From NCBI GenBank assembly GCA_037042915.1, contig CM073197.1, positions 3,224,001 to 3,288,000 of the forward strand: a DNA stretch of 64,000 bases. Reading direction: 5' to 3'. A model generated the notes under the pieces. The model was not told the origin of the DNA. It did no database searches and saw only the letters and a program-made list of their open reading frames with translations. Below are positions 1 through 64,000 of this stretch, one piece after another (the first letter of the stretch is position 1; each line of letters starts with the position of its first letter). This stretch comes from Auricularia sp. M13. Taxonomy: Eukaryota > Basidiomycota > Agaricomycetes > Auriculariales > Auriculariaceae. Both the position numbers and the translations under genes were made by a program.

Positions 1-551
1 AATAACCGCTCATGTCAGCGGCCGATTTAATATGGGCATTGACATACTGGTCTTGTCAATTGGGAGGGCGCCAATCGGGGTGTCGTATGCGTCCAGAACG
101 CTTAGTGCGCATCCGGGTAAATAGTAATGGTGCGAGGGTCCAAGGACGAAGACACGGCGGCTGGCAGTGGCGCATCCATGAGCCACAGGCTGTAGATAGG
201 CTACCAATGTGCTCACATGCCCGTCGTATCGATACACTTGTAAGCCCAGGCTGCTGCTGGACCAGAATACGAGTATCCTGCATGGCTGGTATCTCTGTGA
301 GGAATAGAGCTCGTGGCGAGCGAATGAAGGCGTACGGTGCTATTATCGCCTTGCAGCCTGGGACGGGAGCACTCCCAGCCGACTCGAGCCAGGTCGAGAG
401 CTGACCCTGGAGCTCATCGCCTGAGGATTCGATTAGCCTCGCCAGTGTTGGGAACGACAAAGCATATAAACTTGCGATTATTGGTGTACCATGATCCCGC
501 GTGGGTTGCACGCCTGGTACGGGAGTGTGGGACGCTGTGAGGTATGCCCAT
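1..551 (-). CDS. MEMO-family protein, 5' part, cut by the left edge
   Basis: Partial gene of the MEMO family (MEMO1 / yeast Mho1 type), a fold related to extradiol dioxygenases that binds metal and takes part in redox and motility signalling in animals. Predicted exons are 551-476, 420-336, 285-217 and 160-48; the last intron (donor at 47) runs off the window. Visible motifs are THAGSWY near the start, IIAPHAGYSYSGP across the exon 2/3 join and RRVFVLGPSHHYYLPGCALS in exon 4, which are the hallmark His-containing segments of the family. The ATG at 551-549 opens the frame and fits the usual short N-terminus. The first intron appears to use a GC donor (GCAAGT at 475-470) with a CAG acceptor at 421; only this join restores the family sequence (YTNNRDELQGQL). 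The other introns are GT-AG and 50-56 nt. The C-terminal half, including the conserved late Cys, lies outside the window. Confidence 0.85.
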
Positions 552-3173
552 AGAGAGCCACGGACCTTGTGGCCATCCCTGCACAGTGACCGACGCCGAG
601 GGAATCGATCCTTCGGCTGCGTCCGGTGCCCAGCGCTTCCTTGCTCTCACCGTTCAGTAAACTCAGAACCGCAATTTCTCGATGTCCATGGCGGACTAGA
701 GCTCTCTCGACCTGCAATATGGCCGTAGGACTGATAAAACCAGAACTGGCTGCATTCCATGGGTCTTTTCGCGCTCGCTCGTGCTGCAAGTTGCCAATCT
801 TTCACTGCTGCTGCTGTACGTCGCGTTCTAAGCCTTTCTGGTACTACTCAAGGCTCAGTCTACTGTCTAGATATCTGCGCATCTGGGAGATCTATGCTAC
901 AACTCCATTCACCACCATAGACAGCACTTGGTGCGCTTGTACGAAGAGCTCGTGCGACCGTGTCTGTGAGTCCTATGGCGCGCTCTTGTTTATAGCTAAC
1001 GCGTCCAAGTGTGCAGAAAACACATTTTATCAAAGATAGAAATAATGACGCGACTCGCATCGCGTCTGTCCGCGTGCATTACAACGACAACGCACATATG
1101 CACATCTGGGATTATTTTTCAGCGCTAGGTATCGCGCCTCCCAACTACCAGAGCGAACATGTGCTAATGGCGCGTTTTATCGGGCAGGTTACATCCTCGC
1201 ACACCAGTCCAACGCCATGCAGCCTGACGCAGTGCATTTGGTGCAACTACTGAGTCTCTACGCGTCTTGGACGCGTATCTCCGCGCGCGCTCTGGAGCTG
1301 AATCCGCCTACGGTTGTACAACTGCTCTGGACACCCTCAGCCATCGCGCTCGCGACGAGTGTCGTGCCTGGAAGAGCCGATGTAGAAGAACTACGCGCCG
1401 CCCGCATGCAGGAGTGGCCGCACTCGCACGCGCTGCCGCGACCGACGCCCGTGCAACGGGCACACGCCGCGGCAGGCGTGTGTTATGTCGAGCCTTCTGC
1501 GGAGCTGTTCGGCACGCCTTGGGGACACTGCGGGGAGAGCGTGTCGTTTGCTTCGTACGTCTACGTCGTTCGCATGCCCAAGTGAGCCTGATGCCAATTC
1601 TTCTGTTCTCTATGCGCATAATAGCATGTATAAAACGATGCAAAGCGAGACCCCGCTTGGTACGCTCGCGCTGGGCGTTAAAGCGATGACGACACAGCTG
1701 CCCGACGTGGGCGTTGCGCCCACCGAAGCGATCTGCGCGCTCCACCGCATACAGGACGTGGTCGAGGTGCTTCGCATCGCCGGAGCTCTCCGCCCAATGT
1801 GCCTTAACTGCTCTCATTTGGCGCGCTCGGTCTCGGCCAATCTTGAAGACTTTGCAGTCGTGTTTTCTGACCCCCACTCACCTTTGGAATGATATTGCAG
1901 ACAAAATTGCGAGCCACAGGTGAGTTTGACTATTAAGTCGGAGATGTTTCGAACTAATGGCGAGCAGGGAATGAACCGCTGGCCAGAGAGTGGTCTGTTC
2001 CTTCCTAGCGGACCATTCACTCCCATTATCCACTACAGGGCGTCGCGGCGCAAGCTCCAGGTAGCATTACGAAATTTGGCCGTAAAGTCCTTGACTCATA
2101 TCAAGACAGATTTGCGTCGCCAATGCCATGTTACTGGAGGTACAGTTCTATCGGCAGAACGCCTGCATCGGTCGGACAGAGACGAATTGTCCTTTCAATT
2201 ACCATTCTTGGACTTCATAAGCTCTGGACGGTGACAACTTACAAGGACAAGTCCGCCATTGTGCCACGTACAACTCGTGGCTTCACCACTCCCCAACTAT
2301 TCCAGTCAACACTGTGCTTATAAACACCGTGGGGATCCCTACCAGTAGCTCTCTCCTTTACAAGAAGCCTCCAGCAATATCCCAGCCAAGCCTAATACAA
2401 CCCGGACCTGGCAACTCTGCTGTTCTGCATAGTGACTTCGGCTGCCATGATGCTTCACTCCTCTTCACAACTCGCACAGAGCCCTTCCTTCAACCAGTGC
2501 TGATACCGTTCAACAGCTACATGTTTCAACTGTGCGCCTAGGCGCCTCGGTTTCGACAGTGCCTCCTCAGGGCCGAAAGCGATTAAGTTCTCACATTCAA
2601 GTCGGATCTGGGAATGCATTGGAGACAAAAGGAAGTCTGCCATGGCCGGCTCATTGGGGGTCTCTGGAGCTTGCCCTGCACCAGCATTGGATGTGAGCCT
2701 AGACCGGACATGTGCTCCAGGGCTGAAAGTCTAGTTGTATCAAAACCGTGTCAAGAAGTTCAAGTTGCTCAGAAGCGAAGATGTTTGCTGATCCTGCGGA
2801 GGGATTCGCATGTGGCAATGCAGGAGGCCAGGATGCGACGTGGTCGGACTTGAATGCAATGTTGAAGAAGGGGATAGACTACAGGCTGCAAGAATTTAAA
2901 GTCGGGTAGCACGTGGTGCGGGAGATTGACAGCGATGCACCAGCCCGGAATAGGCACAGGTGCATGAGAAGCGAGCCTGGGGTCAGTCTCAGGATCGTGG
3001 GCGGCCCAGACAATTCCGTGGGTATTGGAGATGTGAGGGGCAGTGGCGGATGTTGGAGGCAGGGATGCAATTCCTTGGCGCGCGGTGCGTGCCGAGTCAA
3101 GCCGTAGGGGTGCAAAAAAGCGGAGCATTGGTCCGCGTTCTGCATCTTTATCGCTTTCTTCATCTCGTCGCCG
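552..3173. other. Long interval without a recognised gene
   Basis: No gene could be supported here. Overlapping open frames on both strands between about 1200 and 1900 reflect GC-rich sequence; one plus-strand frame (1217-1585) stays open for 122 codons but matches no family I know. From 2900 to 3173 the sequence is probably promoter and 5' leader of the downstream kinase. The length is unusual for this otherwise compact locus, so a decayed gene or element is possible. Confidence 0.4.
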
Positions 3174-5258
3174 ATGTCGACGGGTACAACGGACAGCGGG
3201 GTCAGCCTAGACTGGCACCTGCCGCCTAAGGAACGCGGCTTGGCCGCGCCTGGGCTCCTGTTCTTTGCGCCGGCGTCACACTCAGCCACCAGCTCGCGGC
3301 CAGCGTCTCCGATGTCGCACGCACGGTCCATATCGTCGCCGCCGTCGCTCTCGATGTCTTCGCCGTCGCTGTCACCAGACCCGGAAGACGACCAGGAGCT
3401 TCGGCGTGCCAGCAGCCCCCGGAGCGACGACGACAGCGAGGAGCCCGTGGTGCAAATTGCGCCCAGGCCGATGAGCCTGACATACGGGATCAGTGCTGTT
3501 GGCAGAGGTTTCGACTGGCGCTGGTCGGATAATGGCAGCAAAGACGGGCCTGGGACGACCCCGCCAGCCAGGGAGGAGGATGCGCCAAATATTGATAGCC
3601 CGTCCTGGAGCTTGGGCTACAACGTTTCTGTGCTGTCTCGTCGCCCGGTCTCAACAACGCCTCCCCCGGTCACCCCGCCACCCACAGAGGCCCCAGAGCC
3701 CGCTATATCCGAGCCTCTTACGGACTCGCCGCCGTCTAACGCCGTGCCATTTCCATCAGTCGACGAGCCCCAGATTCAGCCTCCTCAGCCCCAGTCCACG
3801 CCGTCTAGCCCCCGACCACGGCGACGCGATTCCCAGAAGCGCATATCGCTTGTCGCTGGCAGGCTATCAATGATATCTATCCAGCCGCCACCCAGCCCGC
3901 CGCCGCGCACGTCCTCGCCGTCATTATTGTCACCGCGCCTCAATCGCTTCGGCTCCAACTCGTCGGCGCTTTCTATCATTTCGACAGGCCCTCCATCGCG
4001 TTCGGAAGAGACAAGCACGTTCAACGGTGTGCGCAGCATTGACCAGTTCGTCATCGAAGGCGAGGCAGGCCGCGGCGCGTACGGCGTCGTCAAACGCGCT
4101 CGGGAACGCCTACCCGACGGCACGCTTGGCCCACCTCTCATTCTCAAGCAAGTCGTCAAGTCACGCATTCTTGCGGACTGTTGGAAAAAGCACCCACGCC
4201 TAGGCACGATCCCTATCGAGATCTATGTCATGTCTGCCATCTCCAACACGCCTTACACATTGCCCTGCCCTCGACGCCCCTGGGACCCACAACGGGCCTT
4301 TGTCACTGGCAAAGAGCCACCCCCAAGAACACCAGGAGAGGTGGTGCTCGGCCACCCAGGCATTTGCAAGCTCATCGACTTCTGGGAGGACCCGCACTTT
4401 TACTACCTCATGCTGCCCAACGCGCGCCCGACCACGCCGCCAAGCAAAGACACGCCCGGGGACCTGTTTGACCTCGTCGAAATCTATCCGCACGGATTAC
4501 CCCCTCATCTCATACGATCTTATCTCGGCCAGCTGGCAGACGCCATGGCGTTCCTGCACTCGAAAGGCATCGTGCATCGCGACATTAAGGACGAGAATGT
4601 TGTTCTCGGCGAGCCGGACGGTGTCTGTGTCCTCATCGACTTTGGCTCGTCCGGCGTCGTGCGCCGCGCCGGCTGGGACACGTTCAGCGGAACGTACGTC
4701 TTCCGCCCAGCGTGTCGGATGCCCAACTAACTCGACGGCAGGCTGGACTATGCCGCGCCGGAGATCCTCGAGGGCGCACGGTACATGGGCAAGGAACAGG
4801 ACGTATGGGCGTTCGGCGTTGTCGCGTTCGTCCTGCTCGTCGGCGAGTGCCCGTTCGCGTCGAAGGCGGAGGCGCATGCAGGCCTCGGCCCGCCGTCGTC
4901 GCGCGCAACACCGCCGCCACCTGAGGCGGCGTTCCTCGACAGCGTCGGATTGCAGCAGCAGCAGCCGACCAAGTCCGGCCGCGCACTCGACGCGCGGTGT
5001 TCCGGGCTCGACGAGGCGCGGGGCGCACTGGACCGCGCGTTGGAGGGCCTCGAACCGGACGGTGGCGGCGCGCTGGGCGATGCTGCGGCCCTTGTGCGCG
5101 CGTGCTTGCAGGTGACGCCTTCCGAGCGGCCGACATTCGAAGACATCATGCGCTCGCGCTTCCTCAGCGGCGGCGCTGGCTGGTCGGACGAGTGGGTCCC
5201 CGGCTGGACCGACGCCGCTTCGAGTCCCGAAGAGCTGCTCTCGCCGCAGTTTCCCTGA
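3174..5258 (+). CDS. Ser/Thr protein kinase, PAS-kinase (PSK)-like
   Basis: Two predicted exons, 3174-4693 and 4742-5258, with a 48-nt intron (GTACGT donor, CTAAC branch site, GGCAG acceptor), give 678 residues. The first ~290 residues are Ser/Pro-rich and probably disordered. The catalytic domain follows: glycine loop [11 protein letters not shown], catalytic HRDIKDEN (Asp470), DFG (Asp489) and, across the splice join, [11 protein letters not shown]. The GT-DYAAPE segment and overall layout resemble the kinase domain of PAS kinases (yeast Psk1/Psk2, human PASK), which phosphorylate targets controlling storage-carbohydrate synthesis and translation. No PAS domain was recognised in the N-terminal part, so assignment rests on the kinase half; another CAMK-type kinase remains possible. 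The ATG at 3174 is the first in a long open frame. An extended insert lies between the glycine loop and the catalytic loop. Confidence 0.85.
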
Positions 5259-6521
5259 CGCGCTTTTCCCACACCCTGTCATCTTTATTACTCGCCAACC
5301 ATCTCGCTCCATACACATCATCGCAATGTCGCAACGCATCCATTTCTCCTCGCTTCTGCTTTCTCTTCATCTCTGCCCCGCTGAATCAAAGAACTGAAGT
5401 CGCTTTACATTTATCGCCGTGTATAGACGTCCACTTGCAGCGAATGGATTTGTAGCATTTACCCCCAGCAATTCCTTTGCATTCGAAATATGTATGCGGC
5501 CTTTGCTGCTCTGTAACCTTTGATGTGTGTTGCATACAGTAATCGAGGACGGAGCACCATGGCATTCGAGTGTGCATAAGTTTTACTCTTTTATTTGGAA
5601 ACGGCGGAGCCCCACTCGGAACCTACCATCTCTTCTTCGTCAACTTTGTCGCTGTCAGAGCAGCCGGGCTCCAACCGCATATGCTTGATACCTGCCGCAT
5701 ACTTTAAGCTCATAATTCTTGCTGCGCGTTTACTGCCAAGTGACTGGAGCCTGGAAGCGACACAGTATCCATATTCGTATGAAGTTTGTACCGCCCCTCG
5801 GGCCTCCGCATCATCGCATACTGGCAGGCATCCTCCAGCAACCGTATTCACGCGTCTATATCTTAACCCCGCTCGAAGATTCAGGAAACTTACTAGAAAA
5901 GCGTTTACTTCTATCTAATCTCTGGAGCGCCCTCTCCCTGCTGTCCGATATCGCGCGCCGGGACTACGACCTGTTAGCCCTTCGTTTCGCCGTCTCGCTT
6001 GAGATCTTGGCTGCTGTCTGATGACGGTGCCACCGTGTGCCCTGTGCTCGTGGCCTTGCTACGCACAAGCCCGGTCTCTGTCCGCCTTCGATGATGCATG
6101 TCGGACCCCTGGGAGCAGTAACCATCCTACATTCCTTCGTCAAATGCATTGATAGCGTACCTGAAGTTCTCTGCGGGTGTCTGAGGCATGCACGATGCGA
6201 CTAGACTCAGTGGACTTTGCATGGAGTAACAGCAGAATATCCGGCGCAGGCTTTGTCATTGGGCGACCACCCCGTCGGCTGCACTTGCCCGGACGGGGTT
6301 CATACAAGCTTGCACCTTCTGTGCTGCGTCGTCACCATATCCCGGGCACTCGTCGGGCCCATCGCCCGTCGCCAATCAGAGACGCTGCGTGGTCGTCCAG
6401 CAGCGTACGAGGTGCCATGCATTTCCCCGGGCGGGCGCGTGCAGCAGTATAAAGGATGGGTGGGGCACTCCTAGTCTCGACATCGGTTAACCAACAGGCA
6501 ACGGTTCACAGGTTCACAGCA
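5259..6521. other. Intergenic region: kinase 3' end and GH7 promoter
   Basis: No gene was recognised. The distal part (about 6200-6521) is the upstream region of the GH7 gene and carries its TATA box. A minus-strand frame at 5591-5851 ends in an acidic tail but has no start or splice context I could defend. Confidence 0.5.
6425..6453 (+). promoter_or_regulatory. Core promoter of the GH7 gene
   Basis: TATAAA at 6448-6453 lies 69 bases before the start codon. A CCCCGG at 6425-6430 fits the SYGGRG consensus of the carbon-catabolite repressor CreA/Cre1 on the opposite strand; glucose repression through it is inference. Short CreA-like matches are common by chance. Confidence 0.6.
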
Positions 6522-8338
6522 ATGTTTCCCGCAGTCGCCCTCCTCTCTTTCGCCCTCGCTGCCGTCCGCGGCCAGCAGGTTGGCACGAACACGGCCGAGA
6601 GCCACCCCAAGCTCACCTGGTCGCGGTGTACCGGCTCTGGCTGCACGCAGCAGAACGGTGAGCTCTTCATGTTGCGAGGAAGCGCGCTTGCTGAGTTGTT
6701 GCAGGTGCCGTCGTCTTGGACTCTAACTGGCGCTGGCTGCACACCACCACCGGTTACACGAACTGCTACAACGGTACGGCATGCTGCTCGTCCTTGAGCT
6801 CCCATTTTTAACGCAACCCTCCACAGGGAACGCGTGGAACACGACTTTGTGCCCCGATGGCGCGACGTGCGCAAGCAACTGCGCGCTCGACGGCGCAGAC
6901 TACTCCGGCACTTACGGCATTACTACCAGCGGCAATGCGCTCACGCTCAAGTTCGTGACGCAGGGCGCGCAGAAGAACATCGGATCGCGTGTGTACCTCA
7001 TGGCCAGTGACACTGAGTACGAGATGTTCAACCTCCTCAACTCCGAGTTCACCTTCGACGTCGACGTTTCCAACCTGCCATGCGGCCTCAACGGCGCCGT
7101 CTACTTCTCGGCCATGGACGCCGATGGTGGCATGTCCAAGTTCGCGACTAACAAGGCTGGTGCTAAGTACGGTACTGGTTACTGCGACTCGCAGTGCCCG
7201 CACGACATCAAATTCATCAACGGCGAGGTGGGAAGATTGGGTGGCCTGCCTATGTCTCATGTTGACACGTTCTTTTAACCAGGCTAACGTCGCTGGCTGG
7301 ACCCCGTCGCCGAGCGACAGCAACGCCGGATCTGGCACTGCTGGCGCTTGCTGCGCGGAGATGGATATCTGGGAGGCTAACAGCATCAGCGCTGCTGTAT
7401 GTCATTCCAGCGGGCTCTGTTCTGAACTAATGCTGACTCTGCCCAAGGTCACCCCTCACCCTTGCACGGGCACCGGACTTCAGAAGTGCAGCGGCGCCAC
7501 CTGCGGTGACGGTGACGATCGTGCGACCGGTATCTGCGATAAGGACGGATGCGACTTCAACTCGTTCCGCATGGGTGACAAGACCTTCCTCGGCCCTGGC
7601 ATGACCGTCGACACCACCAAGAAGATCACCGTCGTCACCCAGTTCCTGACCACTGGTAACTCGACTACTGGCCCGCTCACTGAAATCCGTCGCCTGTATG
7701 TCCAGAACGGCAACGTCATCCAGAACTCCAAGACCAACATCGCCGGAATGGCCACCTTCGACTCCATCACCGAGGACTTCTGCGACGCGCAGAAGGCCGC
7801 GTTCCAGGACACGCAGAGCTTCCAGAACCACGGTGGCCTGAAGCAGATGGGCGCCGCCATGGCGCAGGGCATGGTCCTTGTGCTCTCCGTCTGGGACGAC
7901 CATGATGTCAACATGCTGTGGCTCGACTCGAGCTACCCGACCGACCAGGACCCCACCAAGCCCGGCATCGCTCGTGGCTCCTGCGCAACGACCTCCGGCC
8001 AGCCCACCGTCGTCGAGGCGAACGCCGCCAACATCCAGGTCACGTACTCTAACATCCGCTTCGGCTCCATCGGCTCGACCTACACTGGCGCCGCGGCTAG
8101 CCCCGCGCCCCCGACGTCGACCTCCTCCACTGGCAACACCGGCACGACCACCTCGTCTGCTCCTCAGGCAACTCAGACCAAGTTCGGACAATGCGGCGGT
8201 ACTGGCTTCACGTGAGTATCTTTGTCGTCTTTTGTGAAGTCCCCTAGCTGACCGGAGCTATCAAGTGGCCCCACGGTCTGCGCTGCCGGGTCGACTTGCA
8301 AGGCGGTCTCTCCGCCGTACTACAGCCAGTGCTTGTAA
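6522..8338 (+). CDS. cbhI: Cellobiohydrolase, GH7 with C-terminal CBM1
   Basis: Secreted reducing-end cellobiohydrolase that releases cellobiose processively from cellulose. Six predicted exons: 6522-6657, 6705-6773, 6827-7227, 7283-7396, 7448-8211, 8266-8338; introns are 47-55 nt, and the protein is 518 residues. Residues 1-18 form a signal peptide (hydrophobic, ending VRGQQ). The GH7 domain follows, with catalytic motif EMDIWE (nucleophile Glu228, Asp230, acid/base Glu233), close to the numbering in Trichoderma Cel7A. A Ser/Thr/Pro linker (about residues 455-480) leads to a CBM1 with the usual Cys pattern (QCGG, VCAAG, TCK, SQCL) and the aromatic YY pair that packs on cellulose. The last intron splits the CBM1. 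All domains look intact. This is the clearest lignocellulose-decay gene in the window. Confidence 0.97.
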
Positions 8339-8430
8339 ACGTACCAAGTGCCAGCATGGGCATGCGTAGCATGCCCTGTCAATATTTTCCTGTATACATA
8401 GTATCTAATCTGCTCTAGGAGCCATGAAAT

Positions 8431-9112
8431 TTGAAATACTATATTGGCATTTTCACGAATAGCGCGTTCAAGAAATTGGTCGAGGGGAACAATTGTCCAA
8501 TTCGTCTTACTTCGAAAGTCCGCATTCGCTCCTTATCCGCGCGTCCGCCGCTAGTGGTTTGTTCCCTATATCCCAATGATATAGGCAGCATCTCGAAACT
8601 CTGGTCGCGAACACCCTCCCTGATTCTCTGGCTCGTAGGCTTCCAACCGGATTGGCACAAAACTGCTATAGGAATATCCCTGGTCAGGAGCTTGCAATCT
8701 ACTCCGCTCAGCCATCTGCGTGCGCTTTCATTCTCCGAAAGCGTCCCTACTAGTCTTATATCTGCGATCCTCTCTCGCACACAGCAGCTCGATACGTTTG
8801 AAGTTGGGGCCCTTTCATGGAGCTATCTGATGGTGGTGACTGGGCTGCGGGCCCTTTGGACCTGTATTTGCGGCCTTTCCGCGCCTTGAGCTCTTGATGC
8901 TTGTCGACGTCAAACCCGACCTCCCTCGCTGGCTTTCGGACATATGGACTGGTCTCCGCCAGTCCAGGGAGAACTCGGGCCTGGCTTTGTACCGGCTGTT
9001 CGTCACCCCCGCGCAATCACCTTCATACATCCGTCCGACGTGGGATCTCAGCCAGAGCATGCGCTCAATGAGTTACGATCTGCCTACCGGGCGAAACGCA
9101 TTCGGATTATGA
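8431..9112 (+). pseudogene. Fragment of a leucine-rich/F-box-like protein family
   Basis: Two adjacent plus-strand frames (8431-8889 and 8894-9112) encode leucine-rich sequence. The stretch HLRALSFSESVPTSLISAIL with the following SRTQQLDTFEV aligns by eye with NLRTLCLHENLPTQVVVSIL and SHTPRLQELEV in the protein at 17.7-18.8 kb, so the two belong to one family. There is no convincing start codon, the first ~60 residues do not resemble the relative, and the frame breaks near 8890 without good splice signals. It is best read as a degraded relative, although a short expressed gene cannot be excluded. Confidence 0.5.
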
Positions 9113-9427
9113 ATGTCGTTGACTCTACAGCCGGGATCGCTTGTAGGGGTTGGCTGGGCTGGGCAAGCAACGCGCTTGACTTGCCCTTCGCATGACCCTC
9201 CACCATCACCGGCGGTCCGGGTTTATCGATTTTTTTTCCGACATAGTACGCGGAGGTTGATAACCTGTGATTCAACCACTTTATATGGATTTACTTCCTC
9301 GCAGCGAGCCGACACCGAGTGCAATGAACAAAATTTACAATATCCAATATTCGAATTACGTGCACAGCAGTTCCGGGCATCTGGATAATACTTGCGTACG
9401 ATATAATCCTCAAGGCCCGCCTCTCTT

Positions 9428-11663
9428 TCATCGCTTCCGGAAGACGATGTTCGCATTGAGGGGCGTAATGGTGGTGGCAACGTCGTACGCGAGCAGGTGA
9501 GCCATCTTCTCCTGCATCGTCTTGCCCTCGAGCTCAGGCGGCGGAAGCAGCTCGTAGTGCGCGACGATGCGCGAGAGAATGCAAACGCTTTCGGCCATGG
9601 CGAAATGCATCCCAAGACAGGCGCGCGGGCCTGCGGCAAAGGGGTAGACTGTTGGGCGGCGAATTAATGATCTATGTACAGCAGAGCAAGGAGATGTCAG
9701 GCAACTCACAAGCCTCTCGCGGCCATTTGTGTTCCTCCGTGTCGAGGAAGCGTGCCGGCCGAAAGGCCTCAGCGTCTGCACCCCAGTATAATGCTGCGAC
9801 GCCGTGTCAGTTGCTGCTCCGTGACCGGCCAATACGACCCGGAGAAGCTCACTGTTCATGTGGATTGCGCGGATGTCGAGGATGACGACGCTGTCGCTCG
9901 GAGCGACGAACTCGCCGCGCGCGCGACTATCGAGCGTCCTATACGGCAGCACCGCGTCCTTTTGCACGATCTTCCATAGTCGCGGGACAGCTGGGTAGTG
10001 GCGGAGCGTTTCCCTGAACACGGCTTTGGAAAATCTCTGCCCGCACGCCGTTACTAGGTGGCAAAAATAAATGAGCAAAGAAGGGCTCACTAGTCGTGGG
10101 TAGTCATCGCTGTATGACTACAAAACGTGAGTAAAAGCATAGCGTATGTACGAAGTTTGTGCTAGTACCGTAGAAGCATCTGAGGTTGGCTTGCCGGTTG
10201 GCCATACTTGCATGGCCTCGGCGCGGAGTTCCTCTTGAACATCGGGGTATAGTGCCAGAAGGACGAGGGCAAATGCGAGCGTGTGAGCGCTGGTTTCTGT
10301 GAGAACAATAGTCAATACCCGAGCGAGGAAGTCACTCGTCACGTCGACGTACCGTGACCCGCAAGAAGGAAAATCTGAGTGGGGTGAAATTTCAACTACG
10401 AGATACTTAATGAACCTATACGCACAAACATATTGGAAATGAGTTCATCGTCCGAGAGGGTTTCGCCTTCCGTCTCCTTGTTAGCTTCAATGAGGCGTCT
10501 GAACAGATCAGCGCCGAGTCCCTCCTTAGCGTCTGCGCTGCGTGCGTCGTCCACCATGGCCAAGAGGTGCTTTCTGAGTTCCTCAAAGGCGAGCGCCACC
10601 TTCGACATGGACGAGGGAACTATCCAAGTGGGAAGTTTATTTACCCACGCAGGGGTGACGGCGTAGACGAATATACCGCCCAACGCGTCCAGGAGTGCTC
10701 GGCGGAACGGCAGCTTGTAGCCTGGCGGACATTGGCGTTCGTCCTCAGCATCGATCCAAGTGATGGACTGCCCGAAGCCAGCGGAAGTGATGATGAGGAA
10801 TGTTACGGTAGTTGTGAGGTTCCCGACGTCGACCCGCGCACCCGAGTCTGAGGCGACTGGCAGCCGCGCATCGAAGTCGTCAAACACCTCATCGAGAATC
10901 CGCAGAGCTTCTTTCCATGCCAAAACGTTGTTCGTCTGCCCTTTTCAGAAAGGTAATAAGGGAGTAGAATGCTCAGGGCGAACCTCGCCGAAAGCACCTC
11001 GCACGATGCTGCGGTGCCGTTTCCAAAGTTCGGTTTCACTGGCCACGACGTTTCTGCCGCCGTAGATGCTGACCACCTTGTACTTTGGGCGCGTAAACTG
11101 TGAGAATCTATGTGGCTTAATGCAGCACCCACCGCTTCGAGGTCCTTCAGGAAGTTGAACGTCCTATCCGACATGACTTGCGCTATCGCCTCCGCGTCCG
11201 AGGTCCAGTATCCCAGCCTGCCATTCGACAAGGCCACAGTCGTAATGAGAGTGCTTCTCAGCTTTGCGTATGCTGCACGATGCGAGGCATTTCGATGATG
11301 AATAAAGACGCAGGAGATCTGCAGGCAACCATTGCGTACGAGAGAACTGCGTCCACCAATCGCCGACGCTGCAAAGTCGTAGAACGTGAGCGCGTTCCCC
11401 AAATGGCTTAGACTACACGCACCATCCAAAATACGGAATCCATCTGGCGAGCAGAATGGTAATGGGGTCAATAGGGTCGAAGAGCAGTAACTGTCGGCCT
11501 GGAAGTCGTCTGAACAGTTCTTCCTGTCAGAGCCTGGGCACAAAAGACGCTTTAAAAGGTGCACGCACCCCAGCCGCCGATATGCGCGCCAGACCTGGGA
11601 CACCTTGTACACCGCGGCACACCCGGCTGCCGCCAGGGCGTACTGCTTCAGGGTGGAAGGCAT
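9428..11663 (-). CDS. Cytochrome P450 monooxygenase
   Basis: Membrane-bound heme-thiolate monooxygenase; substrate unknown. Translation of many short exons yields an N-terminal hydrophobic anchor (from ATG 11663), VASETELWKRHRSIVRGAF (C-helix WxxxR), the I-helix AGHETSAHT (spliced across 10370-10280), the K-helix ExxR as ETLR, and the heme loop FAAGPRACLG with its Cys codon at 9619-9617. The frame ends at 9428. Well-supported joins include GAFGE/TNNVLAWKE (intron inside about 10930-10990), SNMF/IFLLAGH and AGH/ETSAHT. The first three exons are less certain: joining the exon ending near 11565 to LFRRLPGRQLL needs a weak GTGCAC donor, so an annotation error or an early lesion is possible. The layout matches large basidiomycete P450 families. 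It is transcribed in the same direction as the neighbouring SDR. Confidence 0.88.
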
Positions 11664-11987
11664 GTCGCACGCTCTGAGGCCGTGGCATGCGCGCATCAGT
11701 CCGGTCTAAATACTTGTAGCATGGCGTGGACGAGGTGATAATCGGGGGTTATGAATTGCTGATAGGAAGATCAGTGCCCTGGATTCTTCCGCAGCACTCA
11801 TTGAAGCAAGTGGACGGAGAGAATCAGGTTTGCACTTACTGAGTTACTCGAAGACACATGGCCAGCAGTACATCTAGCGGACCTGGGACAGTGTCTTTCT
11901 AAAGGTTAGGTCCAGAAATCATCACATTGAGTTTTATCGTAGTCGATGAACGATTCTGCATCGTTCGCCTTATTCGCCTAAGAGTAT
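11664..11987. other. Spacer between P450 and SDR genes
   Basis: About 320 bases holding the P450 promoter and the 3' end of the SDR gene. No open frame or repeat of note was seen. Confidence 0.6.
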
Positions 11988-13012
11988 CTACTTGCCATCG
12001 GTAATCTCAACAGAGTGCTCCCAAACCTTCTCTATGACTTCGTCATTGAGGTGCTTATTCCGTGGGACGTCGTCTCCCTTATTGTTCCGATAGTGCGCGC
12101 CGGTGGCGAGCTTGGGATCGAAAAGCGAGTATGCCATGTTCTCGCCGGCAGTTTGCACGGAAGTCAGGAATGGCCGCATCATGACAGCAAGCCCGTTGCC
12201 TATGTGCCTCACGCCGAACGGAAGAGATCTGAACAGCCCCGTGTCAACGCCGCCAGGATATGCATGCGTGAAGGATACTGTTGGGTAGCGCTTTGCGAAA
12301 GCCTGAAATGCGATATGATCAGACTTTCGGGACTCAGAAGAATTAGAATGGATGCGGCTTACGGCGACGGCAGCGTCGTTGTAGGTGGCACCAGTCCTAC
12401 CTGCCTGGAAGAGGCTATAATGATTCTTGAGCGTCATGTCGTTCAGGTTGACAGGGCCTCCGAGTATTGAGTCCAGGATTGTCATTACGCGCGCAGGTTC
12501 TCCCGCCGCTGCCGCTTTCTCCAGCAATGGCGTGAGCTCGCGCGCGAACTTGAAGCGCGAATAATGATGAACAGCAAGCTGTGAAAGACCTCAGTGGGCT
12601 GTCAATTACTTAAGCAACCCTTGTAAACCTTGTAATCAACACCGTCTTCAGTGGGTGTGAAGCCCGCCATAGACATCAGTCCCGCAGAGAGGACGAGGTA
12701 GTTTATCTTGCCCAGTCGTCGGCTGAGATCGCGCGTGACGACGCCGACGTTTTGCATCCTCGAGACGTCGCATTGCACGAATTCGTACTTGCCACCGTTG
12801 ACCGGCGGGGGCAATGCTGCAATTATTTCGTCTGCTGCGGCCTTGTTGCGGCCGATGAGGATGAGGTGTGCGTTCCCCTGGGTGTATTTCGCTAGCGCCT
12901 CCGCGACACCGCGTCCGATGCCGCTCGTGCCACCAACGAGGACTGCGACAGGCTGGATGGTCGTCGGCGCATTCCTAACGTTTTCCGCGAGGACGATGGG
13001 GAATGAAGGCAT
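11988..13012 (-). CDS. Short-chain dehydrogenase/reductase-like protein
   Basis: Three predicted exons: 13012-12629, 12578-12363 and 12302-11988, with introns of 50 and 60 nt, giving 304 residues. The N-terminal Rossmann signature TGxxxGIG is seen as GGTSGIGRGVAEALAKY (residues about 28-44), followed by LILIGRNKAAA, CDVSR and the LSAGLM strand, all typical of NAD(P)-dependent SDRs. The usual catalytic YxxxK after the active-site Ser is not evident: the corresponding region reads HYSLFQAGRTGATYND. A later motif HAYPGGVDTGLF matches the SDR PG segment. Fungal relatives with this altered active site exist as unassigned NAD(P)-binding proteins; the reaction is unknown. It sits beside and co-directional with the P450. 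It shares a 225-base divergent promoter region (13013-13237) with the plus-strand gene. Confidence 0.87.
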
Positions 13013-13237
13013 AGTGGCTTCAAGGAAGAGTTTGTCAGTGTGTTGTAAGCTTTATATACGCAGTGACGAGGCTCTCGAGATTCGTGTTCAACGGCAGGTG
13101 ACCTAGGGCGTGCTTAGTCAGCACGTGAAAGGATCACGTGGTATGATAGCCACCTTTAGTCAACTCTCCCTCTGGGTGCGCGTTCATTGTCGTTGCCCAG
13201 TGCCACGAGCATGCAGGGTTGACCAGCGTCGGATTTA

Positions 13238-15169
13238 ATGGCAAGTTCAACCGAACCTCCGGGAAATTCCGTTCTCATTCCAACCTGTCCGATGTCGATC
13301 CGGGAGCCCAAGACCAAGTCTGCGAGCGTCAGCCTGACCCGCACAATGGGCAAGGCCCTCGCCGACGTTCTGAACAATAAGCCAGCGAGCGCAACGACGA
13401 GCAGAGCCTCAGGAATCGTCCCGCCGTCTGAGTTCGGCGGCGCCCCGACCAAATCGTCGAGCCTCAGGCGGCTGAGCCTTCAGCCAGGCTCGAAGACAGC
13501 TGCCAGCAATGCTTTGGGCATTGGGTCTCCGCCGGGCGGCCAGGGACCCTCAGGCCGCGTCTCGCGCTCGTCGTCGACGCCTACGCTGGACAAGAAGCTG
13601 GCCACGCTGCCAGAGGAGCCCGCGAAGCCTCCAGCGCCGACAAAGGCAAAGGGAAGGCTCTCCAAGAGCCCCAAGCCTAGCGTCATGCACCAGCCCAGCG
13701 CCCTGCCGAAATACAAGCCCAAGATCTCGTCGCTGGTCTCGACGGCGCCGGCGAAGGTGCCGCCGTCTCCCGTCAGGCTGGGCACGCGCAAGCGGCGCCA
13801 GAGCGAGGACTCCAGCAGCGCGACCCTATCCTCGGGGTCGGCCACGGCGAATGAAGCCGCAAAGGAGTCTCTGTCGCCACCCGCCAAACCACCCGCCGCA
13901 CGCCCTGTGAGCCCGTTGCCGAAACGTGCCAGCAAACCGCCCGCAAAGGCTGCTCCCTCGCCCAAGGCCTCGCCTTCAACGTCGTCGCTTGCCAAAGAGA
14001 ACGCCGACTCGAAGAAGGACGGGTCTCCGCTCAAGAAGGTGGCTCGCCACACACCGTCTCTCCCACGACTTTCTCCCGCAGTCTCCGTTCGACCGCCGTC
14101 AACGAACAGTTCTCCAGCCAAGACTCCGTCGAAGGCTCCGTCAAAAACACCACTCAAGAAGAAGAAATCCATCGCAGACACCGTCGCCTCACCCAATTCC
14201 GCAAATGACTCTCAAGAAGTCTCGTTCATGCTCAACGACGTCGTGTCGCCGACGCAGCCCACGCCCGCGCTGCCGCGTCTGCGCCCGCCACTGCCGCGCA
14301 CGCCAGGCTCTATCGGCGGCCTGCCAGGGCGCAACAGGCTGTCTTACGCTTCGCCGCTTGGGACGCGCGGGTCGATCCTGAGCTGGGAGGACATGTCGCG
14401 CTCGTTCGGCGCGAACGTGGACGAGCTCGGCACGTTCCTGACGGACGTCTCCGCGCCGTTCACGCCGCGCGACCGCACGGTGTCGGTCGCGTTCAGCGAC
14501 GCGAGTATGACCGGTATGAGCGACGCGTGGGGCTCGCCGCGCACGTCCGGCATCGGCCTCACGCCCAGCCTCAGCATCTCGCAGGTCATGTTCCCGTCCC
14601 CGCCGTCGGACGTTGGCGCGGCGGACGCCAGCTTCGGCGACATCACCGCCACGAGCCCCATCCGCCCTGGCGGCGCGGACGACGCGAGCACTCAGGGAGA
14701 AGAGGTCGACGAGGAGGCCGACGCGCAACAGCTGTTCGGCCCTGCGGACCCGGACGAGCGCCACGCAGCGCTGGTGCTGCTGCAGATGCAACTTGCGGCG
14801 CTCGAGGGCGTGCGCGAGGAGCGTGACGCTCTGCGGGAGGAGCGCGATGCGCTCGTGGACGCGCAACAGCGCGCGGAGGAGGAGGAGCGCGCGCGCATGA
14901 TGCAGGAGGAGGTCGCGCAGGAGGAGCGCGTCGCGCGCGTGGCGGCCGAGGAGCGGGCCTCCGAGGAAGCGCAGCGCGTGAGCGACGCGCTCAGTGCCAT
15001 GCGCGAGATGCAAGGCCGCCTGCGCCTCGAAGCTGCTCGCGGCGCCGCAGCTGAATGGCGCGCCGCCGTTGAGCTGCTTAGGGCGGAGAAGATGCGCCTG
15101 GCGGCCGAGCGCGAGGTGCTCTCCGTTGTGCGCGACTGTGCAGCCATCGCGGCTGCCGTCTCCGTTTGA
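13238..15169 (+). CDS. Hypothetical disordered protein with C-terminal coiled coil
   Basis: Single-exon frame of 643 codons from ATG 13238. Residues 1 to about 480 are rich in Ser, Pro, Lys and Ala with many SP/TP dipeptides and short basic clusters, as in proteins that bind microtubules or chromatin and are phosphorylated by proline-directed kinases. A short segment near residues 325-335 (SQEVSFMLNDVV) and another around 375-395 (RGSILSWEDMSRSFG) look more ordered. The C-terminal ~140 residues are Glu/Arg/Ala heptads (REERDALREERDAL and following) predicting a long coiled coil. I recognise no named family. Codon use and GC content match the neighbours and the frame is unbroken, so it is a real gene; a cytoskeletal or nuclear scaffold role would be a guess. 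Confidence 0.8.
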   Translation: MASSTEPPGNSVLIPTCPMSIREPKTKSASVSLTRTMGKALADVLNNKPASATTSRASGIVPPSEFGGAPTKSSSLRRLSLQPGSKTAASNALGIGSPPGGQGPSGRVSRSSSTPTLDKKLATLPEEPAKPPAPTKAKGRLSKSPKPSVMHQPSALPKYKPKISSLVSTAPAKVPPSPVRLGTRKRRQSEDSSSATLSSGSATANEAAKESLSPPAKPPAARPVSPLPKRASKPPAKAAPSPKASPSTSSLAKENADSKKDGSPLKKVARHTPSLPRLSPAVSVRPPSTNSSPAKTPSKAPSKTPLKKKKSIADTVASPNSANDSQEVSFMLNDVVSPTQPTPALPRLRPPLPRTPGSIGGLPGRNRLSYASPLGTRGSILSWEDMSRSFGANVDELGTFLTDVSAPFTPRDRTVSVAFSDASMTGMSDAWGSPRTSGIGLTPSLSISQVMFPSPPSDVGAADASFGDITATSPIRPGGADDASTQGEEVDEEADAQQLFGPADPDERHAALVLLQMQLAALEGVREERDALREERDALVDAQQRAEEEERARMMQEEVAQEERVARVAAEERASEEAQRVSDALSAMREMQGRLRLEAARGAAAEWRAAVELLRAEKMRLAAEREVLSVVRDCAAIAAAVSV

Positions 15170-16340
15170 TTATGACCTTTATTCTCTTCTTACTGTCTTC
15201 ATTTTGCTTCTTGATCCGATGCCTGTCTCGCAATACCCAGAGACGCTCTTGTTGTACTATACCCGCTCCCCGTCCACCCATTCAGTCCGCTCTCTCGCTC
15301 ATGCCGCGCCAAGTTCTGTACTTGTTGCGTTATTATGTCTTTCTGATAATGTCATGACGATTTTAATCTCGCAACTGGGCTGGGATTGAATATCTCTTCC
15401 GTCGGGGTTGTGGATGATGATGACGCGCTGTACCGTACTGTACCGTTCGTAACTCTGACTCTCGCCAATCACTTTTCCCAACTGGGCAACGCGGACGCTC
15501 TAACACTCGCTATTTGACCACGGTGTGCAGGCATGATTACAAAGGTTTTCTAATGATAGGTGGTGCTGTAGACGCCGTCTAGCTCATGATCCACTGACTC
15601 CGAGAGCACGACGAATGTCGCGGGCGGGTTGAAGCCGCCCTACACATGCTGAACTGAGTCCACACGCACAGATCGCAATCGGTTGCAGCCCTTTGTAATC
15701 AGCGCATGCTGAAAGTCGAGGCATGCTGTTTACTTGTTTACCGCGTGAAAGCTCATTGACATACTGAACCGATTCGCCTTTCTCCCATGAAAATCGACAG
15801 CGGCGACTATTTTCGAGTCAACCTACCAGCTTTAGGTTTTCTTGGTTCCTGAGGCCTCTGCTCAGTGTCCGACACCGTGTCCTTGCACTGCGTGCACGCA
15901 CTTCTCTCTTCACCATTGAAACACTCGCTTCTGCGCTGGATTGGCGTGTCTTCTCCGAAAAAGTACTCGACAGGCATCTCGGCGTTTCGCTCGGGCTTGG
16001 TAGCGCCTTCGCTCGGCCACTTTATGCACCATGCTGGCCTGACACTCGACGAAGCCCTGTCTCCGACGCGTCCATATGTGCTCTGCTGGCGCCTAGCCGG
16101 CCTCGCCCACGTTCAGGCTCGTTTCACCGCGGGAAGCTCCACGGCGCTTCAGGCACCATGCGTGCGCGTCCCGGACAAGAAGACGACGCACCCTTTGCGT
16201 GGGTGACCATGCGGAGGCTCCTTCAGGCGTTCTGTGTTTGCACCACGGGGATAGACCAAATTCACCTATCTCAGAGAGTATAAGGTGACGCTCTGCGGAG
16301 AATAGAGAGCGATTTTAGCTCTTCGTCGACGATCCCACTC
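15170..16340. other. Intergenic region without a recognised gene
   Basis: It contains the 3' side of the coiled-coil gene and the promoter of the glycosyltransferase. A plus frame at 15865-16206 (113 codons) has no recognisable motif. Confidence 0.5.
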
Positions 16341-17645
16341 ATGCTCAATCCCACCTCCCAACAATCGCTGCTCCGCCCGGCCATTGTCGTGCTCAACGCC
16401 AAGTATCTCCCCAAGTCTTGCGACGAGCCAGCGCGCGTGGGAGCGACGGCCTTCGGGATGTCCGTCATCGAGGCGCTTCGCGAACTTGGCGTCCTCCGCG
16501 GAGTTGTGCTCTACTCGCGGGAGGAAGCTTTCATCAGCCCTCGCACTGAAGTGTCGACCTACAAAGAAACACCTTGCATCACCGTCCAATTCAACTTCCG
16601 CATGAACCCCGTCGACATCACCGGGGCGCTTGCCAGCGCATTCGGCCTGCCACCCACATCCGGCGGTGCACAGAGGCCTATCGTTTACTACCAGACCGAC
16701 GTCCTGCTCGGCTTCCACCCGCCGCACGTCCCTTTCGTTGTGACGCATCACGGCCCCTTCGTCGCGGATTTTGTGCGTCACTTCTCCTCCCGAGCTGCGG
16801 CCGTTGCGTTTGGCGGAGCAGACAAAGTGCGCATGTTACGGCGCCAGCAGGACCTCGGCGTCCAGGTGCTCGCAAATTCGCCAAACGGCGTCGCTTTCCT
16901 GCACTCTACGCTGCAGGGCCGATGCTTGCTCACTAGCGGCGTGCCTTGGGACAAGTGCTGCTTCGGTCTCAGCCCACCCATACACATTCCGAAGCACGAT
17001 CCGACATACGAGCTCCCTCACGACATTGAGGCTTTCCTCAAAGGCAGTGCCAAGAGCTCCGTCATCCTGTTTACCGCGGTAGCCCGTCTCGACTTCTTCA
17101 AGAACATCTCAGTAGTGGTCGATGCGGTAATCCATCTGTGGGAGCGCGGTGTGGCTGCACGACTGCTTGTAGTAGGGGATTCTGATGACGAGCACGGTAG
17201 TGCACGGCGCGCAGAGCTGAGGAAACTCATACCCGGACGATATGCAGCGGACGCCGTCTTCGTCCCTCGGATGCCGAAACCAGCACTCTATGCACTATTC
17301 CGGCTAGTGCGAAAGCTCGGCGTATTCGTATGCACCTCGCGATACGAGACTTTGGGTATCACGCCGCTCGAGGCCGCCGCCGCAGGCGTGGCTACCCTGG
17401 TGCCTGCCTCTGCTCGCGTCGAGGCGTCGGTGTGGTTCCCCAGGCGGTATAGAGTCGCGCCGAAGGGAGTAGCCGTTGCTACGCGCGCCCTGGCGCTGTT
17501 GAAAGCTGGAGTAGAGAGTCACGGGGCCTTTCTTGAGGCATGGATGACCAAGCGGACGAGCGAGGACATGTTCAGACGATCCATAGCTCTCTGCTGGGCA
17601 CAATTTTCTGATCGGGTTAATGAATCTGAAAATGTCGAGGCATAG
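16341..17645 (+). CDS. GT-B fold glycosyltransferase, GT4-like
   Basis: Intronless frame of 434 residues from ATG 16341. The C-terminal half shows the retaining GT-B pattern: a FTAVARLDFFKNISVVVDA strand-loop that resembles the GRLxxxKG segment, LLVVGDSDDE, and the donor-binding Ex7E as ETLGITPLE (Glu336 and Glu344) followed by AAAAGVATLVPA. The N-terminal half has VVTHHGPF, matching the acceptor-domain histidines of GT4 enzymes. It would transfer a sugar from a nucleotide donor to an unknown acceptor. No signal peptide or membrane segment is evident, so a cytosolic site is likely. The lack of introns among intron-rich genes makes retrocopying or transfer from bacteria worth testing, but base composition does not stand out. 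Confidence 0.82.
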   Translation: MLNPTSQQSLLRPAIVVLNAKYLPKSCDEPARVGATAFGMSVIEALRELGVLRGVVLYSREEAFISPRTEVSTYKETPCITVQFNFRMNPVDITGALASAFGLPPTSGGAQRPIVYYQTDVLLGFHPPHVPFVVTHHGPFVADFVRHFSSRAAAVAFGGADKVRMLRRQQDLGVQVLANSPNGVAFLHSTLQGRCLLTSGVPWDKCCFGLSPPIHIPKHDPTYELPHDIEAFLKGSAKSSVILFTAVARLDFFKNISVVVDAVIHLWERGVAARLLVVGDSDDEHGSARRAELRKLIPGRYAADAVFVPRMPKPALYALFRLVRKLGVFVCTSRYETLGITPLEAAAAGVATLVPASARVEASVWFPRRYRVAPKGVAVATRALALLKAGVESHGAFLEAWMTKRTSEDMFRRSIALCWAQFSDRVNESENVEA

Positions 17646-17715
17646 AACAGTTACTGCACAATGATACACCCAGATCGTCTGTAAGAGATTTTTGCGACGC
17701 ATGGAAGAATGTCAT

Positions 17716-18822
17716 TCAAGCGGCAAGCCTGGCAAAGAACGCCAGTACACCTTCACCGTGGCCGAACTCGTCGGGATCCGAGTCCCATCGGCGTGCCGAT
17801 ATCCGAATATTGTGATTAGTGCAAGCGGTATGCAATTCTGCGAGGGATTCATGTAGCCCATATTCATAATCGAATGTGGGGTCGAGCCTGAAAGCTATCT
17901 CCCGCAGCTGTTGTACTGCTGGGCTGCGGTCGCGAAGGAGTGATCCTAGAGTTTCGGCAATATCGAGGAAGCTCGAGTAGATCGAGCCCCAACTGCAAAG
18001 CAGCACCAGGCGACGAAGTGGTGCACCACAGCGGGAGAGTAGCCCTGGGAACGATGATAGCTCAGCGGCTCTGAGCATCAGCAGAGTAAGACGAGGAAAT
18101 GCTGCCACGACGCGATAGGCCACAGAAGGCTCCAGGGTGCCATCTCTAGAGCTGAATGTGAAGAAGAGGTACTGGACGCAGTTCCCTTCCTCGAGGCAAT
18201 GGAGGACGTCAGGCGAGGAATTGTTGTGCAATGCAAGCCAACTGAGGGTGCGCCTCGACAGCGCGAACAGATGGCAGAATAAACGGCTGTCGTATCCAAA
18301 ATATGACAGACGCTGTAATCTGAATGGATACGACGGATATGGCCTATCGCTCGAGGTGCCCAAGGGTTGGTCGACAGCATATATGTCGGGAGCCACTTCG
18401 AGTTCTTGGAGTCGAGGTGTATGAGATAGGATTGATACGACAACTTGCGTAGGAAGGTTTTCGTGTAGACAGAGGGTCCGTAGATTTGAGAGCTGATGGG
18501 CTCGCAGAATTGAGGTTGTTTGATTGGCGAAGATAGCTGAAACGTCTACGTCGGGATCCAGCCATAGAAAGAGCAAGCGGCACGACGGCAATAGCGCAAG
18601 CATATGCGGCATATCCAAGAGGTCAGGATCACCGCCTGCTGTGTCCGGGATGATGAGGATACTGTGCTGCGCTACAATCGAAGGGTCGAGTAGCCGTAAG
18701 GCGGCCACATCCCTAGAAAAGTTGCCTTCCAGGTCGGGTACGAACTGGTTGAGGCATCACTTCAAATGTTGTATGTGACGGAACGTTCCACGCACCGCAA
18801 CTGGCGCCTCCTTGCGCCACAT
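17716..18822 (-). CDS. Leucine-rich / F-box-like family protein
   Basis: Predicted exons 18822-18796 and 18744-17716 join to 351 residues; the main frame has no ATG before Asp-Val at 18708, and the short first exon (MWRKEAPVA) with a GTGCGT donor and CAG acceptor supplies one. The body shows irregular leucine-rich repeats such as LSNLRTLCLHENLPTQVVV, HTPRLQELEV and RLTLLMLRAAELSSFPGLL, of the sort found in the large basidiomycete F-box/LRR families. The F-box itself was not seen, so a substrate-recruiting role in ubiquitination is only possible. It converges on the glycosyltransferase gene, with about 70 bases between stops. A decayed relative lies at 8.4-9.1 kb. Confidence 0.65.
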
Positions 18823-19517
18823 GCGTAAGGTGGATTCACCGTGGTTGTTGAGAGCACTTGGAGAGCACTAAGCTTTGGTTTTGTTTGGCCGTGAGCCTAA
18901 GCAAGTTCTGATGAGAATGCAAATCAATACCACTAGGGTGGGGGTATATTGACCCAAAGGGCCCATAGGTGTTGGTCAACTCGACTTCTCAGATATATAC
19001 TGTATGTGACTCGCCCATGATCCCTGTTCGCCAAAGAGGTATACCTTCTCGCACAGTTGCTATCCCTGCCGCGGCGCAAACTTGCCCAGAGTCCTTGCAA
19101 GTACTGACCAACAGCGACAAGTTGCAAGGCGCCAAGATAGGCCAAGCAAGAGAAGTGAACCCATGCGACGACCAAGCAAAATATGCGCTTATAGGTGAAT
19201 CCTGCTAAGCCAAGCATTCCCCTTGCTCTTTCTTACCCCCACGGAAACGACGACGAAGAACGGCGGAGCGCACGCCGCCAGCAGCCGCGCCACGGTCGTA
19301 TGAAAGTCAGAATTCTAGTCCTGCAGCCTACAGGAATACAGGGCAGAGTGGTGTCGACAGTAAGTGAACAGCAAGTACTGCACGACATCGTGCAACTAAA
19401 ACATCCAAGAACCGCATGTAGCATGCAGCCGTATTTTGTGCCTAGATATCCGGTAAGTGTCGAATCCTCGGTATGACAGAGATCGTGAGGGTAATATGAG
19501 CAGGGTGACGATGATGC
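18823..19517. other. Intergenic region
   Basis: About 700 bases between two minus-strand genes. No coding potential beyond short chance frames was seen. Confidence 0.5.
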
Positions 19518-20651
19518 TTAGAGCATCATGGCCAAAATGATCGCGACAACCGCCCCGAGCGCGCTGGACACGCGAAGAGCCGCAGCGCTATTAGTGCCGT
19601 CGTCGTCGCCAGAACCGCCCGTAGCAGACGGGGATTCGTCGTCGGTTCCAGTCGGTGCATGGACAATCGTCGAGCTTTCGCCCAGAGGGTAGGCCTCCTT
19701 GCCCGACGCAGGCGATGCGCCCGGCTCCAGGGTAGCGCCGGAGATGCCTGCAAAGAAGACCTGCTGGTCGACGGGCGTCGCCCAGGTGTTGTCCGCGCCG
19801 CCGAAGAAGCTCTGGAAGTGCACGCCGCGGAAGACGGTTTCAGGTTTGGTGCGGATCTGCAGGTTGGTCGCGTGGATGACACTCTCGCCATTGACGAACA
19901 GCTCGAGCTCGCCGTCCGTCTGGCCGACGGTGTTGAGCTTCACGCGCTCCGCGACGACAGTCCAGTCGCCCGTCGCGAACTTGAACGCGCCGCGCGCGAC
20001 GGAGACGCCGTAGGAGCCGTCGATGACGGAGTTTTGCAGCAGGCCGAACGATTTGGTGTTGGGGTCGCTGCCGTCCGTGCTGATCGGGACGTAGGCGTAT
20101 ATCTCACCCGCGCCGTCCTTGCGCCACATGAGCCGCAGGTCGAAGCAGCCCTCGCGGTCGTCCTGACGACCACCAGAGCACGCGAAGGCCTCGTCCGGCG
20201 TGGCGCCGCCGTACGGACCGGGCAGCTTGCCACCCTTGACAAAGTCGAAGCCGGCCGGGAAGTAGACTGCGTAGCTGAACAGGATCTCATTGACGCTTGG
20301 GTCGCTCCAGTCATGCCCAACGGGTCCAGGGAAGTAAAAGCCAATGCCACCGCGGGGAGCGTCGTCTGCGCTTGGGTTGTAGCTACCTTTCGGATAGTCG
20401 ATGAGCCACGCCTTGGTGCCCGACGGTGCGCTACCCGGAGCGTCGACAACGGTATGGTTAAGACCTTTGGACTGCTTAATAACACCCAAAGGGGCATCGT
20501 CGAGGGCGACGAAGGCGGCGCCAACGGCCTTGGGCACGCTGGGATATGTTGTGTAGCCGTCCTTGATAGCGACCGGGAACAGCGACGCCGGGTCAAACGC
20601 CAGCGCAGCCAGCGGCGCGACTGCGGTCAGCAGAAAGGAGCGGGAGTACAT
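19518..20651 (-). CDS. PL14-like polysaccharide lyase, GPI-type tail
   Basis: Intronless frame, ATG 20651, 377 residues. A longer frame reaches 20762, but the ATG at 20651 begins a good signal peptide (MYSRSFLLTAVAPLAALA). The core carries GHDWSDPSVNEILFSYAVYF, FVKGGKLPGPYGG and a Cys-containing CFDLRLMWRKDGAGEIYAYV, which are hallmarks of fungal polysaccharide lyase family 14-like proteins (glucuronan/alginate lyases cleaving by beta-elimination). The C-terminus has a Ser/Gly/Asp-rich spacer and ends in a hydrophobic stretch (ALGAVVAIILAMML), the pattern for a GPI anchor, placing it on the wall or plasma membrane. The substrate (glucuronan, alginate-like or an endogenous wall polymer) cannot be read from sequence. 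It follows the GH16 gene on the same strand, another wall-active protein. Confidence 0.8.
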   Translation of the reverse strand: MYSRSFLLTAVAPLAALAFDPASLFPVAIKDGYTTYPSVPKAVGAAFVALDDAPLGVIKQSKGLNHTVVDAPGSAPSGTKAWLIDYPKGSYNPSADDAPRGGIGFYFPGPVGHDWSDPSVNEILFSYAVYFPAGFDFVKGGKLPGPYGGATPDEAFACSGGRQDDREGCFDLRLMWRKDGAGEIYAYVPISTDGSDPNTKSFGLLQNSVIDGSYGVSVARGAFKFATGDWTVVAERVKLNTVGQTDGELELFVNGESVIHATNLQIRTKPETVFRGVHFQSFFGGADNTWATPVDQQVFFAGISGATLEPGASPASGKEAYPLGESSTIVHAPTGTDDESPSATGGSGDDDGTNSAAALRVSSALGAVVAIILAMML

Positions 20652-21008
20652 GGGACTGTGGGTGCTGTGCGAGCGACTAGGAATGTTGGGAGCGTGAGTC
20701 GTTGGAATCTGAGAAGCACGTGGGTTTGACGCTGTTTGGTCATGGCTTCGCGCCATTGTCACCGTTGCTTCCTCGCAATCTCAATAATTCTATGTTCTTC
20801 TGCCTGGGTTGAAGAGGGCACTGAGACGTGACAAACGGGATATTGGTATACATTCAATCATCATGGTCATTCAAGAAACATCATAACGATAAAGCAATGT
20901 CAGAGCTCGAAGTGTCCGAAGTCGTAGTCTAAGGGATACAGCAGTAACGAGCGCGAATAGATTAGTCGTACAGTGTCGTAATGAGAGTCCGAGGCGTTGT
21001 GTCTCGAT
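20652..21008. other. Spacer between PL14-like and GH16 genes
   Basis: About 360 bases containing the lyase promoter and the GH16 3' end. Nothing further was seen. Confidence 0.5.
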
Positions 21009-23115
21009 TTAACATGCGTCGACCAGGTTGTTCTTTGGGAACTTGTAACCGGCCTCCGCCCATGTCGTGAAGTTTGGATTTGAATATGCGTTGATGTGCC
21101 TGAACATCTCGGAAATCAGTATGGACAGGGAGTAGCGCAACTGAACGAACGCACCGTTGGATGTAGTCCTGCGTCGGGAAGTCTTTCGGGTCGCAGCTGA
21201 CGTTGTCCTCGCCGTCGCGCTGGTACACGCGCACATAGTCGACATACATCTTGGCGGGGAACTGCAGGTTGACAGTGTCGACTTCCTGGAAGCTCTCGCT
21301 CATGCCGAGGTTAAGGATGATGCTCTGCAGTTAATTCAGCAAGCTGTCTAAAACACGAGAAGACGCAACGTACCATGGGCTCTTCGGGAATGACACGTTT
21401 GCTAATACCCGACTGTGCGTCGCCCTCGAGCGCAGCAGCATTCAGCGTCCACGTCGGCTTCCCGCCAATCGACCACGTGATGAACCCATCGTCGCCCGAG
21501 TGATACTCGTACCCAAACGTCTGGAACTGCACGCCGCCGTACGGTGCAGCGCCAAAGTCCGTGAGCGCACTGAGCGCCTGCTGGTACGGTGCGCCGAGGT
21601 ACGTATTGAGCTGCGTCAGGGTGGGATCGGTGATCTCGACGGCAGGCGACGCGTTGTTGAAGCGGTAGTCGGCGTTGTACGGCGCGAGTTGGAACGACTG
21701 CGACGCAATGCCGTGGCCCAGCGCGACGTCCACCGTCGCCTCCAGGATGTCGATCTCCGGCGCGTTGCGCGGGCTGTTGTACTTGGGCCCCGGGTGGTCT
21801 GCGCCGGGGCAGCTGCACGCGGAGAGACGCTGCCCCGGCTGGAAGGAGAGCGGCTCGCCCTCCGTCGTCGTCTGCGCGACGCCGCCCGGCGCGGTCTGGT
21901 TCTTCAGCGTACCCACATCGCAGGCTTTGTACGAATACGGCCAGAGACCTTCCGTCGTCGCGCCGTAGCCCGCACGACCGAGGTTGCCCATGGTCCACGC
22001 AGCAGGCCAGAATCTTCAACGAGTCAGCAATTGAATCCTTGATCGAGGAACGGAAGACGCACCCTGAAACCGTCGGGTCGCCAGGGAGCGACAACGACAC
22101 CTCGATGTAGCCGTTCGTGAAGCACAGCTTGTTCCACGACTGGAGCATGCCGCTAATATAATTCAAGTCGTGGTTCTCCTTCTGGTCAATGGTGATGACG
22201 AGCTTGCCGTCCTGGGTCCTGATCTGGTCGGGATCGTACCACTCCAGATCCACCGTTGGCCAATACTGAGCACGACGATCAGCCCCGCGGAAGAAGCGTC
22301 AAGATACATACGCACGTGCAAGTTGACTGCTTCCCAGTAAGGATCTTCGCCTTCACCAAATGAGCGTCCGTCCGTGTTGAACTCGTCACTGAAGACCAGA
22401 TGATACTGCTGGCCGTCGAACCCGGTCCTAGTGCGCACATCCTGCGGCGTATCGTCGTCGATAAGGCCACGCATGCCCCCTGAACTTCCGCCGATTTGAC
22501 CAGTACCATTCATGAGCATGAAGCCCGTCTGGTCGGGCGGAAAGACGATGTAGGAGACGACGGGGTATATGACGAAGAGCAGGGAGATCCCAACGACGAT
22601 GAGCACCATGACGACGACGTTGGCGAATCCGCGCGTGGAGAGGACATTGCGCGTTTTATCGCGCAGCGTGTCGTGGTGCTCCAGCTCGTCTTCGGTGTCG
22701 CTGTCCCTTGCCAGATCCCATTGCGAGGGGACTGCGTTCGTAGCTGACAGCGCGCCGATCGCCAGAAGGGGTCCCTTCTCATGTGAAGACTTGAGGTTTA
22801 ACGTTGACAACGCCGCAGAATAACGGGTTGTGCTATTCCGCTGTAAATCTGCGCCAGCTTCACTCTGAGGATAAGGTTAGCATACACGTATCCAGGTGAG
22901 TGGCACAGACTCCTTACCGTTGCTGGATAGGGCGTAAAGCCAGCTCCGAGGTCGCCTCTGACGACGAGGTGCGTTGTATCATCTGTGGGCGCTGTGTCCT
23001 CCTCTACACTGGACAGCGCAGGGCTATGTAACGGCGAGTATGGCGTGGAGTATTGGAAAGCAGAGCCCTGGGCGTGAGACGGCGGGGGCAGGCGGTATGG
23101 TCGTGGGAGGCTCAT
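21009..23115 (-). CDS. Beta-glucan synthesis-associated GH16 protein, KRE6/SKN1 type
   Basis: Six predicted exons: 23115-22918, 22864-22316, 22265-22063, 22013-21374, 21324-21155, 21099-21009; introns 49-55 nt; 616 residues. It is a type II membrane protein: a Pro/Ser-rich cytosolic tail, one membrane span at about residues 145-172 (VVVMVLIVVGISLLFVIYPV), and a lumenal GH16-fold domain. The active-site motif is EIDILE (Glu403, Asp405, Glu408), preceded by GFWPAAWTMGNLGRAGYG and followed by VQFQTFGYEYH, all diagnostic of the Kre6/Skn1 family, which is needed for beta-1,6-glucan in the fungal wall and acts in the ER/Golgi. Catalytic residues are retained, consistent with a transglycosylase or hydrolase role. 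All joins restore conserved family sequence, so the model is strong. Confidence 0.95.
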
Positions 23116-24518
23116 GAAGAATGCTGCAGGACTCCCTGCCAATTGGCCGCCCTTACATAGCACGGAGGCAGAGTGACGGTGGGGCCAGTGGCGTATAACA
23201 GGGCCAATTTCATGGAGGCGGGTGCGGTCGTGGGAGTTTGTGACGTAGCTGCTCTGGCGTGGCACATCAAGCTCGTGAAATCTCCGACTCCGACAGATTT
23301 GTTGTTTTTCAGATGGAAAGGCTAAAATCTCATGCTTCAAACTGAAAACGAGGCCTGATAATGATGAAGAAATAACAGGGAGGAGTATAAGTATGATTTT
23401 TGGGTCAGCTCCCGTAGATTGTTTGCTTAAAGTACATCCACCGCACCAAGGCAAAAAGAAATGATTGATATTTGCATTCCCAAATAGATGGAGATACATC
23501 TCACTATAAAAAAAGAACTTCAGTTGATTGGGCGGCTGACCCTTATGAACCGCCCTATGAAAGGAATTGAGGACCGCGTCGCTGAAAACATCGCGCTTGT
23601 AGCCCATGGATATCTGGCCGAGAAGAATCATAGGCATTTAGACAGATTGCCTCACGTTTGATCATTTCATGTGTCTGAGCTCGAGCGATGATGAAGGCAA
23701 ACTTGAAGGTTGTCCCCTAGTACCAGCCGGCCTGTCTCCTCCGAGCGGACCGAGCCTCCTCCGAGCGAGACTCGCCACGAGGAAAACATGCCTCAAGATC
23801 CATATTATAAAGCGAGATCTTTTATGCCTGTTCAGCTACCATTTGTGATTGTCTCTGAACCTTTGAAGTGACTCCGGAATGTGCGCCGGAGATAGAGACG
23901 GAGATAATTTTCAATCGCCGAAGGTCTTCCATTAACGCCCACCACCACCATCCATGTCCTTACTGCAACCACCTGCTCTGCTCCCACATCGGACATCGTT
24001 TTCTGACAGTTTGGACGACCATGGACATGGATTCTTAGCCCTGATACGAACCAATGGCCCCGTCCGCCGAGCACGCACCGCTCGGAAAAGAACGCTGGTC
24101 TTCTAGCTGCACATGCTGAAGATTTGGGGTCTATGCGCATCCAAGGCAAACTACACAGCGTGGGCGAGTTCCGGTTGTCTTCGCAGAGCCGGAGCCTTTG
24201 TTTTTTTTGGGTGCGCTATTGTTCCTCGGCAACCACGTTGTCAGGCCGAGTTGTTGTTCTTAGCACAATCGGGCGCATGGCCGCTCGCGCCTCTATAAAG
24301 CGTGAATGCGGTTGGGGCTTAAGCGGCCAACAGCCCTCGTTCCCCTACCACAGACCGGCGTCTGTGTTTCCCTCTCGCAACTCGTATCTTTATTCACGCT
24401 CACGTCGTTGGACACGCACGCACTTGACGCACGGCCGTCGCTACATTCTCTTGCAATCGCCTTTCTTTGACGCTCTCCACCATCACCAGCCAAAACTAGT
24501 CTCAAGTCTCAAGCCGAC
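23116..24518. promoter_or_regulatory. Divergent upstream region of the GH16 and SUR7/PalI genes
   Basis: A 1.4-kb divergent promoter interval. TATAAAG at 24294-24300 is about 220 bases before the plus-strand ATG, implying a long leader. Two exact 12-base copies of CTCCTCCGAGCG (23736-23747 and 23756-23767) lie 20 bases apart and may be a factor-binding pair. No coding sequence was recognised. Confidence 0.5.
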
Positions 24519-25348
24519 ATGATTGCCAACCTTTCGAAAGCCATCATCCTCTACCTCGCGCCGTTGCTCGCGCTTACGTCGTTCTTGCTCAACCTGTTTG
24601 TCTTCGTCGCACCTACCATCCTGTTCCATGACAGCGTTGCGCTCGCACGGGTGACCCCTGCGCTGCTGGATCTGGCGACTAATACGTCGCACAAAGATGG
24701 CGATTTGGACGGTCCGACGGTCCTTGTCGGGATGCTGGGCTCCTGTGCTCGTGCATCCAACAAGGAAGTCCTCTTCTGCTCGCCGCCGTCGTTCGCTGCC
24801 ACCTACAGTACGTTCTACCCTAGCTTGTCGAGCCTGATGGCTAACAGAATGGCTTTAAGACACGTCGGTGCTACCGAGTTCGATCCCGAACTTTTTGACC
24901 GCGCCCGTCAGCGCGACACCAGTCTTCACCATAATCGCGCTCATGATCTTCGCCGCCTTCCTGCCGTTCTTCACGCTCTCCGCGCTGCGCGAGAAGCTGC
25001 CCGGCCGCCTCGGCGCGCCGTTCAATAAGCCCGCGGTCGGGAGCTTCATCGCCTGGGCTGGTGTGCTCTCCTGGCTCTTCCTCATGGCCGTCTACCTCGT
25101 CATGCGCATGTGGCTCGGCCGCGCCGTGGCCGACATCAATGCGCAAATCATCAACCTCGCCAAGGAGGCGCCGCAGCTGCACGCCGACGTCGCAAACGGC
25201 TTCACAAGTACGCTTACACTTTCTTTTGTCCACGGCAGCCGCTTATCGTCCCTCAGTGATCTGGGTTGCGCAGGCCTTCGCCGCCGTACCGGTCATCTGC
25301 TCACTCATGAAGTTGCACATGAGCAACGTGCCAGTGGGCAAGGTTTAA
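24519..25348 (+). CDS. SUR7/PalI-family four-span membrane protein
   Basis: Three predicted exons: 24519-24807, 24860-25207, 25257-25348; introns 52 and 49 nt; 242 residues. Four membrane spans are visible: residues about 8-33 (ILYLAPLLALTSFLLNLFVF), a second with VFTIIALMIFAAFLPFF, a third with AWAGVLSWLFLMAVYLVM, and a fourth across the last exon (WVAQAFAAVPVICSLM). The loop after span 1 contains Cys residues, as in SUR7/PalI proteins, which sit in plasma-membrane eisosome/MCC patches or act in alkaline-pH sensing (Rim9/PalI). Acceptor choice at 25256 was decided by restoring the fourth span. Function within the family (cortical patch versus pH signalling) cannot be separated here. A second member lies 3 kb away on the other strand. 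Confidence 0.8.
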
Positions 25349-25578
25349 ACCTTTCGCGCTCTGAGCACAATGTTACGAACACTTTCGGGACGAGCGAACG
25401 GACCTTCTTTCCTGGGCATTTCGCATCATATTGTAGCCACAGCAGCACTGTCTTCATAGTCTATTACTTGAGCTCCATACTAGATCTGGCAATCGCATTT
25501 CTTGCATCGGTTGCACATTTGGACTTTGGGGCGCAGGAGACTCGGTTGAGTCGGCAGTGTCCGAAATGACCCCGATTG

Positions 25579-26814
25579 ATGACTACCAACGTCGATGTCC
25601 AGGATAAGCTTCGACAAACCTGGGATATTATTGTCGGCTGCCCTGTGTACTGCCCTTGCAAAGACGCAGAACTATGCGGCCAACATAGCGCACAACGCGT
25701 TCGAGACCTCGTGCTCCTGATCCAGCGTTCCCCCGACGAATATCTGGACGAGTTGGACTCCCTGGTCGCGCTGGCCAACGCGAACTTCAGGAAATACCCT
25801 CATAGGCTTGTGCCCGCCTGCTGGCGCTCCGTGCATACGGACGCGTCCATTTTGCGCTGCACTTGTGACCTGCTGCAACCTGACGGAGATGTGCGCGAGG
25901 ATGCTTTCTGGACGGCTACCGTTGAGCGCTTAGATCTGGCGCTTATCATATCTGGTGCACCGGGCGAGGGCAGGCTGGATGCTATATATGACCTGATCGA
26001 CTTGGTTCAGTCGCTGCACCTTCCTCTGCTTGATGACCCATTCGTCGGCGATAGCGAGCCTGATCTTGCGCATCTATCTATTAGTCTCCCGCCGCACGCC
26101 GAGGCCATCCCACAATTGTTTGCCCCGCCGTCGCTGGCTGCGTTCACAAAAGCGCATCACTCCTCGCCGTTCATCTTGCCCGGTTTCTTATCTGACTGGC
26201 CCGCACTCAACGAGCATCCATGGAGGTCGCGATCCTATCTCTTGCGAGCTGCGGGGCGCGGGCGCGTGGTTCCTGTGGAGCTCGGGGCGGACTACACGCG
26301 CGACGACTGGGGCCAGACGTTCATGACATGGGAAAGCTTCCTGCACGCACTGCCGGACGCAGCCGACGTGAAGTACCTCGCGCAGCACGACCTGTTCACG
26401 CAATTCCCCGCGTTGCGTGCCGACGTAATCGTGCCGGACTACGTCTACGCCGACATTCCCGGCGCACGGGACACGCTCGCGCTGAACGCATGGGTTGGCT
26501 GCCGCGGCGCCGGCTCGCCCGCACACACGGACCAATTCGCGAATTGCTACTGTCTGGTGACCGGCCGCAAGAGCGTGTGGGTCGCCCCTCCCCACGTGGA
26601 CGTCGCAGCAGCGCTCGAACCCGATGGGAATACTGCACGGATTGACGTATTCGCCGCGGAGCAGACAGCAATGTCAGAAAAATTCATCAGGGATGCTGTC
26701 CCGCGCGCCAGGGCGGCGGTGCTGGAGCCGGGAGACATGCTCTACCTCCCACGCGGGTGGTGGCATGCTTTCCGGAACGAAGATACAAGCTTTGCGGTCT
26801 CCATGTGGTTCTGA
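25579..26814 (+). CDS. JmjC (cupin-8) Fe(II)/2-oxoglutarate oxygenase, KDM8/JMJD5-like
   Basis: Intronless, 411 residues from ATG 25579; the frame is closed by a stop just upstream. The N-terminal ~190 residues are helical and unassigned. The C-terminal JmjC/cupin domain has the iron-binding HxD as AHTDQFAN (His316, Asp318) and the distal His in PRGWWHAFRNED (His396), with the preceding segments PFILPGFLSDWPALN and KYLAQHDLFTQFP that typify JMJD5/KDM8-like hydroxylases. Such enzymes hydroxylate or demethylate proteins using 2-oxoglutarate and O2; the target is unknown. It begins 230 bases after the SUR7/PalI gene on the same strand. All metal ligands are present, so activity is expected. Confidence 0.9.
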   Translation: MTTNVDVQDKLRQTWDIIVGCPVYCPCKDAELCGQHSAQRVRDLVLLIQRSPDEYLDELDSLVALANANFRKYPHRLVPACWRSVHTDASILRCTCDLLQPDGDVREDAFWTATVERLDLALIISGAPGEGRLDAIYDLIDLVQSLHLPLLDDPFVGDSEPDLAHLSISLPPHAEAIPQLFAPPSLAAFTKAHHSSPFILPGFLSDWPALNEHPWRSRSYLLRAAGRGRVVPVELGADYTRDDWGQTFMTWESFLHALPDAADVKYLAQHDLFTQFPALRADVIVPDYVYADIPGARDTLALNAWVGCRGAGSPAHTDQFANCYCLVTGRKSVWVAPPHVDVAAALEPDGNTARIDVFAAEQTAMSEKFIRDAVPRARAAVLEPGDMLYLPRGWWHAFRNEDTSFAVSMWF

Positions 26815-27321
26815 ACTCGATGCTCGGCAATAGTTACGTATTATTATAGGGAATGTCGGGTAATGATGCATCGGTGCAAGGTACAATTCCGCCATACATC
26901 AAAGGCCGATAGCATGTATTTACATGCGTGAGATAGATACAGTTTGATCAGTTTGAGCACATGCGTGACGGGGGTTCTGTAGGCATTATACAGTGCTGCT
27001 TTGGGACATATCGACTGTTGAGCAGATGCCAGCGCAAGCGGGCATCTGCTATCTATGTCGTCAAATACTCATGGACTTGGCATAATACTTTAGTATAAGT
27101 CTGAATCGGTCAACCTGGGTTGTCGGTGGGATGACGATGGGATGCAACGCCAGCCTTGGTTGGTTTCGATGCGCTGGGTTTGAGAAGGTCGGGGATGTCT
27201 AGGTACGATGTCGGACGGCACTGGAGTCATGGAGAGCCGTGGATGTCTATTGGTTAGTACTGTAAGCGAAACAGAAAATTCGAGATTGATTGTTGCACGT
27301 TTGAGGGCGTACTCACGGACA
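26815..27321. other. Short convergent intergenic region
   Basis: It separates the JmjC gene and the minus-strand zinc-cluster gene. No feature beyond AT-rich 3' sequence was seen. Confidence 0.5.
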
Positions 27322-27708
27322 TTACTGTCTCGGTGACTGCTCCGAGTCTGACAGGTCGATCTCAGGCGGTCGCGAGCTGAGGAACAGTACGAGAAGAGCA
27401 AGGCTCTCCCCCTCGTCCTCTCTTGCCGACTGGTGTTCATCATACTCGCACCGAATGCCGCCCTCGCTGCACAGAAAGCAAGTGGGCTTGTCGCGGCTAC
27501 ACGCGCTGGGTCTCCCGCTAGCAACGCATTGCCTACACGGAACGGGTGATTTTTCTCCTCTATTACTGAAGAGTGTGAAGCAGACAATCGGGTGAGATGG
27601 GCAGGAGGCATTGGAGACGCTGGCGTACCTAGCACCGCGTTCGCGTCCGAGAAGCGGGGCATCGGAGACAGATGATACATTACGGTCATCGACTGGAGCC
27701 CAGCTCAT
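27322..27708 (-). CDS. Small protein with a Zn2Cys6-like cluster
   Basis: Two predicted exons, 27708-27629 and 27565-27322, with a 63-nt intron, encode about 107 residues. Six cysteines are spaced C-x2-C-x8-C-x6-C-x2-C-x6-C (PCRQCVASGRPSACS, then PTCFLCSEGGIRCEYDE). This resembles the fungal Zn(II)2Cys6 DNA-binding cluster, with the second interval two residues longer than the usual x6. Fungal Zn2Cys6 regulators are normally 500-900 residues with a middle homology region; here the frame stops soon after the cluster and an acidic tail. It could be a mini-regulator, a truncated relic, or a larger gene whose further exons I missed. The minus-strand ATG at 27708-27706 is in frame; longer frames use non-ATG starts. 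Confidence 0.6.
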   Translation of the reverse strand: MSWAPVDDRNVSSVSDAPLLGRERGARYASVSNASCPSHPIVCFTLFSNRGEKSPVPCRQCVASGRPSACSRDKPTCFLCSEGGIRCEYDEHQSAREDEGESLALLVLFLSSRPPEIDLSDSEQSPRQ

Positions 27709-28246
27709 ACTTGGATGCAATGTGCCGTAGTGGATAGGGGTGTGTGCATCTTGTGGAGAAGCGGACGGCTATAAAAGCAGGTCAAATCGCACATCTGGTC
27801 TCCTCCGAGGATGTCCGTCTGCGCGTTGGCGCCTACTCCAACTCGTCGCCATGAGCTAGAGATTCCGTCCACACAGCTGATGGCTCATGTGCTAAATAAC
27901 GATTACAACAAAGATCTTCAATCGTTTCATGCATAGGAGGCACGTGCATGCACAAATCCCTGCGAATCTTTGCAGTACGCTCCAAATGCGCGGTGTAATC
28001 TCAGGGTATCATGTAGGGTACTCTAGGGCTGCGATGGACCACTGCAACCTGCGTCGGCCTTTTGCAGGGACGGGCGGTAAAGAAGCTCAGAAACCTGCGC
28101 CCATAAATTTGCACGACTTCTCGAGATTAGAGCTCAAGAAGAACTACTCGGTAGACGATCGATCTGGGCATCATACTCATCTCCGCGGAGGACCGGTGCG
28201 ACTGTACAGGAGATATCTACGGACAAAGCAGCATGTATGTACAACG
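27709..28246. other. Intergenic region upstream of the zinc-cluster gene
   Basis: About 540 bases. No further gene or repeat was recognised. Confidence 0.5.
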
Positions 28247-29137
28247 TCATGGCTGAGGATCTAGCGAGAAGGACTGATTTCCGTTGTCAGCATCATCAAT
28301 ATCATTATCAACCGCAAAGGCGGTCATAGCAAAAACAGCAGCCAGTGTGCTGCACACCGTGGCCGCTACCATGACATAACTTGCTGGTCCCAAATGCGTA
28401 GAACGGCCAATAGCCTTTTCCGCGAGATGCTTGCGGATAAGAGACCAAACGATAAAATCGACCGTAAAGCCGAAGCCGGAGAAGAAAGACCCGGCGGTAC
28501 TGAACAGGAGGACGAACATGAGTCCAGCCTGCCTAAGTGAACGCGAGGGCAGCATCGCGATTAGCGCGCCGATGAGAGCGATCGATGCGCAGGCAGCGGC
28601 TGCAACACCGTTCAGATGGTCGCGAACTTCGAGTATCAATTAGAACTGACTGGCGGGATGGAAGAAGAGCGCCCGGGTAGCATGCGCGAGACTTGCTTTG
28701 ATATGCGAGTCTCTTCCATTCGGCAAGTCAGCAAAAGTCGAGCCCAAACACACGCAAGATGAACGTACGAAAAGCCCGGCCCACCCCACTTACGAACGTC
28801 GTACCCAAAATGCGAAGTTGAATTCGTGAAGCCGAAGACCCCAAATTTCACAGTTGAGTTCGGTGGCCACGAAGGTGTAGCTTGCGTGCCCGTGTGTAGG
28901 CGGATGAAGTATATGTCATTCAGGAACGGAGGCCCGAGGGTGACCTGAAATAAGCTTCAACAAACAGGGATCGGAATAATCGATCATGGAATGCGCACAC
29001 AAAGAGAAATCGCGGCCGCTCCTGCTGCGAAGATCAATGCTGTGAGCACGCTGGTGAGCGCGGCATCAGAATCGGAGCAGTCATCCTTGCTCACTCGTTA
29101 CGAGTAGACAGACAAGCCCTGCTCTGCTGGACGCCAT
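28247..29137 (-). CDS. SUR7/PalI (Rim9-like) membrane protein
   Basis: Five predicted exons: 29137-29095, 29039-28999, 28944-28794, 28695-28651, 28599-28247; 210 residues. Span 1 is assembled from the first two exons (GLVCLLV joined to LIFAAGAAAISLC). The ectodomain then reads VTLGPPFLNDIYFIRLHTG and VKFGVFGF, a signature of fungal Rim9/PalI/SUR7 proteins, followed by three further spans (IALIGALIAMLP, MFVLLFSTAGSFFSGFGFTV, VMVAATVCSTLAAVFAM). Such proteins assist alkaline-pH sensing at the plasma membrane or organise eisosome patches. Each join restores the conserved sequence and phase. It differs enough from the protein at 24.5 kb that the pair is not a recent duplication. Confidence 0.82.
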
Positions 29138-29410
29138 GCCAGAGGTATCCGATCTGGGGAGGACGAATTTGCGAACGATGTTTATAGCAGAAGGCAAGGC
29201 AGTGTGCAAACCCGCCAACAGCGGTTCTCGAGGCCGGTTCTTTTCAGCTAAAACCCGTGGGTATAAGCGCCCGGTTCCTATCTACCCCGGTCATGGTCCA
29301 AATGCGTCGGGCACCTTTGATTATGAACGCGACGTTCGAAATGACGCGGTAGTGAGCAGAAGGACATGATGACCCAACTCCGACAACGGCGCTCTTGCTC
29401 TCAAACCACC

Positions 29411-30154
29411 ATGGCATCGGCCAAAAAGCTTTCGAATGGCACACTCAGCCTTCGCTTCATGCAAAAGGCAAAGAATTTGCAGGCCCTGCGCCAGGATCCA
29501 GAACCAGCGAAGGTTCAGCACGAAGCTGAATGGTCAGTGCCCGGGTACAGGATGACTGCAAGCGTCACGAGCCAGTGCGTGCGAGCCAGCTTCGCGCTTT
29601 GACATGCATCTGATTCTTACTTAGAGACACTATTTCCCATGAACCGTCGTACATGCCCTTTTTGTATGAAGCCAAGGATGACGATTCGACACGACCGCAC
29701 ACCAGCGGTCGACGCGTATTCAAGCATGGGCGGGAGCTCGAGGTGTGAATATGAGCTAGGCGATTATTGACGCCTTTTTTACCTCGTCCAGAAGCCAGAA
29801 ATTGCTGCTGACGCGGAGGAGCCTTCGAAACCCGCACACTCTGAGGATGATTCGGAAGACGAGCCGGGGTCTTCCTCGCCGCCCCGTCAGGGCAAGAGCA
29901 CCAATACTGGCATTAAACCAGAGCTGCTCCTAGCTCCTCGGAGAGATGCGCCTGCAAAGCCGGTGGCGTCGGCGTCTGGCTTCCTTCGACCTGTCGGTGT
30001 CGATGCACCGCCAAGTGGCACAGGACCTGTCGCAGGACGGAAGTTGGGTTCGGTGGCCGCCGCCTTACTCGAAAAGAAGCCGAAACGAGAGGCTGAGGAC
30101 CCAATGTCGACTCCTTCGCAAGCCCAGAAGAAACGCAAAACCGATAAAACCTAA
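29411..30154 (+). CDS. MPP6-like nuclear exosome cofactor
   Basis: Three predicted exons: 29411-29544, 29625-29742, 29792-30154; introns 80 and 49 nt; 204 residues. The start MASAKKLSNGTLSLRFMQKA matches the LSxxxxxxxFMQ motif at the N-terminus of M-phase phosphoprotein 6 (yeast Mpp6), which tethers the helicase Mtr4 to the nuclear RNA exosome. A second conserved block, SGRRVFKHGRELE, matches the GRRSFxxFNxExE region that binds the exosome. The C-terminal half is Lys/Pro/Ser-rich and ends in a basic KKRK cluster suited to nuclear import and RNA binding. The first intron uses GTACAG and a TTAG acceptor. It lies about 290 bases upstream of another RNA-linked gene on the same strand. Confidence 0.85.
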
Positions 30155-30439
30155 GTTCCCACCTTCGGAGGGTACGATTCTCCTGCTCGCACATTGTGGT
30201 CTGCGCATCGTGTACCCATGCAGGAAGGGACAGGTGTAGACGCACGGACGTCTTCCTCGGCCCTGCTTTTCCGGATTGGTCCCGCACTGTTCTTGCGGCC
30301 TCCATTGTGTTCTCTAGCCGTCCACAGTTGAAGCTCCGCTCTCTGGGCACGCTTTTTGTGCGTCGACCGTGTGCTGTCTTTCCTCGCTCTTTGGTCTCTC
30401 CGGGCTTTTGTGTGTCATACTATTTAGCGACATTGAGCA

Positions 30440-32353
30440 ATGGCGAACAAATACATGATGGATCAACAGCGTCTGAAGGTCCTGATGGCCGAGCAGACAG
30501 GTAAGCTTATTTTCAATGACCTGCTGAAGTTTCCTGTACTTACTTGCCTTGCGCTGCGTTCAGACATCATTCAGAGGACTGCTGAGCATTATAAAGGAAT
30601 CGAGCAAACCATCGCGGAACTTCGTGCGTTTTGAATTCCATGTAAAAACGGCACTCATTGCGTTGTAAAGGCACCGAAGTAGCAGTTTGGAAACGCGCGT
30701 ATGACAGTTTGAAGGCGGGCAACGAAAAGTCGCTCGAAGGACACACCAACGGAGCTGCGGTCTCATCAGTCTCATCTCCCAAAGTCAGTATATCCACCAT
30801 CAACGTTGTCGGCAATCTGACGACGTTTCTTGCCAGCTTGAAGGCTCACCGCTTGCCCTCTGCCTGATCGATGCTGATGCAAACTTGTTTGGACATGATT
30901 TATTGTCAGAGGGACAAGCTGGCGGTGTGAAGGCTGCCAATCTCGTCCACCAGCATCTATCTACTGTAGCTGATCCCAGCGGGTCTTTACATGGAGCCAA
31001 CATCTGGGCTGTCGTGGTTCTGGACAAGGCAACTGTGACAGCGCATCTGATCATAAACAATATCTGCACCATCCAGCAATTCGACGCCTTCTGTACTGGC
31101 TTCAATTCAAAATTCCCGCTTTTCAGTCTCCTTGACGCAGGCAATGCACCAGAAGCTGTTCATAAAAAAGTACAAGGTAGGAAGTTTCACACCGCGAAGG
31201 TATTCCTGTCGATCATTCATGTTCACTTTGCAGAGTATCTACGCACCTTCGCCCGACTGTCCGATATCCGTCGTATCTTTCTGTGCGGTCATCCTGAACG
31301 TTCTTACCGGATGCTCCTCCGCTCGTTGCAGAATGAGAGCACGATGTCGAAAGTAGTCATCTTGGAAGGCACGCGTCCGATCTCGGAGGAACTGTCTCGT
31401 CTCCCATCGCACAAGATACCGAACCTCTTCTTCGTCGACCCATCTCACACCGAACGTCCATCAAGCAAACCATGTATTACAGAATACACGCCTCACGGCC
31501 GCGATCCTGGCTCTCCATTCCCAGGTTTTGGCTCCGGGACAAACGCCTTTTCCTGGCGGTCCACCGGCGCACAGAACCGCACCTTCACTCCCCCCGGCCT
31601 CTCCGGTCCCCCAATGACCCCCGAAAGCCGAAGCACCGAGCTCGACCCTAACCTGGTGCGCTCTGCTCGTAGATCTCTGCAGTGCACAGCCCAACGAGGA
31701 TCCTAACATGCGTTTTGCCACTTGCAGCCGATCAGCAAGCGTACGTCGATCCTCCTCTTTTAATCTCCGGACCGTACAACAGAGCGTCTAACACTTAGCT
31801 TGAACGGCCGTGCAGAGGACCCGCCACCATGCAACTGGTTCTATCTTGCGCGCTGCAACAAGGGAGTGGTGCGTTGTCGTGATTTTAGCCCACTGTTTGC
31901 TGAGAATGCTGACGATGAGTTTTCGCAAAATTAAATCACAGAACAAATGCCCCTATTCCCACTCGTACACATTGACCAAAGAGGTGATGTATACCCAGCA
32001 TCCAGGTTGGAGACTGTGGGCGTTAACCCGCGCTTTTTCTTACAGCAAATCGACGAAATGCGCGCCAGAGCGAAGCGGTCGCCTTGCATGACCGTTGCCC
32101 GAAGTGCGACCTTCATCTAATCCTTAGTGTTCGCACTCGATTAACTGATTATAGATGGACATTGCGCTCTTGGACAAAGGTGCATCCTCGGGCATTATTG
32201 TCCCAATGGGCCCAACTGCCACTACCTCGCACAGAACCGGTGTAAATTTACTGGACGTGCGTCATTGCTGTCACCTGGTTGAAAGGGGTTTGCTGACTCC
32301 GGATGGAAGGGTACATGCACGACGCTGCGCCTCAATTCGATTTATTGGAGTGA
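30440..32353 (+). CDS. Fungal CCCH-type zinc-finger protein (putative RNA binding)
   Basis: Multi-exon gene. Supported exons are 30440-30500, 30564-30623, 30671-30783, 30837-31176 and 31234 onward to about 31700, then short 3' exons ending at 32353. An N-terminal helix precedes a central fold read as LALCLIDADANLFGHDLLSE and RRIFLCGHPERSYRMLL, shared by uncharacterised fungal CCCH proteins. The C-terminus has a CCCH finger (CNWFYLARC, NKCPYSHSYTLTKE) and a second Cys/His cluster (GHCALGQRCILGHYCPNGPN) ending CKFTG. CCCH fingers usually bind single-stranded RNA, so a post-transcriptional role is likely. The exon structure between about 31450 and 31830 is uncertain: two frames stay open and I could not decide the splice sites. 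The final exon (ending DAAPQFDLLE) is predicted from phase only. Confidence 0.78.
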
Positions 32354-32910
32354 AACGAGAAGTCGAGCTGATGGAGAACACTGAAGGTATAACAAAGCAG
32401 TTACAAAGTGCCAAAAGGAGTGAAAGATGTCGAAATTAACCGTCCAGCCCGCAAAGCTGTGAAATAAAGCCCGTTTTCATTTGTGTCTTGAAGATCGGAA
32501 GTTCAAGTCGCAAGTCAGTGCTTCATGTGGACATCCGCACAGGGTCCGTGCCATAGCAAAGTCCGGAAGACTCTCAATGGCCTAGAATGTTCGGTCACCC
32601 GGCGTTGGCGGAATGGGGTCCTCACTTGGTCCTCGCTGCTCTCACTGAGGAAAGTCCGTGTGGTGAGACGTCTCTCAAGAAGGCTTCCCCGGATCACTTC
32701 AACTTCGAGCGTCTCAACCATCCAAACAGGCTTCGTGCAATCACCAACACCACACACCAGTACAGCTCTGGAATTCCCCGAGCTGAGGACCGAGCTCTCT
32801 TGCGGTGTACATTTCCCCGCGCTATCACTTTCAGCCTTCTCCGCTCCGGAGACTGCTCACGCCGGTGCCTGCATTCTGTTTGGTGCGATTATTTGGATCT
32901 TCTCATGAGC
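32354..32910. other. Intergenic region before the MITE
   Basis: Overlapping frames on both strands (to about 128 codons) show no family match. No gene is called. Confidence 0.4.
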
Positions 32911-33224
32911 AGCCTTTCAGGACCCCCGAATATGTCTTTGGATGTTAAATTTGGATTTCCGGACATCGTGATACTGGCGAGCCGAAAATTTTCGGACATT
33001 TAAGGGGGTCTGGGGGCCGCAAGATGCACAAATTTGACAATTCTGAGACATCGGCAGGGGCTGTACCTACCATATTCGGTGGCTGTCAATGCACATGTAG
33101 TGCGAATGTTTTTGCCATTCACGGTATTCGCCAAATGTTCTGGGTCGCTCCCAGTCACGCCGACAAGGATCCAGTATCTAAAAAATTTAACATCTGATGA
33201 CATATTCGGGGGTCCTAGCCTTTC
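32911..33224. mobile_element. Non-autonomous hAT-type MITE with 8-bp target duplications
   Basis: The element spans 32919-33216 (298 bp). Its ends are inverted repeats: both begin AGGACCCCCGAATATGTC, and 31 of the first 34 bases match. It is bracketed by a perfect 8-base direct repeat, AGCCTTTC, at 32911-32918 and 33217-33224. An 8-bp target duplication with short inverted ends points to the hAT superfamily; KDZ/Zisupton elements also make 8-bp duplications, so that source is possible. No transposase frame is inside. The intact duplication and closely matching ends indicate a fairly recent insertion. Confidence 0.88.
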
Positions 33225-33698
33225 TTCTCTTGCCATCCGCTCCCGCGAGACGCTCTGAGTGAGGATTTAGCAGTTAGCGCGCGGTACTGCCACCTGTCAG
33301 TCCGGCGTAGAAGCACGCTGGCGGCTATAGGGACGGGCGCACAACGTCAGTATCGCTGTGGGTGAGACACGCGCGCACGCGGTGTAGCTGGCTGGATGAT
33401 CGTGACATGGTCTAGCAGTGCATTCTAGCGGCCATCTGAAACGCGGCGAGCTCTGAGAGGACTTCGAAGAGCGTCGAGAAGACTCTGAGCGGCAGTTGCA
33501 CGGCGAAAACAGGTATCAGTGGTATTACTGCGCCTACGCGCAGCTCGCGTGCAATGCGAAAGCACAAAGCGACTGTCCAACAAAACGAGTGCGGTGTCCG
33601 AGGCAGACAGAACTTGGATCAGTCGGTCAAGCAAGGGAAGGGTCGGGGGGTCGGGATAGTGTCCGTCGGGTTCATCGTCGCTCGTGCAACACTGCGGC
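33225..33698. other. Intergenic region after the MITE
   Basis: 3' flank of the small secreted protein gene. No gene was seen. Confidence 0.5.
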
Positions 33699-34300
33699 TC
33701 ACGCCGCCACGCCGACGGGAATAAGCATGATCTGGAACGGCGCCTGTCCCTTAAGCTCGCCGTAGCTCGCGTGCACGGCCCGCGGCGCAGCGCGGTCGAC
33801 GGGCGGGTTGTCGTACCACCACCAGTCGCCGTTGACGTCGAGCTCCCAGCCGTACACGGTGCTCTCGACGCGCACGCCCTCGCTCGTCGCCTCACGCGTG
33901 CAGTCCAGCAAGCCGTCCGCCGCGCCCACCGCGCAAACGCCGAGCGGGCCCGCGACGGACGCCGCGAAAATCGTCGCGCGCTTCGTGGGCGTGTAGGTGA
34001 TGGTGAACTCGGGCTCGGCGTCCGCGACGGGCGGGAGCAGGGTGGGCTTGGCCGGCGCGGAGGTGGGCAGGAGCGTGCCGTTCGCGGAGATGACGCCGAA
34101 CTGCGTCTCAGTGCCGGCAATGTAGGCGAGAAGCTTGGCCTTGAGCTACAGCACCGCCCGGTGTCAGCCAGCGAAAACTTGAGCGCGGTGAATGGGACAC
34201 TCACAGGAGGAGGACCGGTTGGCCTGGCTGCCTGGCGCAGCGCATAGGGTGCGGCCGAGACGGCAGCAGTGAGGGCAAGAACGAAGGTGAGGCACTTCAT
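33699..34300 (-). CDS. Small secreted protein, function unknown
   Basis: Two predicted exons, 34300-34205 and 34145-33699, with a 59-nt intron (GTGAGT donor, TGTAG acceptor), give 180 residues. Residues 1-16 form a clear signal peptide (MKCLTFVLALTAAVSA). The mature protein has only two Cys (in GPLGVCAVG and GLLDCTREA), which could pair, and a Trp-rich segment DVNGDWWWYDNPPVD. No family was recognised. Compact secreted proteins of this sort are common in agaricomycete secretomes and may be wall-associated or effector-like; that is inference. Composition matches the surroundings. Confidence 0.75.
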
Positions 34301-35135
34301 CTGCTCGGCGGGGTGAGCAACGCGCGCATTGTCGCGAACACAACGCGCACAGCGACTTGAACGACGGACGGGATTAGTTTACGAGGGTAGAGGGTAAGAG
34401 AAAAGTAAGAGCTCAAGGAGCACAACGATTCGAAACGGCACGGCGCGAAACCAAATTGGAAGCTGAATTCAGAAGCCGCTTGAGCGGGAGAACCATAAAT
34501 AGCCGGTCCGCGAAGCGCTGCGTGACCGTGGAAACGCACAGCCTTGTGATCACTGACGCGTGACGTTACGGAATCACATACCAAATGGGCGACGGTGGCC
34601 AATCCTGGCATTCCTCGAATATCCTGGGAGTATGTAGGGCTAGAAGCATAGCGAATGCGCCATGAGAAAACAGTTTTTCTTGCTCATTGGCTCATGTTTG
34701 GGAAAGTTTGATCGCCGGATGCATATCGTCCCACTTTGCAGCGTTCGATTGGCCTTCGACCAACCCCGCCGAACCAGGAACCTGAGCATATTCAGTGCCT
34801 GAATCTCACAGTTCTACAGCGTCACCTGAAAAGCACCATGAAAGCTCCCAGACATGATGGAACGGCCAAAGATTATAGCACAGGTGGCGACGTTCAAATC
34901 AATCCCAGATGTATGTGTATATGCTGCGCCTCGGGATGCAAGTACTGTACAGCGGTTCCCTCAGCAGCTCGTGTCAAGTTCGTATTTGTATCTCTACACT
35001 CAGACTCATACCCCGCAATGCGAATGGATGGATGAAATTCGTCTCCCAAAGTCCACCAGGCCTCCTCAGCGCATCACGCGAACAACTGCGCGCCATGCAT
35101 CGCAAAGCCCGGCTTGTCCGCCAGTGTGCCCACTG
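34301..35135. other. Intergenic region
   Basis: Promoter of the small secreted protein and 3' flank of the Nudix gene. No gene or repeat was recognised. Confidence 0.5.
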
Positions 35136-36334
35136 TCATGCAAAGACCCACCACGCGCCAAAGCCCAGCGCAAACACCAGCCCGATAGCGCGTAGGACGA
35201 TGACGACGACGAGCGCGCGGCGGACGGCGCCGTAGAACGCGTTGACGGCCTGGCCGATCCAGTTGACGCGGCGGTCGTACTCGGCGCCGCCCGCGCGGAT
35301 GGACGCCTCCCAGCCGCGGATGACGGCGCGGTACCGCCGGCCGAACACCCAGATCCAGAAGTTCACGTCGGGGTAGGAGAACCGCGGGAAGACCGAGCTG
35401 CAAGTTTGAGTGTGGTTAGTTTTCGTTTTCGTGGAATGTATAATTGGATGGAGGAAGGAAGGGAATGAGGGAAGGAAGGACGTACGCCATGGAGGGCGCC
35501 ATCTCGATGCCGATGAGCCCGTCCGCGTCGGGCTCGAGCGGCAGCTTCGGGCGGTGCGGCGGCTGGAGGAGGGCGAGCAGGTCGAGCGTCATGCCGAGCG
35601 TAAGCCCCCACAGCTTCAGCACGTCCTCACGCCCCCTGTCCCTGCCCTTGCCCTTGCCCTTCGGCCTGTCGTTCAGCACGATGGCGGAGAACTTCATCGA
35701 CCCGAGCAACAGCCGTATAATCCTGCGCAGCACGGGATACCGCGGCGCCATGCGCACGCTGATGTCCGCCGTGACGCTCGACCACGTCGGCTTATTCGAC
35801 GCGAGCTTCGAGAGCGGTATCCAGTGCAGCGCGATGTCCGGCAGCGGGTCCGTCGGCGCGGGCGCCGGCGTGACCTGCAGGAAGACGAAGGGCGAGAGGA
35901 TCATGAGCAGCCGCTTGCCCAGCGACGTCGTGATCTCGCGGTCGTCGAGCTGGCCGACGCAGACGAAGTCGCGCTCGGCGAGGTCGAGCCCGATTTCCTC
36001 CCACGTCTGCCGCATTGCTGCCAGTGCCAGTCGTGTCGTTGAGCACGCACACTCTCAGACTGAGCTCAAGGCAAAACTTACCTGTATATAACCCGTTCTC
36101 ATCGCCCTCCTCCGTCCGCCCGCCGGGGAAGCTGACATGCGCCTCGCTGTTTCCCGACACATCGCCGGGCGCGGAGGGCGAGGAGGCCGCGCGTTTGAGG
36201 AAAAGGACTTCGGGGCGCGCGCCGGGCGCATTGACCCAGTCAAGCGCAAAGAATTCAGCGAGCGAGGGCTGCAGCGTCGACGGCGGCGGCAAAGGATACG
36301 ACGGGTCTGGCACGACGCGTATTATCAGCGCCAC
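35136..36334 (-). CDS. Nudix hydrolase with C-terminal membrane span
   Basis: Predicted exons about 36334-36082, 36017-35486 and 35397-35136. The Nudix helix is formed across the first join: FPGGRTEEGDENGLYT plus AMRQTWEEIGLDL, with the metal-binding REUxEExGU core present as RQTWEEIGL (Gln in place of the first Glu). Such enzymes cleave nucleoside diphosphates linked to another group; CoA- and diphosphoinositol-type substrates are among the options. Unusually, the C-terminal exon ends in a hydrophobic segment (VVVIVLRAIGLVFALGFGAW) suggesting a tail anchor. The open frame has no ATG upstream of GTG 36334 before a stop, so a further 5' exon must exist or the true start lies downstream; the conserved sequence (ALIIRVVPDPSYPLP) begins right at the frame's edge. 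Confidence 0.8.
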
Positions 36335-37500
36335 GGCCGCTCGTCGCGGTTCTGTTGGTCATGGTCCAGTGGCGAACACAGCAGTCGAGCGCAACGGTGA
36401 GCAGCCCAGAACGCGCCGATTGGACCAGTATTTGGACGGAATATATGCAGCCAGGAAGGAATCAAGCAGCCGTGTCGGCGTGTTCAAATCGCGTCCAACG
36501 TCCAGCGCAGCACACGAGCAACGACCAAAAACCATAAGGCAAGAGCAGGGAGCGCAACGCAGCCGTGAGCATACATTCCAAGCCGGATATAAGCATAACG
36601 CACGAGTCGGCGGGCTCGCAATGACACGCGGCGGCGTGCTCCTGAGCCGCTGCAGACCGTGGGCGAGGTGGGCGATGAGCTCGTCTGTATGCGGTCAGCA
36701 GACGGCGCGGGCGCTGTGGCAGACGGCGTACTGGGCATTGCCATTGGAATGCGTTCGGCAGCTCGTGGTCGTGTGCAGTTGTCGTCAGTCGGCTGGGCGC
36801 GTTGGGGCAAGCAAATCTTTGGGGCAGCCACATTAGGCGCCCAAAGTCTCGGACCGGTCCGCCGGATGCCGCCGTGCTTCGTGCAGGGGTGCGAATTCTG
36901 CGGTGCTGCACAGTGCACGCGGATTCTCTGACGGTATTGGAGGATAATCGCGCAGAAATGGCGTCTTTGGCTGCTGAGAACGCACAGAACTCCGAACATT
37001 ATGTGTACTCAAGGTCGCCGCGTCTTCTCGTGAGAAATCCTGGCCAGAACACGGAGTCCCTAGCGTCAAACTGGGAGACTGGCCAAGAATTCTTCGCACC
37101 CGGTCCCGATGTACACCGATCTTTGTCCCGATTCTGACCGAAGGCACGCGGATGCACGTGGAATAGACTTGCGTTCCTTTCGCGCACCGATGTCCCTGGG
37201 CACTTCTTGCACCAACATTATTCGAGGAATTTCGCTACTCACGCATCTCACAGATCAATAACCACTTCCATGTTCGTACAGTCAGAAGAGAAAGCGAGAC
37301 GCAAAGTGGCATCGAAAACCAACTCGAAGGTGGCAGCTTGAAGGTACCGTAAGACAGCGGGTGTCACTGGTGCATAATGTAAGAGAGAAACAAATGAAGC
37401 TACAATCTGATCTGTAGGGTCTGAGTGAGAGCTAGTGGGGCCGTGCCTGTTGTGCAGTAGTGCGAATGTTGAGGACGGAGTCGCCGGGCATGTAATTGCA
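36335..37500. other. Intergenic region upstream of the Nudix gene
   Basis: It should contain the missing Nudix 5' exon or promoter. No other coding sequence could be supported. Confidence 0.4.
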
Positions 37501-38060
37501 TTGGCAACGGCGTGACAGGCACCCGCAAGACTGAGCGCGGGGACCGCGTGAGAAAGCGGCGTAATGAGAGCACGCGGAGTGCGACAAAAGCGATGAAAGT
37601 GCGCGCTGAGAGCGCGGGGGAGCGTGTGCCACAAAGGGAGAGCACGGCAGAGTGCCACAGGCAGCCACAGGCACCGATGAAAGGTTCGATCGGGCGTGCG
37701 TGGGCGAGCGAGGATAAAGAGTGCCACAGGCGGCCTCAGACATCGACAAAGCAGTGGTCGATCGGGTCTGCGTGGGCGAGCGCGGCGAGGGCGCGAGGAT
37801 ACAGTGCGGCGGGAGCGCGAGAACGGGTGCCACGAAGGCACGAGGACGAGTGCGACTGGGGCACGAGGAGCGACAAAAGCGCGAGGATGTGTGCCACGAA
37901 GGCAGGAAGACGCGCACTAGTTCGACTGGGGCACGTCGTGAGCGAGTGCGACGAACGCAAGAGGAGAGGATGCGACATGAGCGCGACAGGTAAGCGCGAC
38001 GAGGGCGCCAGGACGAGTGCGACGAGAGCACGAAGAAGCCGCCAGCCGGGTATAGAGAAT
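37501..38060. repeat. Degenerate minisatellite
   Basis: A roughly 560-bp tract of imperfect tandem repeats. The clearest pair is a unit of about 65 bases beginning AGAGTGCCACAGGC at 37649 and again near 37718 (period about 69), each ending TGCGTGGGCGAGCG. Further on, short units around GTGCGACNNGNGCACGAGG recur from about 37840 to 38030 with variable spacing. Frames stay open on both strands through the tract because the repeats lack stops; this is not evidence of coding. Confidence 0.7.
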
Positions 38061-38566
38061 ACACCGATTGAGAGAGAGGCGGGTCCTCCCGCCCGGGGGC
38101 GAGAGGCAAGGTGAACCCCCAGCCCGGGGGGAGAATAAATGCATCAAAGTGCCACACTGTAAGCGGGACAAAGGAGGACACATTTACCAATACAGGAACC
38201 TTGAGGGGACTCGGAACTCCGAGGGTGGCACCTTGCGCATCGTATAATGTAAGTCAGACTGTCGTTCTTCGGAAGAACGACTCGGACATGCGGTCGCGTG
38301 GGCCGATATTCCGGAAGTTTACACGTGACCGTGAGATAGACAACAGGCAAGTACCTCAGGCGGATATTCTCGTGCGCAAACAGGCGCTATTTCTCAGTTC
38401 ACATTCAAGGGACGACAATTGACAAGGGCAACAGAGGACGACATCCAGTGCTTCCCATCCATCCCAGCTTCTCAAACACTTGCAGAACCTTTTTAAGGAC
38501 GCGCGCTATGAAAAACACATCAGCATTCAACACCGAGTTAGCTGTCCATCGTGTCCGCTACCTTGT
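38061..38566. other. Intergenic region with a near-palindrome
   Basis: It holds a 21-base near-perfect palindrome at 38261-38281 (GTCGTTCTTCGGAAGAACGAC, one base off perfect symmetry). No gene was seen. Confidence 0.5.
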
Positions 38567-39027
38567 TTAGTTGGCGTCCTCACTGGCGAGTCAGAGTATA
38601 TTAGCTCCGAGACGGTAGGGAAACGGTAAGTACTTACGCCTCTCCGGCGCGGCTGGTGCGCGACAACGGCCATGAGAAACTGCACAGAAAATACAAGAGA
38701 AGCTTACTGGTGGCCTCCGCGGCTGTCGTGAAATGTGAGAAAGTGTCCATATCAGGCCGGAGTAATAACTCACTGAGGGCGGTGGGGGCGGTGGCGGCTT
38801 GAAGAGGCCGTCAGCCGGCCGCAGAACCGACGCAGGTAATAGGATAGTAGAGGCAGCTACTCACTGACGAACGTCGTCGGTGACGCTGAGAACATTGCCA
38901 TCAGTACGCGATAACCGCGCTCAGCGGAGCTGAGAGCTTACCCTTCGTCGGCAGTGGCATCAGTCGCAGCGACGAACGCCACAGCGGCGAAGAGGACGAG
39001 GGCGAGAGACTTGAGGTTGAAGATCAT
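38567..39027 (-). CDS. Micro-exon gene for a small secreted His/Arg-rich peptide
   Basis: Six predicted exons: 39027-38942, 38885-38865 (21 nt), 38797-38774 (24 nt), 38722-38708 (15 nt), 38679-38638 (42 nt), 38582-38567. They give 67 residues: a signal peptide (MIFNLKSLALVLFAAVAFVA), an acidic stretch (TDATADEGVTDDV), a His/Arg/Pro core (RHRHRPHRPHRGGHH) and the tail FSWPLSRTSRAGEAEDAN. Every internal exon is a multiple of three and every intron is in phase 2, so any exon can be skipped without a frameshift. Donors are strong (GTGAGT, GTAAGC, GTAAGT). The intron after the 15-nt exon would be only 28 nt, below normal size, so that exon may be skipped (62 residues). A TATAAAAG box lies about 70 bases upstream. 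The His-rich core could bind metal; the role is unknown. Confidence 0.65.
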
Positions 39028-39094
39028 GCTTTGACTCGGAGTGTGGCTTGCGGCTGGTGCTGCTTGCTGAGGAGCCTTGCACGTCCTGAGACGC

Positions 39095-39102
39095 CTTTTA
39101 TA
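39095..39102 (-). promoter_or_regulatory. TATA box of the micro-exon peptide gene
   Basis: Minus-strand TATAAAAG at 39102-39095, 68 bases upstream of the predicted ATG at 39027. This independently supports a transcription unit here. Confidence 0.6.
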
Positions 39103-40142
39103 CCTTTCCTGAGACAGCATCCTCGCACAGACTCGCATATTCCTGAGCCCTCCCTAGCTAAGAATAATTGCTCCAATGACAGTAATTTTGTATTCTCTGC
39201 CGTAAGTGCCCCCCTAGCCACCTCCTGTGCCGTAAAGTAGAGCGCTGTGCCGTAACCCTCCTCTCCCACGCAGAGTGAGCACAGAACGGCTATGCTGACG
39301 CCAGCGCAAGTTGAGGCTTGGACTGGTCCTCGGAATCTGACGCTCCCATTCATTCGCAGACAAGTTCTTCCGTCGGCTGCAGAGCACAAGTTGTAGACGC
39401 TCCCGAGGGAACGATCGTGCGTCTAAACACTGCATAAACAGTGGTTGACAGGTTGCGTGTCGTCAGCTGAGCAAAAGCGCTCTCGGCTCTTTTCATTGTG
39501 TCTATTGCGCTACTAGCACGCACAGAGACGCCACGACATCTGCATCCATGTCAACAATGTGTTATTCTGGGCAGGATATTATTCCAGATCATTCGGATTC
39601 CCGAGGAAGGTATATGATTATCATGGTTCTCAGGCCTCCCAGGCCCTTGCGTACTCTCCGCTGTACATCTATCCCGGCAGAGCTATTCTCACCGGTCTGT
39701 AAGCAATTACTTCTCTAAAGAAAGCGTTACGTACGCCCAAATGAAGCCGTGAGCGAATGTCCTCCATATAGAACCGGCTCGGACATTCCAAAGACGACCT
39801 GGCCAGTCCGTCGAAGGCCTTTGCAATGCCGGAATATGAAAATAAAAGTGGGCACTACCAGCTGACTAGTCGAGCTACGTCGTTCTCTTTCTGTGTGCCG
39901 ATGAGAAGTACTTTGAACCGAGCCATCCAGCGCCGAGCGGTGTAAAGGGGGCTGAACTGCGCAAAACGCACGTGCCCGTACACTCCCTCGCTGGAAATAT
40001 CCCTCTGACTCGAGGCACGTGTAACAGCAAGGTGTTATTGGTCGTTGAGCATGTAACTGCTGATGTAACGCATGTGCAATGTCAAGTGGATTTTGGTTCG
40101 CCAATACTGTACACGACAGCTTTATTCTCTACGCTCCCTCGC
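39103..40142. other. Intergenic region
   Basis: Distal promoter of the peptide gene and 3' flank of the GH31 gene. No gene was recognised. Confidence 0.5.
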
Positions 40143-43100
40143 TCAGTGCAGCGCGAGCTCAAACTCCTTGTTCAGGTCAATAGCCAGCGACGCCACCTCC
40201 AACCGTCCAACAGCCTCATCAAACTTCCAGCTGCCCTGCTGGAGCGCATGCCCGTCAGCCGTGACGCGCTGCGGGCCCTTCTTGACGCCGAGCACAGTAA
40301 CCTTCTCAAGCGTCTGGTGGACCATAAACGCCCCAGTAGCCGCAATGCGCAGCTTGCCGCTGCCGATGCTCTCAACATGGAAGACAAGCTCCTTCGCCGG
40401 GCCCGGCGGGTCGCTGATGCCGTCGTCCAAGTACGCCGTGCCGAACGCGCGGCCGTGGCGGTCGAGCACGATGAGCAGCTCGAACGGGCCCTCGCGCGTC
40501 TCCGCCGTGGTGTACGCCGGGCGCGAGTGCAGCAGCAGCGCGGCGCCCGAGCGGATGTGCACGTTGATATGCCCGAGGGGCGCCTTGAGCGTCGTGTTCT
40601 TGTGTGCGGCTGCCTTGAGCGGCCTGTGAGTGTACCAGTCGTACCAGACTGTGCCAGTGGCAACTCCCGGGAATATGCCTGCATTCGTCCGCGTAAGGAG
40701 GGTATGAGCCTCTCCGGTCTCTCATGAGAAAGAGCTGAGAGCGACGTACCGTCAACGGTATCGACGTTTGGCTCAAGAACAGGCGTGACAAGGATGTCAC
40801 GTCCGATGAGGAACTGCCTGTCCACGCCGAAGAGCTCCGATTCAGTCGGGAACTCATACCACAGCGCGCGCACGGGCGGCGTGCCGTAACGCGAAGCATT
40901 GGCAAACAGCGTGTACTAGCCACCATTCAGAGTGCTGTCTCACGCACGTTCCCCAATGACGAGACGTACCCAGTAAGGCAGCAGAGCATACCGCACGGCA
41001 ATGGCAGTCCGCGACGCCTCAGCGACGCTGTCCCACCGGTACGGCTCCTGCGAGATCGCGCCGCGGATGTTGTGGTTGCGGTAGAAGGGCGTGAACGCTG
41101 CGAGCTGCATCCATCTGTTGCATAGCTCTTCATTGGTGTTTCCTCCTGAGAACGATGCATCAGCGTCTTCTCACAAAAAGTGTTAAGTTGAATGATGAAC
41201 CACGTACCAAATCCACAGGTATCCGCGCCGACCATGGGGATCTGGAACAGCTGGAACTGCAATACGCCCTGAATGCTCATATACATCCATTTCCACTTGC
41301 TGTTGTTGTCTCCAAGCTGCACAACGACCCACGATGAGAGCACATCAAGCCGTCGACTCAGCGTACTCACCCAGTGACCGGTCCACTTCCCGGACGAAGC
41401 AAAGGTCGAACGCGAAATGATGAACGGCCGCTCGCCCTTATGAATCTTCCGAAGCGCGTTGTGCGTAGCGCGTTCCTCCATCAAGCCCCAGAGGCTATGC
41501 ACATCGAGCTCAGCATAGCCGGGTGCGTGTGTCGCGTTGGTGGCTACGGTGTGCACCGATAGCGGCCCGAAGCCTACACAGAGCATAGTGAGACCTTTGG
41601 GAAGGGCGATGCTAGAAGAGGAAGCGGATGTACCGTTGTGGATTGTGTAAGGCGGAGAGTTGATCTCGATGCCAGTCTGGTTCCCCGCCCCGAGTCCGCG
41701 GCGAAGCAGCTCGACGTCACGGTCGGAGTTAGGCTCCGTTGCGCCGCAGGTGAGTTTGCCGTCCACTGTGATGTTGCCACTTGGTCCGGAGATCGTGGCG
41801 TTGTAGCTACAGATACAAACGTCAGGTCACCGTTGAAAGCAGGCGGTGGAAATTTTCCGCACCATTCAGGCCAGTCGAGGACGAGGTTTCCCGGATCGCC
41901 AGGAAGAATGAACGGCGCGCTCGTATTGCTGATATCAATGCCCGATCCGCTGTAGAGTACAGCAACACATCTCCGTGAGACCAATGGAAATATAAAGTGG
42001 GGAAAACAGGACGTACCACGAGCCGTCGCAGAACGAGCTGACCTCGTTCATGTCGAGCCAGATGCCGCTGTATTCGACGCCGGTCGTGCTCCAGTTGGCG
42101 AGCGCCTCCGTCCACCACTCCTCTGTCTTGTCGGCGAACCAGTCGGGAAAAACCTGTGCGATCAGTTGCAATCAGCCTGGGCCGGCAATTCAAGACGCGC
42201 GAGGCACACAGACCGTATAGCCTGGCCAGACTTGGCCGACGTATTCAGAGCCGTCAGGGTTGGTCATGAAGACTTGGCGCTCCACGCCGGACGTGTAGGG
42301 GTCGTACTGCAAGGGCGAATTAGCTGCAGGTTATCAAAGCGCTTGAGAGATTCATACAATGTCAGTGTCGTTCACTTGTTTTGGAACTGCAGCGTCCACA
42401 ATCGGGATGTCTTAAGAAAACGATGGACATCAGCATTTCGGATGCCAGGTTCGATTTGTTGGCGTACAACGCTGGTTGTTTTCTTTCTGAGGATGAAGGT
42501 CAGTACATAGTGCATTAAATGTAGACCAAAGAGCCAAACTCACGAGTTCATGGATAAACTGGCGCACTTCCTCTGCAGGGTAGCTAACAGGATCCGCCGT
42601 GTAGTCGCGAACAGCGTGGTAGAGGTCGATGTCGTTCCACATGACTGCCGCACCGTTCAGCTCGCACACACATGGGGGATGGGCGCGACGGAACCTTCCA
42701 GAGGAATGTTCGCCTCCCGCATGCGAGTCACTTGTTCCCTCGTTTCGTTGATATCCTTGTATCCCCAGCTTTTTGGCGGTGTCAGCGACATACATATGAT
42801 TGGATAATGTAACCTGACGGACCGGCAGAGTTGGAAGCCAAAGCCCCAGTACGGTTGCCAGGTCGGCAGGCCGACGATTTCGGCATACTGCTCGATGACT
42901 TGGATTGGTGAGGGACCGGAGAGGAAGTAGAGGTCCAACACGCCGCCGATCATGCGATATTCGACCAAGGACACCTCGGATTCCGGAGGAGTGAGCAGCA
43001 TGACATCGCCGGCTGCCGCGCTGCTCGACGTGAATGCGCAGTTCTCCGTACAATGGTTGACTGCGCACCTCATGAGGAAAACACCGTGCGTCTTCGAGCT

Positions 43101-44089
43101 GTCCTTTGTCGCGCGGTGCTCCATGTAGATGGGATGCGAGCCGTACCTGCTAATATCAGCAAGGAAGTGCGCGCGAGTTTTCACACCTACACATTCTCGT
43201 CGATGGGGTCACCAACATCGCGTGCCCATAACGCCTGAACGGTGCCGACGCCGCCGTCCGTGCCGACGTCCCTGCGGAAGCCGCTGCTTGCCAGGACTTC
43301 GCCGAGACCGTAAACATTCGCACCACGCGGCAGGGCAGAAGTCAGCTACATCCACAGCACCATGTCAGAGCTGTCCAGCGCTTGGTATGCACACTCCACT
43401 GTACCTGCAGGTACTGATCCTCGAAGACGAGCGGGAAGCCATCGAGCGCCGTGCTGGCGTCCGTCTCGATGACCGGCGGGATGGGCGTGGGCGGCAGCGA
43501 CGACGCGCGCGTGTCGAACAGCGGCGCGCCGGCCGGGTCGTCGCGGCGCGTAACCCAGAACGCGAACGGGCTCGACGTGAAGTTGAACACGAGCTCGGCA
43601 TCGTGCGCGAAGCTCGTCTCTGGAGGCGCCGGGCGCGCGATCACGGCGTCTGGGATGCGGAACTGGGAATCGGCGGCGTCGAAGATGTTGACGTGCAGGC
43701 TCGACGGGGTCAGGCGCCTATTGCACGGCACAGGGAGCTGAAGGCGCGCTCACCGTGTCTTCGATTCGTACGTCACCTCCAGCGCCAGCTCCCGATAGTC
43801 GTTGCCGAACGCGTTGCACGCGGCGCCCGCGAGCTCGAGACGGGCGGTGAGCCCGGTCTTGGTGTTTTCGAGTGAAGAGAGCGTGTATCCTGGTCATGAT
43901 CGACGCTGTGTGAATCCGGGGAAAGCGAACGGGAGCGACCGCAGTGCGCGCACCTGGGCAGGCCGAGACGTTCAGCGAGTGCTTGACCTCATCCAGCGCG
44001 AGCAGGCGTTGCTGGAGCGACGAAAGGTCACGCGCATGTGCGGCGAGGGCGTGAGCCGCGACGAGCGCGACAGAGTACGCGGCGAACAT
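40143..44089 (-). CDS. Secreted alpha-glucosidase, GH31
   Basis: Large multi-exon gene (at least a dozen exons, introns near 50-65 nt) from ATG 44089 to the stop at 40143. It opens with a signal peptide ([19 protein letters not shown]). The GH31 landmarks appear in order: YGLGEV and [10 protein letters not shown] in the N-terminal beta domain; [29 protein letters not shown]; the nucleophile motif GIWLDMNE (Asp codon 42054-42052) followed by [19 protein letters not shown]; the acid/base region LGDN; and VGADTCGF. These are characteristic of fungal alpha-glucosidases that release glucose from maltose, starch or nigerose ends. The C-terminal beta-sandwich ends with [10 protein letters not shown]. 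All catalytic residues are retained. Several inner exon borders were not worked out base by base, but each block is in a continuous open frame. Confidence 0.93.
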
Positions 44090-44126
44090 GTCGATGCCGG
44101 TGCAAGATGCGAGGACCAACTTGGGG

Positions 44127-44137
44127 CTTTATATATA
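44127..44137 (-). promoter_or_regulatory. TATA box of the GH31 gene
   Basis: Minus-strand TATATATAAAG at 44137-44127, about 40 bases before the ATG at 44089. This implies a very short leader. Confidence 0.55.
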
Positions 44138-45341
44138 GGGCGTCATGCGCAGTCATGGGTTCAGCGTCAACTCGCCGTTGAAATTGAATCAACCTGGCCG
44201 AAAGTCGGAAAGAAGGGAAGCAGAAGGAGAACCGCAGACAGATCTCAGATCGACTGATTCGACAGTTGCCCCGTCATGTGATCTCTAAAGCCGATTTTGC
44301 AGTTCGAAACCTGTTGGCTCTCACGGAATATGGTACGCATAGTGTACACTTGTAGCTAGTGACAGGCCTACTAGATACTGACGAGATTTCGAGAACTGAA
44401 ACGTGATGCACAACTTGGGAAGTGAGCCCGGCGCATTTCAGCGCGCCAGTCCTCCCTGACCACCCACCTAGAAACATCTGCTCATTCGCAATAGTATCAT
44501 AGCCCCTACCCTTCCTCAGCAATGAGATTAGGATCGATACGTAGGAATTGAGCCTGGATAACAGCGCCGAACCCAGCAGTAGCGCGTATCGAGGCTCCAA
44601 GCCTCCTTGAGCAGCACACCACCTGGACAAAGGCAACATCTGCCCATTGAGAACAGTCTCCAACCACATATATCTTAAGAGTCGTCTCCAACCGAATTCT
44701 CTCGCGGTGAGATTGCCATTGCTACAACTGTAACAACAGGAATCGGAGCGCCTGGCACTGACGATACTGGGATTTAGCTCTTGCCGACTTGTCACCCCAA
44801 GCAGACCCGGTAGCGCGTGAGATTTCTACGATAAAATTCTAGGAGGCTAGACGGTCCGTTTTGCCATGGAATTAAAGAGCGGAAGCCTGGACTCGCTTCG
44901 CTCGACTGTAAGCGCTGGCGGCGTCCATCTCAGCCACGATGGCGCTCTGACTCTCTTCCGCTCATCCCCATGCGTACATCCACAGGTAAGTCGTCCACAG
45001 TTGTCGCGACATCGATGATAATAGCTCAGTCTCCCGCTCGGGATCGCGCCGCACATGCGCCAACCTGCAGCGCTGTGCGAGCGTGAACAAGCAACGTTAA
45101 CGTAAGATAGCTAGCTGCATGCCCTCATCCACGAGTTCTTCGTCCCATCCCAATGCCACTCGTTTTCCTGAGCATTTAACTCGTGTGCGAACGACGGATA
45201 ATGACGACTCCATGTTCAAGAACAAGCCTGGTCCATTTCTCGATCAAGAATTGCATGTCCATCCGATGCGCCAACGTGCCAACGATGAGAACTTCATCAC
45301 CAATGAGTGCGAGGGTATAACATACGACGCGCCGAAGCCGT
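44138..45341. other. Intergenic region
   Basis: Upstream of GH31 and downstream of SEC9. A 174-codon minus frame at 44274-44795 shows no known motif and overlaps other open frames; no gene is called. Confidence 0.5.
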
Positions 45342-46836
45342 TTAGTAGCGCTTGAGCTGCAGCAAAGTCAGCATCCCTGAGCAGTCGCAAAGGATCGCAA
45401 CACATACCCTGTTGGTGTTCCTGACGACAGCAACGTCAACGTCATCCGTCTTCCTCTCCAGCGTCTGGATGCGGTTGTTTTGCCTGTCGACCTCCTGGCC
45501 CATCGCCAGACCGAGGTTCTTCATGCGCGCAACGGCGTCGGCGATGCCGTCGAGGTTGTCGTCCAGCTCGTCCTCGAGCTCGTCGTCGCTAGCCGTGGCT
45601 TCAAACTGGTAGCGCTTGCGCTGCTCCTGGCGCAACCGCTGCTCCGCCTCGGTGCGGTACCTGCCCGAGCCTCCGGTGCCGCGCGTCGGGGCGCCATCTA
45701 AACCGGCGCCCTGATCATAGTCGTCCTGGCCGTATGAGTCCTGGCGGCCATACGCTGCGGCGCGCCCGATGCGCGCCTGCGACTCGCGCACGTCCGCTGC
45801 GTTGCGGTCGAGCTCCTCGCGCTCTTCCTGGTGGCGCGCAAGCATCTTGGCCTCCTGCGCCGCGCGCTTCTTATCCTTGTTGAACACGATGACCGGCCGG
45901 AAGATGGACTTGTTGAGTTGCTTCAGCTCGTCCACCTTGTCCTCCGCGCGCCGCGAGTTGTACTTGGCGATGTCCAGATGCCGCTCCGTCGCGCCCAGTT
46001 TCTCTGCAATGAGTGAAGTGTGAGCACAGAAGGGGAACACAACACAAATCGGACGTAAGCGCACCGGACTGGTCGCCCAGCTTGATGAGCGTGTTGGTCG
46101 CCGTTTCCTCGGCCTCGCGGGCAATGCGCAGGGCGTTGCGCGTGGACGCCAGACTCTCCTGCTTAGTGGCCTTCATGCTGGTCTTGATGGCCTCGACGTC
46201 CTCCTCCTCATCGCCGCCCTCCTCGCGACGGCGGTCCCAGTCCTGCTCCGTCGGAAAGCGCTGTTCCTGGTCGTTTCCGAGGCGACGGGGCACATTGGGG
46301 TTGTAGCCGGAGAACAGCGCAGCGCGGTCGGCGTCGAGGTTGGCGTCGCCGCGAGAGTACGGGTCGCCGGCTTTGACAGGAGCAGGCGAGGATCGCGCGT
46401 AGCGATCCGGGACTACCTGCTGCTGGCTGGGCGTGCCGTAGCGAGCAGGGGGCTGCTGCTGACCGCCGCCATATCTGTCTGGCTGCTGCTGCTGGCCTCC
46501 ACCGTAGCGATCTGGCTGGCCACCGCCATATCTGTCGGGTGTGCCATAACGGGCGGGGGGCTGCTGCTGCTGCTGGCCGTATCGGTCTGGCGCTGCGCCG
46601 TACCTGTCCGGCGCAGCGCCATAGCGGTCGGGAGCTGCGCCATAACGGTCAGGCGCTGCGCCATAGCGGTCAGGCGCTGCGCCATAACGGTCGGGCGCTG
46701 GAGCTCCGTAGCCTTGGCCGCCGCCTGGCGCGCCGTAGGGGTCTTGCGGCCGCCTGAGCTTATTAGGGCCAGCCTGCTGGTCCTGTGGAGGCGGAATGGC
46801 CGGACTGTTGTTGTTGCTGCGTCGAAAGAACGACAT
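45342..46836 (-). CDS. SEC9: Sec9/SNAP-25-type t-SNARE
   Basis: Three predicted exons: 46836-46065, 46003-45408, 45356-45342 (a 15-nt last exon encoding LKRY and stop); 460 residues. It is a plasma-membrane Qbc-SNARE that pairs with syntaxin (Sso) and synaptobrevin (Snc) for exocytic fusion. The N-terminal ~150 residues are low complexity with a tandem heptapeptide DRYGAAP repeated five times and then DRYGQQ/DRYGGGQ variants. Two SNARE helices follow: the Qb helix around ATKQESLASTRNALRIAREA joined over the intron to EKLGATERHLDIAKYNSRRA, and the Qc helix DDNLDGIADAVARMKNLGLA to QTLERKTDDVDVAVVRNTNR. As in yeast Sec9 there is no Cys palmitoylation cluster between them. The spacer is Gln/Glu/Arg-rich. 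The repeat tract is 21-bp tandem DNA at about 46585-46700. Confidence 0.95.
46585..46700 (-). repeat. In-frame 21-bp tandem repeat within SEC9
   Basis: About five near-identical 21-bp units encode DRYGAAP in the N-terminal tail of the SNARE. The units keep frame and differ by only a few bases, so copy number is likely to vary between strains. Confidence 0.85.
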
Positions 46837-47628
46837 CGTGGTCGGCGGTCAAGGAATGGCTATGGGCCGCCGGGAGCATCGCCAAGCGATGCGGGATTGC
46901 GCCGGCTTATGTCAGCAATTCACACTATCGCCACACAAGGTCTTGTCGAGTTAACAGGAAACCCATGAGATATGTGGGAAGATGTATTCAAATGCTAAAA
47001 CAAGCCTCAGAGACTAATGCTATAATTGAAAATGAGATCACAGCTTTGGGAGAATCTCATAATATTCAGGACTAGTACAGCTACTGTTCGAGTGCCCGTC
47101 GCGAAGGCAGCACATCACATGGAGCCGCTTTTGCGACATATAAAGCACATATATGCATGAATAGTTGTGGTACACTCTCGGGAGACTTCGCTCACTGACA
47201 TGTGAGGCACTTGCCCGGCGCTCGCTCTATCACCTTGCCCAGGCTGCTGCTGCTTCCCCGCAATACCTAGGCGTTTCGCCTACTGCGCTATATACGTCTG
47301 AATGTGAGTAGTAAATACCAGGCGTCGCCAGATAGGAGGTGACTTGGGGCACCGCACTCACGACAGCACTTCGCGGGCTTATGTCATCTTTTCACACCGT
47401 AAACGCTCGAATAAAGTAACAACTCAGCACATCGAACGTCTCTCCGACAGCACGCGAATGCTGATATATAGATTATCTGCCAAGTTCTAGCGCAGTCTCA
47501 GTCACGGGACGCGCAGGAATGAAGTACAACACATTATATGCAAACATTTACTGCGCCAGATACCAAGTTATACCCCAGCAAGATCCCCACACAATAACCC
47601 AGCTCAATCATCGTGACTTTCTTCCCCT
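46837..47628. other. Intergenic region
   Basis: SEC9 promoter and 3' flank of the first OPT transporter gene. No gene was recognised. Confidence 0.5.
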
Positions 47629-50600
47629 TCAGCTGAACTCGCCGACACCAGGGCCGAAATGCTCGCCCTCGCCGAGCTTCTTCAGCGGGCAGCGCCTGGC
47701 GTCGCAGTTTTCGACGAACGGCTTGCTGTTGCCGACCCAGTCGAGCTCGATGCCGTGGTACTGCAGCGCGAAGAACATGATGATGCCCACGATGGCGATC
47801 GCACACGAGAAGGCGGAGGTCGTGATGTAGTTGTACCTGCGTCAGTCAACCGGTGAGTGAGTACTGACTCTGGGGAGAGTGGAAATGGGGAGGTGCGCAC
47901 TTCGACCACCAGGCGAGGTAGCGGCGCTTGATGTACACGTTGAAGAGCCACGCGACGGGCACGACAGGCCAGACGTTCGCCAGACTGTACGGCGCCCAGA
48001 TCAGGCCGCCGGTCATGATCGCGGGGAGATGGACCTATCCAGTCAACTTTGTGAGACACGCGGTCGAACGGTGATGACGAGCTGAGGAAAGGCTTACGCT
48101 CTTGAGGAACTTGAAGCGGCGGCTGAGGAAGTAGAAGATGACCGGGAGCGCGGCGCCAATGAGGAAGAACCACACGAGCGCGCTGTAGATCGCGCCGACG
48201 CCGAACATGCGCTTCGGGCCCAGCGTACCCCACAGCACAGACGCAGTGCTGCGACAGTGTGAGACTAGTTCAGGCTGGACGATATGAGATGGGGGGCTGC
48301 TGCACGTACAAGAAGGTGTTGATGCCCGGGCACGTGAAGTGGTCCTTCTGGTCGGGGTCGCAGACATCGGGAATTTTGGTGAGCTGAAAGTTGACGATGC
48401 CGACGGAGACGACTAGCAATCACCGGGGGTCAGCGGTGAAGATGCTACGCGACGAGTACTCACAGGTGGAAACCAGCGTGGCGACCATCTGCGCGGCGAA
48501 GGTGACGCGGGGTGCGATGTGCGTGTAGTGCGCAAGCTTGAGATCCTGCGCGAACGTGATCGTGTGGGCAGTCGTGACGTAGCCGTAAGACTTGAAGACT
48601 GTGGAAAAGACATGAGTAAACAACGTTAGTTCTGTCGAAGACGCAGCATCTCACAGTTCATAGCGAGAGCATTGCCTTCGAACCAGGCACCACCAATGAA
48701 CTCGGCCAAGACATTAAGCGTGATGCTGACGTTGGTCGTAGAATAACTATAGTGCAACAGTCAGTCTCTGCCGTCGTGTATAAAGGGGTAACGGACATAA
48801 CGCCAACTGCGAGAACTCATCAACGAAGGTATCGTGTGAAGCGGATAGAACGTACTGGGTATGCAGAAAATAATGGCGAGGAACACGCCGTAAAGGACGA
48901 CGGCCGGGGTGGTCGTTGTCGGCCATGCACCAACACCGGCAGCACCAAGCGCAATCGAGCCAACAAGGACAGAGAAGTACCACCATTCGGGGACTTCCTT
49001 GTAGTTGCGCATGATGCGGCTATGAACGTCGTTGTTGGTCTTGAGGACGTTCGTCTTGGACAGCACGCTCTTCAAGCCCAGCCAAATCTCGCGGCGATGG
49101 TAGAGAATGGCGTGCGACACCGTGGAGGAGTACGCCGCGAAGAAGATGCCGTACTGAGTGACGATCAGGAGCTTCCGATAGGCGGAGAACTGGAGCACTT
49201 ACGATGAAGATGTTGGCTGCCGACAGGTAGGCCGGCGAGTACTGTTTGAAGGCGTCATGGTCGAAGAGACCCGAATCGTCGACGGTGCGGGACACGTTGT
49301 AGCGCTTGCCCGTGTTATCGAACACACCGTTACTACGAGGTTCGTCTCAGTATCGCAGGCAGAAAGTATGCGTTGGAGGGGACTACTCACGAGTTGATCG
49401 GGAGGTATGCAGTGTACCACACGTTGGACCAGTACATCGCAACGATGATTGGGAAGGTGATGAAAACTCCGGAGGCCCACTGAGAGGACAGTCAGCCGCC
49501 GCTCGCTACCTCTACGGGCAAACGTACGTTCATGGTCGTCTATTGGCAACCGCGAGTTAGCCACATGCACCCTACTAAATTAAGTCACGTACGTAGAAGG
49601 GGTTGATCCATGGGTCGCTGTAGGCGCGACGCGGCTTAGTTATAGTGCACGGAAGTTGAAGAAAATCTTGCATACGAGTAGAACTGGTTGACGTCGAACG
49701 TCGGGAGTGGATTCAGACCGAGACCCGATCCGCCAGTGCTGCCAGTAATAGCCGCAAGTGTCACGTTCTGAAACACGAATCAGCAAGAGTATCGATACAT
49801 GAGAGTGAATTAGTCACCTGCGGGTCAATCCAGACAATCCAGTTGAAGAACGACAGGGCCTGGAAGAGGTAACCTATTTGTGTGTTAGGCACGTAGGAAT
49901 GCAGCGCAATTGACAGCTGGCATACCAGGGAACCAGAAGTAGACAGCCATGCCGCCGAAGCAGTACATGAAGTACCGCATACGGGACACCTTCCATCCGT
50001 TGGCAACATCGTTCCTTCCTGAGTGGAAAGCGCGATTCAGCGCGATGGTCGCCAAGTTGGAGTACCAGATAGCGTGTGTCGGGTACACCAGGAAGCGGCG
50101 AGTCAAGCCAGCAAGGCCATAGCCGATGAAGTTCGTCGACAAACCAATCAGAACTACGCTGTGTGAGAGTTACCTCGCTATGGGATGCACCACGAACTCT
50201 GGTATCCGAAGTCTGACGCCCACGGCATGTTGAAGAAGCGCGGGATGTACTGGACGAATACTGTGACCGACGAGTATGAGAACGGGCCATTGATAGGCAG
50301 GGACATGGGACTTGCCGACGTAGTTCCTACAGTCAGAGAACGTCAGCTTCCAAACATTACAGGGCGAGTCGAACTGACGTGTATGGAGCACCAAAGCCGA
50401 CATTCGCCATGATGGTGATAACCTATGCAAGTATTAGACTATACGTATATCGGCCTCCGGGCAGGTACCATGTGCTCCTTCATGTTGAAAGGACCGCTAA
50501 GCGAATATAAGCAAGCTATATTGACAATCAAGCTGAGCTCTTACGGATTCAGAGAGAAGCTTTTGCCAAAGACTGTCCATTCACGCGTGGGAAGGACGCT

Positions 50601-51497
50601 TTCGAAGAGCTTGCCGGCAGGGTATGCCAACAGTTGGGCAACGTTGGCTCCAACGGCTGAAGGAACGTCAGGAAATGAAGCTGATGTGACTTGCGCACGT
50701 ACAGATGGCCGGGTAACGGATGGAGAAAAACTACACAAGCATGTTAGACGAATACGGTGCGCTGCGATCGGATATAACCTGGTTGATGAACGCTCTGCAG
50801 GACGGTCAGGGCACATCGCGTGGCGATAAGATAAGTAATCACTGACCCCGCAGCGACGAAAACGAGACCGATCGCCCATGCACTGCCCAATTGTTATTCT
50901 GCTTGGCAGGCCTACGAATTGGTCACGTACCGGAAGGTGCTCGCTGGCAGAGACGGGTCATCGTGGTTATCGACCACAGCACGAACTTGGAGATGATGAG
51001 CACCAGACGCGCAAACGCTTGGTCAGCGACGAACCTTCGGGGTATGGACTGTTGAACAGGATCAAGGCCGCCTCGATCTTGAGTTCTTGGTATAGCCTGT
51101 CGTACGTCGCCGGGTCTTTCTCGCGGAGGTCCTTCTCCTCAAGGAAGCGGTGAGCAAGGGCAAGAACCTTGGACGGGAAGTTCGGGTCGTATGTATGCTA
51201 CAAACAATGTCAGGGATGTGCCACGCTTATGCCAAGACAGCTCGCACGTTATCGACGATGTCCCGTGCGGCCTTGAGAACATCTTCCTCAGTGAGGTTGT
51301 CAGACTGTGCGATGGCCTCTTCAATGTCCGCGCCAACGGCTTGGATGTCGGCCTCGAGCTCAGCCTATGGCGTGCTGTAAGTTGTCATGCAGAGCGGCAA
51401 TTGCTATAGGACATACGACGTCTGGAACGACGTGCTTCTCGTCGAAGTGCCCCTTGTCCGGCGATGGAGTGCGTTTCTCGTCGACTGAGTTGGTCAT
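47629..51497 (-). CDS. OPT-family oligopeptide transporter, copy A
   Basis: Proton-coupled small-peptide importer of the plasma membrane. ATG 51497 opens MTNSVDEKRTPSPDKGHFDE; the frame ends at 47629 with the tail GVGEFS. About 20 short exons are interrupted by ~50-60 nt introns. Diagnostic pieces include a helical cytosolic N-terminus (DNLTEEDVLKAARDIVDNV), PAGKLFESVLPTREW, the OPT signature NPGPFNMKEHM spliced together near 50530-50465, multiple membrane spans, and AIWYSNLATIALNRAFHSGRN. These place it in the OPT family of tetra/pentapeptide and glutathione transporters. The exon order and positions mirror copy B, so the two arose by tandem duplication. TATAAAG lies at about 51574-51580, some 80 bases upstream. 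No break in the frame was noticed, although I did not fix every exon border. Confidence 0.9.
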
Positions 51498-53878
51498 CTC
51501 ACGAAGAGAGGACGAGGGGCGAAGCAGAGGCTGCTGACGGCGCGAGAGATCAGAGAGCCGGAGGGATGCATCACTTTATAATTTGGAGAAGAATCGGATG
51601 TATACACTGCCCCCCTGAACCGAGGTGCATGCAAGCTCCGAGAAGATAAGCGATGTACAGTTGGCACACTCCGCATGGAGCGGTCCAGCGGTCCGCCCTG
51701 AGTAAAATTCCACATCCGTCGTTTCCCCGTGGCCATTCGCACGCCCGTTCGTTCTCGTAGGGCCGAAAAAGAGTCTACGAATGCTGCACGACCTCCGGGA
51801 ACAGGCATGAACGATCGGGCGGAACACCGCTCACGCGAGTGGCACCGCGAGGTCTGGAGGCACGCCCAGCAGATTGATGACCGCGAAGCAGGCTTGGGTA
51901 GCACATCGGTGATCTGCACTGCAGCGCCGAGAACAGGTTCAAATACATGTATCCTGATAAATACCGAGCGAGCTGCTCTGCTTGACGGATGGCCAATGTG
52001 TAACCTCTTCATGATGTCGATATATGGCGCGCGAACGGAACTAATCTGCGCACCGTAAAATACTATACGGCGCACAATATCTGGTCGGGCGATGCAGACG
52101 AGAACGCCCAGACGGGCATTACAGGTCTTGGCTAAGATATCATCTGACGAGATGATTGGGCAACGTCGGATCGGATACTCCTGTCACCAGCGGCCCTAGA
52201 GAGGCAGCAGAACCGCAGAACTCGGATGCAGCATGAAGCAGGCCACGCGGTCGCAGAAAGTCGCACATGCAAGTCCGAACTGTTACATGAAGCTCGAGTC
52301 TCGCGTGAGAACGACAGAATGCAGCTGATAAGAAGCAGACTTGGCAAGCAGGCACATCAGCTGTCGAGCTTGTGATGGTGGTGCAAATGTCTAAAGCGCC
52401 AACGCGCCAAGAACCCTTGGAGAGTTTACTGGTGGCGACCAAGCAACGCGATGATGTCGCAAGATGTCGCTGGCGAAGTCGGTGATATGCCCACACCAAC
52501 AAGATCCAGCATATAAGTGACCGTGGCACTCCGGAAAACGAATGATACCGTACAGACACCCAGACAGTTTTTGAAAACGAGATCAAGCAAGCAGCTCCAG
52601 GGGTAGCGAAATAAAGGCAGGTAGAAGTTCCACGCGAGCACGAGGAACAGACCGCGAGATTCTGGAAGGGAAATTTAGCTTTCGAAGTGTGGCAAGCAGC
52701 ATAGTGATAGCCAGGTTCATGCCGCGAGCATAGTAACGTTGCGGCGACGAGCATTTATACCTCCAGTGACAAACGTGCCGAAGGGGTCTTGATGGCCGAG
52801 ACCAACTTTCGTCCGACGGGACCGATGGTCAAAAGTGCGCGCGTATGTAGTCGCTCGCAGCGCGTTCAATAGTTGCCCTCTGACGACGGGCCTCGAGCGT
52901 TGTCGAGACGATGAGGCACTGCGCCAAGACTTCAGGAGCCGTTCAAGCCAAGCACAACAAGATGTTAGTAATAGAACGGACCAGTCGAAAAGTATTACTT
53001 TAAGAAACCAAGCTCTGTCTTCCGCCTACCACTGTGTGGTGCATTGAGCCCTGGTGGTCGGTGAAGCAGGAGACATAGTAGGCCCGGTGTGCATATGTAG
53101 CTGCGCCGCGGGAAAAGACGCAGGTGACGAGGACTGCAATTGCTCGGCGAAAAGCCGATGCTCTGCGGATTGCTCATCCTCTGACCTTACAGGTACGACC
53201 AAGACTCGACCTCAGCGATGAAAGATTCACGCCTAGAGAATCCGCTTACTGTTCTTCACATGTTTCATGTGTGAGTATCAGGTTTCATGGAATACTTAAT
53301 CTAGCGCCCTTGAGCGCCTATTGGCCAGGCTAGGATGCATAAACCCTGTTACCAACACACGTACGGCTGAACCAGGACGAAGACGGTATATTCATGAAGC
53401 TCTGAGCACCATTGGATTGACTTCACATTCACGTGCAATGTACTAATCCACGGAGGAAGTCGCGATTTCACACTCCGCTCCTGTTCCGCTCTCCCCGAGT
53501 TTTTCCGTTGGAAAAACCTACGCTTGCAGCCTGAGGCCCCCCCCTTGAAACTGCAGTGCACAAACAGCTGTGAAACTCGAGGGAATTCACTTCTTTCTCT
53601 GTGCTTCCTATCGAATGACTCTCTGTCTGGACACTAGCTCCCGGAGCCAGCGCATATCCTTATTTTCGGGGAGTCTCAGCCAATTCAGGCAGATATTTCC
53701 GCTCTTTTTATGCGTATAGCACGCTTTCCCGGCTTCAATAAGACGCATACTCGCTTCATGGTGGACTGTTTTGTGCGGGTGCCACACCGCTAGCAGCATT
53801 ATATAATAGATTTAGATGCTACCGATAATTACGAAGAAAAAACTAGACGACTGATACACCAACCTCACATGACTTTGA
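51498..53878. other. Spacer between the tandem OPT genes
   Basis: 2.4 kb containing the copy A promoter and the 3' flank of copy B. A 205-codon minus frame at 52140-52754 shows no known motif. No gene or repeat boundary was identified. Confidence 0.5.
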
Positions 53879-56800
53879 TTACTCAAACTCGCCTACGCCA
53901 GGACCGAAATGTTCGCCCTCTGCGAGCTTCCTGAGCGGGCAGCGCCGGGCATCGCAGTTGTCGAATGGCTTGCTGTTGCCAGCCCAGTCGAGCTCGAAGC
54001 CGTGGTACTGTAGAGCAAAGAACATGATGATGCCTACGATGGCGATGGCGCAGGAGAATGCCGAAGTGGTGATGTAGTTGTACCTGCCAATCGCCGTGAG
54101 CGAATACAATTTGCTGAAAAAGCAGAGGCTCCATACTTCGACCACCAGGCCAGGTAACGACGCTTGATGTATACATTGAACAGGAACGCCACGGGAACTA
54201 CCGGCCAAACGTTGGCCAAGCTGTACGGCGCCCAAATGAGGCCACCTGTCATGACAGCAGGGAGATGGACCTGGCCCGATGTGTCAGGACGGCGCACGAA
54301 AACATAGTCATACGGACTGTTTTGAGGAACTTGAACCGACGGCTGAGGAAGTAGAAGATGACGGGCAGAGCAGCGCCGATGAGGAAGAACCACACGAGCG
54401 GGCTGTAGATAGCGCCAACGCCGAACATGCGTTTGGGACCCAGTGTGCCCCAAAGCACCGATGCCGTGCTAAGAGATCGTGAGCCTGCGATGACAAATGC
54501 CTACCGTAGACCAACAAGAAAGTATTGATTCCAGGACATGTGAAGTGGTCCTTCTGGTCGGGATCGCAGACGTTTGGTATCTGAGTGAGCTGGAAGTTGA
54601 CGACGCCGACAGAAACGACTGTCAAGGGAGTGGCTTCAGGGACCCAAAAAAACCGCTCGGCAGTGGAATTGACTTACAGGTCGAAACAAAGGTGGCAACC
54701 ATCTGCGCGACGAAAGTGATTCGCGGAGCGATGTGGGTGTAGTGCGCGAGCTTGAGATCCTGCGCAAATGTGATCGTGTGAGCGGTCGTGACGTAGCCGT
54801 AAGACTTGAAGACTAGAGAGAAGCGTGAGATTAGTGCTCGTTGCGCATTCGAGCGGAAAAAAAAAAAAGAATGTTCACAGTTCATTGCCAGAGCGTTGCC
54901 TTCGAACCAGGCACCGCCAATAAATTCCGCCAAGACATTCAGCGTGATGTTGACGTTGGTGGTAGAATATCTTGGTGAATGTTCGAGTCAGATCACGAAA
55001 ACCCGCGATTTTAAACGCTGCCTACATGACACCAACTACAGAGATGAGCAGGTTAATTAGCTGAAAGGATTGCGATAAATTGGAACGTACTGGGGATGCA
55101 GAAAATCAGTGCCAGAAACACGCCGTACAGAACGACAGCCGGAGTCGTAGTGGTCGGCCATGCACCAACACCAGCCGCGCCGAGCGCGATGGATGCAACC
55201 AAAACGGAGAAGTACCACCATTCCGGGACCTCCTTGTAGTTGCGCATAATGCGGCTGTGGACGTCGTTGTTGGTCTTGAGGACGTTCGTCTTAGACAGAA
55301 CGCTCTTCAAGCCCAACCAGATCTCGCGGCGATGATAGAGGACCGCGTGTGAGACAGTAGAGGCATAGGCGGCGACTGCCAGGATGTCAGCCGAAGTCAG
55401 GTCGGATAAAGGCTTCACTCACAGAAAATGCCGTACTGAATGTGATGACAAGAGTTATTCAGCTCGCCAAGTGCATACTCTGTGTACGTACGATGAACGT
55501 ATTTGCGGCCGACAAGTACGCAGGCGAATACTGCTTGAAAGCCTCATGATCGAACAGGCCCCGCTCATCGACCGTTCGCGATACGTTGTAGCGTTTACCC
55601 GTGTTATCGAAGACACCGTTGCTAGCACAAGTCGTTGAGTAGAGGTAAACCTAGATCGTCGTGCGCTCACGAGTTGATCGGCAAGTAAGCCGAGTTCCAT
55701 GTATTGGTCCAATATAGAGCGACAATAATCGGGAAGGTGATGAAAGTGCCGCTGGCCCACTAAAAAAATCTTAGGCTGAATGATGGTTATTGTAGAGCGT
55801 AGCACGCACGTTCATCGTCGTCTATTTGCGAGACGGATGGATCAGTCCAAGAGTGGGGGAGAAGAGCGATATACGAACGTAGAACGGGTTGATCCATGGA
55901 TCCCTAAGCCACCGTTCAGCGATAATGCAATCCAAGCAGCGGCACAGTTCAGCTTACGAGTAGAACTGGTTTGTATCGAATGTCGGGATCGGATTGAGTC
56001 CGAGGCCTGCAGAATATTAAATCGCGTCGAGGGCAAGGGAGGTCACATACCTGACCCTCCGGTGCTGCCAGTAATGGCGGCAAGCTTAACATTCTGTGGA
56101 TCACACGTCAGCGAGCCTATAAGCAGATTTAAAATGGATCGGACATTGGGATCAATCCAGACGATCCAGTTGAAGAAGGAAAGTGCCTGGAAAATGTAAC
56201 CTAGAGTTTCGTCAGACGAAGGGCAGCGATGCAGTCATACGCATCCACTGACCAGGGAACCAGAAGTAGACGAACATGCCGACGAAGCAGTACAAAAAGT
56301 ACCGCATACGGGTTATCGTCCATCCGTTCGCAACGTCGTTCCTTCCGGAGTGGAACGCGCGGTTCAGGGCGATGGTGGCCAGGTTGGAATACCAAATGGC
56401 ATGACTCGGGTAAACAAGGAACCTGCGGGTCAGACCCGCAAGACCATAGCCAATGAAGTTGGTAGAGAGTGCTATGAGAACTGTACGACGGTAAATAGAG
56501 CGCATCGCGAGTTTATCCTTTCCATACTCTGGTAGCCAAAATCTGATGCCCACGCCATGTTGAAGAAGCGCGGGATGAACTGCACGAAAACTAATGAAGT
56601 ATTAGATCGCGGGATGAAACAGCGACGAATGAGGACTTGCCAATATTGTTCCTGAGACGACGGTCAATGGGACGCAGTTCGCAGCCGTTGGAGGAGGCCG
56701 ACTTACGTGTATGGCGCCCCAACACCAACATTCGCCATGATAGTGATTACCTGTATTGCGCGGAGTTCAGGCAGGACCAACGATCGAAAGGCTGCCAACT

Positions 56801-57846
56801 AACCATGTGTTCCTTCATGTTGAAGGGTCCCCTAGGAGGTGTAAGGATTTATATCCGACGACATATTCAGATGCGTACGGGTTCAAGGTAAAGCTACGGC
56901 CGGCAACGTTGAATACCTTGGTTGGGAGGACGCGCTCGAGGAACTTGCCCGCTGGGTAGGCCAGCAACTGCGCGACATTGGCTCCGACGTCTGTATGATC
57001 CAGCTTAGTATTATACGATACATACGACACGAACGTACAGATCGAGGGGTAGCGGATGTCGAAGAACTGCACACGATATGAGCAAGGACTACAGTACGTG
57101 GCCTGCAATCCTGACCTGATTGATGAAGGACCTGCGATATCGTGAGCAGCTGCGTGATGATGATGGCGGGTTGAACGTACGCTGCTGCGACGAAAACCAG
57201 GCCGATCACCCAAGCGCTGTGCAGATGAGGTGGTCAGTCAGCGCGCCTCCCAGAGAATGGTGCGCATACCGGAATGTGCTCGCAGGAATGCTCGGGTCGT
57301 CATGGTTATTAACGACGGCACGGACTACCAGACTGTGAGTCCCAGGAGAAGGGTTGGTACTGCCTCAGCGAACCTTCAGGATACGGGCTGTTGTAAATGA
57401 TCAAGGCGGCTTCGATCTTCATCTCTTGGTAAAGTCGCTCATACAGCGCCGGGTCCTTCTCTTTCAAGTCCTTGTCTTCGAGGAAGCGCTGGGCCAGGGC
57501 GAGAACCTTTGACGGGAAGTTCGGATCGTATACGTGCTGAGGCATGGTAAGCCACCGTAGGCTCATCTGACGGGGTCGTCCTCACGTTATTCACGACGTC
57601 GTGAGCAGCCTTGAGCACATCTTCCTCGGTCAAGTTCGCAGACTGAGTAATGGCCTCCTCAATATCAGCACCGACGGCCTGGATCTCAGCCTCGAGCTCA
57701 GCCTGGCGGGCGCGCTTTCAGTTATCGGGCTACGATGGCCGGGAACGGCAACACAAACATACAACGTCGGGGATAACGTGCTTCTCATCGCGGAACGAGT
57801 CCTTCTCGGGCGACGGCGTACGCTTCTCGTCTGTCGCGGAGGCCAT
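53879..57846 (-). CDS. OPT-family oligopeptide transporter, copy B
   Basis: Paralogue of copy A with the same direction and near-identical architecture. ATG 57846 opens MASATDEKRTPSPEKDSFRD and the stop is at 53879 after GVGEFE. The N-terminal SNARE-like cytosolic helices are missing from the family core as in other OPTs; instead it has DNLxEEDVLKAAHDVVNNVR. Core motifs match copy A: PAGKFLERVLPT, NPGPFNMKEHM (near 56830-56790), FIGYGLAGLTRRFLVYPSHA and SNLATIALNRAFHSGRNDVA. Introns fall at equivalent sites in both copies, so duplication was through DNA, not a retrocopy. A TATAAAG at 57918-57924 lies about 75 bases upstream. Divergence is moderate in coding sequence and complete in introns and spacer, which suggests an old event and probably different substrate or expression range. 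Confidence 0.9.
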
Positions 57847-60062
57847 TGCGGCGGCGAGTGAAGGAGAACGGCGAGGAAAAGTGGGGCGCAAGAATCACGG
57901 AGAGATGGTGCAAGGGCTTTATACAGGCGCAGCGCGAAAGGTGATCGTATAGTCAGCACCGCCATGACATTCAATAGCATGTTCCGAGCTGATAAGCCCG
58001 ATGTAACGCTCGAGAACATCCACATGGAGCGCTCCAACCCAGAAGACCCGTACCACCCCCGCAGCCGCTCGATATCGAGAGAGCGTCGGTCGCTTCCTCT
58101 CATCCTCTGAGGAACAAGTACAGTGGGCTCTAAAAGCCATTATGAATGGGAGTACGAACGCGCGACCGCGAAGCACATGGCTCAACGCACAGCGCACAGG
58201 GAAAAAGGCCGCGAATCCGTTTGCGCCGGCGATCTGCAAGCGCAGCAGGTTCATCCGGCCGTCAAATCGCTCCTGGCAGATTCCCCGACGGGTTCTCTCG
58301 TGCCCAGAAATGAGCTCTCGGAAGCGCTGACCACGCCGCAAATGGTGCCCCAGGCTTGATTTAAGATCCCACAACCCAGAGCGAGCTGCTGAAGAAACGC
58401 TGCGGATGGCAAACCGTGCCAAGACCATGTATCCAGTCACCTTCGCTCCAACTATCATGGGCTGATGCGACCCGGGCCGGCTACAAAGTTCCATGGGAAT
58501 GCGAGAGTACAGCGTCGCAGCGGACCATACAGTACGAGGTCACGGGCCGATGCACCAAGGATAGAGAGGGGCTCTGTGTGCGTTGGCAGCGCGATAACGA
58601 GGTGTCGTGAGCTTCTATCATCAACGTAACACGCAGAGCACGGGGTGTCCGGTCAGGGCGAAGGCAGATAACGCCGTAAAAAGCCCAAGCCCATATGGCG
58701 ATTTGCAACGGCAGCCTCTGAGCAAGGAGCACGCCGCCAGCACGCCAGATCCAGAAACCAGGAAACATCAGAAGGTTGCTGACATAATCAGCAGCGGCGT
58801 GTGAGCGTGATGACCGCAAATTGCGCAGCAGGAGATGTGGTCGGGACAGTCCGCGGAGCGCAGCAAGCTGGCCGAAAGCGGGCGGTGACAGAATCTGTGG
58901 ATCAGGCGCAAACGGGACGGGTCAGAGAACGCGCGATGTGAACTGATCAGTGCAAGCAAGTAGGGCTCAGTCACCCTCCAGAAGCAGTTAGGCCATGAGC
59001 AACGAAAGGCGCTATGACAGGCGAGCGGACATCTGTGCCGACCAGGTGCAGTCGACCGTTGGGGCCGAGCGAACTCCACGCAAAGGCTGAATGTGCTTCA
59101 CCTAAAGGACAGCCTTGGCACGATAAAGTAGGAAAATACCAAGAGCGTAGTCGGAGGGCGAGATCAGCGATGACGACCGTAAAAGGAGTTGGCGGGAGTG
59201 CGGTGTAGGCGACGAGGGCATGGACGAAGGAGCGATTCATACGCTGGTTGAAAGGTGCTGCTTGCGGTTGCTACATCAAAGAGAAAGCCAAGCGAGTCGC
59301 CGCTCACCAGGACCAGTGCAAGCCCAGCGTTGGCGGGCGGCCAGGTGGCATAGCCAAAGAGCAGCGAGTAGCGGGCCCTGTCGCGCTGCCGAGCGGTGCA
59401 GCAAGATGTCGCGCAGGCGGCAGACGGCGTCCCAGAGGGCCTTATCTTGCCAACGAGGTGGGGGGAAGAGAACAAGCGGTTGGGGATTGCTCGGCAAATG
59501 GCGGTTTTCTCAAAATCGTCAAGCTTCGTGTTTGCGGATTGCTCGATCGGAGGCAGGCACTCGGGATTGCTCGGGTCTTGGGAATTTATTTCGAACATAA
59601 GTATGGGCATAACTTGGTCGTACATGCTCCATATATCCTAGCACTTCAGCTGGTCATCTGGATATGGAGCCTTTTTCGCTACGTCAGGCGTTATTTTGCT
59701 GTGAGCGGTTGACGCGATCACGAACAGTCATCATCCCAAATTTGAATCGGAGGCGCTTGCACTGGCAGTGGTGCACCTAGGACTCACCTGATCCGGCCTA
59801 TCCGAATAGGTCGTGATGGTACGGACGCGTCGCTATACGAATAGGGGATTTGCGTCAGCCCGACGCTCAGCTGGATTTTGCTGCGCATCGCCGCGCTCGT
59901 GCCGGGCCATGTGAATTGAGCAGGATGCGGCTGAGATTGCTAAGTCCGCGCTGCTTGCAGCGGCCTGAAGCTACTTGACGTACACGCGTCGCAAGACCCT
60001 GAGCGCACGCGCAGCCTGGTGCAGGGCCTTGCTACAACACTTTTCAACACTCTCATTCAGGC
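57847..60062. other. Long interval before the KDZ transposase
   Basis: About 2.2 kb with no recognised gene. It contains the copy B promoter and should contain the 5' terminus of the KDZ element, which I could not delimit. A short hairpin CCTAT-CCGA-ATAGG lies near 59800. Confidence 0.4.
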
Positions 60063-63000
60063 ATGTCGAAAGCACGACATGCAGTGCGCCGACCGCGGGT
60101 TAGAATGTCTGTGAGCGGCGTAGACGGGCAGGGCCATATTGTGACCGAGAAGCGCGTCGTCGGCCCGCGCACTGAAGAACAACTCCGTGAGCAAGGGGAT
60201 AGAAATCGTGCCGTTTATGATAGAGGTAGATATCGAGCTGCGTTTTCTCTGCAGTCACAGATACTCAAGCTGCTGCAGCGGTACAGAGTGCTGGTTTGCA
60301 GTTGCAGGCCTTGTCCGATGACGCTCCCGACGATCCCTGGTCTCCTGGACGTGACATTGACGCTGACCCGATGGACGTCGATGCTCCCTTGGCTCCCGTC
60401 CAGCAAATACAGCCTGTGCTCGACGCTTTCATGCGATTGAAGCGTCCGTACGTGATACAGTCCTTCATGCATGCGTTGGGCACTCAAATATGCTCAGCCG
60501 CGCGTCTCGGACCTCTGCAGCGCGTTCTTGGACCATGAGATATGTGTCCTTGCGTGCAAATTGGTCCGAACAACGCGACGCGCTGGTCACCGCCTATCTC
60601 GAACTCCTCCATTCCCAGCCTGCTTCAGGAGCTCCACCGCCTGCTGTTTACCCGGACTTCATTTACAGGCTTGAATATGGTCAAAGGCGGGATCCTGGGC
60701 GCGTTGTTCTCATCGATATCTCTGGTGAGTTTGTTCGCCCGACGCGTCGGTCTTCCACTGACTCCAGGCAGGCATTTACTCCATCCCGGTCGAAGCGCTT
60801 GGCATGGGCTATCGCAACGTTGCTCTGGTGCACAGGGGCTATCTAGGCGCCGCACCGATGCAGCCTGGCATCGCGTTTTCGCTGCGATTGCTCATGCAGT
60901 ACTTGCGTTTGAAAACACGCGGGCGAACAGCAAAGCAGAACTATATACGTGCGCTCTGCGACTTACACAACGTAGGCTATGGTACCCGGTCTCTGAATTG
61001 TACTCATTCTGTTTTCAGGTCCCGTATCTTCGCTCTCTGACCAGGCCATTCTCGGACGCGATGGACGCCTTGACCATGGTCCTGCGGGACATCGACAGCC
61101 GTGTCGCGGGGGCGCTGGGCAGGACGGGTGATTGGCGCATGCGAAACGCGTGCCCAGCATGCAGTTACAAGGTCATACGTTTTCTCATGCTGGTCGCGTC
61201 CGGTTTCTGACGCACTGGTTCAGTGCGAGGCAGAGCCGCCGTTGCGCTTCGCGCGACAGTACACAATGGACGGGAATAACTCCCTGAAACGTTTTACGTC
61301 AGGCTGGACGCCCTTCCTCGATTTCTATCCGTCCCAGTACATCTTGACTCGTGAGACAGTCAATGAATGCGACAGCGAGGTTGCGCGCCGCGCCCCACCT
61401 TCGACGAGCGGCCCTGCGATCGACAGGAGCTCCACGGGCATCGAGCAGAGCGAATGCAAGGACAGGTGGAAGAATATGCGATCTGACTCGCAGAAGAAGG
61501 CTTCCTGGGACGCACTGGAGGAAACGGGCATCTTCGTGTGCGTATGCCGTCATGGATTCGTCTTCGCCGCTGCCGACATGGTGCAGAGCGGCGAACTGTA
61601 CGTTCTCCTCTCATATTCTTATGACTTACTGACGCGTCTGCTCAGCGCCAAGTATGCTCTCTCGATCGACAAGAAGCTCATCGAGCTATTCCAGGATGAG
61701 GGCGTCGTGCAGCTTGGATACGATGTCAATTGCGGCCACTCTATTACTGCCTCGCGATCCACCTTCGGCACTGAGTACAAGCGCCATATCTTCCCAGTAA
61801 ACGGACGCTTACATGGCCATGCGCACAACCGCCTGTGCCAACTCAAGAACCACCCCGACCTCATTGAGGGCTCTGGCCGCGAACCGTTCGAAGGCTGCGA
61901 GCAGCTGTTCTCCGTTACCAACCTCATCGCGTCGCTTGTCCGACACGCGACGCGTTGGCATCGACATGAAGACATTGACCGCGCACTGGCTGCCTGGGAT
62001 CAAGAGAAGTATGCTGGCATTGGTGCGGAACTCTCGCAGTGTTATGCTTTCTGTGTTGCTGACCAGTGTTGCTCTAGGAGGTCTTTTACTCAGCAAATAT
62101 AACGACGCGTCTGCTAAGCTTGTCGAGCACAAAGAAGACGTTCGAGAGGCGGCCGAGCATTGGCGCTTCACCGACGACACGTTCAAGGAGTTTCTGCGCG
62201 CAGAGCGCGCGTTTCTGGAGAGCAAATCGGACGAATCCCCAGCAACGACTCTGGAACAACTTGAGGACGAGTATGTGCGTGTATTGGATCTACTTTGGGC
62301 TGCGCAGTACGTCTTTCAGTGTCGCAGCGGTCCCCTGGCCCTGCTAACCGCTTGCAGAGTGAAGAAGGATAAATTGCCGCGCCCCTCCGCTGCAGTGCAG
62401 GATGCGCTGACCCAAGGACGCGTCCGGGCGCCCCGAAACTCGACCAAGGCCGACAAAGACTGGCTCTCTGCCCATCGCGATGCGCTTCGCTGGGCACCGC
62501 TGGCAACAGACCTCGAGGATAAGCTGCAACTTGCAGCGTCGTGGACGCCGACGTGTCCGGAATATCGCGCAGCTGTAAACGCCAGAGCTCAGCGTACGTG
62601 TAATTCTGCTTTGCACGATCTCGAGGTTGCTGTCGTGGCACGGATACACGAAATGGAGAAGATGAATGTGCGAAACACAGGTGCGTGCGACATTGTGGGG
62701 GATAGAACTATTTCTCACGTATTCTATCTGTGTGCTAAGGCTACAATCTCCGGCAGTTGATATCTAAGGAGCTCTCGCGGCGCAGCGGCGCCATCCTGAA
62801 GCTTCTGGATACTTACAACACTGCTGCCCGAGCTTGCGATCCCCCCCGTACGACACTCCGATCAGATGAATTGCTCAACGCGGCATTTCTCGCCGACTTT
62901 GCCCTGCTACGATATGACACGGGCGAGCAGCCATGGGCCCAACGCCGATTCCGAGAGTTGACGCGCGCTTGGGCCGCGACAAAGCGGGCAAACGAGGAGA

Positions 63001-63482
63001 TCCAACGAATTCGGATTGAATGCGTACGCATACGGACATGGATAATCGACGAAGAGCTGTCTCAGGCAAGCACAATCCGTACGCTGTCACTTAGCGCTGA
63101 TACGCTGGAGCAATTACTTGCAAGAGAGCTGGACAGTCGCGCCTACGTCCAATCCCAGATGCACACCAAGATTCTCGAGGATCTGGATAAACTGGACGCG
63201 CTGGACGGTCACAATGGTCCGCGCACACCAGGATGGCGTGCCAACATGCAGCACACGGACGAGCAGCACACGGTTCGGGAGCCTCGCACACGCGTCCGGT
63301 GGACGCGACTTGCCCCATACACGCGGGTAGAGCCAGGCATCAGTGTATCATGCGCAGCACAGATGCGTACTGCGATGCCCAATGATGCAGAGCTTTCAGA
63401 CGACAGTGACCACGAGTTGGACGAGGAGGAACAGCAGGAATTGGATAGTATAATGTTGGTCCTTGATGCTGTTACCTCGTAG
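60063..63482 (+). mobile_element. KDZ-superfamily DNA transposon: transposase gene
   Basis: Multi-exon gene for a Kyakuja-Dileera-Zisupton transposase, a class expanded in mushroom genomes. In order it shows an Arg-rich start (MSKARHAVRRPRVRMS), the segment RANWSEQRDALVTAYLELLH, VVLIDIS, GYRNVALVHRGYLGAAPMQP, NACPACSYK, the first catalytic block YTMDGNNSLKRF, CKDRWKNM, ETGIFVCVCRHGFVFAAADM, YDVNCGHS and EGCEQLFSVTNLIASLVRH. The three acidic catalytic positions are therefore visible (MDGN, YDVNC, EGCEQ). A long helical C-terminal region (LVEHKEDVREAAEHWRFTDD onward) and an acidic tail end at 63482. The last two coding blocks are 61101-62102 and 62757-63482 with overlap frames between. No inactivating change was obvious, so it may be recent, but its terminal repeats and target duplication were not found. 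Confidence 0.88.
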
Positions 63483-64000
63483 TAATTCATTTGTACTCGT
63501 CTCGCACTTTGGTTATATGGCCACGGATCTCTCGAACGCCTTAGTACTTGCTCCATACGATTTCAGTGGTGCCTTCGAGCAGGTGAGCGCAAATGCAAGA
63601 AACCCGACGCGTCCAAGCGCAAGCCAATTCCGCCAAATGCGTCACTGTTCTCAGGCTCTCAGGTCATAGGGAGATTCATTGACTTCATATCTAATGTATC
63701 ATGTGTTAAAATACGAGTTGAAACCCGTATGCAACTGCTGAGCAGTCATGTCTGCTTCACCGGCTTTGCTTAGCACCACACGATGCTAGCTTATCCTGTA
63801 GGTATTCTTTCGGAGCATAAGCAAATAGTGTATTATAGCACATGCCTTTCGTGCAACATGTATACAGGATGTGTTGCTAGGACACTGTTGACCATGTGTT
63901 TCGGGAACCCATGCAAGTACGACATGCGAAGGGGCATCTAGAGCAAGGAGCTGACTGCCATTGCCAGTCTATGGATAGGCACTGTATATATGCATTGGAC
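63483..64000. other. 3' flank of the KDZ transposase to the right edge
   Basis: AT-richer sequence without a gene. It may contain the 3' terminus of the KDZ element. Confidence 0.4.

Follow-up and report, generated by a model that had tools for sequence, protein, structure and literature searches.

A micro-exon gene that very probably encodes a small secreted peptide in Auricularia sp. M13

Does a minus-strand segment of 461 bases in the Auricularia sp. M13 genome, in which short open segments alternate with splice-like sites, encode a secreted peptide, and if so, in which reading frame and as one product or many? The question was addressed within a window of 64,000 nucleotides, the whole stretch of DNA analyzed here. 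The segment, positions 39027–38567, is very probably a real gene, a small one of six exons that very probably encodes a secreted peptide of ~58 residues. Sequence support for a secreted-peptide gene with several symmetrical micro-exons is good. The open spliced frame, the splice sites and the signal-peptide-like start were located in silico; transcription, secretion, the frame of exons 3–5 and function we infer.

Predicted gene structure

A small gene finder was written for the analysis and trained on the window minus the locus, with 104 introns. Fifty of these represent 25 positions common to two tandem OPT paralogues, and the other 54 are the finder's own predictions in high-scoring genes, made without paralogue support. 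Intron length was restricted to 40–140 nt in both training rounds. Because of the training on its own predictions and these length limits, the finder's scores are relative only. A stricter setting, with an intron penalty of −4, scored the locus at 9.9 with exons of 86, 17, 24, 85 and 16 nt; this setting was dropped for scoring because it split the OPT and other genes into pieces.

The preferred gene model (model B) starts with the ATG at 39027 and its stop codon ends at 38567. The six exons of 86, 21, 24, 15, 15 and 16 nt form a coding sequence of 177 nt, specifying 58 residues, and the model scores 34.9 with the window-trained finder (Table 1). The five introns, 56, 67, 51, 55 and 55 nt in length, are all in phase 2, and each carries a donor, a branch site (CTGAT, CTGAC, CTCAC, CTCAT and CTGAC, located 9–21 nt from the 3' end) and an AG. 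Unspliced read-through past the exon 1 donor, GTAAGC, leads to an immediate stop. Among 3000 sampled structures, the five acceptors are supported at 0.93–1.00 and the donors at 38941 and 38773 at 1.00 each, and the exon 4 donor at 38707 is used at 0.69 with the alternative at 38694 at 0.31.

The original prediction for this locus had proposed the same start and stop together with exons of 86, 21, 24, 15 and 16 nt, and the frame is open at all of these borders. The predicted TATA box was also found in place. The additional 42-nt exon of that prediction (38679–38638) could not be retained. It requires a fourth intron of 28 nt with a branch score of −1.7, and was rejected because of that intron length and the lack of a good branch site; the model containing it scores 24.1, compared with 34.9 for model B. 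The following acceptor produces a 55-nt intron with the branch site CTCAT and a 15-nt exon. With matrices derived from the 50 paralogue-shared introns, the corrected model scores 31.1 and the 42-nt-exon model 21.8. Training introns shorter than 40 nt were impossible given the finder's limit, and a flat-length decode of the 40–58 kb region with a minimum of 20 nt returned 2 of 75 predicted introns below 30 nt, which counts against the rejection. With the correction, the six exons stand and the product is 58 residues in place of the ~67 proposed.

Table 1 Features of the locus and the OPT paralogues, in window coordinates.
Feature	Coordinates	Strand	Remarks
Three copies of TTACGGCA	39198–39255	minus	5' of the TATA box; possible regulator site array, function inferred
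TATA box, TATAAAA	39096–39102	minus	68 bases before the ATG; one of three minus-strand TATAAAW sites in the window
Exon 1, 86 nt	38942–39027	minus	MIFNLKSLALVLFAAVAFVAATDATADEG, comprising the predicted signal peptide and the first part of the acidic stretch; last codon split with exon 2
Exon 2, 21 nt	38865–38885	minus	VTDDVR(H); rival donor gives an end at 38869 (17 nt)
Exon 3, 24 nt	38774–38797	minus	Frame B, RHRPHRP(H); frame C, ATAPTAL
Exon 4, 15 nt	38708–38722	minus	Frame B, RGGH(H); rival donor 38694 (28-nt exon) in 31% of sampled structures
Exon 5, corrected, 15 nt	38638–38652	minus	Frame B, RAGE(A); supersedes the earlier 42-nt exon; rival donor gives an end at 38634
Exon 6, 16 nt	38567–38582	minus	EDAN and stop
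Tandem OPT paralogues	47629–51497 and 53879–57846	minus	89% identical in protein; the first matches the OPT transporter family PF03169

The TTACGGCA motif occurs five times in the window (1.5 expected), and three of the five copies fall on one strand within the 58 bases listed in Table 1.

Reading frame of exons 3–5

Exons 2 and 5 each have a rival donor four bases away, at 38868 rather than 38864 for exon 2 and at 38633 rather than 38637 for exon 5. When both rival donors are used together, the two ends of the protein are kept and its middle changes from RHRHRPHRPHRGGHHRAGEA (frame B) to PATAPTALTAEATTAPERRN (frame C). The same gene with the same acceptors would then encode an acidic Ala/Thr/Pro-rich secreted part, PATAPTALTAEATTAPERRNEDAN, making the product a plain small secreted protein that resembles a linker and lacks the His/Arg core. 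Frame C, together with its variants, is the strongest competing reading, though a less likely one.

The gene finder prefers frame C, which scores 38.4 against 34.9 for frame B, with favorable codon and amino-acid composition, and it retains the lead with the shared-intron matrices (33.6 versus 31.1). Frame C accounts for 56% of the 3000 sampled structures and a variant with a 28-nt exon 4 for a further 31%, compared with 1.8% for frame B; its exon 2 donor is present in 98%. In only 0.24% of 844 true 18-codon windows is a frame shifted by one ahead as far as frame C is ahead of frame B. The shared-intron donor matrix for exon 2 likewise gives 5.0 for C and 4.4 for B, and two of the 104 training introns, both OPT-shared, begin with GTCAGT. 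However, the lead of frame C stems from amino-acid choice, and synonymous choice slightly favors frame B (6.0 versus 4.9).

The donors themselves argue for frame B. In frame C, splicing would twice pass over a stronger GTRAGY for a weaker donor 4 nt away; none of the training introns (0/104) leaves a GTRAGY unused within 12 nt, and frame C would require two such cases. Similarly, a nearby GT (within 6 nt) stronger by at least 4 kcal/mol was found at none of 60 introns (one stronger by any amount at 11 of the 60), and again two would be required. The GTACTT donor is absent from the 104 training introns. The computed U1 pairing energies at exons 2 and 5 are −7.3 and −7.8 kcal/mol in frame B, equal to or better than 88% and 90% of training donors, and −2.4 and −3.8 kcal/mol in frame C (33% and 39%). 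With the plain donor matrix the two frames are almost level at exon 2 (B 4.3, C 4.1). At exon 5 the shared-intron donor matrix gives 4.2 for B and 0.9 for C. A further arrangement, in which one 85-nt exon replaces exons 4 and 5 with frame C upstream (model E), scores 32.8, near model B, and appears in 0.3% of sampled structures. On balance, and as a matter of judgement, the His/Arg/Pro reading of exons 3–5 is likely and frame C is the less likely of the two. The His/Arg/Pro core of the original prediction is thus a likely feature in frame B that hinges on donor choices four bases wide.

Micro-exons, exon skipping and chance

Micro-exon structure alone is ordinary, in white-rot fungi as well as in the window. 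Among the exons flanked by shared OPT introns are some of 10, 11, 12, 25, 28 and 28 nt, and a study that counted 430 small secreted protein genes in Phlebia radiata describes very short exons as a typical trait of its genome (PMC6540522). The P450 genes of Phanerochaete chrysosporium, as described in PMC1184071, resemble the locus in their widespread micro-exons of 2–10 codons and introns often of 45–55 bp; those micro-exons sit in large enzyme genes, whereas here four successive ones account for two thirds of what is secreted. Less ordinary is the succession of four micro-exons, all symmetrical in frame B, in a gene this small. The original prediction that the internal exons are symmetrical and in phase 2 holds for those of 21, 24 and 15 nt; the 42-nt exon is now corrected to 15 nt. 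In frame B all four internal exons (21, 24, 15 and 15 nt) are symmetrical, in frame C only those of 24 and 15 nt. The four exons are all multiples of three; among the 24 internal exons bounded by shared OPT introns 5 are, which makes four of four unlikely (~0.002 to 0.012, obtained by multiplying 0.21 to 0.33 for each exon).

The symmetry of exons 2–5 in frame B, and the excess over the OPT exons, would suit a fungal counterpart of micro-exon genes in which these exons act as cassettes, giving as many as 16 secreted peptides in frame. Each of the four single skips, and the skip of all four, does reach the same stop in frame, as the original prediction had it. However, any single-exon skip requires an intron of 121–144 nt. 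Introns of at least 120 nt are absent from the 104 used for training and number 2 among the 165 of the unfiltered first round, in sets limited to 40–140 nt. The strong donors argue for steady inclusion and the micro-exons are of an ordinary kind for this DNA. No sign of exon duplication was found in six pairwise comparisons of exon–intron units with 300 shuffles each (lowest p 0.06). In frame B a retained intron leads to an immediate stop in five of five cases, a result due in part to phase 2 combined with GTRA donors, a combination found in 27 of 104 training introns. Therefore, the variants to be expected are truncated products, not cassette combinations. A peptide family produced by exon skipping has no support in this analysis, and the cassette reading is very doubtful. 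An extended version, in which an independently evolved fungal micro-exon secretory gene combines four cassettes, chosen or truncated, with a four-base donor switch between a cationic His/Arg/Pro core and an acidic Ala/Thr core to give a tunable peptide set, is, taken as a whole, highly improbable.

Another possibility is that the locus is a chance run of splice-like sites with no gene. All five donors of model B are GTRAGY, near consensus as predicted, compared with 18 of 104 training donors. These five are the only GTRAGY sites within the locus on its own strand, where 0.46 would be expected in 461 bases (127 occur in the window on both strands), and the locus has one more on the opposite strand. 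The looser pattern GTRNGT is less distinctive, with three occurrences versus 0.79 expected, a count that 4–8% of windows equal. The best chain from the ATG at 39027 scores 38.4. When exon 1 was kept fixed and the downstream bases were shuffled 300 times with dinucleotides preserved, the mean was 9.6 (sd 2.9, maximum 19.6) and no shuffle matched the locus. Compared with 60 shuffled 64-kb single strands, the locus scored 30.4 and the best of 166 genes 11.2. The 38.4 and the 30.4 are both frame C values; frame B reaches 34.9 on the scale of the 38.4. Of the 2073 ATGs on the two strands of the window, two look like signal-peptide starts, that at 39027 among them, and 20 shuffled single strands contained zero to two each (none in 15 of the 20), by a pattern test that is crude and insensitive and misses the likely signal peptide of a predicted protein starting at 34300. 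With no control equalling the locus (0/300 and 0/166), and with a TATA box and a signal-peptide-like start in addition, a chance origin is very improbable.

Least probable of all is a gene of three or four exons whose coding part continues from 38772 (ELLLRPDMDTFSHF...), with the C-rich exon 3 reinterpreted as a pyrimidine tract within a 92-nt intron: this frame is open over 45 codons, but its models (D and D2) were ruled out on score (19.4 versus 34.9 for model B; 18.0 versus 31.1 with shared-intron matrices), with a poor codon score, a long intron and the acceptor at 38797 present in all sampled structures to two decimals. A sub-threshold Pfam match to PHO4 (E 0.067) was obtained for the rejected model D2.

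The predicted peptide, its genomic setting and known systems

The best explanation, held with modest confidence, is that a wood-decay-type basidiomycete has here an ordinary protein-coding gene whose product, read in frame B, is a small secreted peptide. A TATA promoter would drive a transcript from which five short introns (51–67 nt) would normally all be spliced out, joining the six exons into a 58-residue precursor; failure of splicing would result in clean truncations. The first ~21 residues would serve as the signal peptide (cut site judged by eye), leaving ~37 residues to be secreted, in which an acidic stretch precedes the His/Arg/Pro core (RHRHRPHRPHRGGHHR) and an acidic tail follows it. 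The computed charge of the core is +6.3 at pH 7 and +11.5 at pH 5, and that of the whole mature peptide −2.1 and +4.6, respectively. Because the core is more charged once its histidines are protonated, a pH-dependent cationic action is proposed for acidified wood, where the peptide may bind metals or microbial surfaces, a suggestion drawn from composition alone. There is no cysteine in the 58 residues, in frames B and C alike. In agreement with the original statement that no named family applies, Pfam returned no family for the model B or C peptide. A tblastn search for a paralogue in the window yielded, among the frame-B matches listed, none with E <0.48 except exon 1 itself.

The setting is of fungal type, with genes for a GH7 cellobiohydrolase with a CBM1-like tail, GH31, OPT and NUDIX proteins and a KDZ transposase. 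The latter corresponds to two predicted-gene pieces at 59909–63482 (plus strand) that match KDZ transposase (PF18758, E 7.7e-12), with CxC1 below the cut-off (E 2e-05). The OPT paralogues are predicted to contain 27 and 28 introns and have 25 intron positions in common; a GC-AG intron is among those present in both copies. At 33699–34300 (minus strand) a further protein (MKCLTFVLALTAAVSAAPYA...) is predicted to be secreted; it has no Pfam family. Degenerate tandem repeats of 69 and 23 nt, ~2 copies each, lie between the NUDIX gene and the locus at 37649–37867, and a 21-nt tandem repeat of ~6 copies (46572–46701) lies within a predicted coding exon whose translation has many PDRYGAA units and no Pfam family. 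A syntenic contig was sought with the last exon of the GH31 gene in prokaryotic and viral contigs, a collection without fungi, which gave 25 and 1 pattern matches, none of them confirmed.

Small secreted proteins are products of under 300 residues. With 58 residues and a signal peptide by the crude pattern test, the product falls within this class. The small secreted protein genes of white-rot fungi, for example those described for Phlebia radiata (PMC6540522), are alike in their signal peptide, tiny product, many introns and very short exons, whereas the locus peptide has no cysteine and no named family. The locus is best placed among the small secreted protein genes of wood-decay-type basidiomycetes, as one more member that belongs to no named family.

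The resemblance to schistosome micro-exon genes (MEGs) noted in the original prediction lies in the architecture: as characterized in PMC4350168, these genes also combine a signal peptide with several very small symmetrical exons encoding a secreted peptide. However, in that definition micro-exons form most of the coding region, whereas here they contribute 75 of 177 nt, although about two thirds of the mature part. The same source gives MEGs as apparently restricted to platyhelminths, whereas the neighboring genes here are of fungal type by gene content. Aphid bicycle genes, as described in PMC9168663, share a secreted product and many small internal exons, nearly all of one phase, but they average ~17 exons and carry CYC motifs, and the locus contains neither a CYC motif nor a cysteine. 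Thus, the likeness to schistosome MEGs is architectural only, and the locus is no MEG and no bicycle gene. Among titles and abstract openings in the literature, a scope outside of which most subscription papers fall, no fungal secreted-peptide gene of such architecture was found.

If the model holds, four of the six exons are 15–24 nt long and a four-base choice alters the whole core, so that routine gene prediction may overlook the secreted peptide encoded here or assign it the wrong frame. It would provide a clear test case for the definition of tiny exons in white-rot fungi. Should transcripts show regulated cassette use, the gene would represent a further independent origin of micro-exon secretory genes and its importance would be far greater.
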